Assembly: GCF_900128975.1 (NCBI RefSeq)
Contig: NZ_FQVC01000009.1
Span: forward strand, 62,001 to 126,000
Direction: 5' to 3'
DNA length: 64,000 nt
From: Devosia limi DSM 17137
Lineage (GTDB): Bacteria > Pseudomonadota > Alphaproteobacteria > Rhizobiales > Devosiaceae
The notes beneath the pieces are model-generated. The model did no database searches, was not told where the DNA came from, and worked only from the letters and a program-made list of their open reading frames with translations. Within the stretch, counting starts at the first letter, position 1. Each line of letters opens with the position of its first letter. The translations under genes were made by a program, and so were the position numbers. This document shows, piece after piece, positions 1 through 64,000 of the stretch.

Positions 1-84
1 GGCGTCGCCATGGTCACCGGACAATTGTCGCTGTTCGCGTTTTGGCTGCTGCAGACTTTTCCCATTTTCAGTCAAATCGGCTAA
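1..84 (+). CDS. C-terminal end of a membrane protein cut by the window edge
   Basis: Frame 1 is open from base 1 to a TAA at 82-84 and gives 27 residues, a hydrophobic stretch rich in Phe, Leu and Trp that ends in FPIFSQIG. This looks like the last membrane segment of an integral membrane protein. It resembles my memory of the end of CcdA-like cytochrome c biogenesis proteins found in copper islands, but the fragment is too short to assign. It lies next to copper-related remnants. Confidence 0.35.
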   Translation, partial: GVAMVTGQLSLFAFWLLQTFPIFSQIG

Positions 85-220
85 CCCCGTATATTTCCCC
101 GGGACTAGTAGGCTATGGTGTGGTCGCCCAAAACGCCTGGCTGGGCGTGGCTTGGGGGCTGGTCAAAATTCCGCTAGCATTCACCCGGTTGTGACTCGCT
201 ACGAAACCAGACGGTGCCTA

Positions 221-925
221 AGAGGCCGTTTGAGAAGTGCAACGAACGGTTTGTGCTGGCGTGATCCAAGCTTGGACGTGGGCCTCAGAGACCCGTGGCA
301 CCGAGATTGAGCAGAAGACCAAGCGCTACCCGACGGATCTGACGGAGGAGGAGTGGGCGCGGATACAGCGGTTCCTGCCTAGCCTTGCGATAAGCGGGCG
401 TCCGGCTTAGACGGAATTGCGCGAGGTTTTGAACGCGATCCGCTATCTGACCCGCTCTGGCGGGAGCTGGCGCGTGCTGCCGAAGGATTTTCCGCCCTGG
501 CAAACCGTCTATTGGTGGTTTCGCTGCTTCGTTCTGCGCTTCATGTTCCACACGATCCGCGACGTGACCCTGATGCTCGATAGCGAGCGGCCGGGCGAGA
601 GGCGGGCCCTCGGGCGCAAGCGCCACATCGCCGTGGACACCGATGGTCGTCTACTGTTTATCAATCTCACCGCCGCCGGACATCTCCGACTGCGCCGGCC
701 CCCAGATGATCCTCGACAGAGTGCGCAAGCGCTGGCCCAGGCTCAGCATCTGTTCGCCGATGGCGCCTACGACTGCACCAAGCTCAAGGATATGACCGCC
801 TTTCTCGACTTCACCGTCGAGATCGTCAGACGGTCTGATGCCGCCCAGGGCTTCGGAGGCCTCCCGCGCCGCTGGGTCGCCTCGCGCTTTCCGTCACCAG
901 ATGCGCCGCCTTCAACAGCGGCAAG
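221..925 (+). pseudogene. IS5-family transposase remnant
   Basis: The reading runs from about 285 (TKRYPTDLTEEEWARIQRFL) through LREVLNAIRYLTRSGGSWR, LPKDFPPWQTVYWWFR, GRKRHIAVDTDGR and FADGAYD to RRSD near 830, all diagnostic of IS5-family DDE transposases. It is broken. An in-frame TAG at 408-410 sits where family members have Arg-Lys, the middle is deleted or frameshifted near 565-600 and 680-765, and the end is missing after about 860. A sequence resembling an IS5-type terminal repeat (gaggccgtttgagaag) is at 222-237; no right end was seen. The element is dead. Confidence 0.8.
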
Positions 926-939
926 TGATGGCTGACTGG

Positions 940-1060
940 GGCCCGAGAAAGCTCGATTTTGGCCGGCGATAGCGTCAACGATGCCGCAGTGCTGGCGACC
1001 GCCGATATGTGGGCATCGCGATGGACCCCTGCCCGGACCTCTCCATGTGCTCGCGCGTTG
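940..1060 (+). pseudogene. Fragment of a heavy-metal P-type ATPase
   Basis: Around 959-1005 the plus strand reads AGDSVNDAAVLATADM, a decayed version of the hinge motif [17 protein letters not shown] of P1B-type ATPases. A frameshift follows at about 1005, after which the out-of-phase sequence still resembles the next family residues (IAMGTG). Nothing upstream or downstream continues the ATPase. It is one of two copA-type fragments in the first 6.5 kb, the other being on the minus strand at 5719-6190. Confidence 0.65.
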
Positions 1061-1360
1061 TCGATCAGGGCCCGCCAGGACCACTGTGCTTGTAAACCGT
1101 TCACGGATCGAGCCCCCGATTGGATTATTGCTCGGGTCTAGCCGCTGATCAAAGTCGATCTCCAGCTTCCATGGCGTACAAGCTTTGTTGGTGAGGCTAA
1201 TGCGCATTGATGTCGCAGTGCCAGCGCCGGCTCCTTGGCCTATGAATGTCTAGAGTCAAGCAGCCCAGCTGCGTATTGTCCTGATGACCTGCGTTTCTCG
1301 CACGCAGGCGTACTCAAGCTGGTCGGTCATACTCCGCTACTTTCCATTGCACATTAATCC

Positions 1361-1894
1361 ATGGAGGAACACGTCGTGCCAGACCAGACAGTCCATCGAG
1401 ATACTAATCGCTTGAATTTTCAACCAACGATTTCGCGGCGAACCATGGTTCAAGGGTCTGCGGCTCTTCTCCTGGGTTCCGTCGCATTCAGCGGCACGGT
1501 AGCTGCGCAATCTGTGGGAGCTGAGCACCGAGTGCAGATGCTGAACAAGGATGGAGAGGGGCGTCGGATGCAGTTCGAACCAGCGTTCCTTAGGATCGCG
1601 CCCGGAGATACCGTTATATTTGTGCCTACCGATAAGGGTCACAACTCCGAGATCATTGCCGATATGCTTCCAGCAGGTGGTGAGACTTGGAAAGGCAAGA
1701 TCAACGAAGAGATCTCAGTGACCCTCATTGCTGAAGGGCTCTATGCCTACAAGTGCCTGCCCCATTTCGGAATGGGTATGGTGGGCCTTATTCAGGTTGG
1801 CGGAGACACCTCGAACCTACAAGCGTTGCAAGAGACGAAAATCCCTCCGAAGGCGGCAGACAGAATGAAGGAACTGATCCAGCAGATTGGATAG
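1361..1894 (+). CDS. Pseudoazurin (type 1 blue copper protein), Tat-exported
   Basis: A 177-residue periplasmic electron carrier of the cupredoxin fold. The N-terminus carries a twin-arginine signal (SRRTMVQG, then a hydrophobic run ending in VAAQ). Copper ligands are visible: His in KGHNSE (about residue 88) and the C-terminal Cys-His-Met cluster in KCLPHFGMGM (about 132-141). Pseudoazurins usually pass electrons to denitrification or other redox enzymes; none is present here. It sits between IS and copper-ATPase remnants, so it looks like a surviving gene of a former copper or redox island. The signal peptide is preceded by an unusually long N-region of about 27 residues, so a later start is possible. 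Confidence 0.9.
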   Translation: MEEHVVPDQTVHRDTNRLNFQPTISRRTMVQGSAALLLGSVAFSGTVAAQSVGAEHRVQMLNKDGEGRRMQFEPAFLRIAPGDTVIFVPTDKGHNSEIIADMLPAGGETWKGKINEEISVTLIAEGLYAYKCLPHFGMGMVGLIQVGGDTSNLQALQETKIPPKAADRMKELIQQIG

Positions 1895-2039
1895 AACTGC
1901 CCGATTGTTACTCGGCTTTTGCAGTGGGAGGGAGCGCGGTGCTTCCAAGTTGTCCAAGCGGACAGCCCCATTGCATGCCGGGAGCATTAAGTTTGGTGCG
2001 GATGGCCGAGCCAGGCTGCCGCATGGCTATTGGAGCCCT

Positions 2040-2520
2040 GCGGCAAGGCTCCCCTGCGTTCGCCGCTGCGTCTTGTGGTTGAGCATGACCCCGCCCGATC
2101 CGGTAGTACATGCGGGCCGCGATAGCCGAGGCGACGCCTAACGCCACCACTTCGCGCAGCCGCTCCGGAACGGCATGATCATCGCCTCGCGTGCTCACAT
2201 AAGCGTACCGACGTTCGATCAACCCCTGTCACGGAACACGCCCGACGCTGGCTGACCTCAAAGCACTCGTGGAGGAAAGCCACGGCCTCTTGCCGGGCGG
2301 TGGGCGTTTACCGTTTTTTGCTGAGATCATCCTTGAACCTGGCGTTGCGAGCATCACCCTCGTTCAGCGGCGTCTTGAGCCGGCCTTCTCTCCCTCGAGT
2401 GTCTTGAGTTGCAGTGCCTCACGGACATCCATGCCGCCGAACTTGGCTTCGTACTTGTAGAACGTGGCGCTGCTGACCCCGTGCTTGGGGTACACATTGG
2501 CAGTCGGCCTCCTAGTCTCC
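2040..2520 (-). pseudogene. IS3-family (IS407-like) transposase remnant
   Basis: Read on the minus strand from about 2500, the sequence gives YPKHGVSSATFYKYEAKFGG and then LKTLEGE, the OrfA helix-turn-helix and leucine-zipper start of IS3-family elements. After several frameshifts it resembles the start of OrfB (a run like EAVAFLHECFEVSQRRACSV near 2290-2240, then RERLREVVA-like and MYYRIGRGH segments near 2180-2080). No single frame is open, and the catalytic DDE domain is absent, so this is a dead 5'-half fragment. About 480 bp carry recognisable traces. Confidence 0.7.
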
Positions 2521-2624
2521 TGCCCTTGATGATTCCGAAATCCTTTCCTCGCTGAATCGCGCCTCCTTCATCACCCCTCTCTGGTCGGCTCTACTCCTTC
2601 TCGGCGAAAATCTAAGGGCTTACG

Positions 2625-2879
2625 TCAGTCGGCAGACGATCCATCCTTTTCCTCATCGAGCAGCACAGCGTTGGCGCCGGTGGGAGATAGGCGGACGACA
2701 TCGCCCTCTATGGCCGCCACAAGGCCACCCGGGATATAGTGGCTATGGCTGCCATGCGAACCGCCTCCAACAATCTCGAGCTTAATACGGTCTTCTTCTA
2801 CAGAAGCAACCTTGCCGACCGGGACGCCATCGGCCCCAATGACCAACATGCCGTGGACGATTTCCGAAAGTAAATCCAT
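2625..2879 (-). CDS. DUF2171 family protein
   Basis: Encodes 84 residues starting MDLLSEIVHGMLVIGADG. The pattern VVGADG..VGKV..VEEDRIKL, followed by SHSHYIP and a short acidic tail, is that of DUF2171, a small PRC-barrel-like domain of unknown function often seen near stress or metal genes. The frame extends upstream to 3032, but that extension overlaps the neighbouring transporter and has no family resemblance, so the ATG at 2879 is preferred. The product is predicted cytoplasmic. Confidence 0.75.
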   Translation of the reverse strand: MDLLSEIVHGMLVIGADGVPVGKVASVEEDRIKLEIVGGGSHGSHSHYIPGGLVAAIEGDVVRLSPTGANAVLLDEEKDGSSAD

Positions 2880-3019
2880 TAATCTATCTCCATCACAGCA
2901 ACATCGTCCGGCCGCGACCTGCCAAGTCCAGCGTGTCACATGTGTTCGAGTCACGAAGCACTGCCGAGTTTGCTGAAGCAACTTAACTGAACCGCCTGCC
3001 ATTGGCAAAAACTCGCCCT

Positions 3020-3640
3020 TTATGGCTTCCATTTGCCCCTGTGCACAGCTTTGTGATGTTCGCGATGCGCGTCGCGCAGAATTTCAATTCCTCCCCAGGC
3101 CGCAAGACCCGCGACGGCAACACCAACCAGGAGATCCGGCCAGTTGCCCCCAAACCACCAAACGAGACCTCCCGCGACCAGTATCCCACCGTTCGAAATG
3201 AAGTCATTGACGCTAAAGGTATTGGCCGCCCGGACATTCACGTCGGGCGCCTCGATACGCTTCAGCAGCCATATGCAGGTGCCATTCACAAGCGCTGCGA
3301 TGAGAGCCATGGAGGTCATGAGCGGACCCAGTGGCTCGGAGCCAAGATAGTAACGCCGAACCGCATCTATTAGAATGCCAGCAGCAAAAACTAGCAGTAA
3401 TCCTCCCGATATGTTGGCCACGATCCGCTTCCATTTGTCCGAGCGCGACATGGCAAACAGGCTTATTGCATAGACTAAGCTGTCAGAAGTGTTGTCCAAG
3501 CCATTGGCTATCAGCGCGCTGGAATCGCCCGCGGTCCCCGTCGCGAAAAAAGCGACCGCAATTGCCAAGTTCAACAACAGCACGATCCAGAGGACCTGCC
3601 GCTGACGATACGCTGGAGGGCTCGCTATGCTATTGGCCAT
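3020..3640 (-). CDS. Cation diffusion facilitator (CDF) family transporter, short form
   Basis: A 206-residue inner-membrane protein with about six hydrophobic segments. Aspartates in GLDNTSDSL (helix 2) and VNDFISNGG (helix 5) occupy the metal-site positions of CDF exporters, though the usual His of the HxxxD motif is Asn here (NxxxD). The C-terminal cytosolic domain of typical 300-residue members is missing; the protein stops shortly after helix 6 with a basic, His-containing tail (DAHREHHKAVHRGKWKP). Short CDF-like proteins of this type occur in proteobacterial metal islands. The substrate (Zn, Co, Cd or another divalent ion) cannot be read from the sequence. Confidence 0.8.
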   Translation of the reverse strand: MANSIASPPAYRQRQVLWIVLLLNLAIAVAFFATGTAGDSSALIANGLDNTSDSLVYAISLFAMSRSDKWKRIVANISGGLLLVFAAGILIDAVRRYYLGSEPLGPLMTSMALIAALVNGTCIWLLKRIEAPDVNVRAANTFSVNDFISNGGILVAGGLVWWFGGNWPDLLVGVAVAGLAAWGGIEILRDAHREHHKAVHRGKWKP

Positions 3641-3786
3641 GCGTCGATTTGCATTTCAAAATCGTGCCTTGCTGGCCACATCAATTTGGCCATCCAATAT
3701 TCAATCCTCGCTGCGTTTCGCCAAAACCTTCCATAGACCAAAGGTGGCCGAGAGGTCCGCTTCCGATTCGTTAACCATAACGATTA

Positions 3787-4899
3787 ATGCTGCAACTTCC
3801 AGTTTGGAGCGTTCCTGTGCGCGGCAGTTACCTAATCCACCTGAAGCTCGTTCATTGGTCCCTGTTGGGTGGCTTACTCATTACAAATGTTTTGACATTG
3901 GCAGCATTGCTGATGAACACGGAAATCGTCGGGATCTGGAAAGAGCGCTCAGATACCCTGGCTGCCTATGAAGAGCGAATCGCCCAACTTAGCTTAAGTG
4001 TCGATCGACTTCGATTCAGAGAACTTGCAAATTGGGGTAGTAGCACCAGCCTCAAACTGCAAGAGCTTGCTGAGCTGCAAATGCGAGTGGAGGAGAAGCT
4101 TAGCACCGTACAAGCACTAGCTGAGGCTGCGGCCGGCATGGGTGTATCGAGATTTCCGACGCCGGGTCGGCAAGTGGCACGGGCGTTGGCTGAAGAAAGT
4201 GGTGGGGCAGATCCACTTGATATCGTTGAGGCGGACCTCCAAACCATGGAACAAGAGATCGTCGCAGCGGTGGCGATACTTTCTGTGGCCGCCAACAATT
4301 CAACCGACGCGATCGTCGCGGAGCTAAGAGGTATCGGCCAAACCCTGGATGAAACCGCTGCGGGGCGTGGCGGTCCATTGGTGCCCTTATCCGATATTCT
4401 CCCCGAGACCGGTGAACTCGATATTCGAGAGGCCGTCGCGGCATTGGATCGCTTCCGCGAGGCTCGTCATGCAATGGACGATCTGCCGATCCACCGGCCA
4501 GTCGATACTTTGTCGGTCAGCTCGGACTTTGGCGCGCGCAAGGATCCTTTTACCGGCCAATCGGCGTTTCACTCCGGGATCGACTTCCCAGCACCCACCG
4601 GAACACCGGTGCGGAGTGCCGGCCGTGGAGTAGTTACTTTCGTGGGTTGGAAGGGGGACTACGGTAATGTGGTGGAAATCAGTCATGGTTCAGGTTTCGT
4701 CTCTCGATACCCGCATCTGTCGAAGGCTCTTGTCCAAGAAGGTGATCGGATAGAAGCGGATATGCAGATTGCTTTAGTGGGTTCAACTGGTCGGTCCACT
4801 GGCCCGCATTTGCATTTTGAGCTGCGAAACCAAAACGGTGCCATCGACCCGGCGCCTTATCTAGCGGCAGGGGACCGACTATTGCCTTTCGACACTTAA
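3787..4899 (+). CDS. M23-family murein endopeptidase with membrane anchor
   Basis: A 370-residue protein. A single N-terminal membrane helix (residues ~20-45) is followed by a long helical, partly coiled-coil region (about 55-230) and a C-terminal M23/LytM domain (about 240-360). Zinc-site motifs are present: HSGIDF (HxxxD) and HLHFE, with SSDFGARKDPF as the domain entry. Such proteins cleave peptidoglycan cross-links in the periplasm. The canonical Tyr-Ala-His-Leu reads RYPHLS here. The ATG at 3787 gives a short basic head before the helix. No operon partner is evident, and it diverges from the CDF gene. Confidence 0.88.
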   Translation: MLQLPVWSVPVRGSYLIHLKLVHWSLLGGLLITNVLTLAALLMNTEIVGIWKERSDTLAAYEERIAQLSLSVDRLRFRELANWGSSTSLKLQELAELQMRVEEKLSTVQALAEAAAGMGVSRFPTPGRQVARALAEESGGADPLDIVEADLQTMEQEIVAAVAILSVAANNSTDAIVAELRGIGQTLDETAAGRGGPLVPLSDILPETGELDIREAVAALDRFREARHAMDDLPIHRPVDTLSVSSDFGARKDPFTGQSAFHSGIDFPAPTGTPVRSAGRGVVTFVGWKGDYGNVVEISHGSGFVSRYPHLSKALVQEGDRIEADMQIALVGSTGRSTGPHLHFELRNQNGAIDPAPYLAAGDRLLPFDT

Positions 4900-5336
4900 G
4901 CGAAAGACGGTTGGCGAGAAGGGATCGATGCGCGTCTCCATCTGTTCGGTATTTCTTCCAACAAGGGAATGACGGTGGAGCTGGAGGCCTTCGGTTGTTG
5001 GACGAATGGTCCTAGCTTCCGGATTGGGCAAAATGTGATTCTAACTTGCTAATGGTAGCAATTGATGACTGCCGCACGATTTGCGGGTTCGGTTTTGCCA
5101 GGTGCTGGACCAGGCCTGCCGGCAGGGCTGCGGCGCTGTGTGGGGGCGGCAACAGGGGGTCGCTGGGTGTATGCTTGGCGGACGCGAGGCTCGATTGAGC
5201 CTGGCAGGGTGGGTGGTCAATGCGATTGTTGCTGGAAGATGAGCGCGATTGAACGCAGGCGAAGATCGAGCAGAAGCAGGACCTGCCCCTGCACGTACTG
5301 CGCGTCGAAAGGGGCGTGATGGTATGCTACGGCCCG
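4900..5336. other. No convincing gene
   Basis: This 437-bp stretch has several overlapping open frames on both strands but none with a recognisable domain or a ribosome-binding site. A minus-strand run near 5310-5240 (PFDAQYVQGQVLLLLDLRLR) looks protein-like and could be the broken end of a gene downstream of the HMA protein, but it meets a stop quickly. Confidence 0.5.
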
Positions 5337-5531
5337 CTAGGGTGATATCTCTCTGTGGTGTGTATCTTCCAAAGCTTGCAGGACTGAAACCTGAGATGCG
5401 GCAGTCTCCACCTTCACTGTCCGCGAAGCGGGATCTGCGTGGACGACGGAGTTCTGATCGAGGTTGGTGATGGCCCCGGTGACCGACTTTGCGCCGCCGC
5501 CGCAGGTCATTCCTTCGATATGAAATTGCAT
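5337..5531 (-). CDS. HMA-domain copper-chaperone-like protein with altered CxxC motif
   Basis: A 64-residue heavy-metal-associated domain: MQFHIEGMTCGGGAKSVTGA, then the VEVDxxSRTVKVETxA-like second half. These small proteins normally bind Cu(I) through GMTCxxC and hand it to a CopA ATPase. Here the motif reads CGGG, so the second ligand cysteine is replaced by glycine. The protein is otherwise full length with a good ribosome-binding site (aaggag 5-9 bases upstream of the ATG at 5531) and a MerR-type promoter. It is either inactive or altered in metal preference. Confidence 0.8.
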   Translation of the reverse strand: MQFHIEGMTCGGGAKSVTGAITNLDQNSVVHADPASRTVKVETAASQVSVLQALEDTHHREISP

Positions 5532-5564
5532 GAGAAGCTCCTTGTTCTACAGCCCATGCACATT

Positions 5565-5595
5565 GCCGTAAGGGTTGCAACGATGGTAAGGTCAA
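5565..5595 (-). promoter_or_regulatory. MerR/CueR-type promoter of the HMA gene
   Basis: On the minus strand, TTGACC (5595-5590) and TACGGC (5570-5565) are separated by 19 bp, the over-long spacing typical of promoters activated by MerR-family metal regulators such as CueR/HmrR. The spacer contains ACCATCGTTGCAAC. It lies about 35 bp upstream of the HMA gene start. No MerR-family regulator is encoded in this window. Confidence 0.6.
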
Positions 5596-5620
5596 GGGTT
5601 GAATTTTCAAACTCCTGCTA

Positions 5621-5718
5621 TTGACCTTGCCATCGTTGGACGTCGGGTCGTCCGTTCGAGCCGACGTCCGAACATGAAAGGAGGCGACTATGAACGCTCC
5701 AGTGAGCGCTCTATCCTG
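5621..5718 (+). promoter_or_regulatory. Diverging metal-type promoter and orphan gene start
   Basis: A second -35-like TTGACC followed by TTGCCATCG (5621-5635) faces right and is closely similar to the minus-strand promoter beside it. A strong ribosome-binding site (aaaggagg, 5677-5684) and ATG (5690) follow. The open frame ([11 protein letters not shown]) runs only about ten codons before entering antisense copA sequence at 5719. This looks like the 5' end of a gene whose body was replaced by an inverted fragment. Confidence 0.5.
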
Positions 5719-6190
5719 TCACAGCGTGATCCGCCGCAGCCGCAGGGCGTTGGCGATGACCGAGACCGAAGACAGGCTCATTGCCGCCGCTGCGATCACC
5801 GGTGACAGCAGCAGCCCGGTGAGGGGGTAGAGCAGTCCGGCGGCGATCGGCACGCCAAGGGCGTTGTAGCCAAAGGCGAAGAACAGGTTCTGCTTGATGT
5901 TGCCGAAGGTCGCCCGCGCCAGCTTGCGCGCCCGCACGATGCCCATCAGGTCGCCCCCCAGCAGGGTGATGCCCGCGCTTTCCATGGCCACATCAGCCCC
6001 GGTGCCCATGGCGATGCCGACATCGGCGGCGGCAAGGGCCGGGCGTCGTTGACCCCGTCGCCTGCCATGGCGATCTTGTGGCCGTCCCTGCGCAACTGGT
6101 CGATCAGCGTCTTCTTGCCTTCCGGCAAGATGCCTGCGCGCACCTCGTCGATGCCAAGCTTGCTTGCCACCGCCCGGGCGGTGCGTTCAT
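5719..6190 (-). pseudogene. copA: C-terminal fragment of copper-translocating P-type ATPase
   Basis: Read leftwards from 6190: [20 protein letters not shown], then [11 protein letters not shown], then the hinge motif MAGDGVNDA, a one-base deletion near 6040, then [20 protein letters not shown] and the last two membrane helices ([34 protein letters not shown]) to the natural end ALRLRRITL. The N-terminal metal-binding, actuator and phosphorylation (DKTGT) regions are missing. The fragment starts at a 7-bp tandem repeat fused to a resolvase fragment. It is not functional. Confidence 0.88.
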
Positions 6191-6232
6191 TGTCGCCTGT
6201 CGCCTGTCGCCTGTCGCCTGTCGCCTGTCGCC
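6191..6232. repeat. Six perfect tandem copies of TGTCGCC
   Basis: Six contiguous copies of the 7-mer TGTCGCC fill 6191-6232 at the junction between the copA fragment and the resolvase fragment. The first copy overlaps the copA GDN codons, so the array probably grew by replication slippage at the recombination junction. Confidence 0.95.
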
Positions 6233-6340
6233 TCTGCTGCCCGGCGCTTGCGGTCCTCGTAGTCTTTCTGGGCGATGGCGGCCAGCATGTCCAGCATCAT
6301 GCCATTGATTGCGTCCAGCATACGTCCGGAGAACTCGTCG
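6233..6340 (-). pseudogene. Fragment of a Tn3-type serine resolvase/invertase
   Basis: The minus strand from about 6340 reads [20 protein letters not shown] and then [15 protein letters not shown], matching the segment after the catalytic domain of Tn3-family resolvases ([21 protein letters not shown]). The N-terminal catalytic half and the C-terminal HTH are both absent. It runs straight into the TGTCGCC array and the copA fragment. A transposition or resolution event probably created the junction. 6341-6545 carries no recognised gene. Confidence 0.7.
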
Positions 6341-6545
6341 GCATTGCGGGGTCAGCATCTGGTGGGAAGTGGGAACAACCTGATTGATGCGCTGTGCCCG
6401 CGCCCATCCGATGTGGCATGATTGTTGGCGCGTCAACCGATGCTAACCGATTTTGGTTCATGGTGTCAGTGTAGCTCAGCATCGGCAAAACACGGCGGCA
6501 GGACCAGACGCACCACTGGTCATCGCTGTGCCGCGCAATCAGCGT

Positions 6546-7022
6546 TTAGCTGAATTTTAGTCCCAGCTTCTTGCGTGGTGCCTTCGCTGGCGCCACTGCA
6601 ACCGGAGGCGCCTTCACCGTGCGTCCCAGCCCGTTAGCCTTGGCCAAAGCGGATCGCGTCGCGGAATAGCTTGGAGCCGTCATCGGGTAGTCCTGGGGCA
6701 GGCCCCATTTCTCGCGATACTGATCAGGCGTCAGTTGGTGATGGGTTGCCAGGTGCCGCTTGAGCGATTTGAATTTCTTGCCATCTTCCAGACAGACCAG
6801 AAAATCCGGCGTTACCGACTTTCGAATTGGCACGGCGGGGGCAAGTTTTTCCGTTACCTCGGTACTGGGTGCGGCCCCCAAGCCGCGTAATGCCGCATGG
6901 GTATCGGCGATGAGCTTGGATAGATCAGCAGCCGCAACAGAATTATGGCTGACATAGGCCGCCACAATATCGGTAGACAGCCCAATGAAATCGTCTTCAA
7001 TAGTGGCAGGCTCGTCGGTCAT
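6546..7022 (-). CDS. mucR: Ros/MucR-family zinc-finger transcriptional regulator
   Basis: A 158-residue protein with the central MucR domain. A C2H2 zinc finger of prokaryotic Ros type is visible as CLEDGKKFKSLKRHLATHH, followed by TPDQYREKWGLPQDYPM and the basic tail (APRKKLGLKFS). MucR/Ros proteins bind AT-rich DNA and repress genes for exopolysaccharide, motility, virulence or plasmid functions in alphaproteobacteria. It is a single gene, read toward the copper remnants. The start at 7022 (MTDEPATIEDDFIG) agrees with the family N-terminus. Confidence 0.93.
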   Translation of the reverse strand: MTDEPATIEDDFIGLSTDIVAAYVSHNSVAAADLSKLIADTHAALRGLGAAPSTEVTEKLAPAVPIRKSVTPDFLVCLEDGKKFKSLKRHLATHHQLTPDQYREKWGLPQDYPMTAPSYSATRSALAKANGLGRTVKAPPVAVAPAKAPRKKLGLKFS

Positions 7023-7472
7023 TGCTCGATCCAGGTGAATTTTATTCCAGATAGTTCAGGCGGTTCGCTCTCTAACCACACCAAGAACACTCGTCCCCAA
7101 AATTTAGCGGCTTTGAGCCGGTAGGATGCGGCGGCTTGACACTTACGTGGCAACAGTCGATCGCGTGATTTGGTTCTCGTCGTGTACACTATTTCCGCTT
7201 TTTCGGCCTAATTCCAGTCCTGACCTTTCGGTCAACCCCAGCGTACCGGGTTAAGCAAGCGTGCCGCAGCTCACGAACTAGTAATCCGATCGCCCCGGTC
7301 CTTTGCCTGAACGACCCCTGCCTGTGCCAGGACGGCGCATAATCCCATGCTCAGGGAGATCTGTCCAACGTCGGCGCCAGCCAGCAGGCGTATCTTACGA
7401 CTGGCGGTTCCCCGGGGAGACCACCCCGCTCGCAAACACAGCTCTATCCCCGGCTTCCGGCCCGACTTGTCC
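7023..7472. other. Intergenic region without a recognised gene
   Basis: About 450 bp upstream of mucR and of the following leader. Short open frames exist but show no family resemblance. A TTGACA at 7136-7141 lacks a clear -10 partner. Confidence 0.5.
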
Positions 7473-7614
7473 GATCAACCCATCAAGGGTCCGGCTATGC
7501 AGAGCATGCGGCCGCTGCGGCAAATGTCTTCGCGGTGATCGCGCCCGGTCCACCAGCCTTTCGGGTCGCTGTCGAGCGGGGATGGTCCCTGCCTCAAGAC
7601 AGGGAACCGCATCA
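7473..7614 (+). promoter_or_regulatory. Leader copy A, conserved with 29311-29439
   Basis: This segment shares ordered blocks with the leader at 29311-29439: gatcaaccca...gggtcc, gcggccgct, an 18-base identical block at 7531-7548 (CGCGGTGATCGCGCCCGG), and tcgagcggg.atgg.cc at 7572 onward, followed by short hairpins and the start of a homologous small gene. Spacing is conserved within a few bases (58 against 52, and 41 against 39). A cis-acting RNA or promoter element is likely; its role is unknown. Confidence 0.6.
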
Positions 7615-7798
7615 ATGTCATACGATATCACCTCGCCCGCAAGCCGCCTTTTACCTCTCCCGGGCCATGATGGTCCCCGTTGTCCTCTTCTGCATCGACG
7701 GTCAGTTCGGTGTCATGGAAGCCCGCGAATATGATGGGGACGAAGGCTCGAGCGTTCATGAATATGATCCGCACGAGTATGGTGGCTGGGCTCATTGA
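7615..7798 (+). pseudogene. Small conserved protein, frameshifted paralogue of 29440-29625
   Basis: The downstream frame reads AAFYLSRAMMVPVVLFCIDG, then QFGVMEAREYDGDEGS and HEYDPHEYGGWAH, clearly homologous to the 61-residue protein at 29440 (shared M.PVILF..D..FGV...E.DG.E....YDP...GG). The expected ATG (7615, MSYDIT) is one base out of frame with it, as if one base had been inserted near 7630. Either the gene is broken, or translation starts at the internal ATG at 7667. The function is unknown. It is followed by a hairpin and then the TOPRIM gene. Confidence 0.55.
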
Positions 7799-7817
7799 GC
7801 CCGGTATGCACCTGCCG

Positions 7818-7839
7818 CTTGCGCCCGTCAGGGCGCAAG
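7818..7839 (+). terminator. Hairpin after the small gene
   Basis: A perfect 9-bp stem (cttgcgccc / gggcgcaag) with a 4-base loop starts 20 bp after the stop of the small gene. No T-tract follows, so it could terminate transcription or stabilise the 3' end. Confidence 0.45.
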
Positions 7840-7999
7840 GGAGGCTGCGCCGCGCACAGGCCTCTCATTTTTGCCGGGTTGCCAGCCGCGCCCTTGCCGC
7901 CCTTCGGTCTTCGCGGCGTTTGGTTGGCGCCCGGAGAAGTCGGGCAATGTACACCGAAGAAAAAGGATAGGTCTCGCGCTGGCGGGACCTGCAAAAAAT

Positions 8000-8914
8000 A
8001 TGGACAAGAGAGATATTGAGGCGCTGCGCGGGACGGTGTTCTGCGGCGCTCTGCTGGAGCGGGATGGCTGGAGGATTGATCTCAAGCAAAGCACCCGGCG
8101 CGCGGTTAAATATCGCCGTGCCGAGGGGGAAATCGTCATCGTCATCCACAATGGCAAGGGGTGGTTCGATCCGCTGTCGGATGCCAAAGGCGACGTTTTC
8201 AGCCTCGCCGAACACCTCGGCGCTGCGGGCTTCGTCGCGGCCCTTGATCTGGTCGCCGAGACCGTTGGCTTTGTGACCGCTGCGCCGAGATGGGAGCGCC
8301 CAGCACGCGCCGGCCCCGTGGCACCGACCGAAACCCGCTGGCACGCTCGTAATAGCCCGCGACCGGGATCGCCGACCTGGCGCTATCTCAGCGCTGAGCG
8401 CTGCCTTCCCGATGGCGCTATCCAGCTTGCCATCGACCAGAAGCTTCTGCGCGAAGGGCCGCTTGGCAGCATGTGGGCGGCGCACAACAATGCCGCTGGG
8501 CAGGTGTGTGGCTGGGAAGAGCGCGGGTCGGATTGGCGCGGTTTTGCTACCGGAGGCGCCAAGACACTGTTTCGGTTTGGCGCCGTTGGCTCCTCGCGGA
8601 TCTGCGTCACCGAGGCCGCGATTGATGCAATGAGCCTGGCGGCACTGGAGGGGCAGCGGTCGGACACGCTTTATCTCAGCACCGGTGGGGGCTGGTCGCC
8701 AACGACCGCTGCAGCCATCGATAGCCTGGTGCGCCGCCCCGCTTGCGCTCTGGTCGCCGCGACCGACGCCAATCGTCAGGGCGATATCTATGCTGATCGT
8801 CTGCGCGCTGTTGCGGATGAGGCGGGATGCCATTTCTCCCGGCTGCGGCCAGATGCCGAAGACTGGAACGACCAGTTGCGCCGGCTGGCTGCAGGAAAAA
8901 ACCTGAAGCAGTAA
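8000..8914 (+). CDS. DUF3991 and TOPRIM domain protein (primase-like)
   Basis: Encodes 304 residues starting MDKRDIEALRGTVF. The N-terminal part (about 1-80), including GKGWFDPLSDAKGDVFSLAE, is the DUF3991/CHC-like fold, and the C-terminal half holds a TOPRIM domain: ICVTEAAIDAMSLAALEG carries the catalytic Glu, and AATDANRQGDIYADR the Asp pair. Such proteins are plasmid-borne primase-like enzymes thought to act on single-stranded DNA entering by conjugation. The frame continues upstream to 7871 but without similarity, so the ATG at 8000 is chosen. It is first in a run of plus-strand backbone genes (DUF1419, DUF3085, methylase-helicase). Confidence 0.88.
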   Translation: MDKRDIEALRGTVFCGALLERDGWRIDLKQSTRRAVKYRRAEGEIVIVIHNGKGWFDPLSDAKGDVFSLAEHLGAAGFVAALDLVAETVGFVTAAPRWERPARAGPVAPTETRWHARNSPRPGSPTWRYLSAERCLPDGAIQLAIDQKLLREGPLGSMWAAHNNAAGQVCGWEERGSDWRGFATGGAKTLFRFGAVGSSRICVTEAAIDAMSLAALEGQRSDTLYLSTGGGWSPTTAAAIDSLVRRPACALVAATDANRQGDIYADRLRAVADEAGCHFSRLRPDAEDWNDQLRRLAAGKNLKQ

Positions 8915-9110
8915 AAATGAAAATGGGAGGAGGGCTGCTGCCGCATACCCGGCCGGCACATCAAGGGTAAAGCTGCGCCCGCGCCTGCGCGGCCCTTGAC
9001 CCGCCAGACCGGCGAGGCGGCTGCGGTGGAGGGGTGATGAGAAGGCAAAAATGATGGTCCCACCGGGAGGAGGGAGCCGCGTTTGTTGCCAATGGATGAC
9101 AGGAGCCGCC

Positions 9111-9701
9111 ATGATCACCTCAGCTTCCTTCCGCAAGATCTTCCAGGGTGTCGCGACGCGCCGACAGATGTTCGAACTGTTCGATCGCCATGCGCAGGCG
9201 CCGATGAGCAAGGCGCGTTATACCGGCCGGCTCTATGACGGCGAGTGGTTCGAGATTGGTCGAGCCGAGTATGACTATATGTTCGAAATCCTGCCGCCGC
9301 TGTGGATGCGTGGCGAGATGTTTGCCATGCGCGAGTTCATGGCCGGCTCGATTACCAGCGTATTTTTTGCCCTCGGGATGAACGGGCGCATCCGCTATTT
9401 CCACGGCTATTGCGACATGCTGGCCAAGGGCTCAGCCGAGCGCCTGCGCGACATCATCCGCGCGCGCGAACGCCAGCCCGAGCTGGCGATGTCGCGGGCC
9501 GAACAGCTCGACCATATCTGGAGCACGACGCCCGCCGACTATCGCGGCTATGCCGGAGAAGGTTGGCTGGAGCAGCATCGGGACAAGCCGACGATCCTGA
9601 TCAATGGCGGCGCCCGGGGAGCCGTGCTGACCTTGCTGGAGGATCTGTCGCCGCAGCATCTGCAGCGATTGGCGTCCCTGGCCGAGCCGGTCGCGGCCTG
9701 A
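9111..9701 (+). CDS. DUF1419 family protein
   Basis: A 196-residue protein starting MITSASFRKIFQGVATRRQM. It matches plasmid DUF1419 proteins (FDRHAQAPMSKARYTGRLYD, MFEILPPLWMRGEMFAMREF, and a C-terminal YAGEGWLEQHRDKPTI). Its function is unknown, and it is predicted soluble. The ATG at 9111 follows a ribosome-binding site (caggag). It lies 9 bp before the DUF3085 gene and is probably cotranscribed with it. The same neighbours recur on many rhizobial plasmids (established family context). Confidence 0.82.
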   Translation: MITSASFRKIFQGVATRRQMFELFDRHAQAPMSKARYTGRLYDGEWFEIGRAEYDYMFEILPPLWMRGEMFAMREFMAGSITSVFFALGMNGRIRYFHGYCDMLAKGSAERLRDIIRARERQPELAMSRAEQLDHIWSTTPADYRGYAGEGWLEQHRDKPTILINGGARGAVLTLLEDLSPQHLQRLASLAEPVAA

Positions 9702-9710
9702 CGGGGAGGT

Positions 9711-10115
9711 ATGACGATGTTCACCTTTCCCATCCCGGCTGTTCGCCAGGTCATCGAGCGTGGCAGGGCCGACGCCGCCGCCAATGGCGGGTATCGCAAT
9801 CCCCATTATGGGTTGGCGCCCGGCCAGGACGAGCAGCCGGGGCTCTGGCTGGTCGGCGATCAGGGCGTCTACATCATGTCGAATGGCAAGCTGGCTGCGG
9901 ACGGTCGTCCGCTCGTTATCTATGCCGAGGAATGCCACCCGGCCGGCGACCTCGACTGGTGGGACTATAAGCGCCGCCATTTTGGGGCTGATGACGGTAT
10001 CCAATTCCTCGATGCAGAAGGAGTCCTGCGCACCATCAATGGCCCAGCGGGCGCCACCCACCTCACCGTTCGATTGACCGAGACCAGCATCACGCTGACC
10101 GCGATCCGACGTTGA
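9711..10115 (+). CDS. DUF3085 family protein
   Basis: A 134-residue protein. The motif NPHYGLAPGQDEQPGLWLVG followed by DQGVYIMSNG is the DUF3085 core. It is a conserved plasmid backbone protein of unknown function, with no membrane segments or metal motifs. The start at 9711 has a gggagg site immediately upstream; a second ATG (9717) is an alternative. It is probably in one operon with DUF1419. Confidence 0.85.
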   Translation: MTMFTFPIPAVRQVIERGRADAAANGGYRNPHYGLAPGQDEQPGLWLVGDQGVYIMSNGKLAADGRPLVIYAEECHPAGDLDWWDYKRRHFGADDGIQFLDAEGVLRTINGPAGATHLTVRLTETSITLTAIRR

Positions 10116-10251
10116 GCCTGCCTTAGCGAACCTGATCCGCGCGCAGAGCGCCGTTCAATCTCCATCCGCACCACCCGCGCGCATCCCAACCTGCCGGCCC
10201 TGTTCCGGCGGGACGATGCTGCGCGCCCCAAAAACCTAAGGAAATCTCCCA

Positions 10252-13200
10252 ATGGCGTATGACGACCCCTTCACTCTCAACCTCTTTGGCGGCACTGCGC
10301 AGCCCTTCGATCTTGGTGTGACCGCGTTCACGGCAGTTTTCGACGACGATGCCGATGTTGATGACCAAGCGCCGGTGGCGTCACCACCGGCGCTGCCAGT
10401 CGCGGCGCAAGTGCAGGCATCGAGCCGGCCAATTGTGATGGCTACCGATTATCGGCTGCCCGGCGTACGCGGGCTTGCAAAATCATGGCGCGACCGCGCT
10501 CGCGACAATCTCGCGGCGATCCGGCTGGCGGCCAGGATTGCCGACGAGCAGCGGCCCGTGACTGTCGCGGAGCAGGCGGAGCTGATCCGGTTTACCGGGT
10601 TCGGGGCATCTGAGCTGGTCAACGGCATCTTCCGTCGTCCGGGTGAAGGGCAATTCCGCGCCGGCTGGGACGACATCGGCACCGAGCTGGAAGCCATTGT
10701 TGATGCCGGTGACTATGCCTCGCTGGCGCGCTGCACCCAATATGCGCATTTCACCCCCGAATACATGATCCGGGCGATCTGGGCCGGATTGCAGCGCCTG
10801 GGCTGGCGCGGCGGCCGTGTGCTGGAGCCCGGTATCGGCACCGGCCTGTTTGCCGCACTGATGCCCGAGCAATTCCGCGACGTTGCGCACGTCACCGGGA
10901 TCGAGATTGACCCCGTCACCGCCCGCATCGCCCAGCTGCTGCATCCCAGCGCCAACATTCTCCACGCCGATTTTGCCCGTACTGAGCTGCCGGCGCAGTT
11001 CGATCTGGCGATCGGCAATCCGCCGTTCTCCGACCGGGTCGTGCGCAGCGACCGCGCCTTTCGTGCCCATGGGTTCCGGCTGCATGACTACTTCATCGTC
11101 AAGGCCATCGACCGGCTCAAGCCTGGGGGCCTTGCTGCCTTTGTCACCTCCAGCGGCACGCTGGACAAGGCTGACGCGCGCGCCCGTGCGCATATCGCGT
11201 CTATGGCTGACTTGATTGTGGCGATCCGGCTGCCCGAGGGCAGTTTTCGGGCCGATGCCGGCACCGATGTGGTGGTGGACATCCTGTTTTTCCGCAAGCG
11301 CCGGGATGGCGAGGCTCAAGGCGATGTCGACTGGCTCGACCTTGCCGAAATTCACCCCGCCACGACGGAGGACAGTGCCATCCGCGTCAATCGCTGGTTC
11401 GCCACCCATCCCGATCTGGTGCTGGGCACCCACGCCCTGACGTCAGGGCCATTTGGCGAAGCCTATACCTGCCTGCCGCACACCGGCGTCGATCTCGACG
11501 CGGCCCTGGCCAAGGCCGTGAGCGCACTTCCAGCTACTATTTATGACGGAGAGCCCGAGACTATTGCGGCCGATGCCGCTGAGGCTCTGCCTGGCACGGC
11601 CGATGGTGCTCCCGACGTCGCCACCCGGGAAGGCAGCTACTTCATCGGCAAGTCGACCGCGCTGATGCAAAGGGTCGAGGGGCAAGCCGTGACGATCACG
11701 GTCCGGAAGGGCAGGGGGTCCGATGGCGTGCCGGAGAAACACACAAGCATCATCCGCAAGCTGATCCCAATCCGGGATGCGGTGCGAGAGGTGCTCAAGG
11801 CGCAGGAGTTCGACCGCCCGTGGCAGCCGGCGCAGGTTCGGCTGCGCATCGCCTGGTCCAGCTTCGTGCGCGAGTTCGGCCCAATCAATTTCACCACGGT
11901 TGCCACCAGCGAAGACGAGGCTACCGGCGAGGTGCGCGAAACCCATCGCCGCCCGAACCTGCAGCCCTTCCTCGACGATCCCGATTGCTGGCTGGTGGCT
12001 TCCATCGAGGATTATGACCTCGAAACCAATACCGCCCGGCCAGGGCCGATCTTCACCGAGCGGGTTATCGCGCCGCCGGCGGCGCCGGCTATCACCTCGC
12101 CGGGCGATGCGCTGGCCGTGGTGCTGAATGAACGTGGCTATGTTGACGTCGATCACATTGCCGAACTGCTGCATCGAGACGTCGACGCCGTGATCATCGA
12201 ACTGGGCGATAACATCTTCCGCGACCCCGCAGATGGCTCATGGCAGACCGCCGATGCCTATCTCTCCGGTGCCGTGCGCTCCAAACTGGCGATAGCCGAA
12301 GCCGCTGCGGCGCTCGATCCCAACTTCGCGCGCAATGTCCGAGCGCTGATCGAGGTGCAGCCCGCTGACCTGCGCCCGTCCGATATCACCGCCCGGCTCG
12401 GCGCGCCCTGGATCCCCGCTGCCGATGTTGTTGCCTTCGTCCAGCAGACGACGGGCGCCGAAATCAAGATCCACCACATGCCGGAGCTGGCATCCTGGAC
12501 CGTGGAGGCAAGGAAACTGGGCTGGATGGCGGCCGGCACCTCGGAATGGGGCACCGAGCGTCGCCACGCCGGCGAGCTGATCGCCGATGCCCTGAACAGT
12601 CGCGTGCCGCAGATTTTCGACAGCATCAAGGAGGGCGACAGCGAAAAGCGTGTGCTCAATGTCGTCGATACCGAAGCGGCCAAGGAAAAGCTCACCAAGA
12701 TCAAGACGGCCTTCCAGAGCTGGATCTGGTCCGATCCCGACCGCACCGACCGGCTGGCGCGGCTCTATAATGACCGCTTCAACAATATCGCCCCCCGAAT
12801 ATTCAACGGCGACCATCTGCAACTCCCGGGCGCCTCAGGCGCCTTTTCGCTGTATGGGCACCAGAAGCGCGGCATCTGGCGCATCATTTCGGCCGGCTCA
12901 ACCTACCTTGCCCATGCTGTAGGCGCTGGCAAAACCATGACCATGGCGGCGGCAGTCATGGAGCAGAAGCGCCTTGGATTGATCGCCAAGGCCATGCTGG
13001 TGGTGCCTAGTCATTGCTTGGCGCAGGCGGCGCGCGAGTTTCTCGCGCTCTATCCGACGGCCCGGATTCTGGTGGCCGATGAGACCAATTTTACCAAGGA
13101 CAAGCGGCACCGCTTCCTCAGTCGGGCCGCGACGGCGACTTGGGATGCGATCATCATCACCCACTCCGCCTTCCGCTTCATCAGCGTCCCATCCGCCTTT

Positions 13201-15351
13201 GAGCAACAGATGATCCAGGACGAACTGGAACTTTACGAAGCGCTGATGACCAAGGTCGAAAGCGATGACCGGGTGTCGCGCAAGCGCCTTGAGCGCCTGA
13301 AAGAGGGGCTTAAGGAGCGGCTCGAGTCGCTGGCGACGCGCAAGGATGACCTCCTGACGATCTCAGAGCTCGGCATCGACCAGCTCATCGTCGACGAGGC
13401 GCAGGAATTCCGCAAGCTGAGCTTTGCCACCAATATGTCGACGCTGAAGGGCATTGATCCGAACGGCTCGCAGCGGGCCTGGGACCTCTACGTCAAATCC
13501 CGCTTTGTCGAAACCAAGAACCCGGGCCGGGCTCTGGTGTTGGCATCGGGCACGCCGATCACCAATACGCTGGGCGAAATGTTCTCGGTGCAGCGCTATC
13601 TCGGCTATGAGGCGCTCTCGCAGCGCGGTCTGCATGAATTTGACGCCTGGGCCAGCACCTTTGGCGATGTCACTACCGAACTCGAGCTGCAGCCATCCGG
13701 CAAATATAAGCCGGTGACGCGCTTCGCCACCTTTGTCAATGTTCCCGAGCTGATCGCGATGTTCCGCTCTTTCGCGGATGTGGTGCTGCCCGAGGATCTG
13801 CGGACCTATGTCACGATCCCGGCGCTCTCAACCGGCGCCCGCCAGATCAGAACCTCAAAACCATCCACCGCCTTCAAGCGCTACCAGATGGTACTCGATG
13901 CTCGCATCAAGGCTATCGAACAGCGCGAAGGGCCGCCCGAGCCAGGTGACGACATCCTGCTCTCGGTCATCACCGATGGCCGCCATGCTGCAATCGACCT
14001 ACGCCTGGTAGACGCTGATCATGACGATGAACCGGACAACAAGCTCAACGACCTCGTCGCCAATGCCCATCGCATCTGGCAGGAGACCGCGGGTAGTCAT
14101 TATCGCCGCGCTGACGGCAAACCGTTCGAACTGCCCGGCGCCGCGCAAATGATCTTCTCCGATCTCGGGACCATCAATGTTGAGAAGAACCGGGGCTTTT
14201 CGGCCTATCGCTGGATCAGGAATGAACTGGTTCGCCTGGGCGTCCCCGCTGAAGAAATTGCCTTCATGCAGGACTTCAAGAAGTCGGAGGCCAAGCAGCG
14301 CCTGTTCGGCGATGTCCGGGCCGGCAAGGTCCGTTTTCTGATCGGGTCGTCGGAAACCATGGGCACTGGCGTCAATGCCCAGCTGCGTCTCAAGGCCTTG
14401 CATCACCTCGACGTGCCCTGGTTGCCGTCGCAGATTGAGCAGCGCGAAGGCCGCATCCAGCGTCAGGGCAACCAACATGAGATCGTCGACATCTTTGCCT
14501 ATGCCACGGAAGGTTCGATGGATGCACAGATGTGGCAGAACAACGAGCGCAAGGCCCGGTTCATCGCCGCGGCGTTGTCGGGCGATACCTCAATCCGCCG
14601 GCTGGAGGATATGGGGGAAGGGCAGGCGAACCAGTTCGCCATGGCCAAGGCCATTGCCTCGGGCGACCCGAGATTGATGCAGAAGGCAGGTCTGGAAGCC
14701 GACATCGCCCGTCTGGAACGGCTGCGCGCCGCGCACCAGGACGATCAGTTCGCCATTCGGCGCCAAATCCGTGATGCCGAGCGCGATATCGAACATGCGA
14801 CGCGGCGCATCGGCGAGATCGGGCAGGATATCGATCGGATCGTGCCCACCTCTGGGGATGCCTTCCATATGCAGGTCGGCGAGAAAGCCTTTGCCGAGCG
14901 CAAGCTCGCTGGTCGCGCGCTGATGAAGGAAATCCTCACCCTGGTGCAGCTTCAGCAGGAGGGCGACAGGGTGATCGCCTCGGTCGGTGGGTTCGAGCTC
15001 GAATATTCTGGTGAGCGCTTCGGTCGCGACGGCTACCGCTACGCCACCATGCTGCTGCGGTCAGGCGAGGACCACGAAATCGAACTGCCCGTCACCACGA
15101 TGCCGATCGGCGCCGTGGCGCGGCTGGAGCATGCCCTGGGCAATTTTGAGGAGGAGCGGGATGGCTACGCACGCCGGTTCGATGAGGCCCGACGGCGCTT
15201 GGCATCATACCAGTCCCGGATCGGTGAAACCTTCGCCTTTGCCGCCGATCTTGAGCACAAGCGCCGTGAACTGGCCGATATCGAAACCCAGCTTGCCGCC
15301 AGCGCCGGCAACGATGGTCTCACAACACCTGACGATGCAATTGCGGCCTGA
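10252..15351 (+). CDS. Giant DNA methylase-SNF2/DEAD helicase fusion
   Basis: A 1699-residue protein. N-terminal N6-adenine methyltransferase motifs: VLEPGIGTGLFAALMP (SAM site, ~residue 190) and NPPF (~255). A central linker follows, then a superfamily-2 helicase: Walker A AVGAGKTMTMAAAV (~889), Walker B VDEAQEF (~1047), SGTPITNT, and motif VI QREGRIQRQGN (~1397). A coiled-coil C-terminal region (~1480-1690) closes it. Homologues sit on alphaproteobacterial plasmids and ICEs and are related in plan to phage P1 DarB, which protects incoming DNA from restriction. A role in antirestriction or DNA modification during transfer is inferred. The protein is intact, with ribosome-binding site aaggaaat before the ATG at 10252. 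Confidence 0.85.
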   Translation: MAYDDPFTLNLFGGTAQPFDLGVTAFTAVFDDDADVDDQAPVASPPALPVAAQVQASSRPIVMATDYRLPGVRGLAKSWRDRARDNLAAIRLAARIADEQRPVTVAEQAELIRFTGFGASELVNGIFRRPGEGQFRAGWDDIGTELEAIVDAGDYASLARCTQYAHFTPEYMIRAIWAGLQRLGWRGGRVLEPGIGTGLFAALMPEQFRDVAHVTGIEIDPVTARIAQLLHPSANILHADFARTELPAQFDLAIGNPPFSDRVVRSDRAFRAHGFRLHDYFIVKAIDRLKPGGLAAFVTSSGTLDKADARARAHIASMADLIVAIRLPEGSFRADAGTDVVVDILFFRKRRDGEAQGDVDWLDLAEIHPATTEDSAIRVNRWFATHPDLVLGTHALTSGPFGEAYTCLPHTGVDLDAALAKAVSALPATIYDGEPETIAADAAEALPGTADGAPDVATREGSYFIGKSTALMQRVEGQAVTITVRKGRGSDGVPEKHTSIIRKLIPIRDAVREVLKAQEFDRPWQPAQVRLRIAWSSFVREFGPINFTTVATSEDEATGEVRETHRRPNLQPFLDDPDCWLVASIEDYDLETNTARPGPIFTERVIAPPAAPAITSPGDALAVVLNERGYVDVDHIAELLHRDVDAVIIELGDNIFRDPADGSWQTADAYLSGAVRSKLAIAEAAAALDPNFARNVRALIEVQPADLRPSDITARLGAPWIPAADVVAFVQQTTGAEIKIHHMPELASWTVEARKLGWMAAGTSEWGTERRHAGELIADALNSRVPQIFDSIKEGDSEKRVLNVVDTEAAKEKLTKIKTAFQSWIWSDPDRTDRLARLYNDRFNNIAPRIFNGDHLQLPGASGAFSLYGHQKRGIWRIISAGSTYLAHAVGAGKTMTMAAAVMEQKRLGLIAKAMLVVPSHCLAQAAREFLALYPTARILVADETNFTKDKRHRFLSRAATATWDAIIITHSAFRFISVPSAFEQQMIQDELELYEALMTKVESDDRVSRKRLERLKEGLKERLESLATRKDDLLTISELGIDQLIVDEAQEFRKLSFATNMSTLKGIDPNGSQRAWDLYVKSRFVETKNPGRALVLASGTPITNTLGEMFSVQRYLGYEALSQRGLHEFDAWASTFGDVTTELELQPSGKYKPVTRFATFVNVPELIAMFRSFADVVLPEDLRTYVTIPALSTGARQIRTSKPSTAFKRYQMVLDARIKAIEQREGPPEPGDDILLSVITDGRHAAIDLRLVDADHDDEPDNKLNDLVANAHRIWQETAGSHYRRADGKPFELPGAAQMIFSDLGTINVEKNRGFSAYRWIRNELVRLGVPAEEIAFMQDFKKSEAKQRLFGDVRAGKVRFLIGSSETMGTGVNAQLRLKALHHLDVPWLPSQIEQREGRIQRQGNQHEIVDIFAYATEGSMDAQMWQNNERKARFIAAALSGDTSIRRLEDMGEGQANQFAMAKAIASGDPRLMQKAGLEADIARLERLRAAHQDDQFAIRRQIRDAERDIEHATRRIGEIGQDIDRIVPTSGDAFHMQVGEKAFAERKLAGRALMKEILTLVQLQQEGDRVIASVGGFELEYSGERFGRDGYRYATMLLRSGEDHEIELPVTTMPIGAVARLEHALGNFEEERDGYARRFDEARRRLASYQSRIGETFAFAADLEHKRRELADIETQLAASAGNDGLTTPDDAIAA

Positions 15352-15363
15352 AGCCGGTGCCGC

Positions 15364-15636
15364 TCAATGTCGAGAGGCGTCGATTTTCTCGGCGAGCCAA
15401 GTCTTGATCAGAGACTGATAGGGCACATCGCGCTTGTTGGCTGCGACCTTGATCCGTTCGAGCAGGCCATTGGGCAGCCGCAACGAGATCGCGGTCGAGG
15501 ACGGCTTGAGATTGGGCAGGTGGGTGCGCTCCGCCTGGCTCCAGTCGATATGTTCGCTGGAGTCGTTGGCCTCCCAGAAAGCGCGCTCCTCGGCCTCCGA
15601 TGCAAAAGTCGGAACCGGCTTAGGTGTCTTGCTCAT
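15364..15636 (-). CDS. CopG/BrnA-type antitoxin, apparently without its toxin
   Basis: A 90-residue protein, MSKTPKPVPTFASEAEERAF, then AFWEANDSS and ISLRLPNGLLERIKVAANKR (ribbon-helix-helix) and LIKTWLAEKI. This is the PF12441-type CopG antitoxin of BrnTA-like systems. The expected BrnT toxin gene is not adjacent; the neighbours are MqsA upstream (53 bp away) and the methylase-helicase. It could act as a stand-alone repressor, as a third member of the mqs operon, or as a decoy antitoxin. The ATG at 15636 is chosen because the frame upstream of it lacks similarity. Confidence 0.8.
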   Translation of the reverse strand: MSKTPKPVPTFASEAEERAFWEANDSSEHIDWSQAERTHLPNLKPSSTAISLRLPNGLLERIKVAANKRDVPYQSLIKTWLAEKIDASRH

Positions 15637-15689
15637 AATAGCCAGGCTCCCCCTTAGCGCGGCTGAGACCAAGCGGTCTTGCCCGCAGA

Positions 15690-16133
15690 TCACGCCATCT
15701 TGTGCGTCATGCGTAAGTCTTTGACCAGCTCGGGGTGCTGGTCAAGCAGGCGTAGCAATTGGCTTGTTGGGCCGCTCGGTTCGATCAGCCCGCGCTCGTA
15801 TTTGTCGAAAGCGTTCTCGCCGACTTTCAACAGGCCTCCCGCCTCGCGCTGCGAGAGCTTTAGCTTTTTGCGGACCCGCCGGATGGTGTCCGGCGTGGGG
15901 ATGCCTTCCACTTCTTCTTTGAGCGCTCTTAGCGCGGCATCGGTAACGGCCATGTCGTCGCCAACATGGATGCCGTCATTGCTACCTGTTGGGTAGTATC
16001 CGGGGAGTTCGACCGTGGCGCTCTTACCCTTAAAGGTGACGGTGAATGCTCGTACATCCCGGTACAGCGTCTCACCGGTTTCCGGTGAGGTCATCGTCTC
16101 GGGTAGTTCTTTCCTCAATGCCGCCATTGTCAT
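15690..16133 (-). CDS. mqsA: MqsA-type antitoxin
   Basis: A 147-residue protein. A short N-terminal part (RDVRAFTVTFKGKSATVELP) is followed by a C-terminal Xre-like HTH (PDTIRRVRKKLKLSQREAGG, GENAFDKYERG, SGPTSQLLRLLDQHPEL) as in MqsA/YgiT. The N-terminal domain of E. coli MqsA binds zinc by four cysteines, which are absent here. It should neutralise MqsR and repress the operon through a palindrome. Its start overlaps the end of the toxin gene by 4 bp, with the toxin first as in mqsRA. Confidence 0.88.
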   Translation of the reverse strand: MTMAALRKELPETMTSPETGETLYRDVRAFTVTFKGKSATVELPGYYPTGSNDGIHVGDDMAVTDAALRALKEEVEGIPTPDTIRRVRKKLKLSQREAGGLLKVGENAFDKYERGLIEPSGPTSQLLRLLDQHPELVKDLRMTHKMA

Positions 16134-16450
16134 TTCTCCTTGAACGACATGACCACAAACTCTGTGATGACGTCCGCTTGGAATTTCACGTAGAGCACCA
16201 GGCCACGAGCCGGAACATAGTAGACGTCCTGCCAGACCCGATGGTCAGCAAATGTCGTCATCGACTTGACGAACATGTGTCTTTCTACGGCTGCGATCGT
16301 CTCGGCCACCCCATTCCGGTCGAAACCCAATGCGATCGCGTCACGCAGTGCCGATGAGGTCATCGCCAGTGTTTCGGCCGCCCCGAGCGCCAATTTTATG
16401 GCCTCGAGATCATAGGTTGGACGCTTCTTCTCCATGTCCCCATATGCCAC
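16130..16450 (-). CDS. mqsR: MqsR-type toxin (mRNA interferase)
   Basis: A 106-residue protein (EKKRPTYDLEAIKLALGA, RHMFVKSMTTFADHRVWQDV, YVKFQADVITEFVVMSFKEK) fitting the MqsR family, a RelE-fold ribonuclease that cuts mRNA at GCU-type sites. The C-terminal VVMSFKEK matches the conserved family end (..SFKE.). It is the first gene of a two-gene operon with mqsA. Upstream (16451-16745) lies the leader of the ParB-like gene on the other strand. Confidence 0.9.
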   Translation of the reverse strand: MAYGDMEKKRPTYDLEAIKLALGAAETLAMTSSALRDAIALGFDRNGVAETIAAVERHMFVKSMTTFADHRVWQDVYYVPARGLVLYVKFQADVITEFVVMSFKEK

Positions 16451-16745
16451 CTTAATGGTGGCAGTTCAAGAGGAGAGGGCAAGCGAATGGGAGGGACAAA
16501 ACAAAACATAGGAACCGGCTCGCTGATCGGTCGAACCGGCGACGCTGACGCTCAACCGTCCGTCTCGCGATCCCGGCCGCGTCGTCCCGCGCAGGGCTGC
16601 AAGCCCCGCTAGGCCTGCCGGGCAGGGATGCTCGCCAAGCAGTTGCACCGGCCCGCCCGCTCAGCGGGCTGGGGGAGGTCTTCGAAAAGAAGACGGAAAA
16701 GGACCCGCGACAGGTGGTGTCCGCAACCCGAAATGGAGCATCCCC

Positions 16746-18452
16746 ATGGAACTCAAGTTTGTCGATCCGCGCGCGCTCAAGGACAATCCTGACAAAGCCC
16801 GGCGCAGCAATTCCAGCCCGCAAGCTGACGCCTTGCTGCTGGCCACGATCAAGGCCGTTGGCATTGTGCAACCGCCTGTGGTCGCTCTCGAAGCCGATGG
16901 TGGCAACGGCTTCGTTATCGATGCAGGGCATCGCCGGGTGAAGCAGGCAATCGCCGCGGGTCTCGAAGAGATCGCCGTTTTGGTGATCGAACGGGCCGAG
17001 GACGGTGGCGCCATGCGGTCGCTGGCAGAAACGCTCGCCCACGAGCACCTCAACCCCGTCGATCAGTGGCGCGCCATTGACCGGCTCATAGCGCTCGGTT
17101 GGACCGAGGAGGCCATCGCCAGCGCTTTGGGGTTGCCAGTCCGCCAGATCAAGAAGTTGCGCCTGTTGGCCAACGTCCTGCCCGCCATGCTCGACCACAT
17201 GGCCACAGGTGATATGCCCGATGAGCGCCAGCTGCGCACCATCGCCTCGGCCCCGCTCGACGAGCAGAAGGAAGTCTGGAAGAAGCACAAGCCTTCCAAG
17301 GGTGATCGGCAGGTGACCTGGTGGAGTGTGGCGCAGGGCCTGACCAAGACCCGCATGTATGCCAAGCATGCCAGCTTTGGCGACGACCTAGCCCAGGCCT
17401 ATGGCATCGCCTGGGTCGAGGACCTGTTCGCGCCGGCCGACGAGGACAGCCGCTACACCACCGATGTCGAGGCCTTTCTCGGTGCGCAGCAGGAGTGGAT
17501 GACCAATAATCTGCCCAAGCGCGGCGTCATTGCTGAGGTCGGCAGCTATGGCGAGGTCAAGCTGCCGCTCAAGGCCGAACGGGTCTATGGCAAGCCCGGC
17601 AAGTCCGACCACACCGCCCTGTATCTCGACCGCGAGGGCCGGGTGCAGGCGCAGGCCTATCGGCTGCCGGCAGCCAAGAAACCGAAGGGAGCTGCCGGCA
17701 CAGTCGATGGCGATGGTGAGAATCCCATCGTCACCACCAAACCGCGCCCGGACGTGACGCGCAAGGGCGGCGAAATGATCGGTGACCTACGCACCGACGC
17801 CTTGCATGAGGCGCTGTCCCGCGCGCCGATTGAGGATGACACGCTGATGGCGTTGCTGGTTCTCGCCTTTGCCGGCCAAAACGTCACAGTCGCGTCCGGC
17901 GCCCGCGATATCTCGTATTACGGGGCCGCGAGCCTGGGCCAACATGCGGCGTTGCTGTTCGACCAGGAGGGCAAACTCGACTTCGATATGGACACGGTGC
18001 GCATTGCTGCCAGGTCGGTACTGGTCGATGTCCTGTCATGCCGCGAGAACCGCTCGGCCAGCGGCGTTGTGGCCCGGGTCGCCGGCGACGTTATTGCCGC
18101 CGACGGCTACCTGCCGAACATGGGAACGGACGACTTTCTGTCATGCCTATCGCGACCGGCGCTCGAGACCGCCTGCACGGACGCTGCCGTTCCGCCCCGG
18201 CAGAAGGTCAAGGACACGCGTACCGCCCTGGTGGAACATTTCCGGGAGGGGCGCTTCGTGCACCCTGCCGCTCGTTTTGCGCCGGATCCGGCGGCGCTGA
18301 GCACCTGGCTTGCCAAGCACGAGCCGACTGAAGCCGAGGGTTCCGAGCCCGGTGTGCTCGATGCCCAATCGGACGAAACCGCCGGTGATGGCTCTGACCA
18401 GGACGCTATTGGCGTCGATGACGACGCTGCCTGGGCCATCGCTGCCGAATAG
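16746..18452 (+). CDS. ParB/KorB-like nuclease-domain protein (not RepB)
   Basis: A 568-residue protein. The N-terminal ParB-like domain (1-90) has IDAGHRRVKQAIAAG and RSLAETLAHEHLNPVDQWRA; a KorB-like HTH follows (ALGLPVRQIKKLRLLANVLP, about 115-150). The rest is a long plasmid-specific region with a Glu/Asp-rich end. It resembles the large ParB-related proteins on rhizobial conjugative plasmids whose role (CTP-dependent DNA binding, nuclease, or segregation) is unsettled. It is separate from the true RepB at 55295. The upstream leader 16470-16745 contains several short hairpins. Probable start: ATG 16746 after a weak ggagc site. Confidence 0.85.
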   Translation: MELKFVDPRALKDNPDKARRSNSSPQADALLLATIKAVGIVQPPVVALEADGGNGFVIDAGHRRVKQAIAAGLEEIAVLVIERAEDGGAMRSLAETLAHEHLNPVDQWRAIDRLIALGWTEEAIASALGLPVRQIKKLRLLANVLPAMLDHMATGDMPDERQLRTIASAPLDEQKEVWKKHKPSKGDRQVTWWSVAQGLTKTRMYAKHASFGDDLAQAYGIAWVEDLFAPADEDSRYTTDVEAFLGAQQEWMTNNLPKRGVIAEVGSYGEVKLPLKAERVYGKPGKSDHTALYLDREGRVQAQAYRLPAAKKPKGAAGTVDGDGENPIVTTKPRPDVTRKGGEMIGDLRTDALHEALSRAPIEDDTLMALLVLAFAGQNVTVASGARDISYYGAASLGQHAALLFDQEGKLDFDMDTVRIAARSVLVDVLSCRENRSASGVVARVAGDVIAADGYLPNMGTDDFLSCLSRPALETACTDAAVPPRQKVKDTRTALVEHFREGRFVHPAARFAPDPAALSTWLAKHEPTEAEGSEPGVLDAQSDETAGDGSDQDAIGVDDDAAWAIAAE

Positions 18453-18478
18453 GCATTGCGCCAATTTTTCAACTGATC

Positions 18479-18505
18479 CCGCCGCTGGCATTCCGTTGGC
18501 GGCGG
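18479..18505 (+). terminator. Rho-independent terminator after the ParB-like gene
   Basis: A GC-rich stem (ccgccgct / ggcggcgg with wobble extension) ends at 18505 and is followed by CGTTGTTTTC. It lies 27 bp after the stop codon. Confidence 0.6.
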
Positions 18506-18539
18506 CGTTGTTTTCACCATACGTACAATGGAGGACAAA

Positions 18540-19016
18540 ATGTCCGCTCATCTGATCTACGACCTGGCGCCACTCGGCTCGGTCATCCGCTATTCCGACG
18601 GCCAGCCGCGCCCGCCGGAACGCCATCGCAACAAGCTCTCGACCTGGCAGAATACCAATGGCGGCGGCCGCCTGGTCCGCAAACAGGCCGAACAGCGTGT
18701 TGGCAACACCATCATTCCTGCCAGCATCACGCTGCACGAAGGCGATCATGGTAGCCGCGAAATTATCGTGCTGCGGGTGTTTCGGACCTTCTCGGTGACC
18801 AGCGCCCTGAAATTTGTCGGCGCCGAGCGCCCCGCCATCGGCGCAGTCCGCGTATTCGATCGAGCAGGGGAGAATGCCGAACTCGTCCATCTCGCTTCCC
18901 ACCGCGCCGCAGCGGAGGAATGGCTGACGCGCCATGGTTATCCCAATGCCGTTCTGGATGAGGTCACGACCGACGCGGTTGCGGCTGAAGTTGTCGAGGG
19001 GAGGGCGGCAGCATGA
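18540..19016 (+). CDS. Conserved plasmid protein of unknown function
   Basis: A 158-residue soluble protein starting MSAHLIYDLAPLGSVIRYSD. It contains a short motif PRPPERHRNKLSTWQNTNG and an Arg-rich central beta-like region; no known domain is recognised. The ATG at 18540 is preferred over 18528 because the ggag between them forms the ribosome-binding site. Its end overlaps the DUF7007 gene by 4 bp (ATGA), so the two are translationally coupled. Confidence 0.75.
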   Translation: MSAHLIYDLAPLGSVIRYSDGQPRPPERHRNKLSTWQNTNGGGRLVRKQAEQRVGNTIIPASITLHEGDHGSREIIVLRVFRTFSVTSALKFVGAERPAIGAVRVFDRAGENAELVHLASHRAAAEEWLTRHGYPNAVLDEVTTDAVAAEVVEGRAAA

Positions 19017-19900
19017 GCGCGCTTGCTCCATCGACCGAGACGAGCAACCCAACTCCCGGATTTCCGGAGGTTTCGTTTGGTCGCAGCGCCGACAACATGC
19101 TGGTGGCGCGCGTCGGCGATCATGCCTTCGCCATGGCCCCGGGCCGTGACGGCAAGCATTTCCTGGCCAGCGGCTGGCGCGTCGGCCGACCGCTTGAGCA
19201 ATGGCGTCGTGACGATTTCTACGGGCATTCCGGCGAACTTGCCGATGACGCGGCTTTCCGTGCAAAAGTCATGGAGAGCGCCGTGCATCAGCAAGAAAAA
19301 TCCGCTCTCGGTCGCCAGAATATCCGCTCGTCTGCCAACACCCCTTGGGGTCCCTCGCAGGAGGCAACGGTCTATGGTGAAGGCGTGACCTGCCATTCGA
19401 CGGCTGGCCACGGTGGTTTTTATTTGTCGGTCGATCGGAACCGCGGGGTCCATGCCATGCTGCGGGTTCAGGGCGGTTGGTACGAAGAAGATGCCGAATG
19501 GGCGATCGTCGCCCTGACCTTCCCGCATCTGTTCACCACCTTCGAGCGCTGGCACGCGGATCGCGCGATCAAGGATTCATGGCCCGATGCCTGGGAAGCG
19601 ATCTTTGGCACTATTCTCGCGCCAGGCGAATCTCAGACGAAAGACCGTCGCGCCTTTGAGGCGAAACATGCTGCTGACTGGGTGGTCGTTTCCGCGATCA
19701 CCTCTGACCACCATAGGGGCTTCGCCGAAGTTGTTGCCACTCCAGGCGGCCAGCGCGGGCAGGGCTCCGCGGAACGGCGCTTCCTGGTGCCGTCCGCCGA
19801 GTATGACATGGGTCGCTTCGGCTTTGTCATCGATCCCGACCGCCATGCCAGTTATGATGGTCCGTCCAGCTTTGTCGGCTGGCAGGGGCGGACGCTGTGA
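19013..19900 (+). CDS. DUF7007 family protein
   Basis: A 295-residue protein. The core TPWGPSQEATVYGEGVTCHS, TAGHGGFYLSVDRN and GGWYEEDAEWAIVALTFPHL is characteristic of DUF7007, a domain common on alphaproteobacterial conjugative plasmids; its biochemical role is unknown. The conserved His residues in CHSTAGHGG could bind metal. It is second of a four-gene plus-strand run (18540, 19013, 19897, 20288) with 4-bp overlaps at the first two junctions. Confidence 0.8.
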   Translation: MSALAPSTETSNPTPGFPEVSFGRSADNMLVARVGDHAFAMAPGRDGKHFLASGWRVGRPLEQWRRDDFYGHSGELADDAAFRAKVMESAVHQQEKSALGRQNIRSSANTPWGPSQEATVYGEGVTCHSTAGHGGFYLSVDRNRGVHAMLRVQGGWYEEDAEWAIVALTFPHLFTTFERWHADRAIKDSWPDAWEAIFGTILAPGESQTKDRRAFEAKHAADWVVVSAITSDHHRGFAEVVATPGGQRGQGSAERRFLVPSAEYDMGRFGFVIDPDRHASYDGPSSFVGWQGRTL

Positions 19901-20226
19901 CCACCCCCTCTGACATCCAGCGCCGCTTGTTTCGTCTAGAAGAGGCGCGTCGCCAGACCCAGCGCCAGCTCGATCTGATCGACCGACAGATCATTCGCCG
20001 CATGACCGGGCAGATCCCAAAACTGGCGCCGAAACGAACCGTCTATCAGCGTAGCAAGACGCCAGACCCGGACACCTTTCTCGAGCGCTATCGCGGCGAA
20101 CTAAAAGCGTTAACCGCCGAGCGCCAGCCCGAAATCGATGCGCTGGCGCGGCAGCTCGCCCACCAGGATGATGCGATAGCCATCCTGCGCGAGCCACAAA
20201 GCCCGCGGTTCTCCCACGCCGCCTGA
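19897..20226 (+). CDS. Small helical protein of unknown function
   Basis: A 109-residue protein starting with GTG at 19897, overlapping the stop of the DUF7007 gene by 4 bp (GTGA). It is rich in Arg and Gln and predicted to be mostly helical with a coiled coil (IQRRLFRLEEARRQTQRQLD). No family is recognised. The coupled translation supports its being real. Confidence 0.65.
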   Translation: MTTPSDIQRRLFRLEEARRQTQRQLDLIDRQIIRRMTGQIPKLAPKRTVYQRSKTPDPDTFLERYRGELKALTAERQPEIDALARQLAHQDDAIAILREPQSPRFSHAA

Positions 20227-20287
20227 TCCATATCTGTTCACCACCAGCTGGCAATCTGTCATATTGGCAACAATGGAGGGTTCGCGA

Positions 20288-20590
20288 ATGGATGACTGGA
20301 CGCGCGCAGCATTTGAACGACTGCTGAGCCTGGCGCAGAGCGATACCGGGCAATCCCGGCGTGCCGCCAATTTCCTGCTGGCATGGTGGAATGCGGATAG
20401 TCTGGGCGGCTTCGACATGGCCGATCTGTTCGGTGTCGACAGCGCTATCGCCGCGGATATGGGCATGGTGTTCACCTGGCTTGCCGGGCAGGATGTTGCG
20501 AGCTACCCCACCGAATATCGTGCTGCGATCGAGGCACTGATCGAGCAATGGCGCCCCGACGTCTGGGCCAGGATCAAGGCATCAGGCTGA
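20288..20590 (+). CDS. DUF7673 family protein
   Basis: A 100-residue protein, MDDWTRAAFERLLSLAQSDT, followed by GQSRRAANFLLAWWNADSLG and GGFDMADLF, matching small plasmid proteins of the DUF7673 type. The function is unknown. The start at 20288 is favoured by the ggagg about 13 bases upstream; an in-frame ATG at 20264 precedes that site. Confidence 0.72.
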   Translation: MDDWTRAAFERLLSLAQSDTGQSRRAANFLLAWWNADSLGGFDMADLFGVDSAIAADMGMVFTWLAGQDVASYPTEYRAAIEALIEQWRPDVWARIKASG

Positions 20591-20605
20591 TCGTAATGAC
20601 GCCTA

Positions 20606-20830
20606 CCGTTTGCGGGCGAACGCAGTCCGCAGCACCAGGCCTCTTGACGGTGACGTGCCGGTAGTCGATCTCTTCGGGATTGCCGATGCGGCGGGTCGAG
20701 CGGATGACTGTTCCCTGTTTCAGGGTCTGCCGGCGCCTTTGATCTGAGGTTCTTGATCAGCATTACGGCACCGCCATCGGCCTGCACATTGCCGGAGGTC
20801 GCCCACGCCGTTCGTGGCCACCGCTTCTCA
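20606..20830 (-). pseudogene. PhnA/YjdM-like zinc-ribbon protein remnant
   Basis: On the minus strand, pieces of the C-terminal PhnA domain appear in different frames: SGNVQADGGAVMLIKNLRSK, LKQGTVIRSTRRIGNPEEID, YRHVTVK, and LVLRTAFARKR. Intact YjdM proteins read continuously as D.NG..L.DGDSVT.IKDLKVKG...LKQGT..K..R..D...E.DC......LVLRT.F.KK. At least two frameshifts disrupt this copy, and its N-terminal zinc ribbon is missing. Confidence 0.6.
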
Positions 20831-21360
20831 ACGTCCTAGGGCCGGCCATCGTTCGCCGCTAGCCTCGTCAAAGATATTCCGATCGTCATTGCTGGGCATG
20901 CACGCTGCTATTGTAGATGCGGGCCGGCTTGCCAATCCTCATGTCGCAATTGAGGTCGGGGCAGGCCGGAGCAGAAGGCGTGTGATGCCGCAGGTCGACA
21001 TCCGGTGAACGATTGGGTGGGGCGGTGCCGTCCCGCTCGATACCTTTTCCTGTTGCAGTCGTTCCGGTCAGCACCCATGCCGGTCATCCCCTCGGGTTTG
21101 TGGAGCGGTCTAAACCGGCAGGCGTCGCCGTCAAGGCCGCTGCGCGCCGCGATGCGGCCGGGAGCGCCGGTCTCGGCACGCCAGGCCCGCGCCCTGCGCG
21201 AGGGCTGTCGCCCTGCTGGTTCGCACACCCGGCCTGCTCGCCCCTGGCGCCCCCGGACCCTGAAGCCGCCGCTGTCCCGCCGGTTTTCTTGGACCGCACC
21301 CGAAGGGATGACCGGCACGGGGCCGGTCCGAGCCTTCGGCGCAGAGAAAGGATCACGCAT
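20831..21360. other. Long leader region, no gene assigned
   Basis: About 530 bp between the phnA remnant and the next gene. Frames are open but read as compositional shadows (Arg- and Pro-rich). Near 21320-21340 there is a short inverted repeat (ccggcacggggccgg), and a good ribosome-binding site (agaaagga) precedes the ATG at 21361. Confidence 0.5.
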
Positions 21361-21948
21361 ATGACCAGGACCACCCGCACCACCGCTTCTTCCTCCAGGA
21401 CCGCTCAATTCCGTAAGGGCACCACACTTGAAATGGTCCGGCTTGCCTGCCCGGACGCCAACCAGGCCGCCATGATCTCGGAAAGCTTCGGCCTTCCCAT
21501 CCTCGATAGCGACGGTATCCGTGCGCTGCATGAGCGCCTGATCACTGAGACGGCCGACAGTCTTGGCGAAGGGCTAGGCGAACGGGCCATGCAGATCCAC
21601 CTGCAGCGCATCGTCGGCGCTTATGTCGGGTCCGCCCATGGCGCCGGTCAGTTTTACAGCCGGGCGGTCACCGAGGCCCGCGATGCGACGGCCAAATCCG
21701 CCAATGACGCCCGAGACGAAGATGTGGGTGGCCCGGCCGGCTTCGACAGCGCCGCCCAGCGCAAGCGCGAATTTGCAGCCGATATGGGCGTCCAGGCCCA
21801 CGCCCTCAGAATGGCGGCCGAGGGCGCTATCGTGGCCTACGAGCACGTCGTCGGCGAGAGCTGGAAGCCCTTCGAGCGGGCCGTCGAAAACCCGGGCCAG
21901 ACCGTTGATCGCAAGGCCGCCGAACTGCAGATGGCGGCTTTCGGCTGA
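21361..21948 (+). CDS. Conserved plasmid protein of unknown function
   Basis: A 195-residue mainly helical soluble protein: MTRTTRTTASSSRTAQFRKG, then EMVRLACPDANQAAMISES and GERAMQIHLQRIVGAYVGSA. A basic, Ser/Thr-rich N-terminus is followed by helices. I do not recognise a domain. The preceding ribosome-binding site and the following UUCG hairpin support a monocistronic gene. Confidence 0.7.
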   Translation: MTRTTRTTASSSRTAQFRKGTTLEMVRLACPDANQAAMISESFGLPILDSDGIRALHERLITETADSLGEGLGERAMQIHLQRIVGAYVGSAHGAGQFYSRAVTEARDATAKSANDARDEDVGGPAGFDSAAQRKREFAADMGVQAHALRMAAEGAIVAYEHVVGESWKPFERAVENPGQTVDRKAAELQMAAFG

Positions 21949-21955
21949 GCCGCAA

Positions 21956-21977
21956 GGGCGGAGCTTCGGCTCCGCCC
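21956..21977 (+). terminator. UUCG-loop hairpin terminator
   Basis: A perfect 9-bp stem (gggcggagc / gctccgccc) closed by a TTCG tetraloop lies 7 bp after the stop of the preceding gene. No T-tract follows. Confidence 0.6.
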
Positions 21978-22048
21978 GCAAGCTCAGGTTTCCAGCTGTG
22001 GGCGATGTCGGGACACGACCCAAACACTAATCCGCCTCGCGGAAACGG

Positions 22049-22540
22049 CTATGGGATTGCTGGCGAAGCGCTGTCCAACCGTTCAGCCGCACTAGGCTCG
22101 GAAGCCGCCTTATGCAGCGTGGCCCAGGCATCGGGCGGATTGCCGTCCTCCAACATCCCCTTGAAGACTTTGTAGGCATCGGATTTCGCGCCATAAGTCC
22201 GCAGCGTCGTTTCATCGTTGACCCAGGCAAAGATGATGACTTTCGCGGTCGAGTCGTAGCGGAAGAACAACCTGAACCGGCCATTCCCGAACTTAGCCCG
22301 AAACCAGTGCTTGTGAGCTGCGCCCAGCGTCGAACCCTGCCGATAGACGGTCGCGGTCGGGTTGGCCGGGATCGTCTGGAACACGAGCTTGGTCAAAGCC
22401 GCCAAGAGTTTGGTGCTCGCGTTCTTCTGGTATTGGTCAGGCTTGTTTGCCTTCAACACCTCGACAGCCTTGGTCAGCTTTTCCAACTGATCGAGAAAGA
22501 GGGGATGCGCGAAAATGGTCCAGCCATTGATCGTGAGCAT
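22049..22540 (-). CDS. yhaV: YhaV-type toxin (ribosome-associated RNase)
   Basis: A 163-residue protein (NGWTIFAHPLFLDQLEKLTK, KHWFRAKFGNGRFRLFFRYD, IIFAWVNDETTLRTYGAKSD, DAYKVFKGMLEDGNPP) that matches YhaV of the PrlF-YhaV system, a RelE-superfamily endoribonuclease. Length is close to the usual 154 residues. It lies 2 bp downstream of its antitoxin gene in the same direction, antitoxin first. Confidence 0.93.
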   Translation of the reverse strand: MLTINGWTIFAHPLFLDQLEKLTKAVEVLKANKPDQYQKNASTKLLAALTKLVFQTIPANPTATVYRQGSTLGAAHKHWFRAKFGNGRFRLFFRYDSTAKVIIFAWVNDETTLRTYGAKSDAYKVFKGMLEDGNPPDAWATLHKAASEPSAAERLDSASPAIP

Positions 22541-22542
22541 GA

Positions 22543-22875
22543 CTAGAGTGCGACATCCCCGTCGATCTCGGCATCGAGGTCAACGTCCATATTTCCAACG
22601 AGCGCAGCTATACGATCCCGTAGGGTAGCGGGCAGCGCGACGACGGACGTGCCGGGGTGCTTTTTCATGTCCTGCGCCAGAAATTCGAGGAAGTGATCGA
22701 CAATCGGGTCACTCGCCTCGGTTGTCGCCTTCTCGACATAGACCCGGTGCTGGTCGTCAACAAAAAAGGCGATGCGTCCACCATAGTCCACGCCCAAAGC
22801 CTGCCGGACAACCTTGGGAACGGTGGTCTGGCCCTTCGCGGTGATGGTGCTTTCTTCTTTCAGCAACGCAGCCAT
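22543..22875 (-). CDS. prlF: PrlF-type antitoxin (AbrB fold)
   Basis: A 110-residue protein with an N-terminal AbrB/MazE-like swapped-hairpin domain (ESTITAKGQTTVPKVVRQAL, GGRIAFFVDD) and a C-terminal helical toxin-binding part (FLEFLAQDMKKHPG..LRDRI). It neutralises YhaV and represses the operon, most likely at the palindrome 31 bp upstream. Confidence 0.92.
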   Translation of the reverse strand: MAALLKEESTITAKGQTTVPKVVRQALGVDYGGRIAFFVDDQHRVYVEKATTEASDPIVDHFLEFLAQDMKKHPGTSVVALPATLRDRIAALVGNMDVDLDAEIDGDVAL

Positions 22876-22905
22876 AGTGGGCTCCCAACTTGATCTTTGA
22901 TAGAC

Positions 22906-22923
22906 GTAAGGAATATTCCTTAC
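22906..22923. promoter_or_regulatory. Perfect 18-bp palindrome, operator of prlF-yhaV
   Basis: GTAAGGAATATTCCTTAC is self-complementary over its whole length and sits 31 bp upstream of the prlF start. AbrB-type antitoxins bind such palindromes for autoregulation. Confidence 0.75.
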
Positions 22924-23037
22924 TATGTCAAGGTGGCCTCAGTCTCTGGCTATCGGGCCGGTAAGTGCTCGGCGACGTTTCCATGCTTGAAATGTCCGCT
23001 TCCTGCTTGGGTGACGACCAAAGCCGCCCTTTCAGTT

Positions 23038-23118
23038 CCCACCCCGAAGCGGCCAGTCGGCCATCGACCCCCATTGCGGTCGTTAGGGCCCTGCGCACAA
23101 ATTTCCAAAAGCTGCCGC
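23038..23118 (+). repeat. Dispersed intergenic repeat, copy A
   Basis: It shares a ~49-bp core with copy B (about three quarters identical by eye) and a related core with copy C: cccacccc(g/a)aa, then gtcggc..., then cgaccccca(a)tt...gg.c..tta, and a trailing ttccaaaagctgcc-type end. The upstream segment 22988-23010 contains aatgtccgcttcctgc. There is no coding capacity. Confidence 0.6.
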
Positions 23119-23175
23119 TACCGTGCTCCGAAAAGCTCACGCACCATAAGAGCGGCGTCACCAGTATGGGGCTAG

Positions 23176-24237
23176 CTAGCCGTGGCCATGTCGGTGATGC
23201 AGATCAGGGTAATGCGAATGCGTGTGCCGCATCGGTTCGTGGCGGTGCCAATGTGAATGCGGCTCGCTCACCGGTCCGTCGTGCGTATGTCGGTGGTGAT
23301 CGTCATGAGTGTGGGCGTGGTCGTGTTCCACGGCCTCATGCGCGTGGTCATGGTCATGCCGCTCCGACAGATGCAACCATAGGCCAAGGCCCATCAACAA
23401 CCCTGCCGACACGATTTGCACGGTGATTGCGTCGCGGAAAATTATCACCGCCAGCAAAGCACCGATGAAGGGCGCGAGTGAGAAATAAGCGCCCGTCCGA
23501 GCAGCTCCCAGGTGGCGCAGACCAAGCATAAACATGACGAGGCTGACGCCGATCCCGAGGAATCCAACCACGGCCCCTGCACCGATCAAGCCGATAGATG
23601 GCAGCGCAGCACCAAGGGAAAGGGCCAGAATGAAATTCGTGCATCCGGCGACTAGCCCCTTGATCATGGCAATCTGCACCGGATCGGCGGACGACAGCTT
23701 GCGCGTTAGATTGTTGTCGATACCCCAGCACAGACACGCGGCGGCGATGAACAGGCCACCGGTATCGAGGCGAAGGGCCTGCCCGCTCCACGACAGCAGC
23801 ATTGCGCCCGCGAGGATTGCCCCTGCGCCGATGAGCAGCCGCCTATCGACGTTCTCGCGGAAGATGAGCCATGCGATTACCATTGTCGCCAACCCTTCCA
23901 GATTAAGCAGCAGCGATCCGGATGCGGCTGATGTCTGGGATAGGCCGAGCATAAGGAACAACGGCCCCAGCATGCCGCCAAAAGCGATTACGGCAGCGAG
24001 CCATGGCATATCCTGCGGCTGCAATTGCGCTTCGACACTGGGCAGGCCGATCAGAGGCCGACCCCAATGCACGGCAGCCAGGCCAGTCCCAGCACCAAGG
24101 TAGAGAATGCCGGCCAATAGCCAAGGATCGATAGAGCCCATCAGCAGCTTGGATAGGGGCGCGGATGCACCGAACAGGATGGCAGAGCCGAGCGCGAGTG
24201 GAACACCTGGCCACAGATGGGAATGATGATCTGACAT
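23176..24237 (-). CDS. EamA/DMT-family exporter with histidine-rich C-terminus
   Basis: A 353-residue inner-membrane protein with about ten hydrophobic helices in two EamA repeats (residues ~10-140 and 150-290), for example PLALGSAILFGASAPLSKLL and SGSLLLNLEGLATMVIAWLI. A tail of about 60 residues (~294-353) contains more than twenty histidines (HDHDHAHEAVEHDHAHTHDD and similar), suggesting metal sensing or binding. EamA proteins with such tails accompany arsenic or heavy-metal operons. It is divergent from arsR and shares the intergenic region with it. Substrate unknown. Confidence 0.85.
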   Translation of the reverse strand: MSDHHSHLWPGVPLALGSAILFGASAPLSKLLMGSIDPWLLAGILYLGAGTGLAAVHWGRPLIGLPSVEAQLQPQDMPWLAAVIAFGGMLGPLFLMLGLSQTSAASGSLLLNLEGLATMVIAWLIFRENVDRRLLIGAGAILAGAMLLSWSGQALRLDTGGLFIAAACLCWGIDNNLTRKLSSADPVQIAMIKGLVAGCTNFILALSLGAALPSIGLIGAGAVVGFLGIGVSLVMFMLGLRHLGAARTGAYFSLAPFIGALLAVIIFRDAITVQIVSAGLLMGLGLWLHLSERHDHDHAHEAVEHDHAHTHDDHHRHTHDGPVSEPHSHWHRHEPMRHTHSHYPDLHHRHGHG

Positions 24238-24325
24238 GCGGTGAGATTATCAGGTCGCCCGCATATCCGCGATCGGATAATATGCAACATGGTGAGGTTG
24301 GTGATGTCCGTATTCGACAACGGCC

Positions 24326-24406
24326 CCCACCCCAAATGTGCCGGTCGGCTTCCGACCCCCATTTCGGCCATTACGCTTCAACCGCGAATCCCGAAAGCCG
24401 CCATGT
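24326..24406 (+). repeat. Dispersed intergenic repeat, copy B
   Basis: Second copy of the repeat, between the EamA gene and arsR: cccaccccaaatgtgccgg, then tcggcttccgaccccca, then tttcggccattac, ending near atcccgaaagccgccatgt. Same orientation and length as copies A (23038-23118) and C (28869-28946). Confidence 0.6.
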
Positions 24407-24442
24407 GTTGCCGTCTGTTATTGCCAGAGCACATCGAAACGC

Positions 24443-24479
24443 TTGACCGGCACCATCTATATCGATAATCGTCGATATA
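24443..24479 (+). promoter_or_regulatory. ars promoter and ArsR operator; arsR may be leaderless
   Basis: TTGACC (24443-24448) and TAATCG (24466-24471) are spaced 17 bp. An inverted repeat TATATCGA-6-TCGATATA (24458-24479) covers the -10 region and the first base of the arsR ATG. The predicted transcript would begin at or beside the start codon, and no Shine-Dalgarno sequence precedes it, so a leaderless mRNA under tight ArsR repression is plausible. Confidence 0.6.
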
Positions 24480-24835
24480 TGGAATCAAAACACGCGCTAG
24501 AAGTCTTCGCCGCCCTATCCCAGGTAACGCGACTCGACACGTTCCGCCTCTTGATGGAGCATGAACCCGCAGGTCTGCCCGCGGGCGAGATCGCTCGCCG
24601 CCTCGATGTGCCGCAGAACACGATGTCCTCCCATCTGGCGATCCTAACCCGTGCCGGGCTGACCGAAGCTGAGCGCCAGAGCCGCTCAATCGTCTACCGC
24701 GCCGTAGTGGACCGCGTACGGGAGATCGCCAGTTTCCTCGTGCAGGACTGCTGCGGCGGTCGCCCGGAACTGTGCGAACCCCTTGTCGCCGAATTCACTC
24801 CATGCTGCCCACCCAAAGAGACGAGCCATGCCTGA
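24479..24835 (+). CDS. arsR: ArsR/SmtB-family arsenic-responsive repressor
   Basis: A 118-residue winged-helix repressor: MESKHALEVFAALSQVTRLD, then GEIARRLDVPQNTMSSHLAI (recognition helix) and TEAERQSRSIVYRAV (wing). Candidate As(III) ligands are the cysteines in QDCCGG and FTPCCPP near the C-terminus, an arrangement seen in ArsR subgroups with C-terminal vicinal cysteines. First gene of the ars operon. The frame is open upstream from 24338, but the ATG at 24479 agrees with family N-termini. Confidence 0.92.
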   Translation: MESKHALEVFAALSQVTRLDTFRLLMEHEPAGLPAGEIARRLDVPQNTMSSHLAILTRAGLTEAERQSRSIVYRAVVDRVREIASFLVQDCCGGRPELCEPLVAEFTPCCPPKETSHA

Positions 24836-25355
24836 TCGCGTCTACAATGTCCTGTTCCTCTGCACCGGTAATTCTGCTCGATCGATCCTGGGCGAGGCCA
24901 TCCTCAACCATGTCGGCCAGGGCCGCTACAGTGCCTATTCTGCAGGGTCGACACCGAAGGGTGCAGTACACCCGATGACACTGGAAACGCTTGCCAAGGT
25001 TGGCATTCCCACCGATGGGTTACGCTCCAAGGCCTGGGACGAGTTTGCCGTGCCGGGCGCACCGAAGATGGATTTCATCTTCACCGTCTGTGACAACGCT
25101 GCGGGCGAGACGTGTCCCATCTGGCCAGGCCAGCCGATGACAGCCCACTGGGGCATCGAAGATCCTGCCGCAGTCCGAGGCCCTGAGTTCAAGCAACGTG
25201 CTGCCTTCGACGACGCCCTGCGCTACCTCCGCAACCGTATCGGCGCCTTCATCAATTTGCCTTTGACCAGTATCGACCGCATGGCGCTCAACTCCAAGCT
25301 CGAGGGTATCGGCGCTTTGGACGGCACCACCACCAAGTCATCGAACGTCGCGTAG
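24828..25355 (+). CDS. arsC: Arsenate reductase, low-molecular-weight phosphatase type
   Basis: A 175-residue LMW protein-tyrosine-phosphatase-fold enzyme. The P-loop FLCTGNSARSILGEA is at residues 10-24, with the nucleophile in CTGNSARS; the Cys of VCDNAAGETCPIWPG is the downstream redox cysteine. It reduces As(V) to As(III) using thioredoxin or glutathione/glutaredoxin. It overlaps the arsR end by 8 bp. A second, unrelated arsenate reductase is encoded two genes further on. Confidence 0.92.
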   Translation: MPDRVYNVLFLCTGNSARSILGEAILNHVGQGRYSAYSAGSTPKGAVHPMTLETLAKVGIPTDGLRSKAWDEFAVPGAPKMDFIFTVCDNAAGETCPIWPGQPMTAHWGIEDPAAVRGPEFKQRAAFDDALRYLRNRIGAFINLPLTSIDRMALNSKLEGIGALDGTTTKSSNVA

Positions 25356-25361
25356 GTATCC

Positions 25362-26423
25362 ATGTCCATCTTTGAACGTTACCTAACCCTGTGGGTTGGG
25401 CTTTGCATCGTCGCGGGTATCGCCGCTGGCCATTTCTTGCCGGACCTGTTTCAGTCCCTCGGTTCGTTGGAATACGCCAAAGTCAATATTCCTATGGCGG
25501 TGCTGATCTGGCTGATGATCATCCCTATGTTGGTGCGGATCGACTTTATGAGCCTGCGCCAGGTTGGACGCTACTGGCGTGGGATCGGCGTTACGGTCTT
25601 CATCAATTGGGCGATCAAACCCTTTTCGATGGCGCTGCTGGGCTGGGTGTTCATTGGCTGGCTCTTCCGGCCCTTGTTGCCGGAAGTGCAGATTGACAGC
25701 TACATCGCTGGCTTGATCATTCTGGCCGCAGCCCCATGCACGGCAATGGTGTTCGTCTGGTCGAACCTGGTGAAGGGCGAGCCGCATTTCACGCTCAGCC
25801 AGGTGGCACTGAACGATGCCATCATGGTCGTGGCATTTGCCCCTATCGTCGGCCTGCTGCTGGGCCTGTCGGCGATCACTGTCCCATGGGATACGCTGCT
25901 GCTGTCGGTCGGACTCTACATCGTCGTGCCGGTAGTCGCCGCCCAGCTATATCGACGCTGGTTGTTCGCCAATGGCGGCGTCGCCGCCATGAACCGGGTT
26001 TTGTCAGTCTTGCAGCCCATCTCCATCGCTTCCCTGCTGGTAACACTGGTGATGTTGTTCGGCTTCCAGGGTGAGCAGATCGTGGCTCAACCCACTATCA
26101 TATTGCTGCTGGCAGTGCCGATCTTGATCCAAGTCTACCTCAATTCGGGACTGGCCTATTACCTGAACCGCGTCACCGGCGAACAGCATTGCGTGGCCGG
26201 GCCGTCTGCACTGATCGGCGCCTCCAACTTCTTTGAGCTGGCCGTCGCTGCTGCCATTGCCCTGTTCGGCTTCAATTCGGGTGCTGCATTGGCCACGGTC
26301 GTCGGCGTGCTGGTCGAAGTGCCGGTTATGCTGTCGGTAGTCTGGATCGTGAACCGCAGCCAGGGCTGGTATGAAAATGGCGCCGCCGTGCGCCGAAACA
26401 CCAAAGCAAAGGCAGCGGAATGA
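25362..26423 (+). CDS. acr3: ACR3-family arsenite efflux permease
   Basis: A 353-residue inner-membrane protein with ten predicted helices (starting ERYLTLWVGLCIVAGIAAGH). The motif AAPCTAMVFVWSNLVKGEP in the fourth helix region contains the conserved Cys needed for As(III) transport, and GASNFFELAVAAAIALFG is the conserved helix 9 motif of Acr3. It exports As(OH)3 using the proton-motive force. Start ATG 25362, 6 bp after arsC; overlaps the next gene by 4 bp. Confidence 0.94.
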   Translation: MSIFERYLTLWVGLCIVAGIAAGHFLPDLFQSLGSLEYAKVNIPMAVLIWLMIIPMLVRIDFMSLRQVGRYWRGIGVTVFINWAIKPFSMALLGWVFIGWLFRPLLPEVQIDSYIAGLIILAAAPCTAMVFVWSNLVKGEPHFTLSQVALNDAIMVVAFAPIVGLLLGLSAITVPWDTLLLSVGLYIVVPVVAAQLYRRWLFANGGVAAMNRVLSVLQPISIASLLVTLVMLFGFQGEQIVAQPTIILLLAVPILIQVYLNSGLAYYLNRVTGEQHCVAGPSALIGASNFFELAVAAAIALFGFNSGAALATVVGVLVEVPVMLSVVWIVNRSQGWYENGAAVRRNTKAKAAE

Positions 26424-26842
26424 CCGTCACCATTTATCACAATCCCGACTGCGGCACGTCTCGCAACACGTTGGCTATGATCCGGCAGTCCGGTGTTAAG
26501 CCCGTCGTCATCGAGTATCTGAAAACGCCGCCGAGCCGCGAGCGCATCGTGGAACTGGTTGTCGCCGCAGGGATGTCGCTGCGCCAGGCGATCCGGCAGA
26601 AGGACACGCCGTATGATGCCTTGGGGCTCGGCGACGCCGCCAAATCCGACGACGAATTGCTGGATGCTGTCGAAGCACACCCGATCCTGCTGAATCGGCC
26701 AATGGTCGAGACGCCGTTGGGCACCCGTCTGTGCCGTCCCAGCGAGGCGGTGCTCGACATCTTGGAAAATCCCGACATCGGCCCGTTCACCAAGGAGGAC
26801 GGCGAAGTCATTATCGACGCCGAAGGGAAGCGCATTGTCTGA
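26420..26842 (+). CDS. arsC: Arsenate reductase, glutaredoxin-dependent type
   Basis: A 140-residue thioredoxin-fold enzyme of the ArsC/Spx superfamily: [18 protein letters not shown] with the catalytic Cys at residue 11, then [27 protein letters not shown], and [20 protein letters not shown] with the anion-binding arginines. It uses glutathione and glutaredoxin. Having both reductase types in one operon is redundant but known in alphaproteobacteria. Confidence 0.93.
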
Positions 26843-27542
26843 TCTACCGAATATCGCTGGCGACGCCTTCCAGGTGCCTGACTTCGCCCAGCTGACTGCT
26901 CCAACACTGCAGCACAAGCCCCGCATCCTGATGCTTTACGGCTCGCTGCGGGAACGTTCATACAGCCGGCTGCTGACCTTTGAGGCACAGCGCCTGCTCG
27001 AAGCCTTCGGCGCTGAAGTCCGTATCTTCCACGCCAATGGCCTGCCGTTGCCGGGCGATGCGCCCGACGATCATCTGAAGGTGCAGGAGTTGCGTGACGC
27101 CATGCTGTGGTCGGAGGGCCAAGTGTGGACGAGCCCAGAACGTCATGGTGCCATGAGTTCGGTACTCAAGTCACAGATCGACTGGATCCCGCTGCCGGGT
27201 GGCGCCATCCGTCCAACTCAGGGGCGAACGCTTGCGGTGATGCAGGTGTCGGGCGGTTCGCAATCTTTCAACGCGCTCAACCAGATGCGCATCTTGGGGC
27301 GCTGGATGCGGATGGTGACCATCCCGAACCAGTCTTCGGTCGCCAAGGCCTTCCAGGAGTTTGAGCCCGACGGTCGCATGAAACCGTCATCCTATTACGA
27401 TAGGGTTGTCGACGTTATGGAAGAGCTGGTGAAGTTCACGCTGATCAACCGTGGCGTCGCCGGCTACCTGACCTCTCGTTACAGCGAACGCAAGGAAGCA
27501 GCCGCCAAACTTGAGGAGCGGGTCGGCCTGAAGTCGATCTGA
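26835..27542 (+). CDS. arsH: ArsH NADPH-dependent FMN reductase / organoarsenical oxidase
   Basis: A 235-residue flavodoxin-like protein. The FMN loop [18 protein letters not shown] and the conserved [40 protein letters not shown] and [16 protein letters not shown] are ArsH signatures. It is reported to oxidise trivalent organoarsenicals (established for the family). Start TTG at 26835 (overlapping arsC by 8 bp) is taken because the N-terminal segment is family-like (DLPNI); the TTG makes it uncertain. Confidence 0.92.
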
Positions 27543-27547
27543 AAGCT

Positions 27548-28786
27548 ATGGCCGATACCCATTCCAACGCCGGTGCCATTTGGGCTCTCGGTGTCACCCA
27601 GATCATCGGGTACGGCACTCTCTACTACAGCTTCAGCATCCTGGCGCCCGTCATTGCAATCGACTTGAGCGTCGCGGTGGAGTGGGTCTATGGCTGCATC
27701 TCTCTGGCTCTGCTGGCCGGCGGCCTCATCTCGCCATGGGCGGGCGGCCTGGCCGACCGACATGGCGCGGGCCAGGTGATGTCGCTCGGTTCGATCGGAG
27801 CCGCTATCGCACTGGCGGTATGTGCCTTGGCCGGCGACATGTTCATGTTTTTGGCCGGCATGATCCTGGTCGAGCTGGCGTCGGCGTTCGTGCTCTACAG
27901 CACTGCGTTTGCCTTTCTGGCGCAGACGACCGGTTCACGGGCCCAACGCAGCATCACCTATCTAACGCTGATCGCCGGGTTCGCCTCGACGATCTTCTGG
28001 CCGCTCACAAGCTGGATGCTGGGCAGTCTGGAATGGCATCAGGTCTACTTCGTTTTCGCGATTCTCAACCTGGTTGTTTGCCTCCCACTGCATTTGTGGC
28101 TGTCGCGGTTCGCCAGGATCGCTGCGGCCCGTCCTGTGGAAGCGGTGGCGACACAGCCGCCCATGAGCGTCGATAACCGCAATTTCGTGTTCATCCTGAT
28201 CGTGCTGGGGTTCTCCCTGGCGGGCTTTGTGTCAGCAGCGACGCTGTTCCACATGGTGCCGATGCTTGGCCTGCTCGGCTTGGGTGCGGCCGGTATTTGG
28301 GTGGCGTCGCTACTCGGGCCAGCGCAGGTGGCTAGCCGCCTGATCAACATGGCATTCGGCAAAGATGTCTCTGCAAGTGTGCTGGCGGTAGTGTCGGCAG
28401 TCTCCATGCCGCTTGCGCTGGGCACCCTGGCCCTATCTGCGCCGTCGACCTTTGGTGCCGCCGCCTTTGCTATCATCTTCGGCCTGGGCAGTGGGCTGTT
28501 CAGCATTGTCTCCGGCACACTTCCGCTGGCGATCTTCGGCAAAGACGGCTTCGGTAAACGTCTTGGCTGGATCGGTCTCGGTCGCTTGGGACTGTCTGCA
28601 CTGGCACCGTTTGCCCTGTCGGTGGCACTGGGTGCAATCGGTCCAAAGCCATCATTGTGGATCCTGGCGGTGGCGGGTTTGCTGTGCGTAGTTGTCTTCG
28701 CCGAAGTCTGGCGTCGTTGCCGGCCTTTAGGGCAAAAGGTGTTAGCCGTGAACGAGCCAACAAGCCCGGTACTACGCCAAGGGTGA
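27548..28786 (+). CDS. MFS transporter of the ars operon
   Basis: A 412-residue protein with twelve hydrophobic helices and an MFS signature after helix 2 (WAGGLADRHGAGQVM). It follows arsH by 5 bp and is co-oriented, so it is probably part of the arsenic operon. MFS members in ars clusters include ArsK (arsenite and organoarsenical export) and ArsJ; ArsJ normally pairs with a GAPDH gene, which is absent here, so an ArsK-like role is more likely, though not proven. Confidence 0.8.
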   Translation: MADTHSNAGAIWALGVTQIIGYGTLYYSFSILAPVIAIDLSVAVEWVYGCISLALLAGGLISPWAGGLADRHGAGQVMSLGSIGAAIALAVCALAGDMFMFLAGMILVELASAFVLYSTAFAFLAQTTGSRAQRSITYLTLIAGFASTIFWPLTSWMLGSLEWHQVYFVFAILNLVVCLPLHLWLSRFARIAAARPVEAVATQPPMSVDNRNFVFILIVLGFSLAGFVSAATLFHMVPMLGLLGLGAAGIWVASLLGPAQVASRLINMAFGKDVSASVLAVVSAVSMPLALGTLALSAPSTFGAAAFAIIFGLGSGLFSIVSGTLPLAIFGKDGFGKRLGWIGLGRLGLSALAPFALSVALGAIGPKPSLWILAVAGLLCVVVFAEVWRRCRPLGQKVLAVNEPTSPVLRQG

Positions 28787-28868
28787 ACGTCTGCTATCCT
28801 AGTGTGCGACCCGCAAACCGGACAGACCGTTTTCCACCCCAAGTTTGCCGATTGCTGCACGAACGCCA

Positions 28869-28946
28869 TGCCCCAAAGCGGTCGGGCGGCCACCGACCCC
28901 AATTAGGTCGGTCAGCGGCACGCCTGCGCTTCCCGAAAGCAGACAC
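28869..28946 (+). repeat. Dispersed intergenic repeat, copy C
   Basis: Third copy, 83 bp after the MFS gene: gccccaaagcggtcgggcgg, then ccaccgaccccaattagg, then tcggtcag, ending in ttcccgaaagcagaca. Its end and core correspond to copies A and B. A preceding segment, ccgttttccaccccaagtttg at 28832-28852, resembles a partial additional copy. Confidence 0.55.
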
Positions 28947-29061
28947 CCTCAGTCTACGCCCAAGATGCAGATCGTCCTGGCCATTGAAGGCACGTAGGAG
29001 CCCTGGGTTCCGCATTGGTGGATAAGCGGCCCCGCGCACAAGCCGCACAGGGCCGTTGCAC

Positions 29062-29286
29062 CTACTTCAAATACTCGTCAGCTTTGACGATCTTGCCGTA
29101 GGCAAAGCCCAGAGCAGACATGAATGCGGCGTGCACATGATTTGCCGGAACGATCATGTCGTTGAACTCGGCATCGCGGGTTGTGGCAGCATCTTCGACG
29201 ACGGTAACATTGTAGCCTTGGTCATACGACACCGCATGAGGCATGCAGCCGGAGGTGTCCAATCCCGCTCTCTCGGGATGGCTTTC
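29062..29286 (-). pseudogene. C-terminal fragment of an isochorismatase-like cysteine hydrolase
   Basis: The minus strand reads GLDTSGCMPHAVSYDQGYNV, then TVVEDAATTRDAEFND and VHAAFMSALGFAYGKIVKAD, the C-terminal third of isochorismatase-family hydrolases with the nucleophile-loop Cys retained in TSGCM. The N-terminal Asp/Lys part is absent. The truncation point is at or next to the leader repeat beginning at 29311. Confidence 0.8.
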
Positions 29287-29310
29287 CTGTTCCGGCTCCG
29301 GATCTTCCAC

Positions 29311-29439
29311 GATCAACCCACGAGGGGTCCGCTAGCAAGCTGCGGCCGCTTGTCTTTGCCTGCGCGGTGATCGCGCCCGGAGCCGGACACTGACGGAGCC
29401 ATCGAGCGGGAATGGCCCGCTCCAAAGATGGAGCCTCAG
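29311..29439 (+). promoter_or_regulatory. Leader copy B, conserved with 7473-7614
   Basis: It holds the same ordered blocks as leader A: gatcaaccca at 29311, gcggccgct at 29342, the 18-base identical block at 29363-29380, and tcgagcggg at 29402. Here the last block forms a perfect 7-bp hairpin (gagcggg / cccgctc). The small gene starts 20 bp later. The fact that only these blocks and the coding part are preserved suggests a functional RNA or regulatory element. Confidence 0.6.
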
Positions 29440-29625
29440 ATGTCGCACAACCTCGAACTCGCCCAAAAGCACGCCTGGAACCTCGCCCGCACCCTCATGG
29501 CCCCGGTCATCCTCTTCCAGGTGGACAACGAGTTCGGAGTCATCCCGGCAGATGAGCTCGACGGCGCCGAAATTGAAATCCTCTTCGAGTACGATCCCTA
29601 TTGTGGCGGCCGGTCGGTGCACTGA
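29440..29625 (+). CDS. Small conserved acidic protein, intact paralogue
   Basis: A 61-residue protein (MSHNLELAQKHAWNLARTLM, APVILFQVDNEFGV, ..ELDGAEIEILFEYDPYCGG). It is acidic at the C-terminus and is homologous to the broken copy at 7615-7798. The ATG at 29440 has gatggagcc as ribosome-binding site; an upstream ATG (29428) is less well placed. The function is unknown. A terminator follows and then ardC. Confidence 0.7.
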   Translation: MSHNLELAQKHAWNLARTLMAPVILFQVDNEFGVIPADELDGAEIEILFEYDPYCGGRSVH

Positions 29626-29650
29626 ACCGCCGCTCTTTCGGACGGTATCC

Positions 29651-29671
29651 GGGCGGCGCGTTGCGCCGCCC
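29651..29671 (+). terminator. Rho-independent terminator
   Basis: A perfect 9-bp stem (gggcggcgc / gcgccgccc) with loop gtt, followed by TTCTTCTTGTT, 25 bp after the small gene. Confidence 0.7.
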
Positions 29672-29864
29672 TTCTTCTTGTTGCTGCGCCTTTGGCCCCG
29701 TCCCGCCATCGGTCTTGCCAGACCCGGTGCATCGCGCAACGGCTTTGCCGTCCTCCTCTTTGTTCCGGCCCCTGTCGGGGTGCGCGACCCCCTGATTGGT
29801 CCGGCTTGTCGTCCGCCGTGACGGGGCCGCGATCGGCGCGGCCTCCAGTATGGAGGTTATGAAA

Positions 29865-30794
29865 ATGAGCAGAAAAGAGCAGAGCGAAACCCGTGTTGAT
29901 ATCTATGCGCGGATTACCGAGCGGATTGTCGCGCAGCTGGAGCAGGGGGTGTGCCCCTGGGTGCAGCCGTGGAGCGCGGGAAATGCAGCAGGGCGTATCA
30001 CCAGACCGTTGCGTCACAATGGCGAACCATATTCTGGTATGAACGTGCTGCTGCTGTGGTCAGAGGCCATGGCGCGGGGCTATGCCGCGTCGATGTGGAT
30101 GACGTTCAAGCAGGCCAGCGACTTGGGCGCCCATGTCCGCAAGGGAGAGACCAGCGCCACCGTGATCTATGCCAGCCGGTTCACCAAGACCGAGACTGAC
30201 GCCCGCGGCGACGAGATGGAGCGGGACATTCCATTCCTGCGCGCCTATGGCGTGTTCAATGTCGAGCAGATCGAGGGCCTGCCCGAGCACTATTACCACC
30301 GTCCGGCGCCGGTCTCCGATCCGGTGAAACGGATTGAAAACGCCGACACCTTCTTTGCCAATGCTGGTGCGGATCTCCGCCATGGCGGTGCGCAGGCCTA
30401 CTATGTGCCGTCCTCTGACCATATCCAGATGCCGCCCTTCGAAACCTTCCGGGATGCGGCGTCCTATGTCGCGGTCCTCAGCCACGAGCATATTCACTGG
30501 ACGGCGAAACCGAACCGCGTCGGCCGCGATCTTAGTCGCTATGCCAAAGACAGGTCGGAGCGGGCCCGGGAGGAACTCGTTGCTGAGATAGGGTCGGCCC
30601 TGCTGTGTGCCGATCTCGGTATCGTCCCCGAACTCGAGCCACGCCCGGATCACGCTGCCTACCTCGCAAGCTGGCTTACGGTGCTGGCTGATGACAAGCG
30701 CGCCATCTTCCAAGCCGCCGCCCATGCGCAGCGGGCAGTCAATTATCTGCATGCCCTGCAACCGGCTGTTGCTGAAGAGCACGAGGCTGCCTGA
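29865..30794 (+). CDS. ardC: ArdC-type antirestriction protein / zincin-like metallopeptidase
   Basis: A 309-residue protein. The N-terminal ssDNA-binding region (DIYARITERIVAQLEQGVCP, WVQPWSAGNAAGR, GYAASMWMTFKQASDLGAHV) precedes a C-terminal metallopeptidase domain with the zinc motif SHEHIHWT (HExxH) and a further conserved ERAREELVAEIG. ArdC coats the incoming strand and protects plasmid DNA from restriction during establishment (known for IncW ArdC). Starts at 29850, 29859 and 29865 are in frame; the ggagg at 29852 points to 29865. Confidence 0.92.
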   Translation: MSRKEQSETRVDIYARITERIVAQLEQGVCPWVQPWSAGNAAGRITRPLRHNGEPYSGMNVLLLWSEAMARGYAASMWMTFKQASDLGAHVRKGETSATVIYASRFTKTETDARGDEMERDIPFLRAYGVFNVEQIEGLPEHYYHRPAPVSDPVKRIENADTFFANAGADLRHGGAQAYYVPSSDHIQMPPFETFRDAASYVAVLSHEHIHWTAKPNRVGRDLSRYAKDRSERAREELVAEIGSALLCADLGIVPELEPRPDHAAYLASWLTVLADDKRAIFQAAAHAQRAVNYLHALQPAVAEEHEAA

Positions 30795-31270
30795 GCGCCG
30801 GTCATGTCCAATCTCCACACTGGCACCCATAAATCGGTCCCATCGCAATGAAGAAGTGTCGGCGGGGCGTCCGTTGGGGCGTCCCGCTGCAATCGATGCC
30901 TGTGGTGCAAGGCTGAGATTGGATTGATAGCGCGTGCCACGCCGGTCGTGATGGGGTGATGCCGATGCAGGGTCGCCTGTCTTCATTCCGGTTGTTCCTG
31001 CGACGGGCACGTCCATCTGCGTCCTCGATGTGGCTGGTCTGACCGCAGGCCGAACTCGCTGCGCTCGCTCTCGCTCTTATCCCCGCAACAGCCGGTTTCA
31101 GCTTTCTTCCCCTGCGCGCTACGCGCTCATTCCTCGCGAGGCAAGAAAGCCTCTCCTGACCGCCCTCCATTGCATTGCGGCCCTTCGGGTGCGGCTCGAA
31201 CGCCTCCGGTCTGTCGACCGCCATCGAGGGCGCGATGGTCGCGGCCCGAGAAACCAAAGGAATGAGACGA
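30795..31270. other. No gene recognised; hairpin-rich leader
   Basis: About 475 bp between ardC and DUF736. Short palindromes are common (gctgcgctcgctctcgc; gcgcgctacgcgctc), as in other leaders in this plasmid, but no long stem and no plausible coding frame. Confidence 0.5.
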
Positions 31271-31582
31271 ATGGCAACCATCGGCACCTTCACCACCACC
31301 ACCAACGGTTTCACCGGTTCGATCAAGACCCTCAGCCTCAATGTCAAGGCTCGCTTCGAGCGCGTCGAGAACCCTTCCGATAAGGGTCCGCACTTCCGCA
31401 TCTTCTCCGGCTCCGTGGAGCTGGGCGCCGCCTGGCAGAAGGTCTCCAAGGAGACCGAGCGCGACTACCTCTCGGTCAAGCTGGACGATCCCAGCTTCCC
31501 GGCTCCGATCTACGCCACCCTGATCGAGGTGGACGGCGAAGAAGGCCTCCAGTTGATCTGGTCTCGCCCCAACCGGGACTGA
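31271..31582 (+). CDS. DUF736 family protein
   Basis: A 103-residue beta-rich protein: [40 protein letters not shown], and [23 protein letters not shown]736 is a near-universal marker of rhizobial conjugative plasmids and ICEs; an ssDNA-related role has been proposed but is unproven. Monocistronic, with a strong hairpin after the stop. Confidence 0.93.
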
Positions 31583-31594
31583 GCCTCGGCAAAA

Positions 31595-31620
31595 GGAACC
31601 CCGCCACAAGGCGGGGTTCC
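31595..31620 (+). terminator. Strong hairpin after DUF736
   Basis: A perfect 11-bp stem (ggaaccccgcc / ggcggggttcc) with loop acaa, 13 bp after the stop. No poly-T tail, so probably a Rho-independent-like or RNA-stabilising stem. Confidence 0.65.
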
Positions 31621-31885
31621 TCATGTGCATGAGGAAGCCGAAATCAGGCGTCGAGCCTGCTGCCGGCTTTTTTGGGGCGCCAACCGGGTGGAGCGGGGGC
31701 CTGCTCAGATCGTCCGAGCCTGCCATGCCGGTCCGAAGGCCTCAAGGACGAGCGGTGCCCCCAAAATGCTGGCGCATTTCGGCTCCCCCACTCGCCGGCT
31801 CCGCCGGTCGCATACGCGATCCCCGACCCCTCCGCCCCGCCATGACATCCGGTGTCGTCTTTCACCAACATCAAGGAGACGATCC

Positions 31886-32050
31886 ATGTCGATCGATCAG
31901 CACATCGAGGAATTGCACGCCGAGCTGCGGAATGCCGTCTATCGCGACGAACGCCACGAGATTGCAGCGGAGCTGGAACTGGCCCTTGTCGAGCGCGAAG
32001 TGATGCTGGCAGAAGCCTATGGCGAGATCACCGCCGAGCCTCCCTTCTAG
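31886..32050 (+). CDS. Small acidic helical protein
   Basis: A 54-residue protein (MSIDQHIEELHAELRNAVYR, then DERHEIAAELELALVER), predicted as two amphipathic helices. A consensus ribosome-binding site (aaggaga) stands 8 bases before the ATG. The family is not recognised; such small proteins are common downstream of DUF736. Confidence 0.65.
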   Translation: MSIDQHIEELHAELRNAVYRDERHEIAAELELALVEREVMLAEAYGEITAEPPF

Positions 32051-32130
32051 GGAGGCTGCTATCAGCGCCGCTGCGGTCACATGCGACGCTGATTAATCTG
32101 CTGGATATGGCGCATCGGCCTTCCCGGCTA

Positions 32131-32409
32131 TTAGCCGTTCAGGGCATCCTTGATCGCCTTGGCCGGCGTGAAAGTCAGCTTTTTCGACGCGGCGATCTTG
32201 ATCGTTGCACCGGTCGAAGGGTTGCGGCCGTCCCGCTCCGGCGTCGCCTTCACCTTGAACTTGCCAAATCCCGGAAGCGAAGTTTCCGCGTCGGATTTGG
32301 CCGCATCAACGATCTGGCTGAGCACGCTCTCGACAATCGTCTTGGCCTGGGCTTTCGTCAGGTTCTGTTCGGCAGCGATCTTGTCGGCGATCTCATTCGT
32401 GGTTGTCAT
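32131..32409 (-). CDS. hup: HU-family DNA-binding protein
   Basis: A 92-residue HU/IHF-type histone-like protein: MTTTNEIADKIAAEQNLTKA, SLPGFGKFKVKATPERDGRN, PSTGATIKIAASKKLTFTPA. The DNA-bending beta arm contains the R.GRNP.TG motif. Plasmid-borne HU may assist replication, transfer or stealth. The start at 32409 matches the family N-terminus. Confidence 0.93.
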   Translation of the reverse strand: MTTTNEIADKIAAEQNLTKAQAKTIVESVLSQIVDAAKSDAETSLPGFGKFKVKATPERDGRNPSTGATIKIAASKKLTFTPAKAIKDALNG

Positions 32410-32577
32410 TTGATGTTTCCCTATGGTCTTGGCGTGCCCCCTTCTATGGCAACGAAATGCGGCCCGCGAAAGTGGTTGAGGCATTTGTCCTGGTCGCCAA
32501 TCCACTGAAAAACCGCAAAAGCGCGGGCATTCAAGCGGCGAATGGTCGAGGTTCCCAGCACCAGCACCAGCACCAGC

Positions 32578-32820
32578 TCAGTCGCTGTAGCCGCGTCGCC
32601 GCTTTGTCTGCTGCAATCTTGCCATGGCACTCATGGCCTCTTCGGCCTCATCGAAGGTTTCCATCATTGACTGGCCGTTGGTGCCGATCCGGCCCCAGTT
32701 TCGAATGACCGATACACCACCAAACAATGTCGGTTGGATCGCAAGCGAGTAGAACCGACGCATGTTCTGCGTTGGATCGATACGGCGCAGATGAATGGGG
32801 CGATCAGCGTCACTGGACAT
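32578..32820 (-). CDS. WGR domain protein
   Basis: An 80-residue stand-alone WGR domain: LRRIDPTQNMRRFYSLAIQP, then VIRNWGRIGTNGQ and ETFDEAEEAMSAM. The eponymous Trp-Gly-Arg (NWGRIG) is intact. WGR domains bind nucleic acids in PARPs and DNA-repair proteins; small plasmid versions are of unknown function. The ATG at 32820 is used, and the longer open frame above it has no similarity. Confidence 0.88.
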   Translation of the reverse strand: MSSDADRPIHLRRIDPTQNMRRFYSLAIQPTLFGGVSVIRNWGRIGTNGQSMMETFDEAEEAMSAMARLQQTKRRRGYSD

Positions 32821-33200
32821 GACGGGAGTCTCGCCACCTTTGGAAACGGCGTCCAATGACTTTCCTGAATCGTAGCGGTCGCTTCGATTCACGCGGCTTA
32901 TGAGCGTTTCACCATTCCCTTTCCGTTTGTAGAAAGACGGAATGACTTTCAGTCGGGATTGGCGAGCCGCTTTGCAGCGGATGGGCTCTATTCGCCGCCG
33001 GCTGGCGCTCACGGAACCCCGGCTGGCGGTTTCCGCGCATGCGCGTGACGATCCCGCTCGCGGTCGACAGGTCAGATCCTGTTCGGGGCTTAGCGGCATT
33101 GGCGAAGGCAGTTTGGATATCAAAGTGGCGTCCATCCCCACACAGCGGGCTGGTGAGTTTTGGCCGATGGTAGCGGGCGGTATGTGTGCATATCGCGAGC
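32821..33200. other. No gene recognised
   Basis: 380 bp between the WGR gene start and the traG stop. Open frames exist on both strands without recognisable content. Confidence 0.5.
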
Positions 33201-35123
33201 TCAAGTTTTCCCGCGCGCATGGAATCTGTTTGCGCTGACGATGGAGCGCATGTCTTCACGCCGGAACCAGATAGCACGACCGCAGCGCAGCGGCGCATTG
33301 CCCGCCGTAAAGACGATCTGTTCGTCACCACGCATGCGCAGCACTTCTTCCGGCAGGATCAGCGGCCGCGCGGCCAGCTGCCTGGAGCGGGTACGGGACG
33401 ATCCCGACATGGCGGAAGATCGGCTGAGCTGGTCGACCTCGACCGTGGTGTTGCCGCAGCGCCGTGAGATGTAGTCGGCCGTGTCCGGATCGTTGATCGC
33501 GGCGAACGAAACCCACGACGCGCTCTCAAACCATTTTGACGTGGCGTCGCGTCCACCATAGGCCTCGCGCATCTGTCCGATCGACTGAAACAGCAGCGCC
33601 AGGCTGATGCCATATTTGCGGCCCGCGTCTCGGGCGGTCTCCAGAATGCGCAGATAGCCGAGCCGCGCCACCTCATCGAGGAGGAACAGCGTCCGCCCCT
33701 TCACAGCGCCATCCCGATTGTAAATGGCATTGAGCAGCGCGCCGATAATGGTGCGGGCCAGACCGGGATGCGCCTCCAGCGTCTTGAGGTCGAGATTGAC
33801 GAAGATATCGGTCTTGCCGTCCGCAATGTCGTCGGTGGCAAAGCTCGATCCCGACACCAGGGCGGCGTAGTTGGGATAGCTCAGCCAATGGGTCTCCTTG
33901 ACCGCATTGGCATAAACCCCGGAAAAGGTTTCTGGCGTCATGGCGATGAATGGTGCGACGTTCTCCTTGACGAATTCGGATTCGGAATTGTCGTAAATCT
34001 TCTGCAACAGCTCGCGCAGCTTGGGTTCTGGCACCGACAAATTTGCCCGCATTTGCCGCAGATGCTGGTGTTCTTTTTCCGTGTGCCCGGAGAGACAAAC
34101 ATCGGCGATCAGCGCAGTGATGAGCTGCAGTGCCGACGCGCGGAAGAAGTCGTCGCGAATGGAACTTTGGCGCCCGGTATCGGTCACCACCCAGTTGGCG
34201 ACGGCCACGACATCCTCTTCACGGGTGCCGCCAAAACGACCGATCCAGTCGAGCACGTTGAAGCCGGTTGTCGGCTGTTTGGGATCGAGCACGAACACGG
34301 AGCGGCCAGCCGTGCGCCGATGCTCGATGACCATGGGGGCAACTTCATTGGACGGATCGAGGGCGACGAGACCGCCGCCCCATTTAAGCGCCGTCGGCAC
34401 GGTGACCGAAGTGGTCTTGAAACCGCCTGACCCGGCGAAGACCAGCCCATGGGTTGAGCCGAAGGAGGCGTCAAAACACAGCAGCGGCGACTTGCCGCCA
34501 GCACCCCAGGTCTCATGGTCGTCGGCACGAAACCCACGGGCGGCGATGGTATCCTTGTCGACGCGATAGGCCTCGCCGATGACAATGCCGCCCGTTGCGG
34601 GGAAGAGGCGCTTCGCGTCGGTAGCGTTCATCCATTGGCTTTCGCCGTGGATGGCACGCTTGCCGCTGACCCGGCGTGGCGCCGGTGACGCAAAGGCGGC
34701 GTTCCCGCGCAGCGCAACACGCAGAGCGAAGATGCCAGAGACCGCGGCAAGCATCGCGCCAGCGGAAGTCGCAGGGTCGACGAACTGCACGATGGTTTGG
34801 TCCGGCGCGACCGCATCGACAAAAGCGGCCAGCCGCAAAGTCTCGCGGATGAGGGCGACCATCACGACCGCCATCGTGCCGATCAGAACACCGCCACCGG
34901 CATATTGAATCGATACGGCGCCTTTCGCGGCGAACAGGAACATGACGCCGAACCCCGCCGCGATGGCATAGGGCAGAGCAAGCCCGATACGACCCAGCAT
35001 GAGCTGGGCTTCCGGCGTGGTACCGAAGCTGGCAGTCCATTGCTCAATGCCGGTTAGCAACAGGCATGCGCCCAACATCAGGGCACCGGGCGCTATCAGC
35101 AGAGCGATCCTAGTCGGGGTCAT
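33201..35123 (-). CDS. traG: TraG coupling protein (VirD4-type T4CP)
   Basis: A 640-residue inner-membrane ATPase that links the TraA-DNA relaxosome to the Trb channel. N-terminal membrane helices (about 5-35 and 45-130) are followed by the RecA-like domain: Walker [12 protein letters not shown] (about residue 229) and Walker [12 protein letters not shown] (about 478), plus [12 protein letters not shown]. This is the Ti-type TraG layout. The ATG at 35123 gives [20 protein letters not shown]; it overlaps the end of traD by 14 bp, so traC-traD-traG form one operon reading away from oriT. Confidence 0.94.
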
Positions 35124-35325
35124 CGGAAAACACCTTTTCCCCGATGGCCAACAGCCGGGCCCGCTCCTGCGTGTCGGCCTTGATCCGATCCGCGCCATCG
35201 ATCAGCAGACCGAGCAGCAGGGCGCGCTTCTCGTAGCGCAAACCCGCCTTGGCGATCAGGCCGCCAAGCTGGATTTTCTCCCGCGTGTCTTTCTTACGAG
35301 CGTCGTTCTGGCTGGCCTGTTGCAT
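35110..35325 (-). CDS. traD: Conjugal transfer protein TraD (Ti type)
   Basis: A 71-residue basic protein from the ATG at 35325 ([40 protein letters not shown]). It matches Ti TraD, whose core is [20 protein letters not shown]. An open frame continues to 35478, overlapping traC, with more basic residues ([14 protein letters not shown]), so a longer product from a non-ATG start is possible. An auxiliary relaxosome role is inferred from the family. Confidence 0.8.
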
Positions 35326-35329
35326 CCGC

Positions 35330-35593
35330 TCAAGCCTCGCTATCCGGCCCCGTAGCCGCGCCAGGCGCGACCGCTGGCGGGACCGGCCTGCTGGTTCGTC
35401 CACCCGCTTTGCGAAACCGCGCTGCCAGTTCTTCGAACGCAGCCAAGAGGTCGGCGTCCTCGATGGCGATCTCGCCAAGCCCGGCCCTAAGGGCGACGCG
35501 TCCGATGCGTTCGGCCTCGCGGGTTTCGGCCAGCTTCAACTGCTCCTGGAGTTTGGCGATTTCGTCCCTGATCCGTGACGATGGCTTCTTCAT
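35330..35593 (-). CDS. traC: Conjugal transfer protein TraC (Ti type)
   Basis: An 87-residue protein, [40 protein letters not shown], ..[11 protein letters not shown], as in Ti TraC, an oriT-binding accessory protein. First gene of traC-traD-traG, starting 216 bp from traA across oriT. Confidence 0.85.
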
Positions 35594-35662
35594 TCCGGTT
35601 GCTCCTCATCTGCTCGACTGCCGTTTGGCATGAGCAGAATCGTCCGGGATCGCGTCTGACGC

Positions 35663-35764
35663 GACCCGGCAAAAATGCCGGGTCGGCGCAGCCGACACTT
35701 CTTGCGATGATCCCTGCGTTCCGAAGGAATGCTCCAAGGGCGCAGTAATACGTCGCAAGCGACG
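35663..35764. other. oriT: oriT (origin of transfer) with nic region
   Basis: In the divergent traC-traA gap the sequence CCAAGGGCGCAGTAATACGT (35734-35753), continuing CGC, matches the RSF1010/Ti-type nic region (CCAAGGGCGCAATTATACGTCGC) closely. An inverted repeat CGTCGC-aa-GCGACG is at 35751-35764. A further stem gacccggc / gccgggtc is at 35663-35684. The flanking Ti-type relaxase and TraC support function. Confidence 0.85.
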
Positions 35765-35808
35765 TGCTGCGCTGCCGCCGTGGCGGCTGGGGCGGACCGG
35801 GGGAACCC

Positions 35809-38800
35809 ATGTCTGGTTCAACCGTCAGGATTGGTGTCGCCTTGGCCATCACGCATTTTACGCCCCAGCTGATCGGACGCGGCAATGGCCGCAGCGCCGT
35901 GCTGTCGGCGGCGTATCGGCACTGTGCGAAAATGGACTATGAGGCCGAGGCGCGGACCGTCGACTATTCGGCCAAACGCAATCTGGCCCATGAGGAGTTT
36001 CTGCTGCCTGCCGATGCGCCAGCCTGGGCGCGTGAAATGATCGCCGATCGTTCCGTTGCCGGTGCGGCCGAGGCGTTCTGGAACCGGGTGGAAGCGTTCG
36101 AGAAACGCGCCGATGCGCAGTTCGCCAAGGAATTCATCATAGCCTTGCCGGTGGAGCTGACGGGTGAGCAGAACATCGCTCTGATGCGCCAGTTCGTCTT
36201 CGAGCAGGTGCTGGCGCGGGGGCAGGTGGCTGACTGGGTCTATCATGACGAACCGGGTAATCCCCATGTCCATCTGATGACGACGTTGCGGCCGCTGACC
36301 GATGCCGGATTTGGCGCCAAGAAGGTCGCCGTCATCGGTGCCGACGGACAGCCGGTCCGCACCCAATCGGGCAAAATCCAGTATCGTCTATGGGCTGGTG
36401 AGAAGGCCGAGTTCTTGCAGCAACGCAATGGCTGGCTCGATCTGCAGAACCAGCATCTGGCACTGGCCGGTCTCGACATTCGGGTTGATGGACGATCCTA
36501 CGCCGAGCGCGGGATCGACATCGTGCCGACGATCCATATCGGGGTTGGCGCCACGGCGATCGAGCGTAAGGCGGAGCAAGCGGGGCGGCGCGCCGAGCTC
36601 GAACGCCTGCAGGAGCAGGAGGCAAGACGACAGATCAACGCCAAGCGGATCGCGCAAAAGCCCAGCATCGTGCTCGACATGGTCAGTCGGGAAAAGAGCG
36701 TTTTCGATGAACGCGATCTCGCCAAGGTGCTGCATCGCTATATTGACGATGCGGGCAGCTTCCAGCGCCTGCTGACGCAGCTGCTGCAAAGCCCGGAATG
36801 CCTGCGTCTTGAACCCGAGACCATAGATTTTGCTACCGGGCAGCGGGCGCCGGCGCGGCTGACCACGCGGGCGATGATCCGGCTTGAAGCAGAAATGGTC
36901 AGCCGTGCCGCGCACCTGTCCCGGTCGTCGCAGTTCAGCGTCCGGGAGAGGGTGCTGGCGGAGGTATTTGCGCGTCACGAACGATTGTCGGAAGAGCAGC
37001 GCACCGCGATCGCGCATGTGTCGGATGGGGAGCGGATCGCAGCCGTGGTCGGCCGCGCCGGCGCCGGCAAGACCACGATGATGAAGGCCGCGCGCGAGGT
37101 GTGGGAACAGGCTGGCTATCATGTTGTCGGTGGAGCCCTTGCCGGCAAGGCTGCGGAGGGTCTGGAGAAGGAAGCCGGTATCCCCAGCTGCACGCTGGCG
37201 TCATGGGAACTGCGCTGGCAACAGGGCAGAGATCACCTGGATGATCGCACCGTCTTTGTCCTCGACGAGGCGGGGATGGTGGCGTCGCGGCAGATGGCGG
37301 GCTTTGTCGAAGCAGTCTCCAGAGCCGGAGCCAAACTGGTGTTGGTCGGCGATCCGGAGCAGCTGCAACCGATCGAGGCTGGCGCTGCCTTCCGCGCCAT
37401 TGTCGATCGCACCGGCTATGCCGAACTCGAGACTATCTACCGCCAGAAGGAAGGCTGGATGCGCGCCGCCTCGCTCGATCTGGCGCGCGGTCGCGTCGAG
37501 GCGGCGATCGCGACCTATCGCGATCAGGGCAGGGTCCTTGGCTCGAAGCTGAAGGCCGAGGCCATCGCCAATCTCATCGCCGACTGGAACGGTGATTTCG
37601 ATCCTGCCAGGACGTCGCTGATCCTCGCTCATCTGCGCCGGGATGTGCACACGCTCAATAGTCTGGCGCGAGAGAAACTGGTCGAACGTGGCCTTGTCGG
37701 CGACGGTCATGCCTTCCAGACACAGGACGGTCCACGCCAGTTCGACGCCGGCGACCAGATCGTCTTCCTCAAGAACGACAGCGGCCTAAACGTCAAAAAC
37801 GGCATGCTGGCCAAGGTGGTGGAGGCGGTTCCCGGGCGGATCGTCGCCACCATCGGCGAAGGCGAAGCAGCGCGCCGGGTTGAGGTCGATCAGCGAACCT
37901 ATCGCAACCTCGATCATGGCTATGCCACCACAATCCATAAATCGCAGGGTGCCACAGTCGATCGCGTCAAGGTGCTGGCGTCGCTCTCACTCGACCGGCA
38001 TCTGACCTATGTTGCGATGACCCGGCATCGCGACGATGTTGCGCTCTATTACGGTGCTCGATCCTTCGAGAAGGTCGGTGGGCTGATCAAGGTCCTGTCG
38101 CGGCGTGAGGCCAAGGAAACGACACTCGACTATGCCTCCGGACGCTTCTACCGGCAGGCCCTCAACTTCGCCAACAGCCGCGGCCTGCACCTGGTCCGCG
38201 TGGCGCGCACGCTAGTCCGCGATCGGCTCGACTGGACCCTGCGCCACAAGCACCACCTCGCCGATCTCGGTCAGAAGCTCCGAGCCGTCGGCGCCCGGCT
38301 TGGCCTGTTCGATGCCCGCCAATCCGCGACCCTGCAATCAACCAGAAAGGCTGAGCCAATGGTCAAGGGGATCACCAGTTTTGCCCTGTCCCTTGCTGAT
38401 GCAACCGAGCAGAAGCTAAGCACGGATCCGGCGCTGAGCAAACAATGGGATGACCTCTCGACACGCCTGCGTCTGGTCTACGCCGACCCGGAAGCCGCCT
38501 TCCGTGCGATGCGCTTTGAGGCTCTGCTTGCTGATCCCTCTGTGGCGACCGAACGGCTTGGCCAACTCGATCGTGAGCCGCAATCTTTTGGCGCATTGCG
38601 CGGGCGCGACGGAGTGTTTGCCGCGAAGCGCGATCGAGAGGATCGGCGCGTAGCTGAGGTCAATATTTCTGCACTGCGCCGCGACATCGAGCGCTACCTG
38701 AAGACGCGCGAGGCCGCGATGGAAAGACTGGTGGCGGACGAGCAGTTGGTTCGTAGCCGCGCCGCCATCGACATCCCGTCGCTGTCGCCAGCGGCCGGGC

Positions 38801-39150
38801 TCGTCCTCGACAAGGTGCGCGACGCCATCGATCGCAACGACCTCCCGGCAGCGCTCGGCTTTGCGTTGGCAGATCGCATGGTCAAGGCCGAGATCGACGC
38901 CTTCAACAAGATCGTCACCGAGCGGTTTGGCGAGCGGGCGCTGCTGTCCAATGCCGCCAAAGACATTGATGGGAACGCGTTCGGCAAGGCCGCGCTCGGG
39001 CTGCCACCCGGCGAGCGGGAAAAGCTGGCGGCGGCCTGGCCGATCATGCGCGCCGGGCAGCAATTAGCCGCCCATGAACGCACGACACAAGCGCTCAAGG
39101 AGACCGAGGCCCTGCGCCAATCCCAGCGGCAAAGCCCGGTGCTCAAATGA
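35809..39150 (+). CDS. traA: TraA relaxase-helicase (Ti type, MOBQ)
   Basis: A 1113-residue bifunctional protein. The N-terminal MobA/MobL relaxase (about 10-200) carries HFTPQLIGRGNGRSAVLSAA and the metal motif PHVHLMTTLRP (HxH, about 153). A RecD/TraI-like helicase follows: Walker A GRAGAGKTTMMKAA (about 415), VLDEAGMVASRQM (about 486), VGDPEQLQPIEAG, and GYATTIHKSQGATVDRVKVL (about 705). The C-terminal third is helical. It nicks oriT, stays bound to the 5' end and unwinds. The ATG at 35809 is used; many homologues start at the equivalent of 35842 (TTG GCC ATC ACG, giving MAITHFTPQ), which is a credible alternative. Confidence 0.95.
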   Translation: MSGSTVRIGVALAITHFTPQLIGRGNGRSAVLSAAYRHCAKMDYEAEARTVDYSAKRNLAHEEFLLPADAPAWAREMIADRSVAGAAEAFWNRVEAFEKRADAQFAKEFIIALPVELTGEQNIALMRQFVFEQVLARGQVADWVYHDEPGNPHVHLMTTLRPLTDAGFGAKKVAVIGADGQPVRTQSGKIQYRLWAGEKAEFLQQRNGWLDLQNQHLALAGLDIRVDGRSYAERGIDIVPTIHIGVGATAIERKAEQAGRRAELERLQEQEARRQINAKRIAQKPSIVLDMVSREKSVFDERDLAKVLHRYIDDAGSFQRLLTQLLQSPECLRLEPETIDFATGQRAPARLTTRAMIRLEAEMVSRAAHLSRSSQFSVRERVLAEVFARHERLSEEQRTAIAHVSDGERIAAVVGRAGAGKTTMMKAAREVWEQAGYHVVGGALAGKAAEGLEKEAGIPSCTLASWELRWQQGRDHLDDRTVFVLDEAGMVASRQMAGFVEAVSRAGAKLVLVGDPEQLQPIEAGAAFRAIVDRTGYAELETIYRQKEGWMRAASLDLARGRVEAAIATYRDQGRVLGSKLKAEAIANLIADWNGDFDPARTSLILAHLRRDVHTLNSLAREKLVERGLVGDGHAFQTQDGPRQFDAGDQIVFLKNDSGLNVKNGMLAKVVEAVPGRIVATIGEGEAARRVEVDQRTYRNLDHGYATTIHKSQGATVDRVKVLASLSLDRHLTYVAMTRHRDDVALYYGARSFEKVGGLIKVLSRREAKETTLDYASGRFYRQALNFANSRGLHLVRVARTLVRDRLDWTLRHKHHLADLGQKLRAVGARLGLFDARQSATLQSTRKAEPMVKGITSFALSLADATEQKLSTDPALSKQWDDLSTRLRLVYADPEAAFRAMRFEALLADPSVATERLGQLDREPQSFGALRGRDGVFAAKRDREDRRVAEVNISALRRDIERYLKTREAAMERLVADEQLVRSRAAIDIPSLSPAAGLVLDKVRDAIDRNDLPAALGFALADRMVKAEIDAFNKIVTERFGERALLSNAAKDIDGNAFGKAALGLPPGEREKLAAAWPIMRAGQQLAAHERTTQALKETEALRQSQRQSPVLK

Positions 39151-39680
39151 CCTGTCGTGCTCCCGCAGTGGCCATTATTGGGATCGGCGCCACGATCATG
39201 ATCGGTCTGGTCGCCGGCGGGCATCTCGGTGGCCTGCGCATCAATCTGACGCCGAGCTACCCGCTTGGCCTCTGGCGCATCGCGCCGCTCGAACGCCCCG
39301 CCGGCGTCGGCGATCTCATCTTTATCTGCCCGCCCGATACGCCGACATTCCGGCAGGCGGCCGAGCGCGGATACCTGCGCCGGGGCCTCTGCCCGGGTTG
39401 GTTGAGCCCGTTGATCAAGACTATCGTGGCCACGCCGGGCCAGCATATCGCGGTCGACGTGGCGGTCACGATCGATGGTGCGCTGCTGGCCGCATCCGCT
39501 CTTCGTCCGACGGACGCGGAAGGCCGCGTTCTTGTCGCGCATGACGGTGGCGCTGTGCCGATAGGCCATCTCTTTGTTCATTCTGATTTTGCAGGTTCCT
39601 ATGACTCGCGGTATTTTGGGCCGATCCCGGTCGCTGGCCTCCTCGGGCTCGCCCATCCGGTGCTTACCTATGCGCGGTAA
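39147..39680 (+). CDS. traF: TraF pilin-maturation S26 peptidase
   Basis: A 177-residue membrane-anchored S26 signal-peptidase-like protein. The catalytic Ser is in LTPSYPLGLWR (about residue 38) and the Lys in PLIKTIVATPGQ (about 89); the final GPIPVAGLLGLAHPVLTYAR is conserved. It trims and cyclises the TrbC pilin (established for RP4 TraF). It overlaps traA by 4 bp and traB by 11 bp. Confidence 0.92.
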   Translation: MTCRAPAVAIIGIGATIMIGLVAGGHLGGLRINLTPSYPLGLWRIAPLERPAGVGDLIFICPPDTPTFRQAAERGYLRRGLCPGWLSPLIKTIVATPGQHIAVDVAVTIDGALLAASALRPTDAEGRVLVAHDGGAVPIGHLFVHSDFAGSYDSRYFGPIPVAGLLGLAHPVLTYAR

Positions 39681-40836
39681 CTGGGTGATATCGTCGGGGC
39701 TGGTTGTAGCGGCACTCGTTGTTGGCGCCGTAGCGTGGAGCGGCAATCCACTGACACTGCCGCTGGCCCTCGCCTTCCCGGCGCTGTGGGCGCTGTCGCC
39801 ATCCCGGCTGGTGGCAGCGCTCTTCTCAATGGGGTATTTTCTGGCAGCCTCACATGGTTTGCCGCAGGGTGTCGCCAATTTCTATGGCAGCGATGTTGTC
39901 GCCGGCATTGGCCTCTGGGTGGCAGCTTCACTCGCTTTTGTCGGCGTGCATGCTGTGCTCTGGACATCGCGTCCTGGATGGCACCGCGTGGGCCGCTACG
40001 CTGTCGCCGCCGTGCTCATGAGCGTGCCGCCGTTTGGTATCGTCGGTTGGGCGCACCCGATCACTGCCGCTGGCATCCTCTTTCCCGGTTGGGGATGGTG
40101 GGGAGTGGCCGCTGCCATCACCGGTCTGCTCGCGATGACGACGCGGGTTTGGCCGCTGGTGGCCGTCGTGATTTGTGGGCTTTGGGCTGTATCGGCCTTC
40201 ACCTGGTTCGAGCCATCCGCTCCTGAAGGTTGGATCGGGATCGACACGCAGTTTCGTGGCTCGGAGGGTCAGTACGCCGATTTTGCCCAACAGCGTGAAA
40301 CCATAGATCTGGTGTTGGCGGCCGCGGACGATGGCGCTGAAGTCGTTCTGCTCCCCGAAAGCGCCGTCGGCATGTGGACACCGACGGTTGAACGGCTCTG
40401 GACGGACGCGCTGCGCGATCGCGATGTCGTGGTGAATGCCGGTGCCATCATCGTCGCTCCCGATGGTTACGACAATGTCATGGTGGAAATGACCGGTGAT
40501 CAAAGCCGCATCCTCTATCGAGAGAGGATGCCGGTGCCAGTTTCGATGTGGCAGCCCTGGCTGCACTGGTGGGGGGACGGTGGCGGCGCCAGGGCGGATT
40601 TCTTCGCCAATCCAGTTGCTACCTCAGCCGGCGTCACCGTCCTGGCGCTGATTTGCTACGAGCAGCTCATTGTCTGGCCGGTGCTGCAGTCCGCGCTCCA
40701 TTCTCCTGAGGTGATGGTCGCGACCGGCAATGGTTGGTGGACAGAGGGCACCAATATCGTGGCCATACAGCAGGCGAGCGCCACAGCCTGGGCTCGGCTG
40801 TTCGGCTTGCCCCTCGTCATCGCCTTCAATACTTGA
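39670..40836 (+). CDS. traB: TraB conjugal transfer protein (Lnt-like)
   Basis: A 388-residue protein with N-terminal membrane helices (about 1-180) and a C-terminal carbon-nitrogen hydrolase-like domain. Motifs LLPESAVGMW (Glu) and LALICYEQLI (Cys) fit the apolipoprotein N-acyltransferase fold. The region of the usual catalytic Lys reads YRERMPVPVSM, so the canonical lysine is not evident. TraB is needed for efficient Ti transfer in some plasmids. The start at 39670 overlaps traF, with traH 12 bp downstream. Confidence 0.88.
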   Translation: MRGNWVISSGLVVAALVVGAVAWSGNPLTLPLALAFPALWALSPSRLVAALFSMGYFLAASHGLPQGVANFYGSDVVAGIGLWVAASLAFVGVHAVLWTSRPGWHRVGRYAVAAVLMSVPPFGIVGWAHPITAAGILFPGWGWWGVAAAITGLLAMTTRVWPLVAVVICGLWAVSAFTWFEPSAPEGWIGIDTQFRGSEGQYADFAQQRETIDLVLAAADDGAEVVLLPESAVGMWTPTVERLWTDALRDRDVVVNAGAIIVAPDGYDNVMVEMTGDQSRILYRERMPVPVSMWQPWLHWWGDGGGARADFFANPVATSAGVTVLALICYEQLIVWPVLQSALHSPEVMVATGNGWWTEGTNIVAIQQASATAWARLFGLPLVIAFNT

Positions 40837-40848
40837 GAGGAAAAAATC

Positions 40849-41457
40849 ATGTTCGACGCTGCTATCATTCAGCAATGCGCCGACCCGAGTATCGAAATTG
40901 CCATTGTCGAGCGCTTCATCGCTGAAGCTGGCTCGGACAATCCGCTCGCTGTCAATATTTCATCGGGCAATCGAATTATTCTGCCGGAACCGCCGCAGAC
41001 ACCTGAAGCCGCCATGCTGCTGATCGAACGCTTCGTGGGCATGGCTGTCGTGAGAGTAGGAATAACGCAGTATCCCGCAGGCCACGGCATCGTGGCCGCT
41101 GCTGACCTCAACGCAGGCCTGGTCGATCCGTGCGAAAATATTCGGATGGGCACGGCCCTGTTCGGAAAGGTCCATCGGATCGTTGTTTATGCGCGTGGTG
41201 AAAGCAGTGCGACCGTGCTTGGGGAGGCGATTACAGCGTGGCGCACAGGCACCTTCCAGGGCGCCTATGTATTTGGTGAGCCGGATCCGGGACCGCTGCC
41301 CGTTGAAGCGGCTGCTGTCCGGGTCAGCGAAATGTCAGAAGCTGCAATAGATGCTGAAACGGCACCGGACGCTCCGGTGGCACTGCCCGCAGGAGAAAAC
41401 GATGTAAATGCGGCCGGCATGCGAGTCGATCTTTCCAAGCTTGCCGAGCAGATTTAG
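40849..41457 (+). CDS. traH: TraH conjugal transfer protein (Ti type)
   Basis: A 202-residue protein with the Ti TraH opening (MFDAAIIQQCADPSIEIAIV, ERFIAEAGSDNPLAV) and ERFVGMAVVRVGITQYPAGH in the core; the last 60 residues are acidic and low-complexity. A role in transfer is inferred from position in traA-F-B-H. Ribosome-binding site gagagga before the ATG. Confidence 0.9.
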   Translation: MFDAAIIQQCADPSIEIAIVERFIAEAGSDNPLAVNISSGNRIILPEPPQTPEAAMLLIERFVGMAVVRVGITQYPAGHGIVAAADLNAGLVDPCENIRMGTALFGKVHRIVVYARGESSATVLGEAITAWRTGTFQGAYVFGEPDPGPLPVEAAAVRVSEMSEAAIDAETAPDAPVALPAGENDVNAAGMRVDLSKLAEQI

Positions 41458-41751
41458 GCCTGCACATCGTATGCCGCAGGTTTTACAATTTGCGTAGCAT
41501 CTTCTAGGTTTGTCCGTGGAGCGGTATACGCGACTGCTCCGGGGCGTCGAAACCCCTCACGACGGCTGGTGCTGGCTGACACAGCACCGAACTCCTTGAC
41601 CTTATGGTCGGGGAGCCTGTGGCGTATGCAACAGGCTCTCACGAGCTAAAGGCCATGGGGCCGTTTCGTGACGGTTTCGAACTCCCCGATCTCCAGGGGT
41701 CAAAGAGCATCATGCGGGGGCGCACCGCTAGCACGCTCGTGGAGGAAGTCC

Positions 41752-42069
41752 TTGTCCAGCACTCAGGGCTACATATTCTACACATACTCATCTGCGGCGA
41801 AGGCAGGTGAACATCGTTGGTATGACGATGGTGCCGACAATGAGTTTTTTGACAGCGAAGTGTCTGCGCGTGAGGCGCTTGCGACGGTATTTCGAGAAAC
41901 GCTTCGTGATGGCGAGGCAATGCCAGCGACCATGTGCATCGTAAAAATAGAAACCGTGTCACTGACGAAAGAGAGCGTTTTAGCTCTGCTCAACAACGAC
42001 CTGAAATCGTTTGTTCGCGTGTACGAAATCGTGGATACCGTCAACCCACCAAAGCAAATTCAGACATAG
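41752..42069 (+). CDS. Small protein of unknown function, TTG start
   Basis: A 105-residue protein (MSSTQGYIFYTYSSAAKAGE, HRWYDDGADNEFFDSEVSAR, ..LALLNNDLKSFVRVYEIVD). The TTG at 41752 is chosen because ggagg lies 6 bp upstream; an ATG at 41668 lacks such a site. AT content is higher than in neighbouring genes, suggesting separate acquisition. No family is recognised. It lies next to the phd-vapC operon. Confidence 0.65.
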   Translation: MSSTQGYIFYTYSSAAKAGEHRWYDDGADNEFFDSEVSAREALATVFRETLRDGEAMPATMCIVKIETVSLTKESVLALLNNDLKSFVRVYEIVDTVNPPKQIQT

Positions 42070-42251
42070 GCAAAAGAGTGAACGGTCTTCATCGACTGTT
42101 CGCATAATGTATCTTATGGAACTTTTATATAGCTAAATCAATTAGATACGCTTTTATCGCAGATGCGAGGCCAATGGTCCAGTTGAAGTTGCAACGGTGC
42201 CCCTTGAGCTTAGTAAGCAAGTTTCAATGGACCTTGTATACCCTTCCATTT

Positions 42252-42280
42252 TGAACTAAGTTCAGCGGACTAAGTTTAGT
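42252..42280. promoter_or_regulatory. Paired palindromes upstream of phd
   Basis: TGAACT-A-AGTTCA (42252-42264) and ACTAA-GT-TTAGT (42269-42280) sit 12-40 bp before the phd start, each containing ACTAAGTT. Two adjacent sites of this kind are typical for cooperative Phd/YefM repression. Confidence 0.6.
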
Positions 42281-42291
42281 AAAGGTGTGAG

Positions 42292-42534
42292 ATGCAGACC
42301 GTCAATATTCACGAAGCCAAGACCCACCTCTCACGCCTGATCGAGCAGGCGGCGAAGGGCGAGTCCTTTGTTATTGCCAAAGCCGGCAGGCCGATGGTGA
42401 AGGTCGTGCCTATCGATCTGGCAGAAGGCGCCGTTCAGAGGACGGGTTTTATGAGCGGGCACTTCACCACTCCGGATGATTTCGACCGCATGGGCAGCGA
42501 GCAGATCGAAGAGTTGTTCGGATTGGGCGAATGA
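42292..42534 (+). CDS. Phd/YefM-type antitoxin
   Basis: An 80-residue protein: MQTVNIHEAKTHLSRLIEQA, KGESFVIAKAGRPMVKVVPI, then a disordered C-terminal toxin-binding tail (DRMGSEQIEELFGLGE). A Phd-fold DNA-binding antitoxin that pairs with the PIN toxin overlapping its stop by 4 bp. Confidence 0.92.
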   Translation: MQTVNIHEAKTHLSRLIEQAAKGESFVIAKAGRPMVKVVPIDLAEGAVQRTGFMSGHFTTPDDFDRMGSEQIEELFGLGE

Positions 42535-42917
42535 AGCTGCTGCTCGATACCCATCTGCTGCTGTGGGTGGCAGCAGAGCCTGAGAAACTTTCCGTCACGG
42601 CATTGCAGGCAATCGAAGATCCGCAAAGCCAGCTGCTATTTAGCCCAGCCAGCCTTTGGGAAGTTGCCATCAAGCGGGGGCTTGGGCGTGCCGACTTCAA
42701 CGTAGATCCGCGACTGCTGCGCCGCGGCCTGCTTGATAACGGATATGAGGAACTACCTATCAGCAGCGCGCATGCCGTGGCAGTTGATGATCTCCCCGCA
42801 ATTCATAAGGATCCCTTCGACCGCATCCTCATTGCTCAATCAATGGTCGAAGGGATCTCGCTGCTGACAGTGGATGCACTCGTTGCGCGATATCCGGGCC
42901 CTATCGTCAAAGTCTAG
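42531..42917 (+). CDS. vapC: VapC-type PIN-domain toxin
   Basis: A 128-residue PIN-domain ribonuclease. The metal-binding acids are in LLLDTHLLLW (Asp 6), SPASLWEVAIKRG (Glu), KDPFDRILIAQS (Asp) and LTVDALVARY (Asp). It cleaves tRNA or rRNA in characterised homologues. Ribosome-binding site overlaps the phd gene end. Confidence 0.93.
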   Translation: MKLLLDTHLLLWVAAEPEKLSVTALQAIEDPQSQLLFSPASLWEVAIKRGLGRADFNVDPRLLRRGLLDNGYEELPISSAHAVAVDDLPAIHKDPFDRILIAQSMVEGISLLTVDALVARYPGPIVKV

Positions 42918-43061
42918 TCCCATTAAAATCGGATGGGTCGTCTGCACGACCGGAAGCCTATGGGCGGGCAATGTTCTGGTGTGGATTCGAAAGGCAGGTC
43001 TGCTGGTGTGCCGACGAGCTAGCAATATCGAGGTTTGATCGCTACGGCGCAGATGATGGGC

Positions 43062-43772
43062 TCAGAACAAGTTCCGCATCGTCCCGATACGAACGGCATG
43101 CGTAACATTCGTTGCGTTCAGCTTTTCCCTGACCCGTTCAAGGTAAAACCGGACAGTCTTTTCTGAGAGACCCAACATAGAGCCAGTTTCAGCCTTCGTC
43201 TTGCCCATGGCTGCCCAAGCCGCGCAGTGCAGCTCTCTAGGTGAAAGAGGGACGTCGTTGGCCCCCAGCACTGTCTTGCTCAATCGCATGAAGCTGCTGT
43301 GAACGAATGCGACCGCTGTCGCTGCATAGGCGCGGTCGCGTACGGCTATCTTGTTTGTGGCTTCCCGTTCGGTTGCCAGCGAGAGGAACACGGTCGTGCC
43401 AAAACCAGCCCTGATCGGCAAGATAATTCCTGAGGCAATGCCAAATTTGCGTGCTTCCTCGAAGAACAGACGGGTTTTGTCATCGTATCGATGCTTGTCA
43501 GCATAGGACCAAGGGACTGGCCGCATCGTTCGTCCCGCCTGGATTACGGTTGGGTCGAGCGTAATATAGTTCTGCTCAATATACCGCTCCTGCCAGTCGA
43601 CGGGATAGGTAGAGCACACCCGATGACCGGCAGGGCGAAGCTCGACATAGGAATAATGCGTACACCCGGCATTGGTCGCTAGGCATTTTAGCGCGAATTG
43701 CACTGCATCCTCATTCTGACAAACCGCTAATGCATCGATGAGATTTCCGAGGTGGCAGTCGAGATACCGCAT
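43062..43772 (-). CDS. traR: LuxR-family quorum-sensing regulator (TraR-like), orphan
   Basis: A 236-residue protein. The N-terminal autoinducer-binding domain (about 1-165) has the diagnostic Trp-Tyr-Asp-Pro-Trp pattern: YPVDWQERYIEQNY, TLDPTVI, and PVPWSYADK. The C-terminal GerE HTH (about 170-236) is PLSPRELHCAAWAAMGKTKA, EKTVRFYLERVREKLNATNV. It is expected to activate tra/trb on binding an acyl-homoserine lactone. No luxI/traI synthase or traM antiactivator is present in the window, so it may respond to signals made elsewhere. Confidence 0.9.
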   Translation of the reverse strand: MRYLDCHLGNLIDALAVCQNEDAVQFALKCLATNAGCTHYSYVELRPAGHRVCSTYPVDWQERYIEQNYITLDPTVIQAGRTMRPVPWSYADKHRYDDKTRLFFEEARKFGIASGIILPIRAGFGTTVFLSLATEREATNKIAVRDRAYAATAVAFVHSSFMRLSKTVLGANDVPLSPRELHCAAWAAMGKTKAETGSMLGLSEKTVRFYLERVREKLNATNVTHAVRIGTMRNLF

Positions 43773-43841
43773 GATGGGGGATCCTCCACGTCATGACATC
43801 GGCACCTGCAAAACATTGCCCGCCACGTCAAATATCAATTG

Positions 43842-43859
43842 TCCCGCGCGATCGCGGGA
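43842..43859. promoter_or_regulatory. 18-bp inverted repeat upstream of traR-like gene
   Basis: TCCCGCG-CGAT-CGCGGGA lies 70 bp upstream of the traR-like start, between it and trbI. Its length is that of a lux/tra box, but the sequence is not the Ti tra box. It may be the target of this regulator. Confidence 0.4.
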
Positions 43860-44030
43860 TGGCTTGTAAGCGAGATGTTTAGGGGCACAGAACTACAAAA
43901 AATGAGAATTGAGATACAGCAAGCGCAATCCAAATTGGAGATCATTTAGCGATTGTTTTTCGGCTCATTGAGCCGCTGCGTGTCTAATGTTGCGTATCCG
44001 GTTTTTCGAATGCCTGGGCCTCTCTGATGA

Positions 44031-45341
44031 CTAGAGACCCGGGCCAGGAAGCTGGATGTCCTGATCAACGAGCACATTGAATTTGTATCCAGGCCGGATC
44101 TCCAAAGTGGGTTGTACATCAAGGTTCTTTGAAGCTGTCTGCTGAGACATCTGGCCAAAGGTTTCGGCGAACGATCGGCGTGCAGCATCCTCGGCACTGT
44201 TGGCATTGCCGAATGAATCACGATCCTGCGGGATCATCATCTCTGTGCCAGCCCCGATCAACGCGACCAGGATCGCTGACCCGAATGTTTGCAGATAGTG
44301 GTTGTCGACGCGGTCGCTGAACCCGCCATAACCGGCCGCGTCTGTTCCTGCCATCCCGCCAATCTGCAGCGTCGCGCCATTGGGAAAAATGATATCCGTC
44401 CAGATCGCCAAAACCCGGTTTTGCCCGAACGAGACATTGGAATCATAGCGGCCAAAGAGTTTTGAGCCTTGCGGAATAAGCAAATGTCGCCCGGTGGCGC
44501 TGTCGTAGACATTCTGGCTGACCTGGGCGGTGATGCGGCCGGGAAGATCGGAGTTGATGCCGGTGACGAGGGTGGCGGGGATAACGGAGCCGCGCTTCAG
44601 TTCATAGGGCGATAGCTGCGGCACCACCGACTTCGGTAGATAGCCAAGCTCGCGAATGTCCTGGTTGAAAAAGCGCTCCTTGGCCGCCTGCCCGTTGGGA
44701 TCGGTGGCTTGTCCCCCTAACCCACCCTGCATGGCTGCCGCATAGAGGTCGATCGCGCTCGGGGGACGGCTCGTTTGCGCCCCTCCGCCTGCGAGTGATG
44801 CGATTGTCGCGGTGTCGGTTGCATTTGTCTTGCGGTCATCAATGCTGACAGCAATCGGGGAGTCGAATGCAGCATCATTGGCCTGCACGCGAGCCATGCG
44901 CTGCCGATGTTGCTCGCGTAGATATTGTTCGAGCTGCTCACGTTCGAGGCGGGCCCGCCAGATTTCTTCGGGTTCGAGCCCTGGCGATGCTGGCTGTCCG
45001 GCAAGTGGCCTGGGCTCCGGGTGCGGAACGAAGGGGTTGGTTGAGGGTTCAGTCGCTTCTGCCGGTTTCGGTTGGAGCTGTGTCGGCACCGGTTCACCAA
45101 TGATGCCGTCGGGAACCCCCCGCGTCAGTTGATCGGCATAGCTCGAGGCTGATCGGGAACCCGTTGCGGCGCCATCGGCATTGTCACCAAACCGCAATCC
45201 ACGGGAGGTGAGCCCGTAAAATATCACGGCAAGAAAGACCACCACCAGGGCAATGGCGATGATAACCGGCACCCGGTTGAGGCGCCGGATCTTTGGGCCC
45301 ACTGCAGGATCGACACCTCCGAGTTTCAACGACTCGGTCAT
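44031..45341 (-). CDS. trbI: TrbI (VirB10-like) T4SS core protein
   Basis: A 436-residue bitopic protein: a short cytoplasmic part, a membrane helix (VPVIIAIALVVVFLAVIFYG, about 25-46), a Pro-rich periplasmic region and the VirB10 C-terminal domain (LTRGVP..., IPATLVTGINSDLPGRITA, GSKLFGRYDSNVSFGQNRVL, FNVLVDQDIQLP). It spans both membranes in the translocation channel. Last gene of the trb operon; overlaps trbH by 4 bp. Confidence 0.94.
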   Translation of the reverse strand: MTESLKLGGVDPAVGPKIRRLNRVPVIIAIALVVVFLAVIFYGLTSRGLRFGDNADGAATGSRSASSYADQLTRGVPDGIIGEPVPTQLQPKPAEATEPSTNPFVPHPEPRPLAGQPASPGLEPEEIWRARLEREQLEQYLREQHRQRMARVQANDAAFDSPIAVSIDDRKTNATDTATIASLAGGGAQTSRPPSAIDLYAAAMQGGLGGQATDPNGQAAKERFFNQDIRELGYLPKSVVPQLSPYELKRGSVIPATLVTGINSDLPGRITAQVSQNVYDSATGRHLLIPQGSKLFGRYDSNVSFGQNRVLAIWTDIIFPNGATLQIGGMAGTDAAGYGGFSDRVDNHYLQTFGSAILVALIGAGTEMMIPQDRDSFGNANSAEDAARRSFAETFGQMSQQTASKNLDVQPTLEIRPGYKFNVLVDQDIQLPGPGL

Positions 45342-45805
45342 GGGGTACCTGCTGTGCCGTGCTGCTGGATCGAAAGCGGGCTGGTTGGCGTGGCTCCTCC
45401 CGCGGTAACTTTATACATGCGGGTGAGGTCGAGGCTCTGCGTCGACAGTCGCACGAGAACGCTGCCTTCAAAGTCATCAACGACATAGGCAAGCGCGATG
45501 GCGCCGGTGTTGTCGGTCTTTTGGTCGGTGAGGACGGCATACCCCCAACTGCGCAGGGAGGTTTCAAGCGCCTGGCCCAACACCGAGCTATCGGACGCAA
45601 TGTGGATCGTGGTGTTGCCAGGGCCGGTCTGCTCAGCGAAGCGGCCGACCATATCGCTGGCGATGATGCTGGCGGTCTCTGGCGTCAGGTCCGTGCTGAC
45701 GGTGCTCGGGACCAACCCGGTTGGTCCAAGAGTCTGGCAGGCCGTGAGTAGCGTCGCGCAGGCGAAAGCTATCACGATGCGGATGAGCAAGGACAAGGGG
45801 CGCAC
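45338..45805 (-). CDS. trbH: TrbH lipoprotein
   Basis: A 155-residue protein with a lipoprotein signal (LSLLIRIVIAFACATLLTAC, cleavage before Cys about 23) and the conserved TLGPTGLVPS... region of Ti/IncP TrbH. A VirB7-like role at the outer membrane is inferred. 3 bp from trbG. Confidence 0.88.
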   Translation of the reverse strand: MRPLSLLIRIVIAFACATLLTACQTLGPTGLVPSTVSTDLTPETASIIASDMVGRFAEQTGPGNTTIHIASDSSVLGQALETSLRSWGYAVLTDQKTDNTGAIALAYVVDDFEGSVLVRLSTQSLDLTRMYKVTAGGATPTSPLSIQQHGTAGTP

Positions 45806-45808
45806 GGT

Positions 45809-46633
45809 CTATCCTCCCCGCCTGATGGTAATTTTTTGCTGTTGCCTTCCGACGCCAGAAACCAGGATCGCCTGGTCGATATAGTAGTCGACCACCATCA
45901 TGGCGCCGTTCATCCGGTAATTGACGATGCGGTTTTCGCCGCCAGATACGACGAAGAGGACCGGGGCGTCCTGACCAGACAACGAAGAGGGAAACTGGAT
46001 GTAGGTCTTTTGCCCGTCGCTGTAGATCCGGGTCGGGCGCCAGGGTGCCGCGCCGCTGATCCGGAAGGCGAAATTGAGCTGGTCAGCCGCGATGCCCGCA
46101 CCCGGTACGATGCTGGCTTCCATGCGGGCGTTGATCTCAGCAAAGCGCGCATTGACGTCTTCGGGGTACTCGAAGCCGACCCGGGCCATATACTGGTCCC
46201 GATGCGATTTGAGCTGAATGTGATAGGTGCGCCGCGACGTTGTCACCACCATGGACGTGGTCAAGCCCGCCTCAGAGGGTTTGACAATCAGATGCACGGC
46301 CTGCCCGCCCGGTGCACCTGAGGTCGCCGGCTCGACCTTCCAGCGCACCGTGTCGCCAAGCAGCACATCCCGGACGATCTCGCCAGCCTGCAGCTCGATA
46401 TCGCAGACCTGAAGCGGCGAACACACCACCGATGGCTGCACCTCGCCAAACAGGAAAATCACCTTGCCATCGGGGCCACGGGTGACGACCCCCTGCCCTT
46501 GCTGCCACTGCCCGGAAAGCTGGGTGGCGCGGGCTTCGTTGCTGCTGAGGGCTTGGGCCGCGGCGTCGAGAGTTGTCGCCGGCAGGAGCAGGGCCGCACA
46601 GAGAGCGACGTGCCGTATAGCGGGTGAACGCAT
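45809..46633 (-). CDS. trbG: TrbG (VirB9-like) outer-membrane core protein
   Basis: A 274-residue periplasmic protein. Signal peptide [20 protein letters not shown] to about residue 25, then the VirB9 domain ([64 protein letters not shown]). The frame is open further upstream (to 46657), but GGAGG lies 9 bases before the ATG at 46633. Confidence 0.92.
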
Positions 46634-46653
46634 TAAAATCATCCTCCGGGCAC

Positions 46654-47316
46654 TCACAGCTGCGCCGTCCAGTCAAAATCTTTGAGGTAAAGCCCGATAG
46701 GGTTAAAGCGGATCACCGCCTCATCCTGGGGCGGCGTCAGGGTGACGGTGGCAATGCCGCGGAAGCGACGCATGCCGAGTTCCTTGCCCTGTCGGTCGCG
46801 TTCATATTCCGTCCAGTCGACCTGAAAGCTCTGGTTCGAGAGCGGCACGATATTGGTGACCTCGATGGCAACCGTCATGGTGCGGGCGCGGTCGAAGGGT
46901 GAGTTGCCCCGAAACCAAGCATTCACCTTTTCGGTGGCCGGGTCGGACGTGCGCAAATGCGCATAGGTGCGGTCGATATATTGCTTCTGCACCACAGCAT
47001 CTGGCGTCACCGAGCGGAAATTGGCGACAAAGCTGCCCAGCGTGGCGCGGACCACGCGCGCATCAGCATATTCGATCTGCTGTGGGAAGCCGGCGCTGGC
47101 GGCTGTGCCGAGCTGATCGACCTCGACAATATAGGGGACGAGTTTGACCTGCGTGCTTTGAAACAGCGCGTAGGAAAAGCCGATGACCGCCATCAGCGTG
47201 CCGGTGACGCCAACGATGCGCCAGGCTGCAGCGGCCTTCACATAGGAGCCGTAGCGCTCGTTCCATTCCTGCCGCGCAGCAAGATAGGGATTTTCGGGTG
47301 GGGTGCGTCCAGCCAT
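46654..47316 (-). CDS. trbF: TrbF (VirB8-like) protein
   Basis: A 220-residue inner-membrane protein: a single helix ([20 protein letters not shown], about 35-55) and a periplasmic VirB8-like domain ([62 protein letters not shown]). An alternative start three codons upstream (47325) exists. Adjacent to trbL. Confidence 0.92.
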
Positions 47317-47325
47317 TCTTCTCAC

Positions 47326-48492
47326 TTACGCCTTGTCGTCGCTTGATGGTTTGGTGGTGGACCGGCCTTGGGACTGGTCGAGTTTGGAATTGGCCAGGCC
47401 GAGTGTGGATGCTCCCCAGGTCCCCGGCACGCCGATGGCTTTGTCCCGCGCCGCAGCGCTCAATGCGCCCCCGGCGGCACTGGCGCCCGATGCCATGCCC
47501 TTGAGTGCGGCCGAGCCAAAGGATGCGCCGGCGGCGCGGGCGTCCGAATAGGCTGCCGCCCCTGCCCGCGCGCCGCCCGACGCTAGCGCCGCGCCGCCGG
47601 CAGCAAAGCTTGCTGCCTGGCCACCGTGGCGGATGGCCTCCATGCCACCGGTGACCGAGGCGCCCTGCACCACGCCCTGGATGATGTTGGGCACATAGAT
47701 GGAGATAATGAAGACCACGACGGAAATGCCACCAATGGCGAGCGTCGAGAGGAACTCGTCCGCGGCCTCTGGGCCATCTGCCAGATTGACCAAAACCTCG
47801 GAGCCGATCCGGGCGATCATCACCAAGGCCATCAGTTTCATGCCGACGGAAAAGGCATAGACCAGATAGCGGACGGCAAAATCCTTGGTGAAGCTGGACC
47901 CGCCCAAGCCGAGCATGATCATGCCGGCCAGCAGGCCGACATACATTTCAACCATCACGGCGATGAAGATTGCAGCGACCAGGCTGAAGCAGATGACAAC
48001 GACAATCATCGCAAAGACGGCGGCGATCGCCAGTGCATTGTCCTCGAACAGGCCGAACTGGGCTTTGCTCGACATGGCGCTGGCCACCTGCAGCCCGGCG
48101 TTGAAAACGTTGGCGGGCGAGGCCGAGCCGCCGCCGGCGCCGATCTGGAACAGACTGTCGACCATGGCTTTGGCAAAGTCCGGCCCCTGTTCGAGAATGA
48201 AGACGAACAGGCCGATGAACATGATGCGCCGCACCAGTTCAGCGAACCAGGTATCGAGCGAAGCGGCGGCCAGGGCGAGCCAAACCGCGGCGATGCCCAC
48301 TTCAATGCCGGCAAGGATCCAGAATAGCGACCGCGCGGCCTGCAGAACGGTCGTTTCCCAGCCCTGTGCAGCGCTGGCGACCTCGTTCTCAAGGTTCGTC
48401 AACAATGATCCGTCCTGGGCAAAGGCCGGCACTGTCAGGATCAGGAGGCCAATACAGGCAGTAAAAGCGGCCTTGCCGATGGGTGAGCTCAT
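47326..48492 (-). CDS. trbL: TrbL (VirB6-like) polytopic channel protein
   Basis: A 388-residue inner-membrane protein with an N-terminal signal-like segment and about six helices (for example LVRRIMFIGLFVFILEQG, AVFAMIVVVICFSLVAAIFI, IGGISVVVFIISIYVPNIIQ), then a Gly/Ala-rich C-terminal tail (AASFAAGGAALASGGARAGA). Overlaps trbK by 4 bp. Confidence 0.93.
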   Translation of the reverse strand: MSSPIGKAAFTACIGLLILTVPAFAQDGSLLTNLENEVASAAQGWETTVLQAARSLFWILAGIEVGIAAVWLALAAASLDTWFAELVRRIMFIGLFVFILEQGPDFAKAMVDSLFQIGAGGGSASPANVFNAGLQVASAMSSKAQFGLFEDNALAIAAVFAMIVVVICFSLVAAIFIAVMVEMYVGLLAGMIMLGLGGSSFTKDFAVRYLVYAFSVGMKLMALVMIARIGSEVLVNLADGPEAADEFLSTLAIGGISVVVFIISIYVPNIIQGVVQGASVTGGMEAIRHGGQAASFAAGGAALASGGARAGAAAYSDARAAGASFGSAALKGMASGASAAGGALSAAARDKAIGVPGTWGASTLGLANSKLDQSQGRSTTKPSSDDKA

Positions 48493-48683
48493 TTGCCCGG
48501 CCCGTCTTCCTGGCTCCAGCGTGGCTGCAATTGCTGGCCACCGGTGGTGTCAAACTGTTGGGGTGCAATGGCACTGGGTCCGGGGGCGAGCGAGGTGACC
48601 GAGGGAGCCCTTGTCGTCCATATAGTCACCGCTATGCCGATCACGACGCAGAACGCCGCCATAATTACAACGACCCGGGTCAC
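48489..48683 (-). CDS. trbK: TrbK-like entry-exclusion candidate (TrbK-alt)
   Basis: A 64-residue protein from a GTG at 48683 that overlaps the trbJ stop (GTGA). One N-terminal membrane helix (VVVIMAAFCVVIGIAVTIWT), then a short periplasmic tail (QFDTTGGQQLQPRWSQED). Size and position between trbJ and trbL match TrbK-alt entry-exclusion proteins of Ti-type operons; no lipobox Cys is obvious, unlike IncP TrbK. Confidence 0.7.
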   Translation of the reverse strand: MTRVVVIMAAFCVVIGIAVTIWTTRAPSVTSLAPGPSAIAPQQFDTTGGQQLQPRWSQEDGPGK

Positions 48684-49480
48684 CAGCGCGGCTCCATCGT
48701 CTGGCCGCCCGAGGTTGCCGGCGCGGTTGACTTGAAAAATTCCTCGCGTCGGGTCTGGGCCAGGTCCTTGCTGGCCTGTTCGGATTGATACCAGGTGGCC
48801 ATCATGGTCATTTGCTGGGAGACCAGACCGCGCAGCTTCTGGGACTGGGCGACCTGCTGCGCCGCAATCTGGTGGCCGACCTGCAGCGCTTGCATTTGCC
48901 CGACGGCGCTCTGCGACATGGACCGCAATTGTCCCATCGTGGCTTCTTCCGAACCAAATTGTTCGGCGGTGAACCCCGCAGCCCGTAGCGTTGACGCAAT
49001 GGTGTCGCGGTTGGTGTCCGACCAATCCTGGTAGCTGGAGGAGAAATCCTGGCCATCGGCCAGGCCGCTTTGGAACTCGCCAAAGCTCTGGAACCGCTGT
49101 TTCAGCACATCGTCGATATTGCCCATCGAAAACGCGATGCCCTGCCCCTGGGTAACCAGGCTTTGGAGGCGCGTCAGATCGCTTTCGACCTGCCCCCAGA
49201 CATGGTCGGGCAGCTGCAACGTGTTCTGCAGCATGTTTTCGTAGATTTTGAGCTGGTTCTGGATTTGCTCGGCAAGCTGGGAGATTTGCATCGCCTGATT
49301 TTGCAACTGCTCGGCCGACTGCCCGCTCAGACCCACCAGTTCGAGATTGTTGAGGATTTGGGTCCATTCCGTCGCGTTGCCGGTGACGGCCCCGGCCTGG
49401 ACTGGGCCGATCTGCATCATGCTCGCAATGGCAAGAGCTGCGACGGCAAGTTTAGTTGCGGGTGAGAATAGTTTCGGCAT
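48680..49480 (-). CDS. trbJ: TrbJ (VirB5-like) protein
   Basis: A 266-residue exported protein. Signal peptide (KLAVAALAIASMMQIGPVQA, about 8-30), then helical repeats with the TrbJ pattern (TEWTQILNNLELVGLSGQSA, QLAEQIQNQLKIYENMLQNT, MSQSAVGQMQALQVGHQIAA). A minor pilus component by family. Overlaps the trbE end by 29 bp. Confidence 0.92.
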   Translation of the reverse strand: MPKLFSPATKLAVAALAIASMMQIGPVQAGAVTGNATEWTQILNNLELVGLSGQSAEQLQNQAMQISQLAEQIQNQLKIYENMLQNTLQLPDHVWGQVESDLTRLQSLVTQGQGIAFSMGNIDDVLKQRFQSFGEFQSGLADGQDFSSSYQDWSDTNRDTIASTLRAAGFTAEQFGSEEATMGQLRSMSQSAVGQMQALQVGHQIAAQQVAQSQKLRGLVSQQMTMMATWYQSEQASKDLAQTRREEFFKSTAPATSGGQTMEPRW

Positions 49481-51902
49481 TGCCGATCCCCCTTTCCGTC
49501 AGCCAAGCCGCCGGCCAATCGGCGCCGTACTGCTGGGTGAGTTGCTGGATGCGTTTGAGGTCGTCCTTGCCGGAGGCGCCGACAAAGGCGAGCGCCACAG
49601 GTCCGAGCGCCATGTCGAACAGTCGCCGGCCTTCGGGCGAGGCGACGTAGTATTCGCGCTTGGGTGTGGCCGTGGCGACGATCTCGATCTGGCGTTCATT
49701 AAAGCCGATCCGCTCGTAAAACTCGCGCGTGCCCGGCTCGCGCGCCGCGCCATTCGGCAGACAGATCTTGGTCGGGCAGCTTTCTTTCAGCACGTCGATG
49801 ATGCCGGAGCGTTCTGCATCGGAAATTGACTGGGTGGCGAGCAGCACCGCACAATTGGCCTTGCGCAGCACTTTCAGCCATTCCCGGATCTTGTCGCGGA
49901 AGGTCGGATGACCCAGCATCAGCCAGGCCTCGTCGAGGATGATCAGGCTCGGCGCCCCGGTGAGGCGCTTTTCGATCCGCCGAAACAGATAGAGCAGCAC
50001 TGGCACGAGATTGCGCTCGCCCATATTCATGAGCTCTTCGACCTCAAAGCACTGAAATGCGCCAAGGGTCAGTCCATCTTCTTCGGCGTCGAGCAGCTGG
50101 CCCATCGGTCCATCAACCGTATAGTGGTGCAGCGCATCCTTGATGTCGCGCAGCTGCACCCCGCTGACAAAGTCTGACAGCGAGCGGCCGGGCGCTGAGG
50201 CCATGAGGCCAAGCTGCCGCGAAATGGCATTGCGATGATCCGGCGTCACGCTGACGCCCTGCATGGCGACGAGAGTTTCGATCCACTCGGCGGCCCAAGC
50301 GCGGTCGCCGTCGGTGTCGAGTTCGGACAGTGGGCAGAAGGCCAGTGCTGCACCGCCCTCCCCTGCCCCGATCTCATAATGATCGCCACCGGCGCCGAGG
50401 GTCAGCGGCAACAGCGACTTGCCCTTGTCAAAGGCAAAGATTTGCGCGCCGGCGTAGCGTCGGAACTGGGCGGCGATCAGCGCCAGCAAGGTCGATTTCC
50501 CCGATCCGGTTGGTCCGAAGACCAGCGTGTGGCCAACGTCGTCGACATGCAGGTTCAGCCGGAACGGACTGGAGCCGCTGGCGACCTGCATCAGCGGCGG
50601 CGAACCGGATGGATAGAACGGGCATGGTGCCATGCTGCTGCCCGACCATACTGAATTGACCGGGATCAGGTCGGCCAGGTTGCGGGTGTTGATGAGCGGC
50701 TCGCGGATATTGGCGTACCAATTGCCCGGCAGGCTTCCGAGATAGGCCTCGGTGGCGTTCAAGGTCTCGATCCGCGCGCCAAAGCCCTCGGCTTGAATCA
50801 GGCGGCGCACCGCCTCAGCCTGTTCGCGCAACCGAGCATTATCGGTGTCGAACATCACTATGACGGGGGTGTAGTAGCCATAGGCCACCAGTTGCGAGGA
50901 TGCCTCGGCGATGGCGTCCTCGGCTTCAGCTACCATCAGCATGGCGTCCTGGTCGACGGAGCGGCTCTGGGTCTGAAACAGCTGGTCAAAGAAGGGCCGC
51001 ACCTTCTGCTGCCATTTCTTGCGGGTGCGCTCGAGCCTTTGCCGGGCCTCTTGCTCATCCAGAAAGACAAACCGGCTCGACCAACGATAGGTGAGCGGCA
51101 TCAGATCAAGCAGGTTCAGGATGCCAGGCCAGCTCTCGGCCGGAAAGCCATCAATGGCGACGACGGCTAGATAGCGTCCATCCACCATGGGCGAGAGCCC
51201 GTGATGGAACTCGGCTGTAGCCAGCCAGTCGAGATACATCGGGATCTCCGGCAGCCGGACGGGATGATTTTCGCCGACGATGCAGAAGCGAATAAACTGG
51301 AACAGCTCATCATACCGCGCCGCGCGCCCGGTCTCGGGATCGACCAGCGTTCGCGTGACCATGCGTCGGATCGACAGCACATTGCCGAGATATTGCTCAA
51401 CCTCGCGGATGGACGAGCGGAAGCTCTCTAGCACCGTGTCGGCATAGGTTTCGGAGCGGCTCTCGACATCCGAATACACATAGCGGGTCATGGCCGACTT
51501 GCGCGGCTCCGGCGGCCGATAGGTCAGGATCAGCGCATGCTGGCTTTCGTAGTGCCCGCGCTCGGCTTCAAAATGAGCGCGCCGCTCATTGTCGATGGCC
51601 TGCGTCACGGGATCAGGAAAATGACAGTCGTCGCTAGCGGGGTATGCAATTGTGGGCACCCGCACCGCTTCGACCTGGATCATCCAGCCAGAGCCCAATC
51701 GGGACAGGATGCTGTTGATCTGGCGTGACACCTCGTTGCGTTCGAGATTGGTCGAGCTCTCTGAATCCGGGCCGGCAAAATACCACCCCGCCATCAGGCT
51801 CCCATCCTTGAGCAGGAGCACGCCATCGCTGACCAGCCCGGCATAGGGGACGAGGTCCGAGAAGGACGGGCGCGTGTTGCGAAACTGGCGAAGGGCAACC
51901 AT
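49452..51902 (-). CDS. trbE: TrbE (VirB4-like) ATPase
   Basis: An 816-residue energising ATPase of the T4SS. The N-terminal CagE/TrbE domain (about 170-390) is followed by the ATPase: Walker A VFGPTGSGKSTLLALIA (about 462), Walker B SLIILDEAWLMLG (about 657), and LATQSISDAERSGI. Full length with no interruption. Confidence 0.95.
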   Translation of the reverse strand: MVALRQFRNTRPSFSDLVPYAGLVSDGVLLLKDGSLMAGWYFAGPDSESSTNLERNEVSRQINSILSRLGSGWMIQVEAVRVPTIAYPASDDCHFPDPVTQAIDNERRAHFEAERGHYESQHALILTYRPPEPRKSAMTRYVYSDVESRSETYADTVLESFRSSIREVEQYLGNVLSIRRMVTRTLVDPETGRAARYDELFQFIRFCIVGENHPVRLPEIPMYLDWLATAEFHHGLSPMVDGRYLAVVAIDGFPAESWPGILNLLDLMPLTYRWSSRFVFLDEQEARQRLERTRKKWQQKVRPFFDQLFQTQSRSVDQDAMLMVAEAEDAIAEASSQLVAYGYYTPVIVMFDTDNARLREQAEAVRRLIQAEGFGARIETLNATEAYLGSLPGNWYANIREPLINTRNLADLIPVNSVWSGSSMAPCPFYPSGSPPLMQVASGSSPFRLNLHVDDVGHTLVFGPTGSGKSTLLALIAAQFRRYAGAQIFAFDKGKSLLPLTLGAGGDHYEIGAGEGGAALAFCPLSELDTDGDRAWAAEWIETLVAMQGVSVTPDHRNAISRQLGLMASAPGRSLSDFVSGVQLRDIKDALHHYTVDGPMGQLLDAEEDGLTLGAFQCFEVEELMNMGERNLVPVLLYLFRRIEKRLTGAPSLIILDEAWLMLGHPTFRDKIREWLKVLRKANCAVLLATQSISDAERSGIIDVLKESCPTKICLPNGAAREPGTREFYERIGFNERQIEIVATATPKREYYVASPEGRRLFDMALGPVALAFVGASGKDDLKRIQQLTQQYGADWPAAWLTERGIGNAETILTRN

Positions 51903-51909
51903 CAGCGTC

Positions 51910-52209
51910 TCAGTACCGACGCCAGGGGGAAGACGTCGGGCGGTATGTCTGGCGATAGGTGATGTGGCGCAGATACACCTGCCGCATCATCGGATCGGCC
52001 TTGGCCATCATCCGCAACGCGCCAACAACGCCGATCCAGATAGCAATCCCTAGCAGAGCGGAAAACCAGGTCAGCACCACAAAGATCAAAATTACCGTCG
52101 CCAGCCCGGTCAGCAGGACCAGTTCGCGATCGGCGCCCATCAGATGACTGGGGCGCGAGAGCGCGCGATGGATGCGTGAGCGCGCAAGGGGAGCGCTGGC
52201 TTCAGCCAT
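51910..52209 (-). CDS. trbD: TrbD (VirB3-like) membrane protein
   Basis: A 99-residue protein: [20 protein letters not shown], then two close hydrophobic stretches ([36 protein letters not shown]) and a basic end ([20 protein letters not shown]). The VirB3 motif RAL.RP is clear. Overlaps trbC by 8 bp. Confidence 0.92.
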
Positions 52210-52570
52210 GAGCCCCCTCCCCTGCCCCGGACCAGGCGGTCGCTCCGACCTCGCCGATGGATGCGCCTGAGGCGCCGAACAGCCCAACGATCTGCGTGGC
52301 GCCCAGCAGGATGCCGGCGACCAGCACGACATACATCAGCCGGCGGGCAAAATCGTTCAGCTCACCGCCGAAGATCAGCATGCCACCGGCCACTGCGACC
52401 GCGGCCAAGGCAATGAAGCCAGCGACTGGCCCGGTGATCGATTGCTGGATCTGCTGCAGGGGGCCTTCCCAAGGGAGGCCGCCGCCGCTGGAGGCCAGAG
52501 CGGGTTCAACCGTCAATACCGCGAAGGCCAGTAGGAACCCTGCCAATAGGGAGCGCTTGTCATGCGTCAT
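52202..52570 (-). CDS. trbC: TrbC (VirB2-like) conjugative pilin
   Basis: A 122-residue protein with a long signal peptide ([20 protein letters not shown], about 9-30) and two membrane helices ([20 protein letters not shown] and [20 protein letters not shown]) separated by NDFA. TraF is expected to trim and cyclise it into the pilus subunit. Overlaps the end of trbB by 11 bp. Confidence 0.93.
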
Positions 52571-53528
52571 CGAAACGTCTTTCTCCTGAATAGGTCTCAA
52601 TCTGGTAGTTGCCGTCTCGGAAGGCTTCGACGTGGATGACCTCGCGCACCCGCCGCCCCTGCGGCGCGCGTTCGATGGAAACCACGAGATCCACGGCCTC
52701 CCCAATCACTTCGTGCATCGGTTGCTGGCTGGCTTCAGCGGTGAGTTGCTCGAGGCGACGAAGCGCCGACAACGCGTTGTTGGCGTGGATTGTGGTGATG
52801 CCGCCGGGATGCCCGGTATTCCAGGCTTTGAGCAGCGTCAGTGCCGCACCGTCCCTGACCTCGCCGACGATGATGCGATCGGGGCGCAGGCGCATGGTGC
52901 TTTTCAGGAGACGGGCCATGTCGACCGTATCGGTCGTGTGCAGCGAAACGGCATTCTCGGCCGCGCATTGAATTTCGGCGGTATCTTCCAGGATCACCAG
53001 GCGATGCTCCGGCGAACTGCGGACCATCTCGGCAATGACGGCATTGGCCAGTGTTGTTTTGCCGGAGCCGGTGCCGCCCGAAATGACGATATTGAGCCGG
53101 GCCTCGATTGCCTTGCGGATCAAATGTGACTGTTCCGATGTCATAATCGCACTACGGACGTAGTCATCGAGAGGGATCAGGCGCGAGGCGCGCTTACGAA
53201 TAGTGAAGCTGGGCGCCCGGACGACCGGCGGCAACAGTCCCTCAAATCGGTGACCACCGATCGGCAGCTCACCGGAGATGATCGGTTGGTCTTCATCGGC
53301 CTCGGTTTGCAGCGCGTGGGCAACACTGCCAATGATGATCTCGGCAGCGCCGGGCTGTAGCTGGCCCATGCTGTCGATCCCCTGCCCCAGCCGCTCCACG
53401 AACAGTCGTCCGTCCGGGTTGAGCATGATCTCCACGACGGAGGGATCGTCCAGCGCCGAGCAGACGGTTTCGCCGAGGGCATCCTGCAGCTTGCGGACAA
53501 GCCGGTGATGCGAGCGCGAAGCTATCAT
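52560..53528 (-). CDS. trbB: TrbB (VirB11-like) ATPase
   Basis: A 322-residue traffic ATPase: N-terminal domain with [16 protein letters not shown], Walker [19 protein letters not shown] (about residue 153), Walker [17 protein letters not shown], and the His-box [11 protein letters not shown]. Start ATG 53528 ([20 protein letters not shown]) is preferred over the open frame extending to 53639. First gene of trbBCDEJKLFGHI; no traI (AHL synthase) precedes it. Confidence 0.95.
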
Positions 53529-53656
53529 CGGCCGTGATCTTGATGCGCAAATGCGTTGGTGGCTGAGCGGTTTGGTGTTTGATGGTTCTGATGCATGTGC
53601 GGTGCCCGCTCCTCGAAACGTGAGGGGCATCAACAACAATGCGACAGCTGGGTCAG

Positions 53657-53769
53657 CCCGGCATAAATGCCGGGTCTGGGAAACGGTGATCAGCGATTCT
53701 AGCTAGAATGCGTTCTGGATCAGAAAAACGCGCGTTTCGATGCTTTTCAGACCCGGCATTTATGCCGGG
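53657..53769. repeat. Two copies of palindrome CCCGGCAT-N2-ATGCCGGG
   Basis: Copies at 53657-53674 (centre aa) and 53752-53769 (centre tt) lie 95 bp apart between the diverging trbB and repA genes. A related stem (acccggc / gccgggt) occurs at oriT (35664-35683). They might bind a regulator, the Rep proteins, or act as short terminators. Confidence 0.55.
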
Positions 53770-53915
53770 GGGTGTAGGGGAAAGGCCAAAGACGCAAGTT
53801 ACTGAATTAAAGGAATAAATAGGCTTTTCATGGAGCCCGTTCAACGGGTTCTGTCGGTCTCGTTAAGGGGTCGTTAACCACTAAATCCTTGCAAGATCAC
53901 GCAAGTTCGGTATCG

Positions 53916-53952
53916 TCACGGCAAATTTGCGCGTCGTGCGCTTATGCCGTGA
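53916..53952. promoter_or_regulatory. Inverted repeat in the repA promoter region
   Basis: TCACGGCA (53916-53923) and TGCCGTGA (53945-53952) flank 21 bp and end 15 bp before repA. RepA/RepB autorepression sites are commonly located here in repABC operons; the -35/-10 elements are not clear. Confidence 0.45.
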
Positions 53953-53967
53953 TGAAAGACAAAGCCC

Positions 53968-55185
53968 GTGACTGACAGCGTGGTTTATCCCATTGACGAG
54001 GGTATTGCGGCGGATGAGACCATCGGCGCGCACGCCGAGCTCCTTAGTTCTCAGCTGCAGGCCATGAGTGAGGCGATGTTTCCGCCGACCTCAAAGAAAA
54101 CTCTCCGACTTTTCACGTCGGGTGAGGCCGCACGATTGATGCACATCTCCGACTCGACCCTTCGTAAGATGACCATTGCTGGTGAGGGACCACAGCCCAA
54201 AATAGCAGGGAATGGACGTCGGCTCTATACGCTCTCACAGATCAATGAAATCCGTCGTCTTCTTGCCAATGGCACGCGGGGGCGGGATTCCAGTGACTTC
54301 GTACCGCATCGGGGAGATGGAGAGCATCTGCAGGTTCTTGCTATCACAAACTTTAAGGGTGGCAGTGGCAAGACGACGACTGCTGCACACTTGGCACAGT
54401 ATCTTGCGCTGCAAGGTTATCGCGTTCTGGCCGTGGACCTGGATCCACAGGCAAGTCTATCAGCCCTACTCGGAGTGCTGCCGGAAACCGATGTCGGTGC
54501 CAATGAAACGCTTTATGCGGCCATTCGATATGATGATCTTCAACGTCCGCTAAAAGACGTTATTCGGCCAACCTATTTTGACGGTTTGGATTTGGTGCCC
54601 GGAAATCTCGAACTGATGGAGTTCGAGCACACCACGCCAAAGGCGCTCGCAGATCAACGACAGAAGTCGCAGGGAATTTTCTTTACGCGTGTTGCATCCG
54701 CGATCGATCAGGTGTCCCAGGATTATGACGTCGTCGTTATCGATTGTCCCCCTCAGCTCGGATTTCTCACGCTGTCAGGGCTTTGTGCAGCTACCTCGAT
54801 GGTCGTCACTGTTCATCCTCAGATGCTGGATGTTGCTTCAATGAGTCAGTTTCTTTTAATGACTAGAGATCTTCTCGGTGTCGTTAGAGAAGCTGGCGGG
54901 CGGCTAAAATACGACTTCATTCGTTACCTTTTAACGCGGTTTGAGCCGCAAGATGCGCCACAAACGAAGGTTGCGGCACTTCTAAGAAACCTCTTCGGCG
55001 ACCATGTGATGACCAACCCAATGGTGAAGTCTGCGGCCGTCTCAGATGCTGGGTTGACCAAGCAAACGCTCTATGAGATCGGCCGCGAAAACCTGACACG
55101 CTCAACCTATGATCGCGCGATGGAGTCATTGGACGCCGTCAATATTGAGATCGAGCAATTGGTCAAGTCAGCTTGGGGGCGATGA
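53968..55185 (+). CDS. repA: RepA partition ATPase (ParA type) of repABC
   Basis: A 405-residue Walker-type partition ATPase. N-terminal HTH (SGEAARLMHISDSTLRKMTI, about 51-70) and RepA region, then deviant Walker A NFKGGSGKTTTAAHLAQYLA (about 129), DLDPQASLSALLG and VVIDCPPQLGFLTL. It moves plasmid copies apart with RepB and represses repABC. Starts with GTG at 53968 (GTG ACT GAC AGC). Confidence 0.96.
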   Translation: MTDSVVYPIDEGIAADETIGAHAELLSSQLQAMSEAMFPPTSKKTLRLFTSGEAARLMHISDSTLRKMTIAGEGPQPKIAGNGRRLYTLSQINEIRRLLANGTRGRDSSDFVPHRGDGEHLQVLAITNFKGGSGKTTTAAHLAQYLALQGYRVLAVDLDPQASLSALLGVLPETDVGANETLYAAIRYDDLQRPLKDVIRPTYFDGLDLVPGNLELMEFEHTTPKALADQRQKSQGIFFTRVASAIDQVSQDYDVVVIDCPPQLGFLTLSGLCAATSMVVTVHPQMLDVASMSQFLLMTRDLLGVVREAGGRLKYDFIRYLLTRFEPQDAPQTKVAALLRNLFGDHVMTNPMVKSAAVSDAGLTKQTLYEIGRENLTRSTYDRAMESLDAVNIEIEQLVKSAWGR

Positions 55186-55218
55186 TGAGCACCATCCTCA
55201 GCGACCTTGGAATCAGAA

Positions 55219-55270
55219 AGTTGGGAGCTCCCAACTTTTCCGTAGCGCGCTCAGTTGGGAGCTCCCAACT
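55219..55270. other. parS: Two parS centromere sites between repA and repB
   Basis: GTTGGGAGCTCCCAAC occurs perfectly at 55220-55235 and 55254-55269, extended to the 18-bp palindrome AGTTGGGAGCTCCCAACT. It fits the repABC parS consensus GTTNNNNGCNNNNAAC exactly. The centres are 34 bp apart, about three DNA turns, on the same helical face. Confidence 0.93.
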
Positions 55271-55294
55271 CGCCCATGATGCAGGAGGCAACCG

Positions 55295-56299
55295 ATGAGT
55301 CGGAAGGATGCCATAAATTCGATGTTCCTGCAGAAGCCGGCATCAGTCTCAGCTGATCCAGCGGCCGTAGCAAAACGGCCAGAGCGGGTCCGCAGTGGAG
55401 CAATCGCTGCGATGGGCTCCTCTCTTGAAGAGTTGACCCAAGGGGCCAGAGCGGCGGCAAAACTCCATGAGCAGCTCCTCACTGGGGATCATGTGATTGC
55501 GCTCGACCCCGGGGCCATCGATCCGTCCCCAATTGCAGATCGGCTTCTGGCCGACGTTGATCCTGGGTTTGATCAACTGGTCGCCAGTCTGGAGCAGGAT
55601 GGCCAGCAGGTGCCTATCCTCGTTAGACCAAATCCAGCCGTGGAGGGACGCTACCAAGTCGCCTACGGAAGGCGACGTCTTCGTGCACTGGCCCAGCTTG
55701 GCTTGCCGGTAAAGGCGATTGTACGGCCGCTTTCGGACGATGAACTTGTCGTCGCCCAGGGGCGAGAGAATCTTGATCGAGCTGATCTGTCCTTCATCGA
55801 AAAGGCGCTCTTTGCTAAGAGGCTGGAGGATGCGGGATATGATCGCGCAGTGATAATGGCCGCGCTATCGACTGATAAATCTGACCTTAGTCGATATATC
55901 GCGATTGCCAGGCGCATTCCTGAAGAGCTGGCAAGGCAGATAGGTCCGGCAGCGAAGGCCGGCCGCTCGCGTTGGAGCACTCTTGCCGAAGGTCTTGCGA
56001 CGCCGGGCTTTACGTCTAGGCTCAAGGATATCGTAGCTTCAGAAGCGTTTCGCGCCGCAAATAGTGACACGCGTCTCGCCATGGTGCTGAAAACACTGTT
56101 GCCTGTCGCGGACCGAGCAGCAAAAGGTGAGGCTTGGAGCACCCCAGAAGGGCGTCGGGCTGCCCGAGTGGAGCGGCGCGGAACTCAGACCGCGATCACG
56201 TTTGATGAAAAGCGCGTGCCGGATTTTGCTGTGTTTGTGGCGGGCCGGCTCGACGAGCTCTATGCCGAATTTTCTAACGAGCAAGGAGATAGCCAATAG
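55295..56299 (+). CDS. repB: RepB centromere-binding partition protein
   Basis: A 334-residue ParB-type protein: N-terminal RepA-contact segment (MSRKDAINSMFLQKP), ParB domain (VPILVRPNPAVEGRYQVAYG, RRRLRALAQLGLPVKAIVR), central HTH (LSFIEKALFAKRLEDAGYDR, STDKSDLSRYIAIARRIPEE) and a C-terminal dimerisation part. It binds the parS palindromes just upstream. Ribosome-binding site aggagg. Confidence 0.95.
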   Translation: MSRKDAINSMFLQKPASVSADPAAVAKRPERVRSGAIAAMGSSLEELTQGARAAAKLHEQLLTGDHVIALDPGAIDPSPIADRLLADVDPGFDQLVASLEQDGQQVPILVRPNPAVEGRYQVAYGRRRLRALAQLGLPVKAIVRPLSDDELVVAQGRENLDRADLSFIEKALFAKRLEDAGYDRAVIMAALSTDKSDLSRYIAIARRIPEELARQIGPAAKAGRSRWSTLAEGLATPGFTSRLKDIVASEAFRAANSDTRLAMVLKTLLPVADRAAKGEAWSTPEGRRAARVERRGTQTAITFDEKRVPDFAVFVAGRLDELYAEFSNEQGDSQ

Positions 56300-56350
56300 A
56301 AATAGTCGGTCGATGGCATAAGCCAGAAGGCCTGTTTTTAGCCGCAAAAG

Positions 56351-56399
56351 AAAAAAGGCCCCCGAAAGCGAATTCCGGAAGCCCTTCTCGTAGTGTGGT
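56351..56399 (-). ncRNA. Counter-transcribed RNA (ctRNA) controlling repC
   Basis: The minus strand of the repB-repC gap has a promoter TTGACT (56434-56429), 17-bp spacer, GATTCT (56411-56406), a predicted start near 56399, and an intrinsic terminator (stem between 56383 and 56357) followed by six T (56356-56351). This layout is that of the repABC antisense RNA, which sequesters the repC leader and sets copy number and incompatibility. Predicted length about 50 nt. Confidence 0.85.
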
Positions 56400-56499
56400 A
56401 ACACGAGAATCGCACTTCCCTGATTCGTAGTCAAGGCCCTCCAAGGGCACACCGCTTATGGCGGCCGGAATTCTTTTGCCTTACGCAAGGTGAAAGACA

Positions 56500-57828
56500 A
56501 TGCAGACGCATATTTCAACGACGCCCTTTGGGCGGCGATCGCTGACGCTTGGCATGATTTCAAGCCAGGTAACGGCCAAGACAGCGCCGGCAGATGCAAC
56601 AGTCCATAAGTGGCAGGTGTTTGCTGACATCAAGGAGGTGCGTATCGCGCTGGGGGCAACCGATCGTGCTCTGGCGATCCTCAACGCTTTGCTGTCGTTC
56701 CATCCGGAAACGGCTTTCTACGGCGACAGTGCCTTAATCGTTTGGCCATCTAACGAACAACTGATCAACCGTGCCAACGGCATGTCGCCGGCGACGCTCC
56801 GGCGCCATCTGGCGAACCTGGTTGACTGCGGTCTGGTCATTCGGCGTGACAGCCCCAACGGCAAGCGCTTTGCCCGCAAGGGGCAGGGCGGCGAGGTTGA
56901 AGAGGCTTATGGCTTTGACCTGTCACCTATCGTTGCCCGAGCGGCCGAGTTCAAGGACTTGGCTGAGGCGCTCAAGGCCGAAAAGAAGGCCTACCGCCGC
57001 GTTAAGGAGCGGTTAACCATCTGCCGTCGCGACATCATCAAGATGATCGACGCTGGGATTGAGGAGAGTGTGCCAGGCAACTGGGGCAGGGTGCTGCAGT
57101 CCTATCAAACCATCGTTGCCCGGCTCCCCCGCACAGCCCCACGCCAGGTACTGGAGACGATTGTCGCCGAGTTGGAAGACCTCTGGTCCCAGATCCGCGA
57201 CGTGTTGGAATCCTTCGTCAAATCTACAAATATGAGCGCCAATGAGTCTCAATCTGAGCGCCACATACAGAATTCAAAACCAGACTCTAAAATAGATTCT
57301 GAAAGCCGCTTAGGAATAAAAGAAGAAGCGAGCGGCAGCGCCGGGGAAGCATCCAACGTGCAGAGCCTGCCGCGGCGAGAATTGCCCCTATCCATCGTGC
57401 TCGATGCCTGCTCGAATGTGGTGTGGGTGGTCAAAAGTGGTGAAATCCGCACCTGGCGCGACTATCTGGCGGCCGCAGAACTGGTCCGGCCCGTTTTGGG
57501 CATCAGCCCCAGCGCCTGGGATGACGCGAAAGCGGCGATGGGTGAACGAGAGGCGGCGATTACCATCGGAGCGATCTATCAGCGGCAGGATCAGATCAAA
57601 AGTCCTGGTGGCTATCTGCGCAGCCTGACGGATCGGGCCAAGGCGGCTAAATTCTCCGTCTGGCCGATGGTTATGGCCCTGGTGCGGGCCAAACTGGATG
57701 CCACAAAGGCATCTGGGGCCGCGGAAGAGACCGTTGCGACCGCCGAGCGGGTGATGCGAACCGAGAAGCGATTGGAAATCAGCGATGCGCTGCGCCAAAC
57801 GATGGGAAAATGGGACAGAGATAAATAA
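56500..57828 (+). CDS. repC: RepC replication initiator
   Basis: A 442-residue RepC: TPFGRRSLTLGMISSQV..., winged-helix region (WPSNEQLINRANGMSPATLR, RHLANLVDCGLVIRRDSPNG), an AT-richer linker (about 245-295), and C-terminal PVLGISPSAWDDAKAAMGER, IYQRQDQIKSPGGYLRSLTD. It binds the origin inside its own gene and starts replication in cis. Complete and uninterrupted. Confidence 0.96.
   Translation: MQTHISTTPFGRRSLTLGMISSQVTAKTAPADATVHKWQVFADIKEVRIALGATDRALAILNALLSFHPETAFYGDSALIVWPSNEQLINRANGMSPATLRRHLANLVDCGLVIRRDSPNGKRFARKGQGGEVEEAYGFDLSPIVARAAEFKDLAEALKAEKKAYRRVKERLTICRRDIIKMIDAGIEESVPGNWGRVLQSYQTIVARLPRTAPRQVLETIVAELEDLWSQIRDVLESFVKSTNMSANESQSERHIQNSKPDSKIDSESRLGIKEEASGSAGEASNVQSLPRRELPLSIVLDACSNVVWVVKSGEIRTWRDYLAAAELVRPVLGISPSAWDDAKAAMGEREAAITIGAIYQRQDQIKSPGGYLRSLTDRAKAAKFSVWPMVMALVRAKLDATKASGAAEETVATAERVMRTEKRLEISDALRQTMGKWDRDK
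57225..57330. other. oriV: Probable oriV inside repC
   Basis: This stretch is noticeably AT-rich against the surrounding gene (runs such as aaatctacaaatatgag and aaaatagattctgaaag) and encodes a low-complexity linker. repABC origins are mapped to an AT-rich region in the middle of repC in studied plasmids. Confidence 0.6.
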
Positions 57829-57909
57829 CGGCGATCATTGAATTGCCAGTTTCAATACCGTATATTGCGTACAAAGAGTATGGCATAATGGTTGTAGAGG
57901 AGGTCACAA

Positions 57910-58299
57910 GTGACCCAGATACAGAAAATGACAGCGCAGGCAGGGCCGCTGATCCTGTCCTACATGGACCCGGCAGGGCGGATCGCCGCCGAGCGGGTGG
58001 CGAATGGGTTTGGAATGTCGAAGTCCCAACTCGCGGAAACGACTGGGCTGGCGCGGGAAACGCTCTATCGATCCGAACGGATCGGGGCGCCCAAGGCGCA
58101 GGGGCGGTTACGAGAAATGCTCGAAATAATCAGCCGGGTTTCGGAATGGGCTGGTGGCAAGGAGCAGGCAATGGCCTGGTACCGGGCCCAACCGCTGCCG
58201 GCTTTCGGTGGCCGGACTGCTGAAGCTCTGGTCAAGAACGGCCAGGCTGGTGCCGTACGGGATTATCTGGACCACTTGGCACTGGGCGGCTTTGCGTGA
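57910..58299 (+). CDS. Xre/MbcA/ParS-type antitoxin of RES system
   Basis: A 129-residue antitoxin: N-terminal Xre-like HTH (ANGFGMSKSQLAETTGLARE, TLYRSERIGAPKAQ) and C-terminal DUF2384 toxin-binding part (RVSEWAGGKEQAMAWYRAQP, GGRTAEALVKNGQAGAVRDY). GTG start at 57910 with an aggagg site 6 bp upstream. Overlaps the toxin gene by 4 bp. A near-palindrome gta-tattgc-gtac near 57859 could be its operator. Confidence 0.9.
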   Translation: MTQIQKMTAQAGPLILSYMDPAGRIAAERVANGFGMSKSQLAETTGLARETLYRSERIGAPKAQGRLREMLEIISRVSEWAGGKEQAMAWYRAQPLPAFGGRTAEALVKNGQAGAVRDYLDHLALGGFA

Positions 58300-58814
58300 G
58301 GTTCGTCGGGACGTGTTATCGAGCCCATGATCCACGCTGGGCTTTTAAGCCGCTTTCTGGGGAGGGGGCAGGGATACGGGGCGCCCGTTTCAATCCCAAA
58401 GGGGTGCCTGCGCTCTATCTTGGCCTCAGTGTCATGACGGCGATTAAGGAGATCAGCCAAGGCTTTGCCCATCGCCTCGATCCAACAGTGCTGTGTTCTT
58501 ACGATGTCGATTGCGACGATATCGTCGACCTCACGTCGGAGCAGGGCAGGGGAGAGGTATCCGTGACAGTTGACGAGATGGCCTGTGCTTGGGCATCGGC
58601 GCTGGCACAGGGGGAGCGGCCAGTTTCCTGGTCGATCTATGATCGGCTCGTCGCGGACGGCACGGCTGGAATTCTGGTGCCCAGTTTTGCACCCGGCGCT
58701 GAGGCCCAGGATTGCAATTTGGTCCTGTGGAACTGGGACTCGAAACTGCCCCATAAGGTGGAGGTGTTTGATCCCAGCGGCCGACTCCCCCGCGATCAGT
58801 TATCCTGGAGCTAG
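58296..58814 (+). CDS. RES-domain toxin (NAD+ phosphorylase)
   Basis: A 172-residue RES-domain protein: Arg in GEGAGIRGARFNPKG, Glu in VMTAIKEISQ, and Ser in GILVPSFAPG correspond to the three name-giving residues; NLVLWNWDSK follows. RES toxins deplete cellular NAD+ (shown for MbcT and RES homologues). GTG start at 58296, coupled to the Xre antitoxin. Confidence 0.92.
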   Translation: MRFVGTCYRAHDPRWAFKPLSGEGAGIRGARFNPKGVPALYLGLSVMTAIKEISQGFAHRLDPTVLCSYDVDCDDIVDLTSEQGRGEVSVTVDEMACAWASALAQGERPVSWSIYDRLVADGTAGILVPSFAPGAEAQDCNLVLWNWDSKLPHKVEVFDPSGRLPRDQLSWS

Positions 58815-58965
58815 ATGGATAACAGCTATGCTGCCATCCACTGCGGATGCAGACTAACTACGCGCAGTTCGCTTCTTTCTGAAAGGAATGTAGGCTTGGT
58901 CAGAATGCCGCCTTCACGCGGCGCTAAATTTAGGCCAAAAGTGCGCGGGAAAAACGCAGCAGACC

Positions 58966-59598
58966 ATGAAAAAGCCGGCCACAACAGACTCCGATATCCG
59001 CTCAGCGCTTCATGCCAAGCGATTGAGGCACGCCAGATCCCACCCAGACACGCTGGTGATCGATGAACTTGGTCTTGCGCATGCTCGAGGCCGTATCGAC
59101 ATAGCGGTCATTAACGGCTGCATTCATGGCTATGAGATTAAGAGTGCCAAAGACAATCTAGACCGGATGGCGATGCAGATCGGCATCTATCGTCAGACTC
59201 TGCAAAAGCTGACATTCGTGACAGCGCCGAAACACGTTGAAGGCATCGTGAATGCGGCTCCCCAATGGTGTGGCGTAATCGCTGCTGAGCAGGGGCCAAG
59301 GGGCGGCATAGAATTCCACACGGTGCGAAAGGCCGTTCGCAATCCCGAAGTTGATGCGATTATGATGGCGCATTTACTCTGGCGAGACGAAGTTATCGAA
59401 CTGCTGAGCAATGCAGGCTATTTACCAAGGGACCTCCGCCAGCCAAGGCAGCATCTCTACCGGATGCTATGTGAAACCCTTTCTCTTTCAGAGATCACCT
59501 CCTCCATACGCACTTTCATGATCCGGCGACGGGATTGGAGAGGTCGTCAAGCACCTGCATCATATGATGATTTATCGCTACATCTTTCCAGCGTGTAA
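58966..59598 (+). CDS. sce7726-family protein (PD-(D/E)XK nuclease-like)
   Basis: A 210-residue protein. The core VIDELGLAHARGRIDIAVIN, GCIHGYEIKSAKDNLDRM contains a D...ExK triad (Asp in RIDIAV; Glu-Ile-Lys in YEIKS) typical of PD-(D/E)XK nucleases and is diagnostic of the sce7726 family. The C-terminal part is helical. Its 3' end overlaps the 3' end of the convergent beta-family gene by 83 bp. A defence role is inferred from the fold and neighbours only. Confidence 0.82.
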   Translation: MKKPATTDSDIRSALHAKRLRHARSHPDTLVIDELGLAHARGRIDIAVINGCIHGYEIKSAKDNLDRMAMQIGIYRQTLQKLTFVTAPKHVEGIVNAAPQWCGVIAAEQGPRGGIEFHTVRKAVRNPEVDAIMMAHLLWRDEVIELLSNAGYLPRDLRQPRQHLYRMLCETLSLSEITSSIRTFMIRRRDWRGRQAPASYDDLSLHLSSV

Positions 59599-60601
59599 GA
59601 TTGCTCGTTGGCGCTTTCTTCACAGCGCATTTGCCGATGTAGTCGTCTCCGTAGCTGTAATGGTTGCCTTTGAAAAAGCCAGATCCGACCAGGACAGCGC
59701 AATGTTCGTGCATTTGCTCTTCATTCCCGCGGAAGGCGCTGCCCTTGCGCACCCACCAGGACTTCCCGGTCGCATATACGATCTTCCCTGACGACTTTAT
59801 TTTGCGCATGTCTTGCGGCGTGAATTCGGGATGGACGATGGTATAGTCGCCGTAGCTCGGCCTTCGCATCCCAGAAGGCAGCGCGGAAAGCAGAGCTTGG
59901 AAAAACAACCAATCATGGCGCGGTAACTCGCCCACGCCTTTGGAAACGTCCTTGAAGGTCTCGGGAATAGCAGTGCTTATGAGCACAAGATTGCGGAATC
60001 GATTGAGATCCCCTAATCGGCGCAACGAGGCGATCAACGCCAAGGCGAATGCATTGTAGGGCTCAAAGTTGGGCTGACCGAGGTCGAGAATGAGATCGAC
60101 TTCATTCTCATTGACCTCCAGCGAGCGAAACACTGCCACGACGCGCGCGAACGCGTCCTTCTTCATCAAATCCTCCAGTCGAACAGAGATAGCAACTCCC
60201 CGCCCGTCTTGCTTGACGATCCCCGCAACCGAGCTTTGGAGCTTAGTGGTGGCGTCCAGCCGGATAGAGGGCACGGCCTTGGCACCGAGCTTGCGTAGGC
60301 CGTCGAATACGTATGTCAAAATGTCGCGACCGTCGTTCATGATGCCGTCTGCGACAGTTGCATGCACACCTATCCACGCGGGTCTGGCACCCCACTTCTT
60401 TCCGTATCGATCCACAAAAGGATGCACATGCTCGTGGATCGTTTTTTTCGGCTGCCAGGAGTCGAAGTCGAATTCGCGCTCTGGAATGGTAAGGTAGGGA
60501 ACGACCCGTTTCTTGGCACCATCGGTCAAACGAAGAAGCGCCTGGTACTCTGCCATGCGCCATCTTAGCGCTGGCACATACATGTCCTCAGTCAAGTTCA
60601 T
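59516..60601 (-). CDS. Beta-family protein (T4 beta-like)
   Basis: A 361-residue protein beginning MNLTEDMYVPALRWRMAEYQ. It has RVVPYLTIPEREFDF, a predicted TIM-barrel-like alternation (ENEVDLILDLGQPNF, FRNLVLISTAIPETF), and PRHDWLFFQALLSAL..PSYGDYTIVHPEF, features of the T4 beta-protein family (PF14350), commonly found beside sce7726-type genes. Biochemical activity is unknown. It is the last gene of the operon DUF6932 - XRE-ImmA - beta; its start overlaps the previous gene by 14 bp. Confidence 0.82.
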   Translation of the reverse strand: MNLTEDMYVPALRWRMAEYQALLRLTDGAKKRVVPYLTIPEREFDFDSWQPKKTIHEHVHPFVDRYGKKWGARPAWIGVHATVADGIMNDGRDILTYVFDGLRKLGAKAVPSIRLDATTKLQSSVAGIVKQDGRGVAISVRLEDLMKKDAFARVVAVFRSLEVNENEVDLILDLGQPNFEPYNAFALALIASLRRLGDLNRFRNLVLISTAIPETFKDVSKGVGELPRHDWLFFQALLSALPSGMRRPSYGDYTIVHPEFTPQDMRKIKSSGKIVYATGKSWWVRKGSAFRGNEEQMHEHCAVLVGSGFFKGNHYSYGDDYIGKCAVKKAPTSNLTRWKDVAINHHMMQVLDDLSNPVAGS

Positions 60602-61862
60602 CGCTCGCCTCTTCAAGTTGCGAACGAACCTGATTTTGGCCGACCAGGTCATTCAAGATGGTGTAGTTTCCGCGCTCTTTTCTAATGCGACCGGCAATGA
60701 TGCTCGGATCTATGCCGATTGTCTCAGCATCTATCTGCACAGCTTCTTTCGAGAGAGCGAAACGCGAGAGGCATTGGTCCCACAAGTCTTCGGGTATCAA
60801 GGCATCGAGCGCAAATTTGTCAGCTTGCGCTTCGATTGCGTCGAAGCCGTTGCCGCCTTCCTCATCGAAGAAATCAAAACGCAGGCCGTCGAACAGGTGG
60901 AGGAAGACATGCCCGAGCTCATGCATCAGCACAAACCAGAAGTTGTCCAGTCGATCATAGCGGAGCGTCAGCCCAACGACTGGGGTGTCGCCAACGAGCA
61001 TAGCAGCGCCGTCGAGATATGACCCCGGGAGGTGACGCTCGACGACTAGTACAATACCTTTTTCGGCCAGCAGGTCTCGAGCACGCCGTGGGCCGTCATC
61101 GAAATTGGTGAGGTGAACCAACTCTGATAGCCATCGGTCATCCAATTGGAAGCTTCCAACTTCGCCAGCTTGAATTTTGCTATGGGCGCGCTCCAGAATA
61201 CGTGCTTGCCAAGCGAGCAAGGCATATTCGTTTGGCACGTTACCGCTGTGCATCTTCTTGCGATGAAACGCGGTTGCAAATCGAGGGCCGGCGGCCTGCA
61301 GGAAGTAGTCCTTTACAAGTCCGATTGGGTTCGAACCACGCGGTAAGTCAAACCATCTGCGCTTGATCATTTCTTTGTAAGGAAACTGGCCCCAGGCGAC
61401 ATCGTCAGCGTCGCTCCAGGTGAAGAGAGAGCCACTGGCAGAGCCCGCACCCTCAAAACTCCCCGATGCCTTGACACCAAGTGCTTTCGAAACCTCAACC
61501 AGCCGGCCAAGATTCGCACCGCTATAGTCTGTTGCCTCATAACGCTGTATTTGTTGCGGCTTCATTCCAAGTTTCTCGGCCAAGTCAGTCTGGCTCATAC
61601 CTGAGGCGATTCTCGCTTGCACCAAGACGCGTGGCAGCTCTTCTAGCGAGTAGGTTTTCGAGAAAGAGACTTGGCCGGATTTCAGCAGATCGTATTCGAG
61701 AATTTCAGCTTCGATATCGGCAATCTGGCTCTTGAGTGCATTGATTTCCGCCTGCTTGAGCCACGCTTGATCCGACACGCGCGCAGTGGCTACATTAAGG
61801 GCGTCTCGCAACTTTTTCAGTTGCGCGCTGGATACGCTTTGCTGTTTTTCGCTGTAAATCAT
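60588..61862 (-). CDS. XRE-HTH and ImmA/IrrE metallopeptidase protein
   Basis: A 424-residue regulator-protease. N-terminal coiled coil (about 5-60), Xre HTH (RIASGMSQTDLAEKLGMKPQ, QIQRYEATDYSGANL, about 85-125), and C-terminal ImmA/IrrE peptidase with the zinc motif MHELGHVFLH (HExxH, about 312) and EAQADKFALDALI. Proteins of this build, as in phage and ICEBs1 immunity, cleave repressors or act in conflict systems. The start at 61862 overlaps the DUF6932 stop by 4 bp (ATGA). Confidence 0.9.
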   Translation of the reverse strand: MIYSEKQQSVSSAQLKKLRDALNVATARVSDQAWLKQAEINALKSQIADIEAEILEYDLLKSGQVSFSKTYSLEELPRVLVQARIASGMSQTDLAEKLGMKPQQIQRYEATDYSGANLGRLVEVSKALGVKASGSFEGAGSASGSLFTWSDADDVAWGQFPYKEMIKRRWFDLPRGSNPIGLVKDYFLQAAGPRFATAFHRKKMHSGNVPNEYALLAWQARILERAHSKIQAGEVGSFQLDDRWLSELVHLTNFDDGPRRARDLLAEKGIVLVVERHLPGSYLDGAAMLVGDTPVVGLTLRYDRLDNFWFVLMHELGHVFLHLFDGLRFDFFDEEGGNGFDAIEAQADKFALDALIPEDLWDQCLSRFALSKEAVQIDAETIGIDPSIIAGRIRKERGNYTILNDLVGQNQVRSQLEEASDELD

Positions 61863-62338
61863 GACTGCACCTTCGCGAAGAGAAGCGGGTCGGTCGAAAG
61901 CTGAATGGCAATGATCCCCTTGGCTTGTCCTGTGAATCTGTCGATCTGAAAAAAATCTACGAATGACTTTCCGACATCGACGCACGTCATCGACGATAGA
62001 AAGAACTCCCCTCTGAATGCCGATTTTTGCGCGGCTCGACCGTTGGAAAAATCCAAAAACACTGGGTCAAGGGTGACTGGATCCACCCCAGCCGGGTCCC
62101 AGCATGCATCAAAGTCACCAGGTATGGGCTTGCCGGAGACGTAGCTGCCATCGAGAAAGATCTTTGTGCATCCAGCCTCTTTCAGTTTACTCGAAGCAAG
62201 GATAAGCCCCCCAAACAATTCACGCCGCCACGCATTCGTGGCGAATGCGGATGCCACTTCCTCCAAATTTGCCGTGTGTGCACCAGGCGGCAAAACGGAC
62301 CAAGGAGAGCCATTCAAAGGTACGAGTGCTGGAATCAT
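61859..62338 (-). CDS. DUF6932 nucleotidyltransferase-like protein
   Basis: A 159-residue protein starting MIPALVPLNGSPWSVLPPGA. The motif FLDGSYVSGKPIPGDFDACW has the form Gly-Ser...Asp-x-Asp of minimal nucleotidyltransferases (MNT), with GDFD as the metal-binding pair. MNT proteins act as antitoxins or AMPylases with HEPN partners, but no HEPN gene is adjacent. First gene of the three-gene operon; the frame is open to 62380, but the ATG at 62338 fits the family. Confidence 0.78.
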   Translation of the reverse strand: MIPALVPLNGSPWSVLPPGAHTANLEEVASAFATNAWRRELFGGLILASSKLKEAGCTKIFLDGSYVSGKPIPGDFDACWDPAGVDPVTLDPVFLDFSNGRAAQKSAFRGEFFLSSMTCVDVGKSFVDFFQIDRFTGQAKGIIAIQLSTDPLLFAKVQS

Positions 62339-62389
62339 GGTTACAACAATACTGTTGTATTTGGTTGGCGGCAAGATCAATTATGACCC

Positions 62390-62884
62390 GAGAATTTTTC
62401 CGGAGCGGCGATGCGCCAGATCGCTTTCGTCAAAGCTCCGGCTGCGACTGTTGGCAGTCTCGGTGCATTTGGCTCAATAGTCGGACAGTGGGCACGGTTA
62501 CTGTGTTGTCAAGCAGGTCCAGCGGCCGCTAAGTTCGGCAAGAAACTAGGGGATTGGCTAGGCCAGTTCGGGGCATGTACGAAGTTGTCAGTGGAGCTAG
62601 CGCCCAGAAGACATGCTTGGCACGCCGTAGCCCAATGGCCGCATGATCTAGTAGTGCCCCAACCCGCCAGCCGACGGCCTTTCGTAACTGGCGGGGTTCC
62701 CTGGCATTCCCGATAGCTACTCCAGGTCAATGACCAGTTGGCAGGCTCGCGCGCCGGGGGACTGCGCGCACGCACCATCGAGGTGTTCGATCAGCGTGGC
62801 ATCGCCGACCGGTTGTTGCCCAACGGCAGAACGCACAGATGCAGCGAGTATTGGTACGAGGCATAGTCCGCGTAGGGCAGGGAC
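62390..62884. other. Gene-poor remnant region
   Basis: About 495 bp. An inverted repeat cccgccag / ctggcggg (62663-62670, 62688-62695; 17-bp spacer) lies in the middle. Near 62760-62840 the plus strand reads GLRARTIEVFDQRGIADRLL then PNG, a short N-terminal piece of FAD-dependent aromatic monooxygenases, with no continuation. No complete gene. Confidence 0.5.
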
Positions 62885-63940
62885 CTACAGCCCGGCCGCC
62901 TTGGTCAGATTGATGCGAAACCGATCGCGCCGCCGTTGATAGCGCCGGGTCATCTCGGCCGAGGCGTGGCCGAGCTGCTTTTGCACATAGCGCTCATCCA
63001 CCTCGGCGCTACTGGCCAGACCGGCGCGTAGCGAGTGGCCGGCAAACTGCAGCGCCCGTTCGGCCTCCGGCAGCTCCCCACGCAGCCCGGCGGCCAGCGC
63101 CGTGCGCTTGACCAGATTGGCGACGTGTTTGTCCGAGAGCCGCTCGACATCGACGGTCTTGTTGTCCTTGAGGATTGGCCGGAAGATGGGCCCGCGCTCG
63201 ATCTTGCCAAATTTCAGCCAGGCCTCGAGCGCCGCCACCGGACACGTGCGCTCCGCTGAGCCGCGGGCGATTTCCACTTCGCGCCAGCCGGTTTTGCCGC
63301 GTAGCGTCAGCAGCACCCCGCCGGGCTCGATGGCAATCCAGCCACAACCCTCAACTTCAATGTCAGCACGGCTTACATTGAGCCCAACGATTTCCGAACG
63401 CCGCAAGCCGCCGGCAAAGCCCAGCAACAGTATGGCGCGATCGCGCAGCCCGCGCAGGTCGTGGCCCAGGCTCTCCACCATGGCGACGATGTCGTCGGGC
63501 AGAATGGCTTCCTTCTGCACCGGTGGTTTGCCGTGTTTCCGGCGGATGCCGGCCAGCACGCTGGCGATGTGGCGATCGCTGCGATCGAGGACAAAGCCGC
63601 GCTGGCGAAAATTCCACATCAGCCCGGACAGCTTGCGCTCGATAGTCGCCACAGCGAGCGCCCGGGCGCCCTTGGCCTCAGGCGCAGCACAATCGGTGAT
63701 ATAGAGTCCCAACACCTGTGGGGTCGGGGGCAGGGGCTCGAGGCCACGCCGGCGGCACCAGCCGGTAAAATGCCGCCAGTCCTGGGCGTAGGCGGTCTGG
63801 GTATTGGCCGCGCTGGCGTGTTTGGCAAACTCTTTAGCCGCGTCCGCCAGGCGGCCGAGATGCGCCGGCGGCGCCGCCGTGTCTGGAACCACCGGCAACT
63901 GAGGGGCAAACGTGGCGTTTGTCGGAGTATCGGAATTCAT
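62885..63940 (-). CDS. Tyrosine recombinase/integrase (XerC/D-like)
   Basis: A 351-residue site-specific recombinase. N-terminal SAM-like domain (AKEFAKHASAANTQTAYAQD, WRHFTGWCRR, about 30-120), catalytic domain with Arg in GFAGGLRRSEI, the His-x-x-Arg box in FAGHSLRAG, LGHASAEMTRRYQ giving the second His and the Tyr nucleophile. Complete. It could resolve plasmid multimers or mobilise the neighbouring cargo. Confidence 0.92.
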   Translation of the reverse strand: MNSDTPTNATFAPQLPVVPDTAAPPAHLGRLADAAKEFAKHASAANTQTAYAQDWRHFTGWCRRRGLEPLPPTPQVLGLYITDCAAPEAKGARALAVATIERKLSGLMWNFRQRGFVLDRSDRHIASVLAGIRRKHGKPPVQKEAILPDDIVAMVESLGHDLRGLRDRAILLLGFAGGLRRSEIVGLNVSRADIEVEGCGWIAIEPGGVLLTLRGKTGWREVEIARGSAERTCPVAALEAWLKFGKIERGPIFRPILKDNKTVDVERLSDKHVANLVKRTALAAGLRGELPEAERALQFAGHSLRAGLASSAEVDERYVQKQLGHASAEMTRRYQRRRDRFRINLTKAAGL

Positions 63941-63978
63941 GAGACTCTAGGTTGTTTGTTTTCAATGGCTTACGTGAT

Positions 63979-63990
63979 TCACAATTGTGA
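63979..63990. promoter_or_regulatory. Perfect 12-bp palindrome upstream of integrase gene
   Basis: TCACAATTGTGA lies 39-50 bp before the integrase start codon, in a short AT-rich segment at the window edge. An operator or recombination core site is possible. Confidence 0.4.
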
Positions 63991-64000
63991 GACTGAATCG

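Follow-up and report, generated by a model that had tools for sequence, protein, structure and literature searches.

A recurrent DUF6932, XRE-M78, beta and sce7726 gene cassette related to the anti-phage systems PD-lambda-2 and gop-beta-cII

Relation to described anti-phage systems

Two characterised anti-phage systems lie nearest to the cassette described here: PD-lambda-2, from a paper reportedly authored by Vassallo, and gop-beta-cII of the satellite P4, from a paper said to be by Rousset. The excerpted source on PD-lambda-2 reports anti-phage activity in E. coli by experiment; protein B is toxic alone and is rescued by A, and C is needed against lambda (PMC9519451). The excerpted source on gop-beta-cII reports experimental protection of E. 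coli against lambda and P1 (PMC9122126). For PDC-M63AB, a candidate system of PADLOC, the available part of the source states that defence activity was not found in E. coli NILS69 (PMC12409345). M78 peptidases and their repressors respond to DNA damage, and the peptidases PprI and CapP are activated by single-stranded DNA (ssDNA), as described in an excerpt of PMC10904395.

The cassette was found in the window (the whole 64,000-nucleotide stretch of Devosia limi DSM 17137 DNA that was analysed), where it sits on a plasmid between repABC and an integrase. It comprises gene A, encoding a DUF6932 protein (61859..62338, minus strand; PF22014, 1.9e-30), gene B, encoding an N-terminal segment followed by an XRE helix-turn-helix (HTH) and an M78 (ImmA/IrrE) metallopeptidase (60588..61862, minus strand; HTH_3, 2.3e-10; Peptidase_M78, 1.2e-6), gene C, encoding a beta protein (59516..60601, minus strand; PF14350, 8.7e-78), and gene S, encoding a protein of the sce7726 / P4 cII family (58966..59598, plus strand; NF033832, E 9.9e-45, above the cut-off). 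A, B and C form one operon (62338-59516, minus strand) in which A and B overlap by 4 bp and B and C by 14 bp, and C and S are convergent, overlapping at their 3' ends by 83 bp (59516..59598). The four open reading frames, their strands and their overlaps, including the convergent one, had originally been noted correctly to the base. In most searches the C query started one codon early (60604); with the actual ATG, at 60601, the overlap with B is 14 bp. For B, homologues favour a start at the ATG (61862) rather than at the GTG (61985).

The cassette shares genes with both characterised systems. Proteins B and C are homologous to PD-lambda-2 B and C (PADLOC models PDLC03982, PD-Lambda-2_B, 6.3e-77, and PDLC03983, 1.5e-46), and the operon order is the same. 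However, the first gene of PD-lambda-2 is HigB-like (PD-Lambda-2_A matches the HigB proteins of L123 to L125, at 1.4e-57 in L123), whereas the cassette has DUF6932, and A has no match to PD-Lambda-2_A up to E 1. In addition, sce7726 is absent from the three E. coli PD-lambda-2-type loci that were read. Palindromes also precede the first gene of PD-lambda-2, but with a different sequence (GTTCC..GGAAC, both by eye). In gop-beta-cII, the P4 beta and cII proteins are homologous to C (beta, PDLC02985, 1.9e-9) and S (cll, PDLC02989, 2.1e-26), and cII is convergent to beta in both, although 27 bases separate the two genes in P4, in contrast to the 83-bp overlap here. The annotated P4 locus has no A- or B-type gene, and no cassette protein matches the gop model PDLC03001 up to E 1, while P4 gop scores 4.8e-70. 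The only PADLOC model matching A is PDC-M63A (2.2e-8), and B, C and S match no other PDC-M63 model at E values up to 1.

The cassette gene set is thus absent from both PD-lambda-2 and gop-beta-cII, with DUF6932 in the slot of HigB or gop, and these two systems, described apart, are linked through shared genes. The original prediction of an undescribed defence cassette overstated its novelty, given these homologies of B, C and S; its account of one unit with conserved active sites, an inducible layout and defence-type flanks agrees with the results below. The two outcomes that would have spoken against it, a lack of recurrent linkage and poorly conserved catalytic residues, were both looked for and not obtained.

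The PprI/DdrO and CapP/CapH systems likewise combine an M78-type peptidase with an HTH repressor, but in two proteins rather than in the single chain of B, according to the excerpted source (PMC10904395). B matches capP (1.6e-8) and capH (0.042) in PADLOC. Unlike in the CapP/CapH context, there is no CBASS cyclase model among the PADLOC matches of the cassette. RmrA models of RosmerTA match B as well (1.4e-12 at best); no further model so named matches A, C or S.

Recurrence of the four genes

All four profiles were matched in one order and orientation in 77 of the 80 loci fetched with B, which span many phyla. The exceptions are L056 (at a contig start, without A), L073 (at a contig end, without S) and L043 (with a broken beta, without S). 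One gene is split over two frames in four of the 77 (A in L044 and L078, C in L076 and L079). When the window, L001 to L004 and L098 are added, 83 of 86 loci have the four genes and S is found in 84. The C/S overlap is present in 83 of the 84 loci and the antisense phase is identical in all 84. In 78 of 80 loci on viral contigs, beta and sce7726 are likewise convergent, and in 77 they overlap. The convergence in viral contigs is a new observation, and a pair arranged tail to tail across phyla, nearly always in one antisense phase, calls for a reason.

The four genes also diverge together. Across 79 loci, the distance matrices of the operon genes correlate with each other (A-B 0.88, A-C 0.82, B-C 0.93) and with that of S (A-S 0.89, B-S 0.91, C-S 0.87), and the maximum correlation among 300 permutations was 0.13. 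A, B, C and S are a conserved unit, in line with the linkage predicted originally. The cassette lies in a mobile region, flanked by plasmid replication genes and, at its other end, an integrase. Chance neighbours could be expected in such a setting, but this reading is refuted by the recurrence of one architecture, the single antisense phase and the shared operator, and we give it next to no weight. The integrase had been pointed out beside the cassette and does border it, but the RES/Xre pair named with it is not among the recurring genes. No repeats marking the cassette ends were found.

The mobile setting could also point to a module that stabilises the repABC plasmid or causes addiction to it, in which A and B would punish plasmid loss as antitoxin and toxin and any phage effect would be a by-product. 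L002 and L003 are likewise near repC, as the window cassette is, and PD-lambda-2 B and A act as toxin and antitoxin in the excerpted source (PMC9519451). We consider this explanation unlikely, as some loci are on long, seemingly chromosomal contigs (e.g., L060 of 4.6 Mb and L031 of 914 kb), four genes including a nuclease would exceed the needs of addiction, and the relatives protect against phage according to the excerpted sources (PMC9519451, PMC9122126).

Conserved residues and predicted activities

The active-site residues proposed originally are conserved in A, B and S. In A, G64, S65 and D75 are present in 85 of 85 proteins, and position 77 is D in 79 and E in six, so a GS...D-x-(D/E) motif is present. 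By VIA-align, the predicted fold of A probably corresponds to that of minimal nucleotidyltransferases of the MNT and HI0073 types (1no5, 8xeh and 2rff), with which A shares the GS..DxD residues. Based on this structural comparison, A probably has a minimal nucleotidyltransferase fold and gains a probable enzyme class. MNT/HEPN toxin-antitoxin systems differ in having a HEPN partner; none of the four cassette proteins matches a HEPN domain at E values up to 1. In B, the catalytic residues H314, E315 and H318 of the HExxH motif, as well as E344, are conserved in 86 of 86 proteins.

S carries the motif D45..E57-x-K59 followed by Q71, which is PD-(D/E)XK-like and whose D...ExK part we take to be a nuclease core. 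D45, E57 and K59 are conserved in 84 of 84 proteins and are also aligned in P4 cII. Searches against PDB sequences returned only HTH and IrrE matches for B, no match for A or S (as single sequence or profile), and none for C as a single sequence; the C profile had three weak matches (best E 0.67). Modelling predicts that beta is a TIM barrel, a new fold assignment for this protein.

By eye, sce7725 and beta have a similar N-terminal motif and a similar C-terminal HH motif. For homology between the two, hhalign gave a probability of 12.9% at best (E 0.0022), and hmmsearch could not tell real from shuffled sequences.

Putative operator and proposed regulation and role

The palindrome TACAACA-N4-TGTTGTA lies directly upstream of A (62342..62359) and is a putative operator bound by B. 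It has a single match in the window and is likewise single in the 4.3-Mb genome as a whole. Its core, ACAA-N8-TTGT, is found in 63 of 84 regions upstream of A, against 0.15% in shuffled sequence, and in none of the 84 regions upstream of S. A -10-like hexamer (TATTGT, 62346..62351, minus strand, by eye) may lie inside the operator, at 17-nt spacing from a -35-like hexamer (TTGCCG, 62369..62374, minus strand, 4/6) located 16 nt upstream of the operator core. The best -35-like hexamer has exactly this 16-nt offset in 40 of the 63 loci (the best of 24 offsets, counted without a control). A consensus scan of 58700-62900 listed no promoter-like and four terminator-like sites (2.2 and 4.6 in shuffles), so the promoter call is based on where the hexamers lie with respect to the palindrome in the different loci. 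The conserved palindrome would thus be placed to cover the -10 box. This operator is a new observation; it supports the inducible layout of the original prediction and makes induction directly testable. Defence-type genes had also been expected nearby, and open reading frames in the flanks match 84 PADLOC families, compared with seven in the control.

Recurrence, invariant residues, co-divergence, the operator, homology to PD-lambda-2 and P4, the ssDNA activation of PprI and CapP, and the defence-type flanks together point to a mobile, autoregulated, toxin-antitoxin-like cassette acting against phages (or plasmids), a DUF6932 variant between PD-lambda-2 and gop-beta-cII. We hold this reading with about even confidence, and what A, C and S do within it is inferred. 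At rest, the HTH of B would occupy the palindrome and repress A-B-C. An infection signal, most likely ssDNA as for PprI/DdrO and CapP/CapH, would activate the M78 peptidase, leading to cleavage of B and derepression of the operon. In uninfected cells A may restrain the toxicity of B, possibly through nucleotidylylation of B, in the way that PD-lambda-2A counters PD-lambda-2B. PD-lambda-2 defence depends on a relative of C; together with S, a putative PD-(D/E)XK-type nuclease, C could target phage or host DNA. The overlap at their 3' ends would keep C and S together, and their transcripts may regulate each other. Killing by the putative S nuclease is a candidate role, since sce7726 is lacking in the three E. 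coli loci.

Given that M78 peptidases and their repressors respond to DNA damage in the excerpted source (PMC10904395), B could instead derepress a stress cassette after damage, with repair-like A, C and S and no anti-phage role. This appears improbable in view of the defence-type flanks, the anti-phage activity of both nearest characterised systems in their excerpted sources (PMC9519451, PMC9122126) and a patchy distribution, with beta in only five of 201 genomes related to the host of the window (own included). Other counts speak against our main reading. Two of these five have the four-gene type; the others are without sce7726 in the stretches fetched. Of 398 genomes, 17 carry DUF6932, with 18 occurrences in all, and B follows at five of the 18.

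The functional unit could also be A-B-C alone, as in PD-lambda-2, with sce7726 a separate gene sharing the site. Beyond the E. coli loci without sce7726 and the absence of an A-type operator upstream of S, L007 and L009 have XRE-M78 and beta without sce7726. The presence of S in nearly all loci, its co-divergence with A, B and C, and its convergence with beta, both in the viral contigs and in 11 of the 14 genomes that have S over the cut-off, make this separation rather doubtful.

A broader and more tentative possibility is that the convergent, 3'-overlapping beta/cII-sce7726 pair forms an effector core shared throughout a large defence superfamily, with an exchangeable upstream trigger. In the four-gene class, B cleavage induced by phage would relieve the promoter and free this core, A would chemically silence B, and PD-lambda-2 would derive from such a system by loss of the nuclease. 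If so, the triggers would be gop in P4, M78-protease types elsewhere, and here a nucleotidyltransferase with a self-cleaving XRE-M78 repressor. Also against our main reading, the full four-gene type is present in only two of the 11 genomes in which S, over its cut-off, is convergent to beta (that of the window and G498), and five others encode an M78-type protein upstream without a match to A (L168 to L171 and L174). The Pfam M78 score of this protein is over the cut-off in L169, L170 and L174 and just below it in L168; in L171 only NF052239 and the B profile recognise it. The remaining four gave no match to a B-type protein. C and S overlap in nine of the 11 genomes, abut in one and are 5 bases apart in one.

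Architecture and recurrence of the four-gene cassette

In the window, the DUF6932 gene A (62338-61859, PF22014 1.9e-30), gene B for an XRE HTH and M78 peptidase (61862-60588, HTH_3 2.3e-10, Peptidase_M78 1.2e-6) and the beta gene C (60601-59516, PF14350 8.7e-78) form one minus-strand operon in the order A-B-C, and the plus-strand sce7726 gene S (58966-59598, NF033832 9.9e-45) converges on C, the two 3' ends overlapping by 83 bp. The gene coordinates and overlaps of the original prediction, which had proposed a defence cassette, are confirmed. The cassette lies beside repABC (53968-57828), a RES/Xre pair (57910-58814) and a tyrosine recombinase (62885-63940), and the GC fraction of 60001-62000 (0.539) is the second lowest of the window's 32 blocks (range 0.529-0.649).

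A contig scan with B (alignment A1) gave 434 relatives, and the best 80 of these were analysed with a profile for each of the four genes, derived from the window together with plasmid and phage relatives. In 77 of these best 80 loci the four genes occur in the window's order with S convergent (exceptions L043, L056 and L073); once the window and the loci L001-L004 and L098 are added, 83/86 have all four. The 4-bp overlap at the A/B junction recurs in 59/85. Record titles include Alpha-, Beta- and Gammaproteobacteria, Nitrospirales, Bryobacterales, Chloroflexi, Planctomycetota, Verrucomicrobia, Bacteroidota and Actinomycetota, although single labels may be wrong because many records are metagenome-assembled. 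The B proteins of the gammaproteobacteria Thiohalocapsa (81%) and Lamprocystis (78%) closely resemble that of the window, suggesting that the cassette has moved between classes. The distribution of beta is patchy, with 5 of 201 genomes carrying it, the window's own included. Viral contigs supplied 25 relatives of B; of these, L098 carries the complete cassette, L102 and L103 have beta with no A or S, and the remaining 22 gave no A, C or S match.

Distance matrices of all six gene pairs correlate at 0.82-0.93 across 79 loci (permutation maximum 0.13), which shows that the four genes descended together as a unit and is not proof of contact. Active-site residues are conserved: G64, S65 and D75 of A in 85/85, with D77 as D in 79 and E in 6; H314, E315, H318 and E344 of B in 86/86; and D45, E57 and K59 of S in 84/84.

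Several alphaproteobacterial plasmids carry the cassette near repC and/or an integrase (window 53968-63940; L002, L003, L004), a vicinity that is perhaps a hotspot for it. On the Marinibacterium plasmid, a minus-strand sce7726 match (L002:7049-7669) is absent from the record's annotation. The window's RES/Xre toxin-antitoxin pair (57910-58814) adjoins the cassette and is outside the recurring four genes, and ORFs at 51910-53639 resemble TrbB/TrbC-type conjugation genes (translation judged by eye).

Overlap of beta and sce7726

A script found overlapping C and S genes at 83 of 84 loci (median 47 bp), the sole exception being L079, whose beta is split over two frames; the overlap length leaves a remainder of 2 modulo 3 in 84/84. 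The window's overlap contains the codons of the nearly invariant residues R188, W191 and R192 of S and W339, H346 and H347 of C. In a set of 80 viral-contig sce7726 loci, beta is convergent in 78, with overlap in 77 and the same phase in 73 of these 78; with 46 distinct S translations in the set, many copies are near-identical, and L235 and L098 are one contig. B is present in just 4 of the 80. Among 398 Pseudomonadota genomes, sce7726 exceeds its cut-off in 14, and beta is convergent in 11; the other three (L126, L128, L129) have a same-strand neighbour instead. Such a neighbour is sce7725: its model matches in L163 and L164, and in L165 it is assigned by similarity. The sce7726 and sce7725-type genes share one strand in all three (L163:4139-6926, L164:4199-6032, L165:2247-5041). 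In L163 these are followed by a RES-domain protein (PF08808 6.6e-17), possibly another toxin linked to a cII-type nuclease.

A palindrome at the start of the operon

Of 84 loci, 63 have ACAA-N8-TTGT near the start of A, between 50 nt upstream of the gene and 10 nt into it; in 58 of these 63 it begins at -20 or -19. The stricter ACAAC-N6-GTTGT is present in 49 of the 84. Shuffled A-upstream sequence gives the looser form at a rate of 0.15%; across the 796,170 bases of L018-L097 the strict form was counted 46 times. The flanking bases covary (T..A in 29 loci, C..G in 33, T..G in 1). None of the 84 loci has ACAA-N8-TTGT in the 160 nt upstream of S. The window's copy (62342-62359) has no second match in 64 kb with two mismatches allowed and is unique in the 4.3-Mb genome up to one mismatch. 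The best -35-like hexamer (at least 4/6) lies exactly 16 nt upstream in 40/63, which places a -10 box at the usual spacing within the palindrome. The palindrome is a putative binding site of B, which would repress A-B-C only. Locus L009, which has XRE-M78 and beta and no DUF6932 or sce7726 match, carries a palindrome of the same ACACAAC type by eye (ACACAACATATTTGTTGTGT, L009:3597-3696).

Relation to known systems and a proposed mechanism

Against PADLOC models, B matches PD-Lambda-2_B (6.3e-77), C matches PD-Lambda-2_C (1.5e-46) and beta (1.9e-9), and S matches cll (2.1e-26); the sole match of A is the candidate PDC-M63A (2.2e-8). The satellite P4 proteins match cll (cII, 3.2e-113), beta (8.2e-188) and gop (4.8e-70), and the P4 record has gop, then beta, with cII convergent. 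PMC9122126 reports protection by gop-beta-cII against lambda and P1. Two PD-lambda-2-like queries were run against 5426 E. coli genomes, and each had matches in 8. In three such loci (L123, L124, L125) the order is HigB, ImmA/IrrE, beta; the HigB proteins match PD-Lambda-2_A, the L123 B and C proteins match PD-Lambda-2_B and PD-Lambda-2_C, and no sce7726 was found by annotation or profile in the 8-9 kb fetched per locus. By eye, their palindromes differ from the cassette's and occupy the same place (GTTCC..GGAAC upstream of HigB, L123:3507-3606, L124:3511-3610). In E. coli C, a SIR2 family gene and an integrase follow the PD-lambda-2-type genes (L124:5098-8987).

Around the observed architecture, conservation and palindrome of the cassette, we propose a mechanism. 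PprI, an ssDNA-binding peptidase, cleaves DdrO, and cleavage of CapH by CapP is activated by ssDNA (PMC10904395). B combines peptidase and HTH in one chain (capP 1.6e-8, capH 0.042), and its peptidase might by analogy be triggered by ssDNA. In PD-lambda-2 the second component alone is toxic, the first rescues, and the third, a relative of a P4 antitoxin, is required against lambda (PMC9519451); carried over, B would be toxic, A rescuing and C needed. A may modify B, and C with S would be the effector. Against this mechanism, PD-lambda-2 works without S, and PMC12409345 reports no defence activity for PDC-M63AB in the E. coli host that naturally carries it.

In the literature searched, which covers neither preprints nor most subscription papers, we found no description of the four-gene unit and no paper on DUF6932; in the passages covered, two papers mention sce7726 only by name.

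One possible reading is that the A-B pair is a trigger module that has joined a beta/S core, because A-B alone, beta/S alone and M78-beta without an XRE match occur. DUF6932 and XRE-M78 pairs (L166:2868-4792, L167:2878-5342) have no beta or sce7726 in the fetched stretch, and beta/S pairs without A or B occupy 74 of the 80 viral-contig loci. At L169:3102-6007, L170:2908-5440 and L174:3850-6908, an M78 peptidase with no XRE match lies directly upstream of beta, with sce7726 convergent; a further ORF precedes each peptidase.

The flanks of the best 80 of 434 loci contain 398 ORFs, and the 120 scanned matched 84 PADLOC families at 1e-10 (among the matches listed, GajB, PtuA, Drt4, Drt6, AbiEi and PD-Lambda-3_B), compared with 7 for 120 control ORFs taken from 9 genomes other than those of the loci (15 chromosomal stretches); these counts are of families, not proteins, and one ORF can have several matches. 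The control's 7 families include 4 mad3 members, and the flanks have 2. Phage integrase domains occur in 8 of the 120 flank ORFs.
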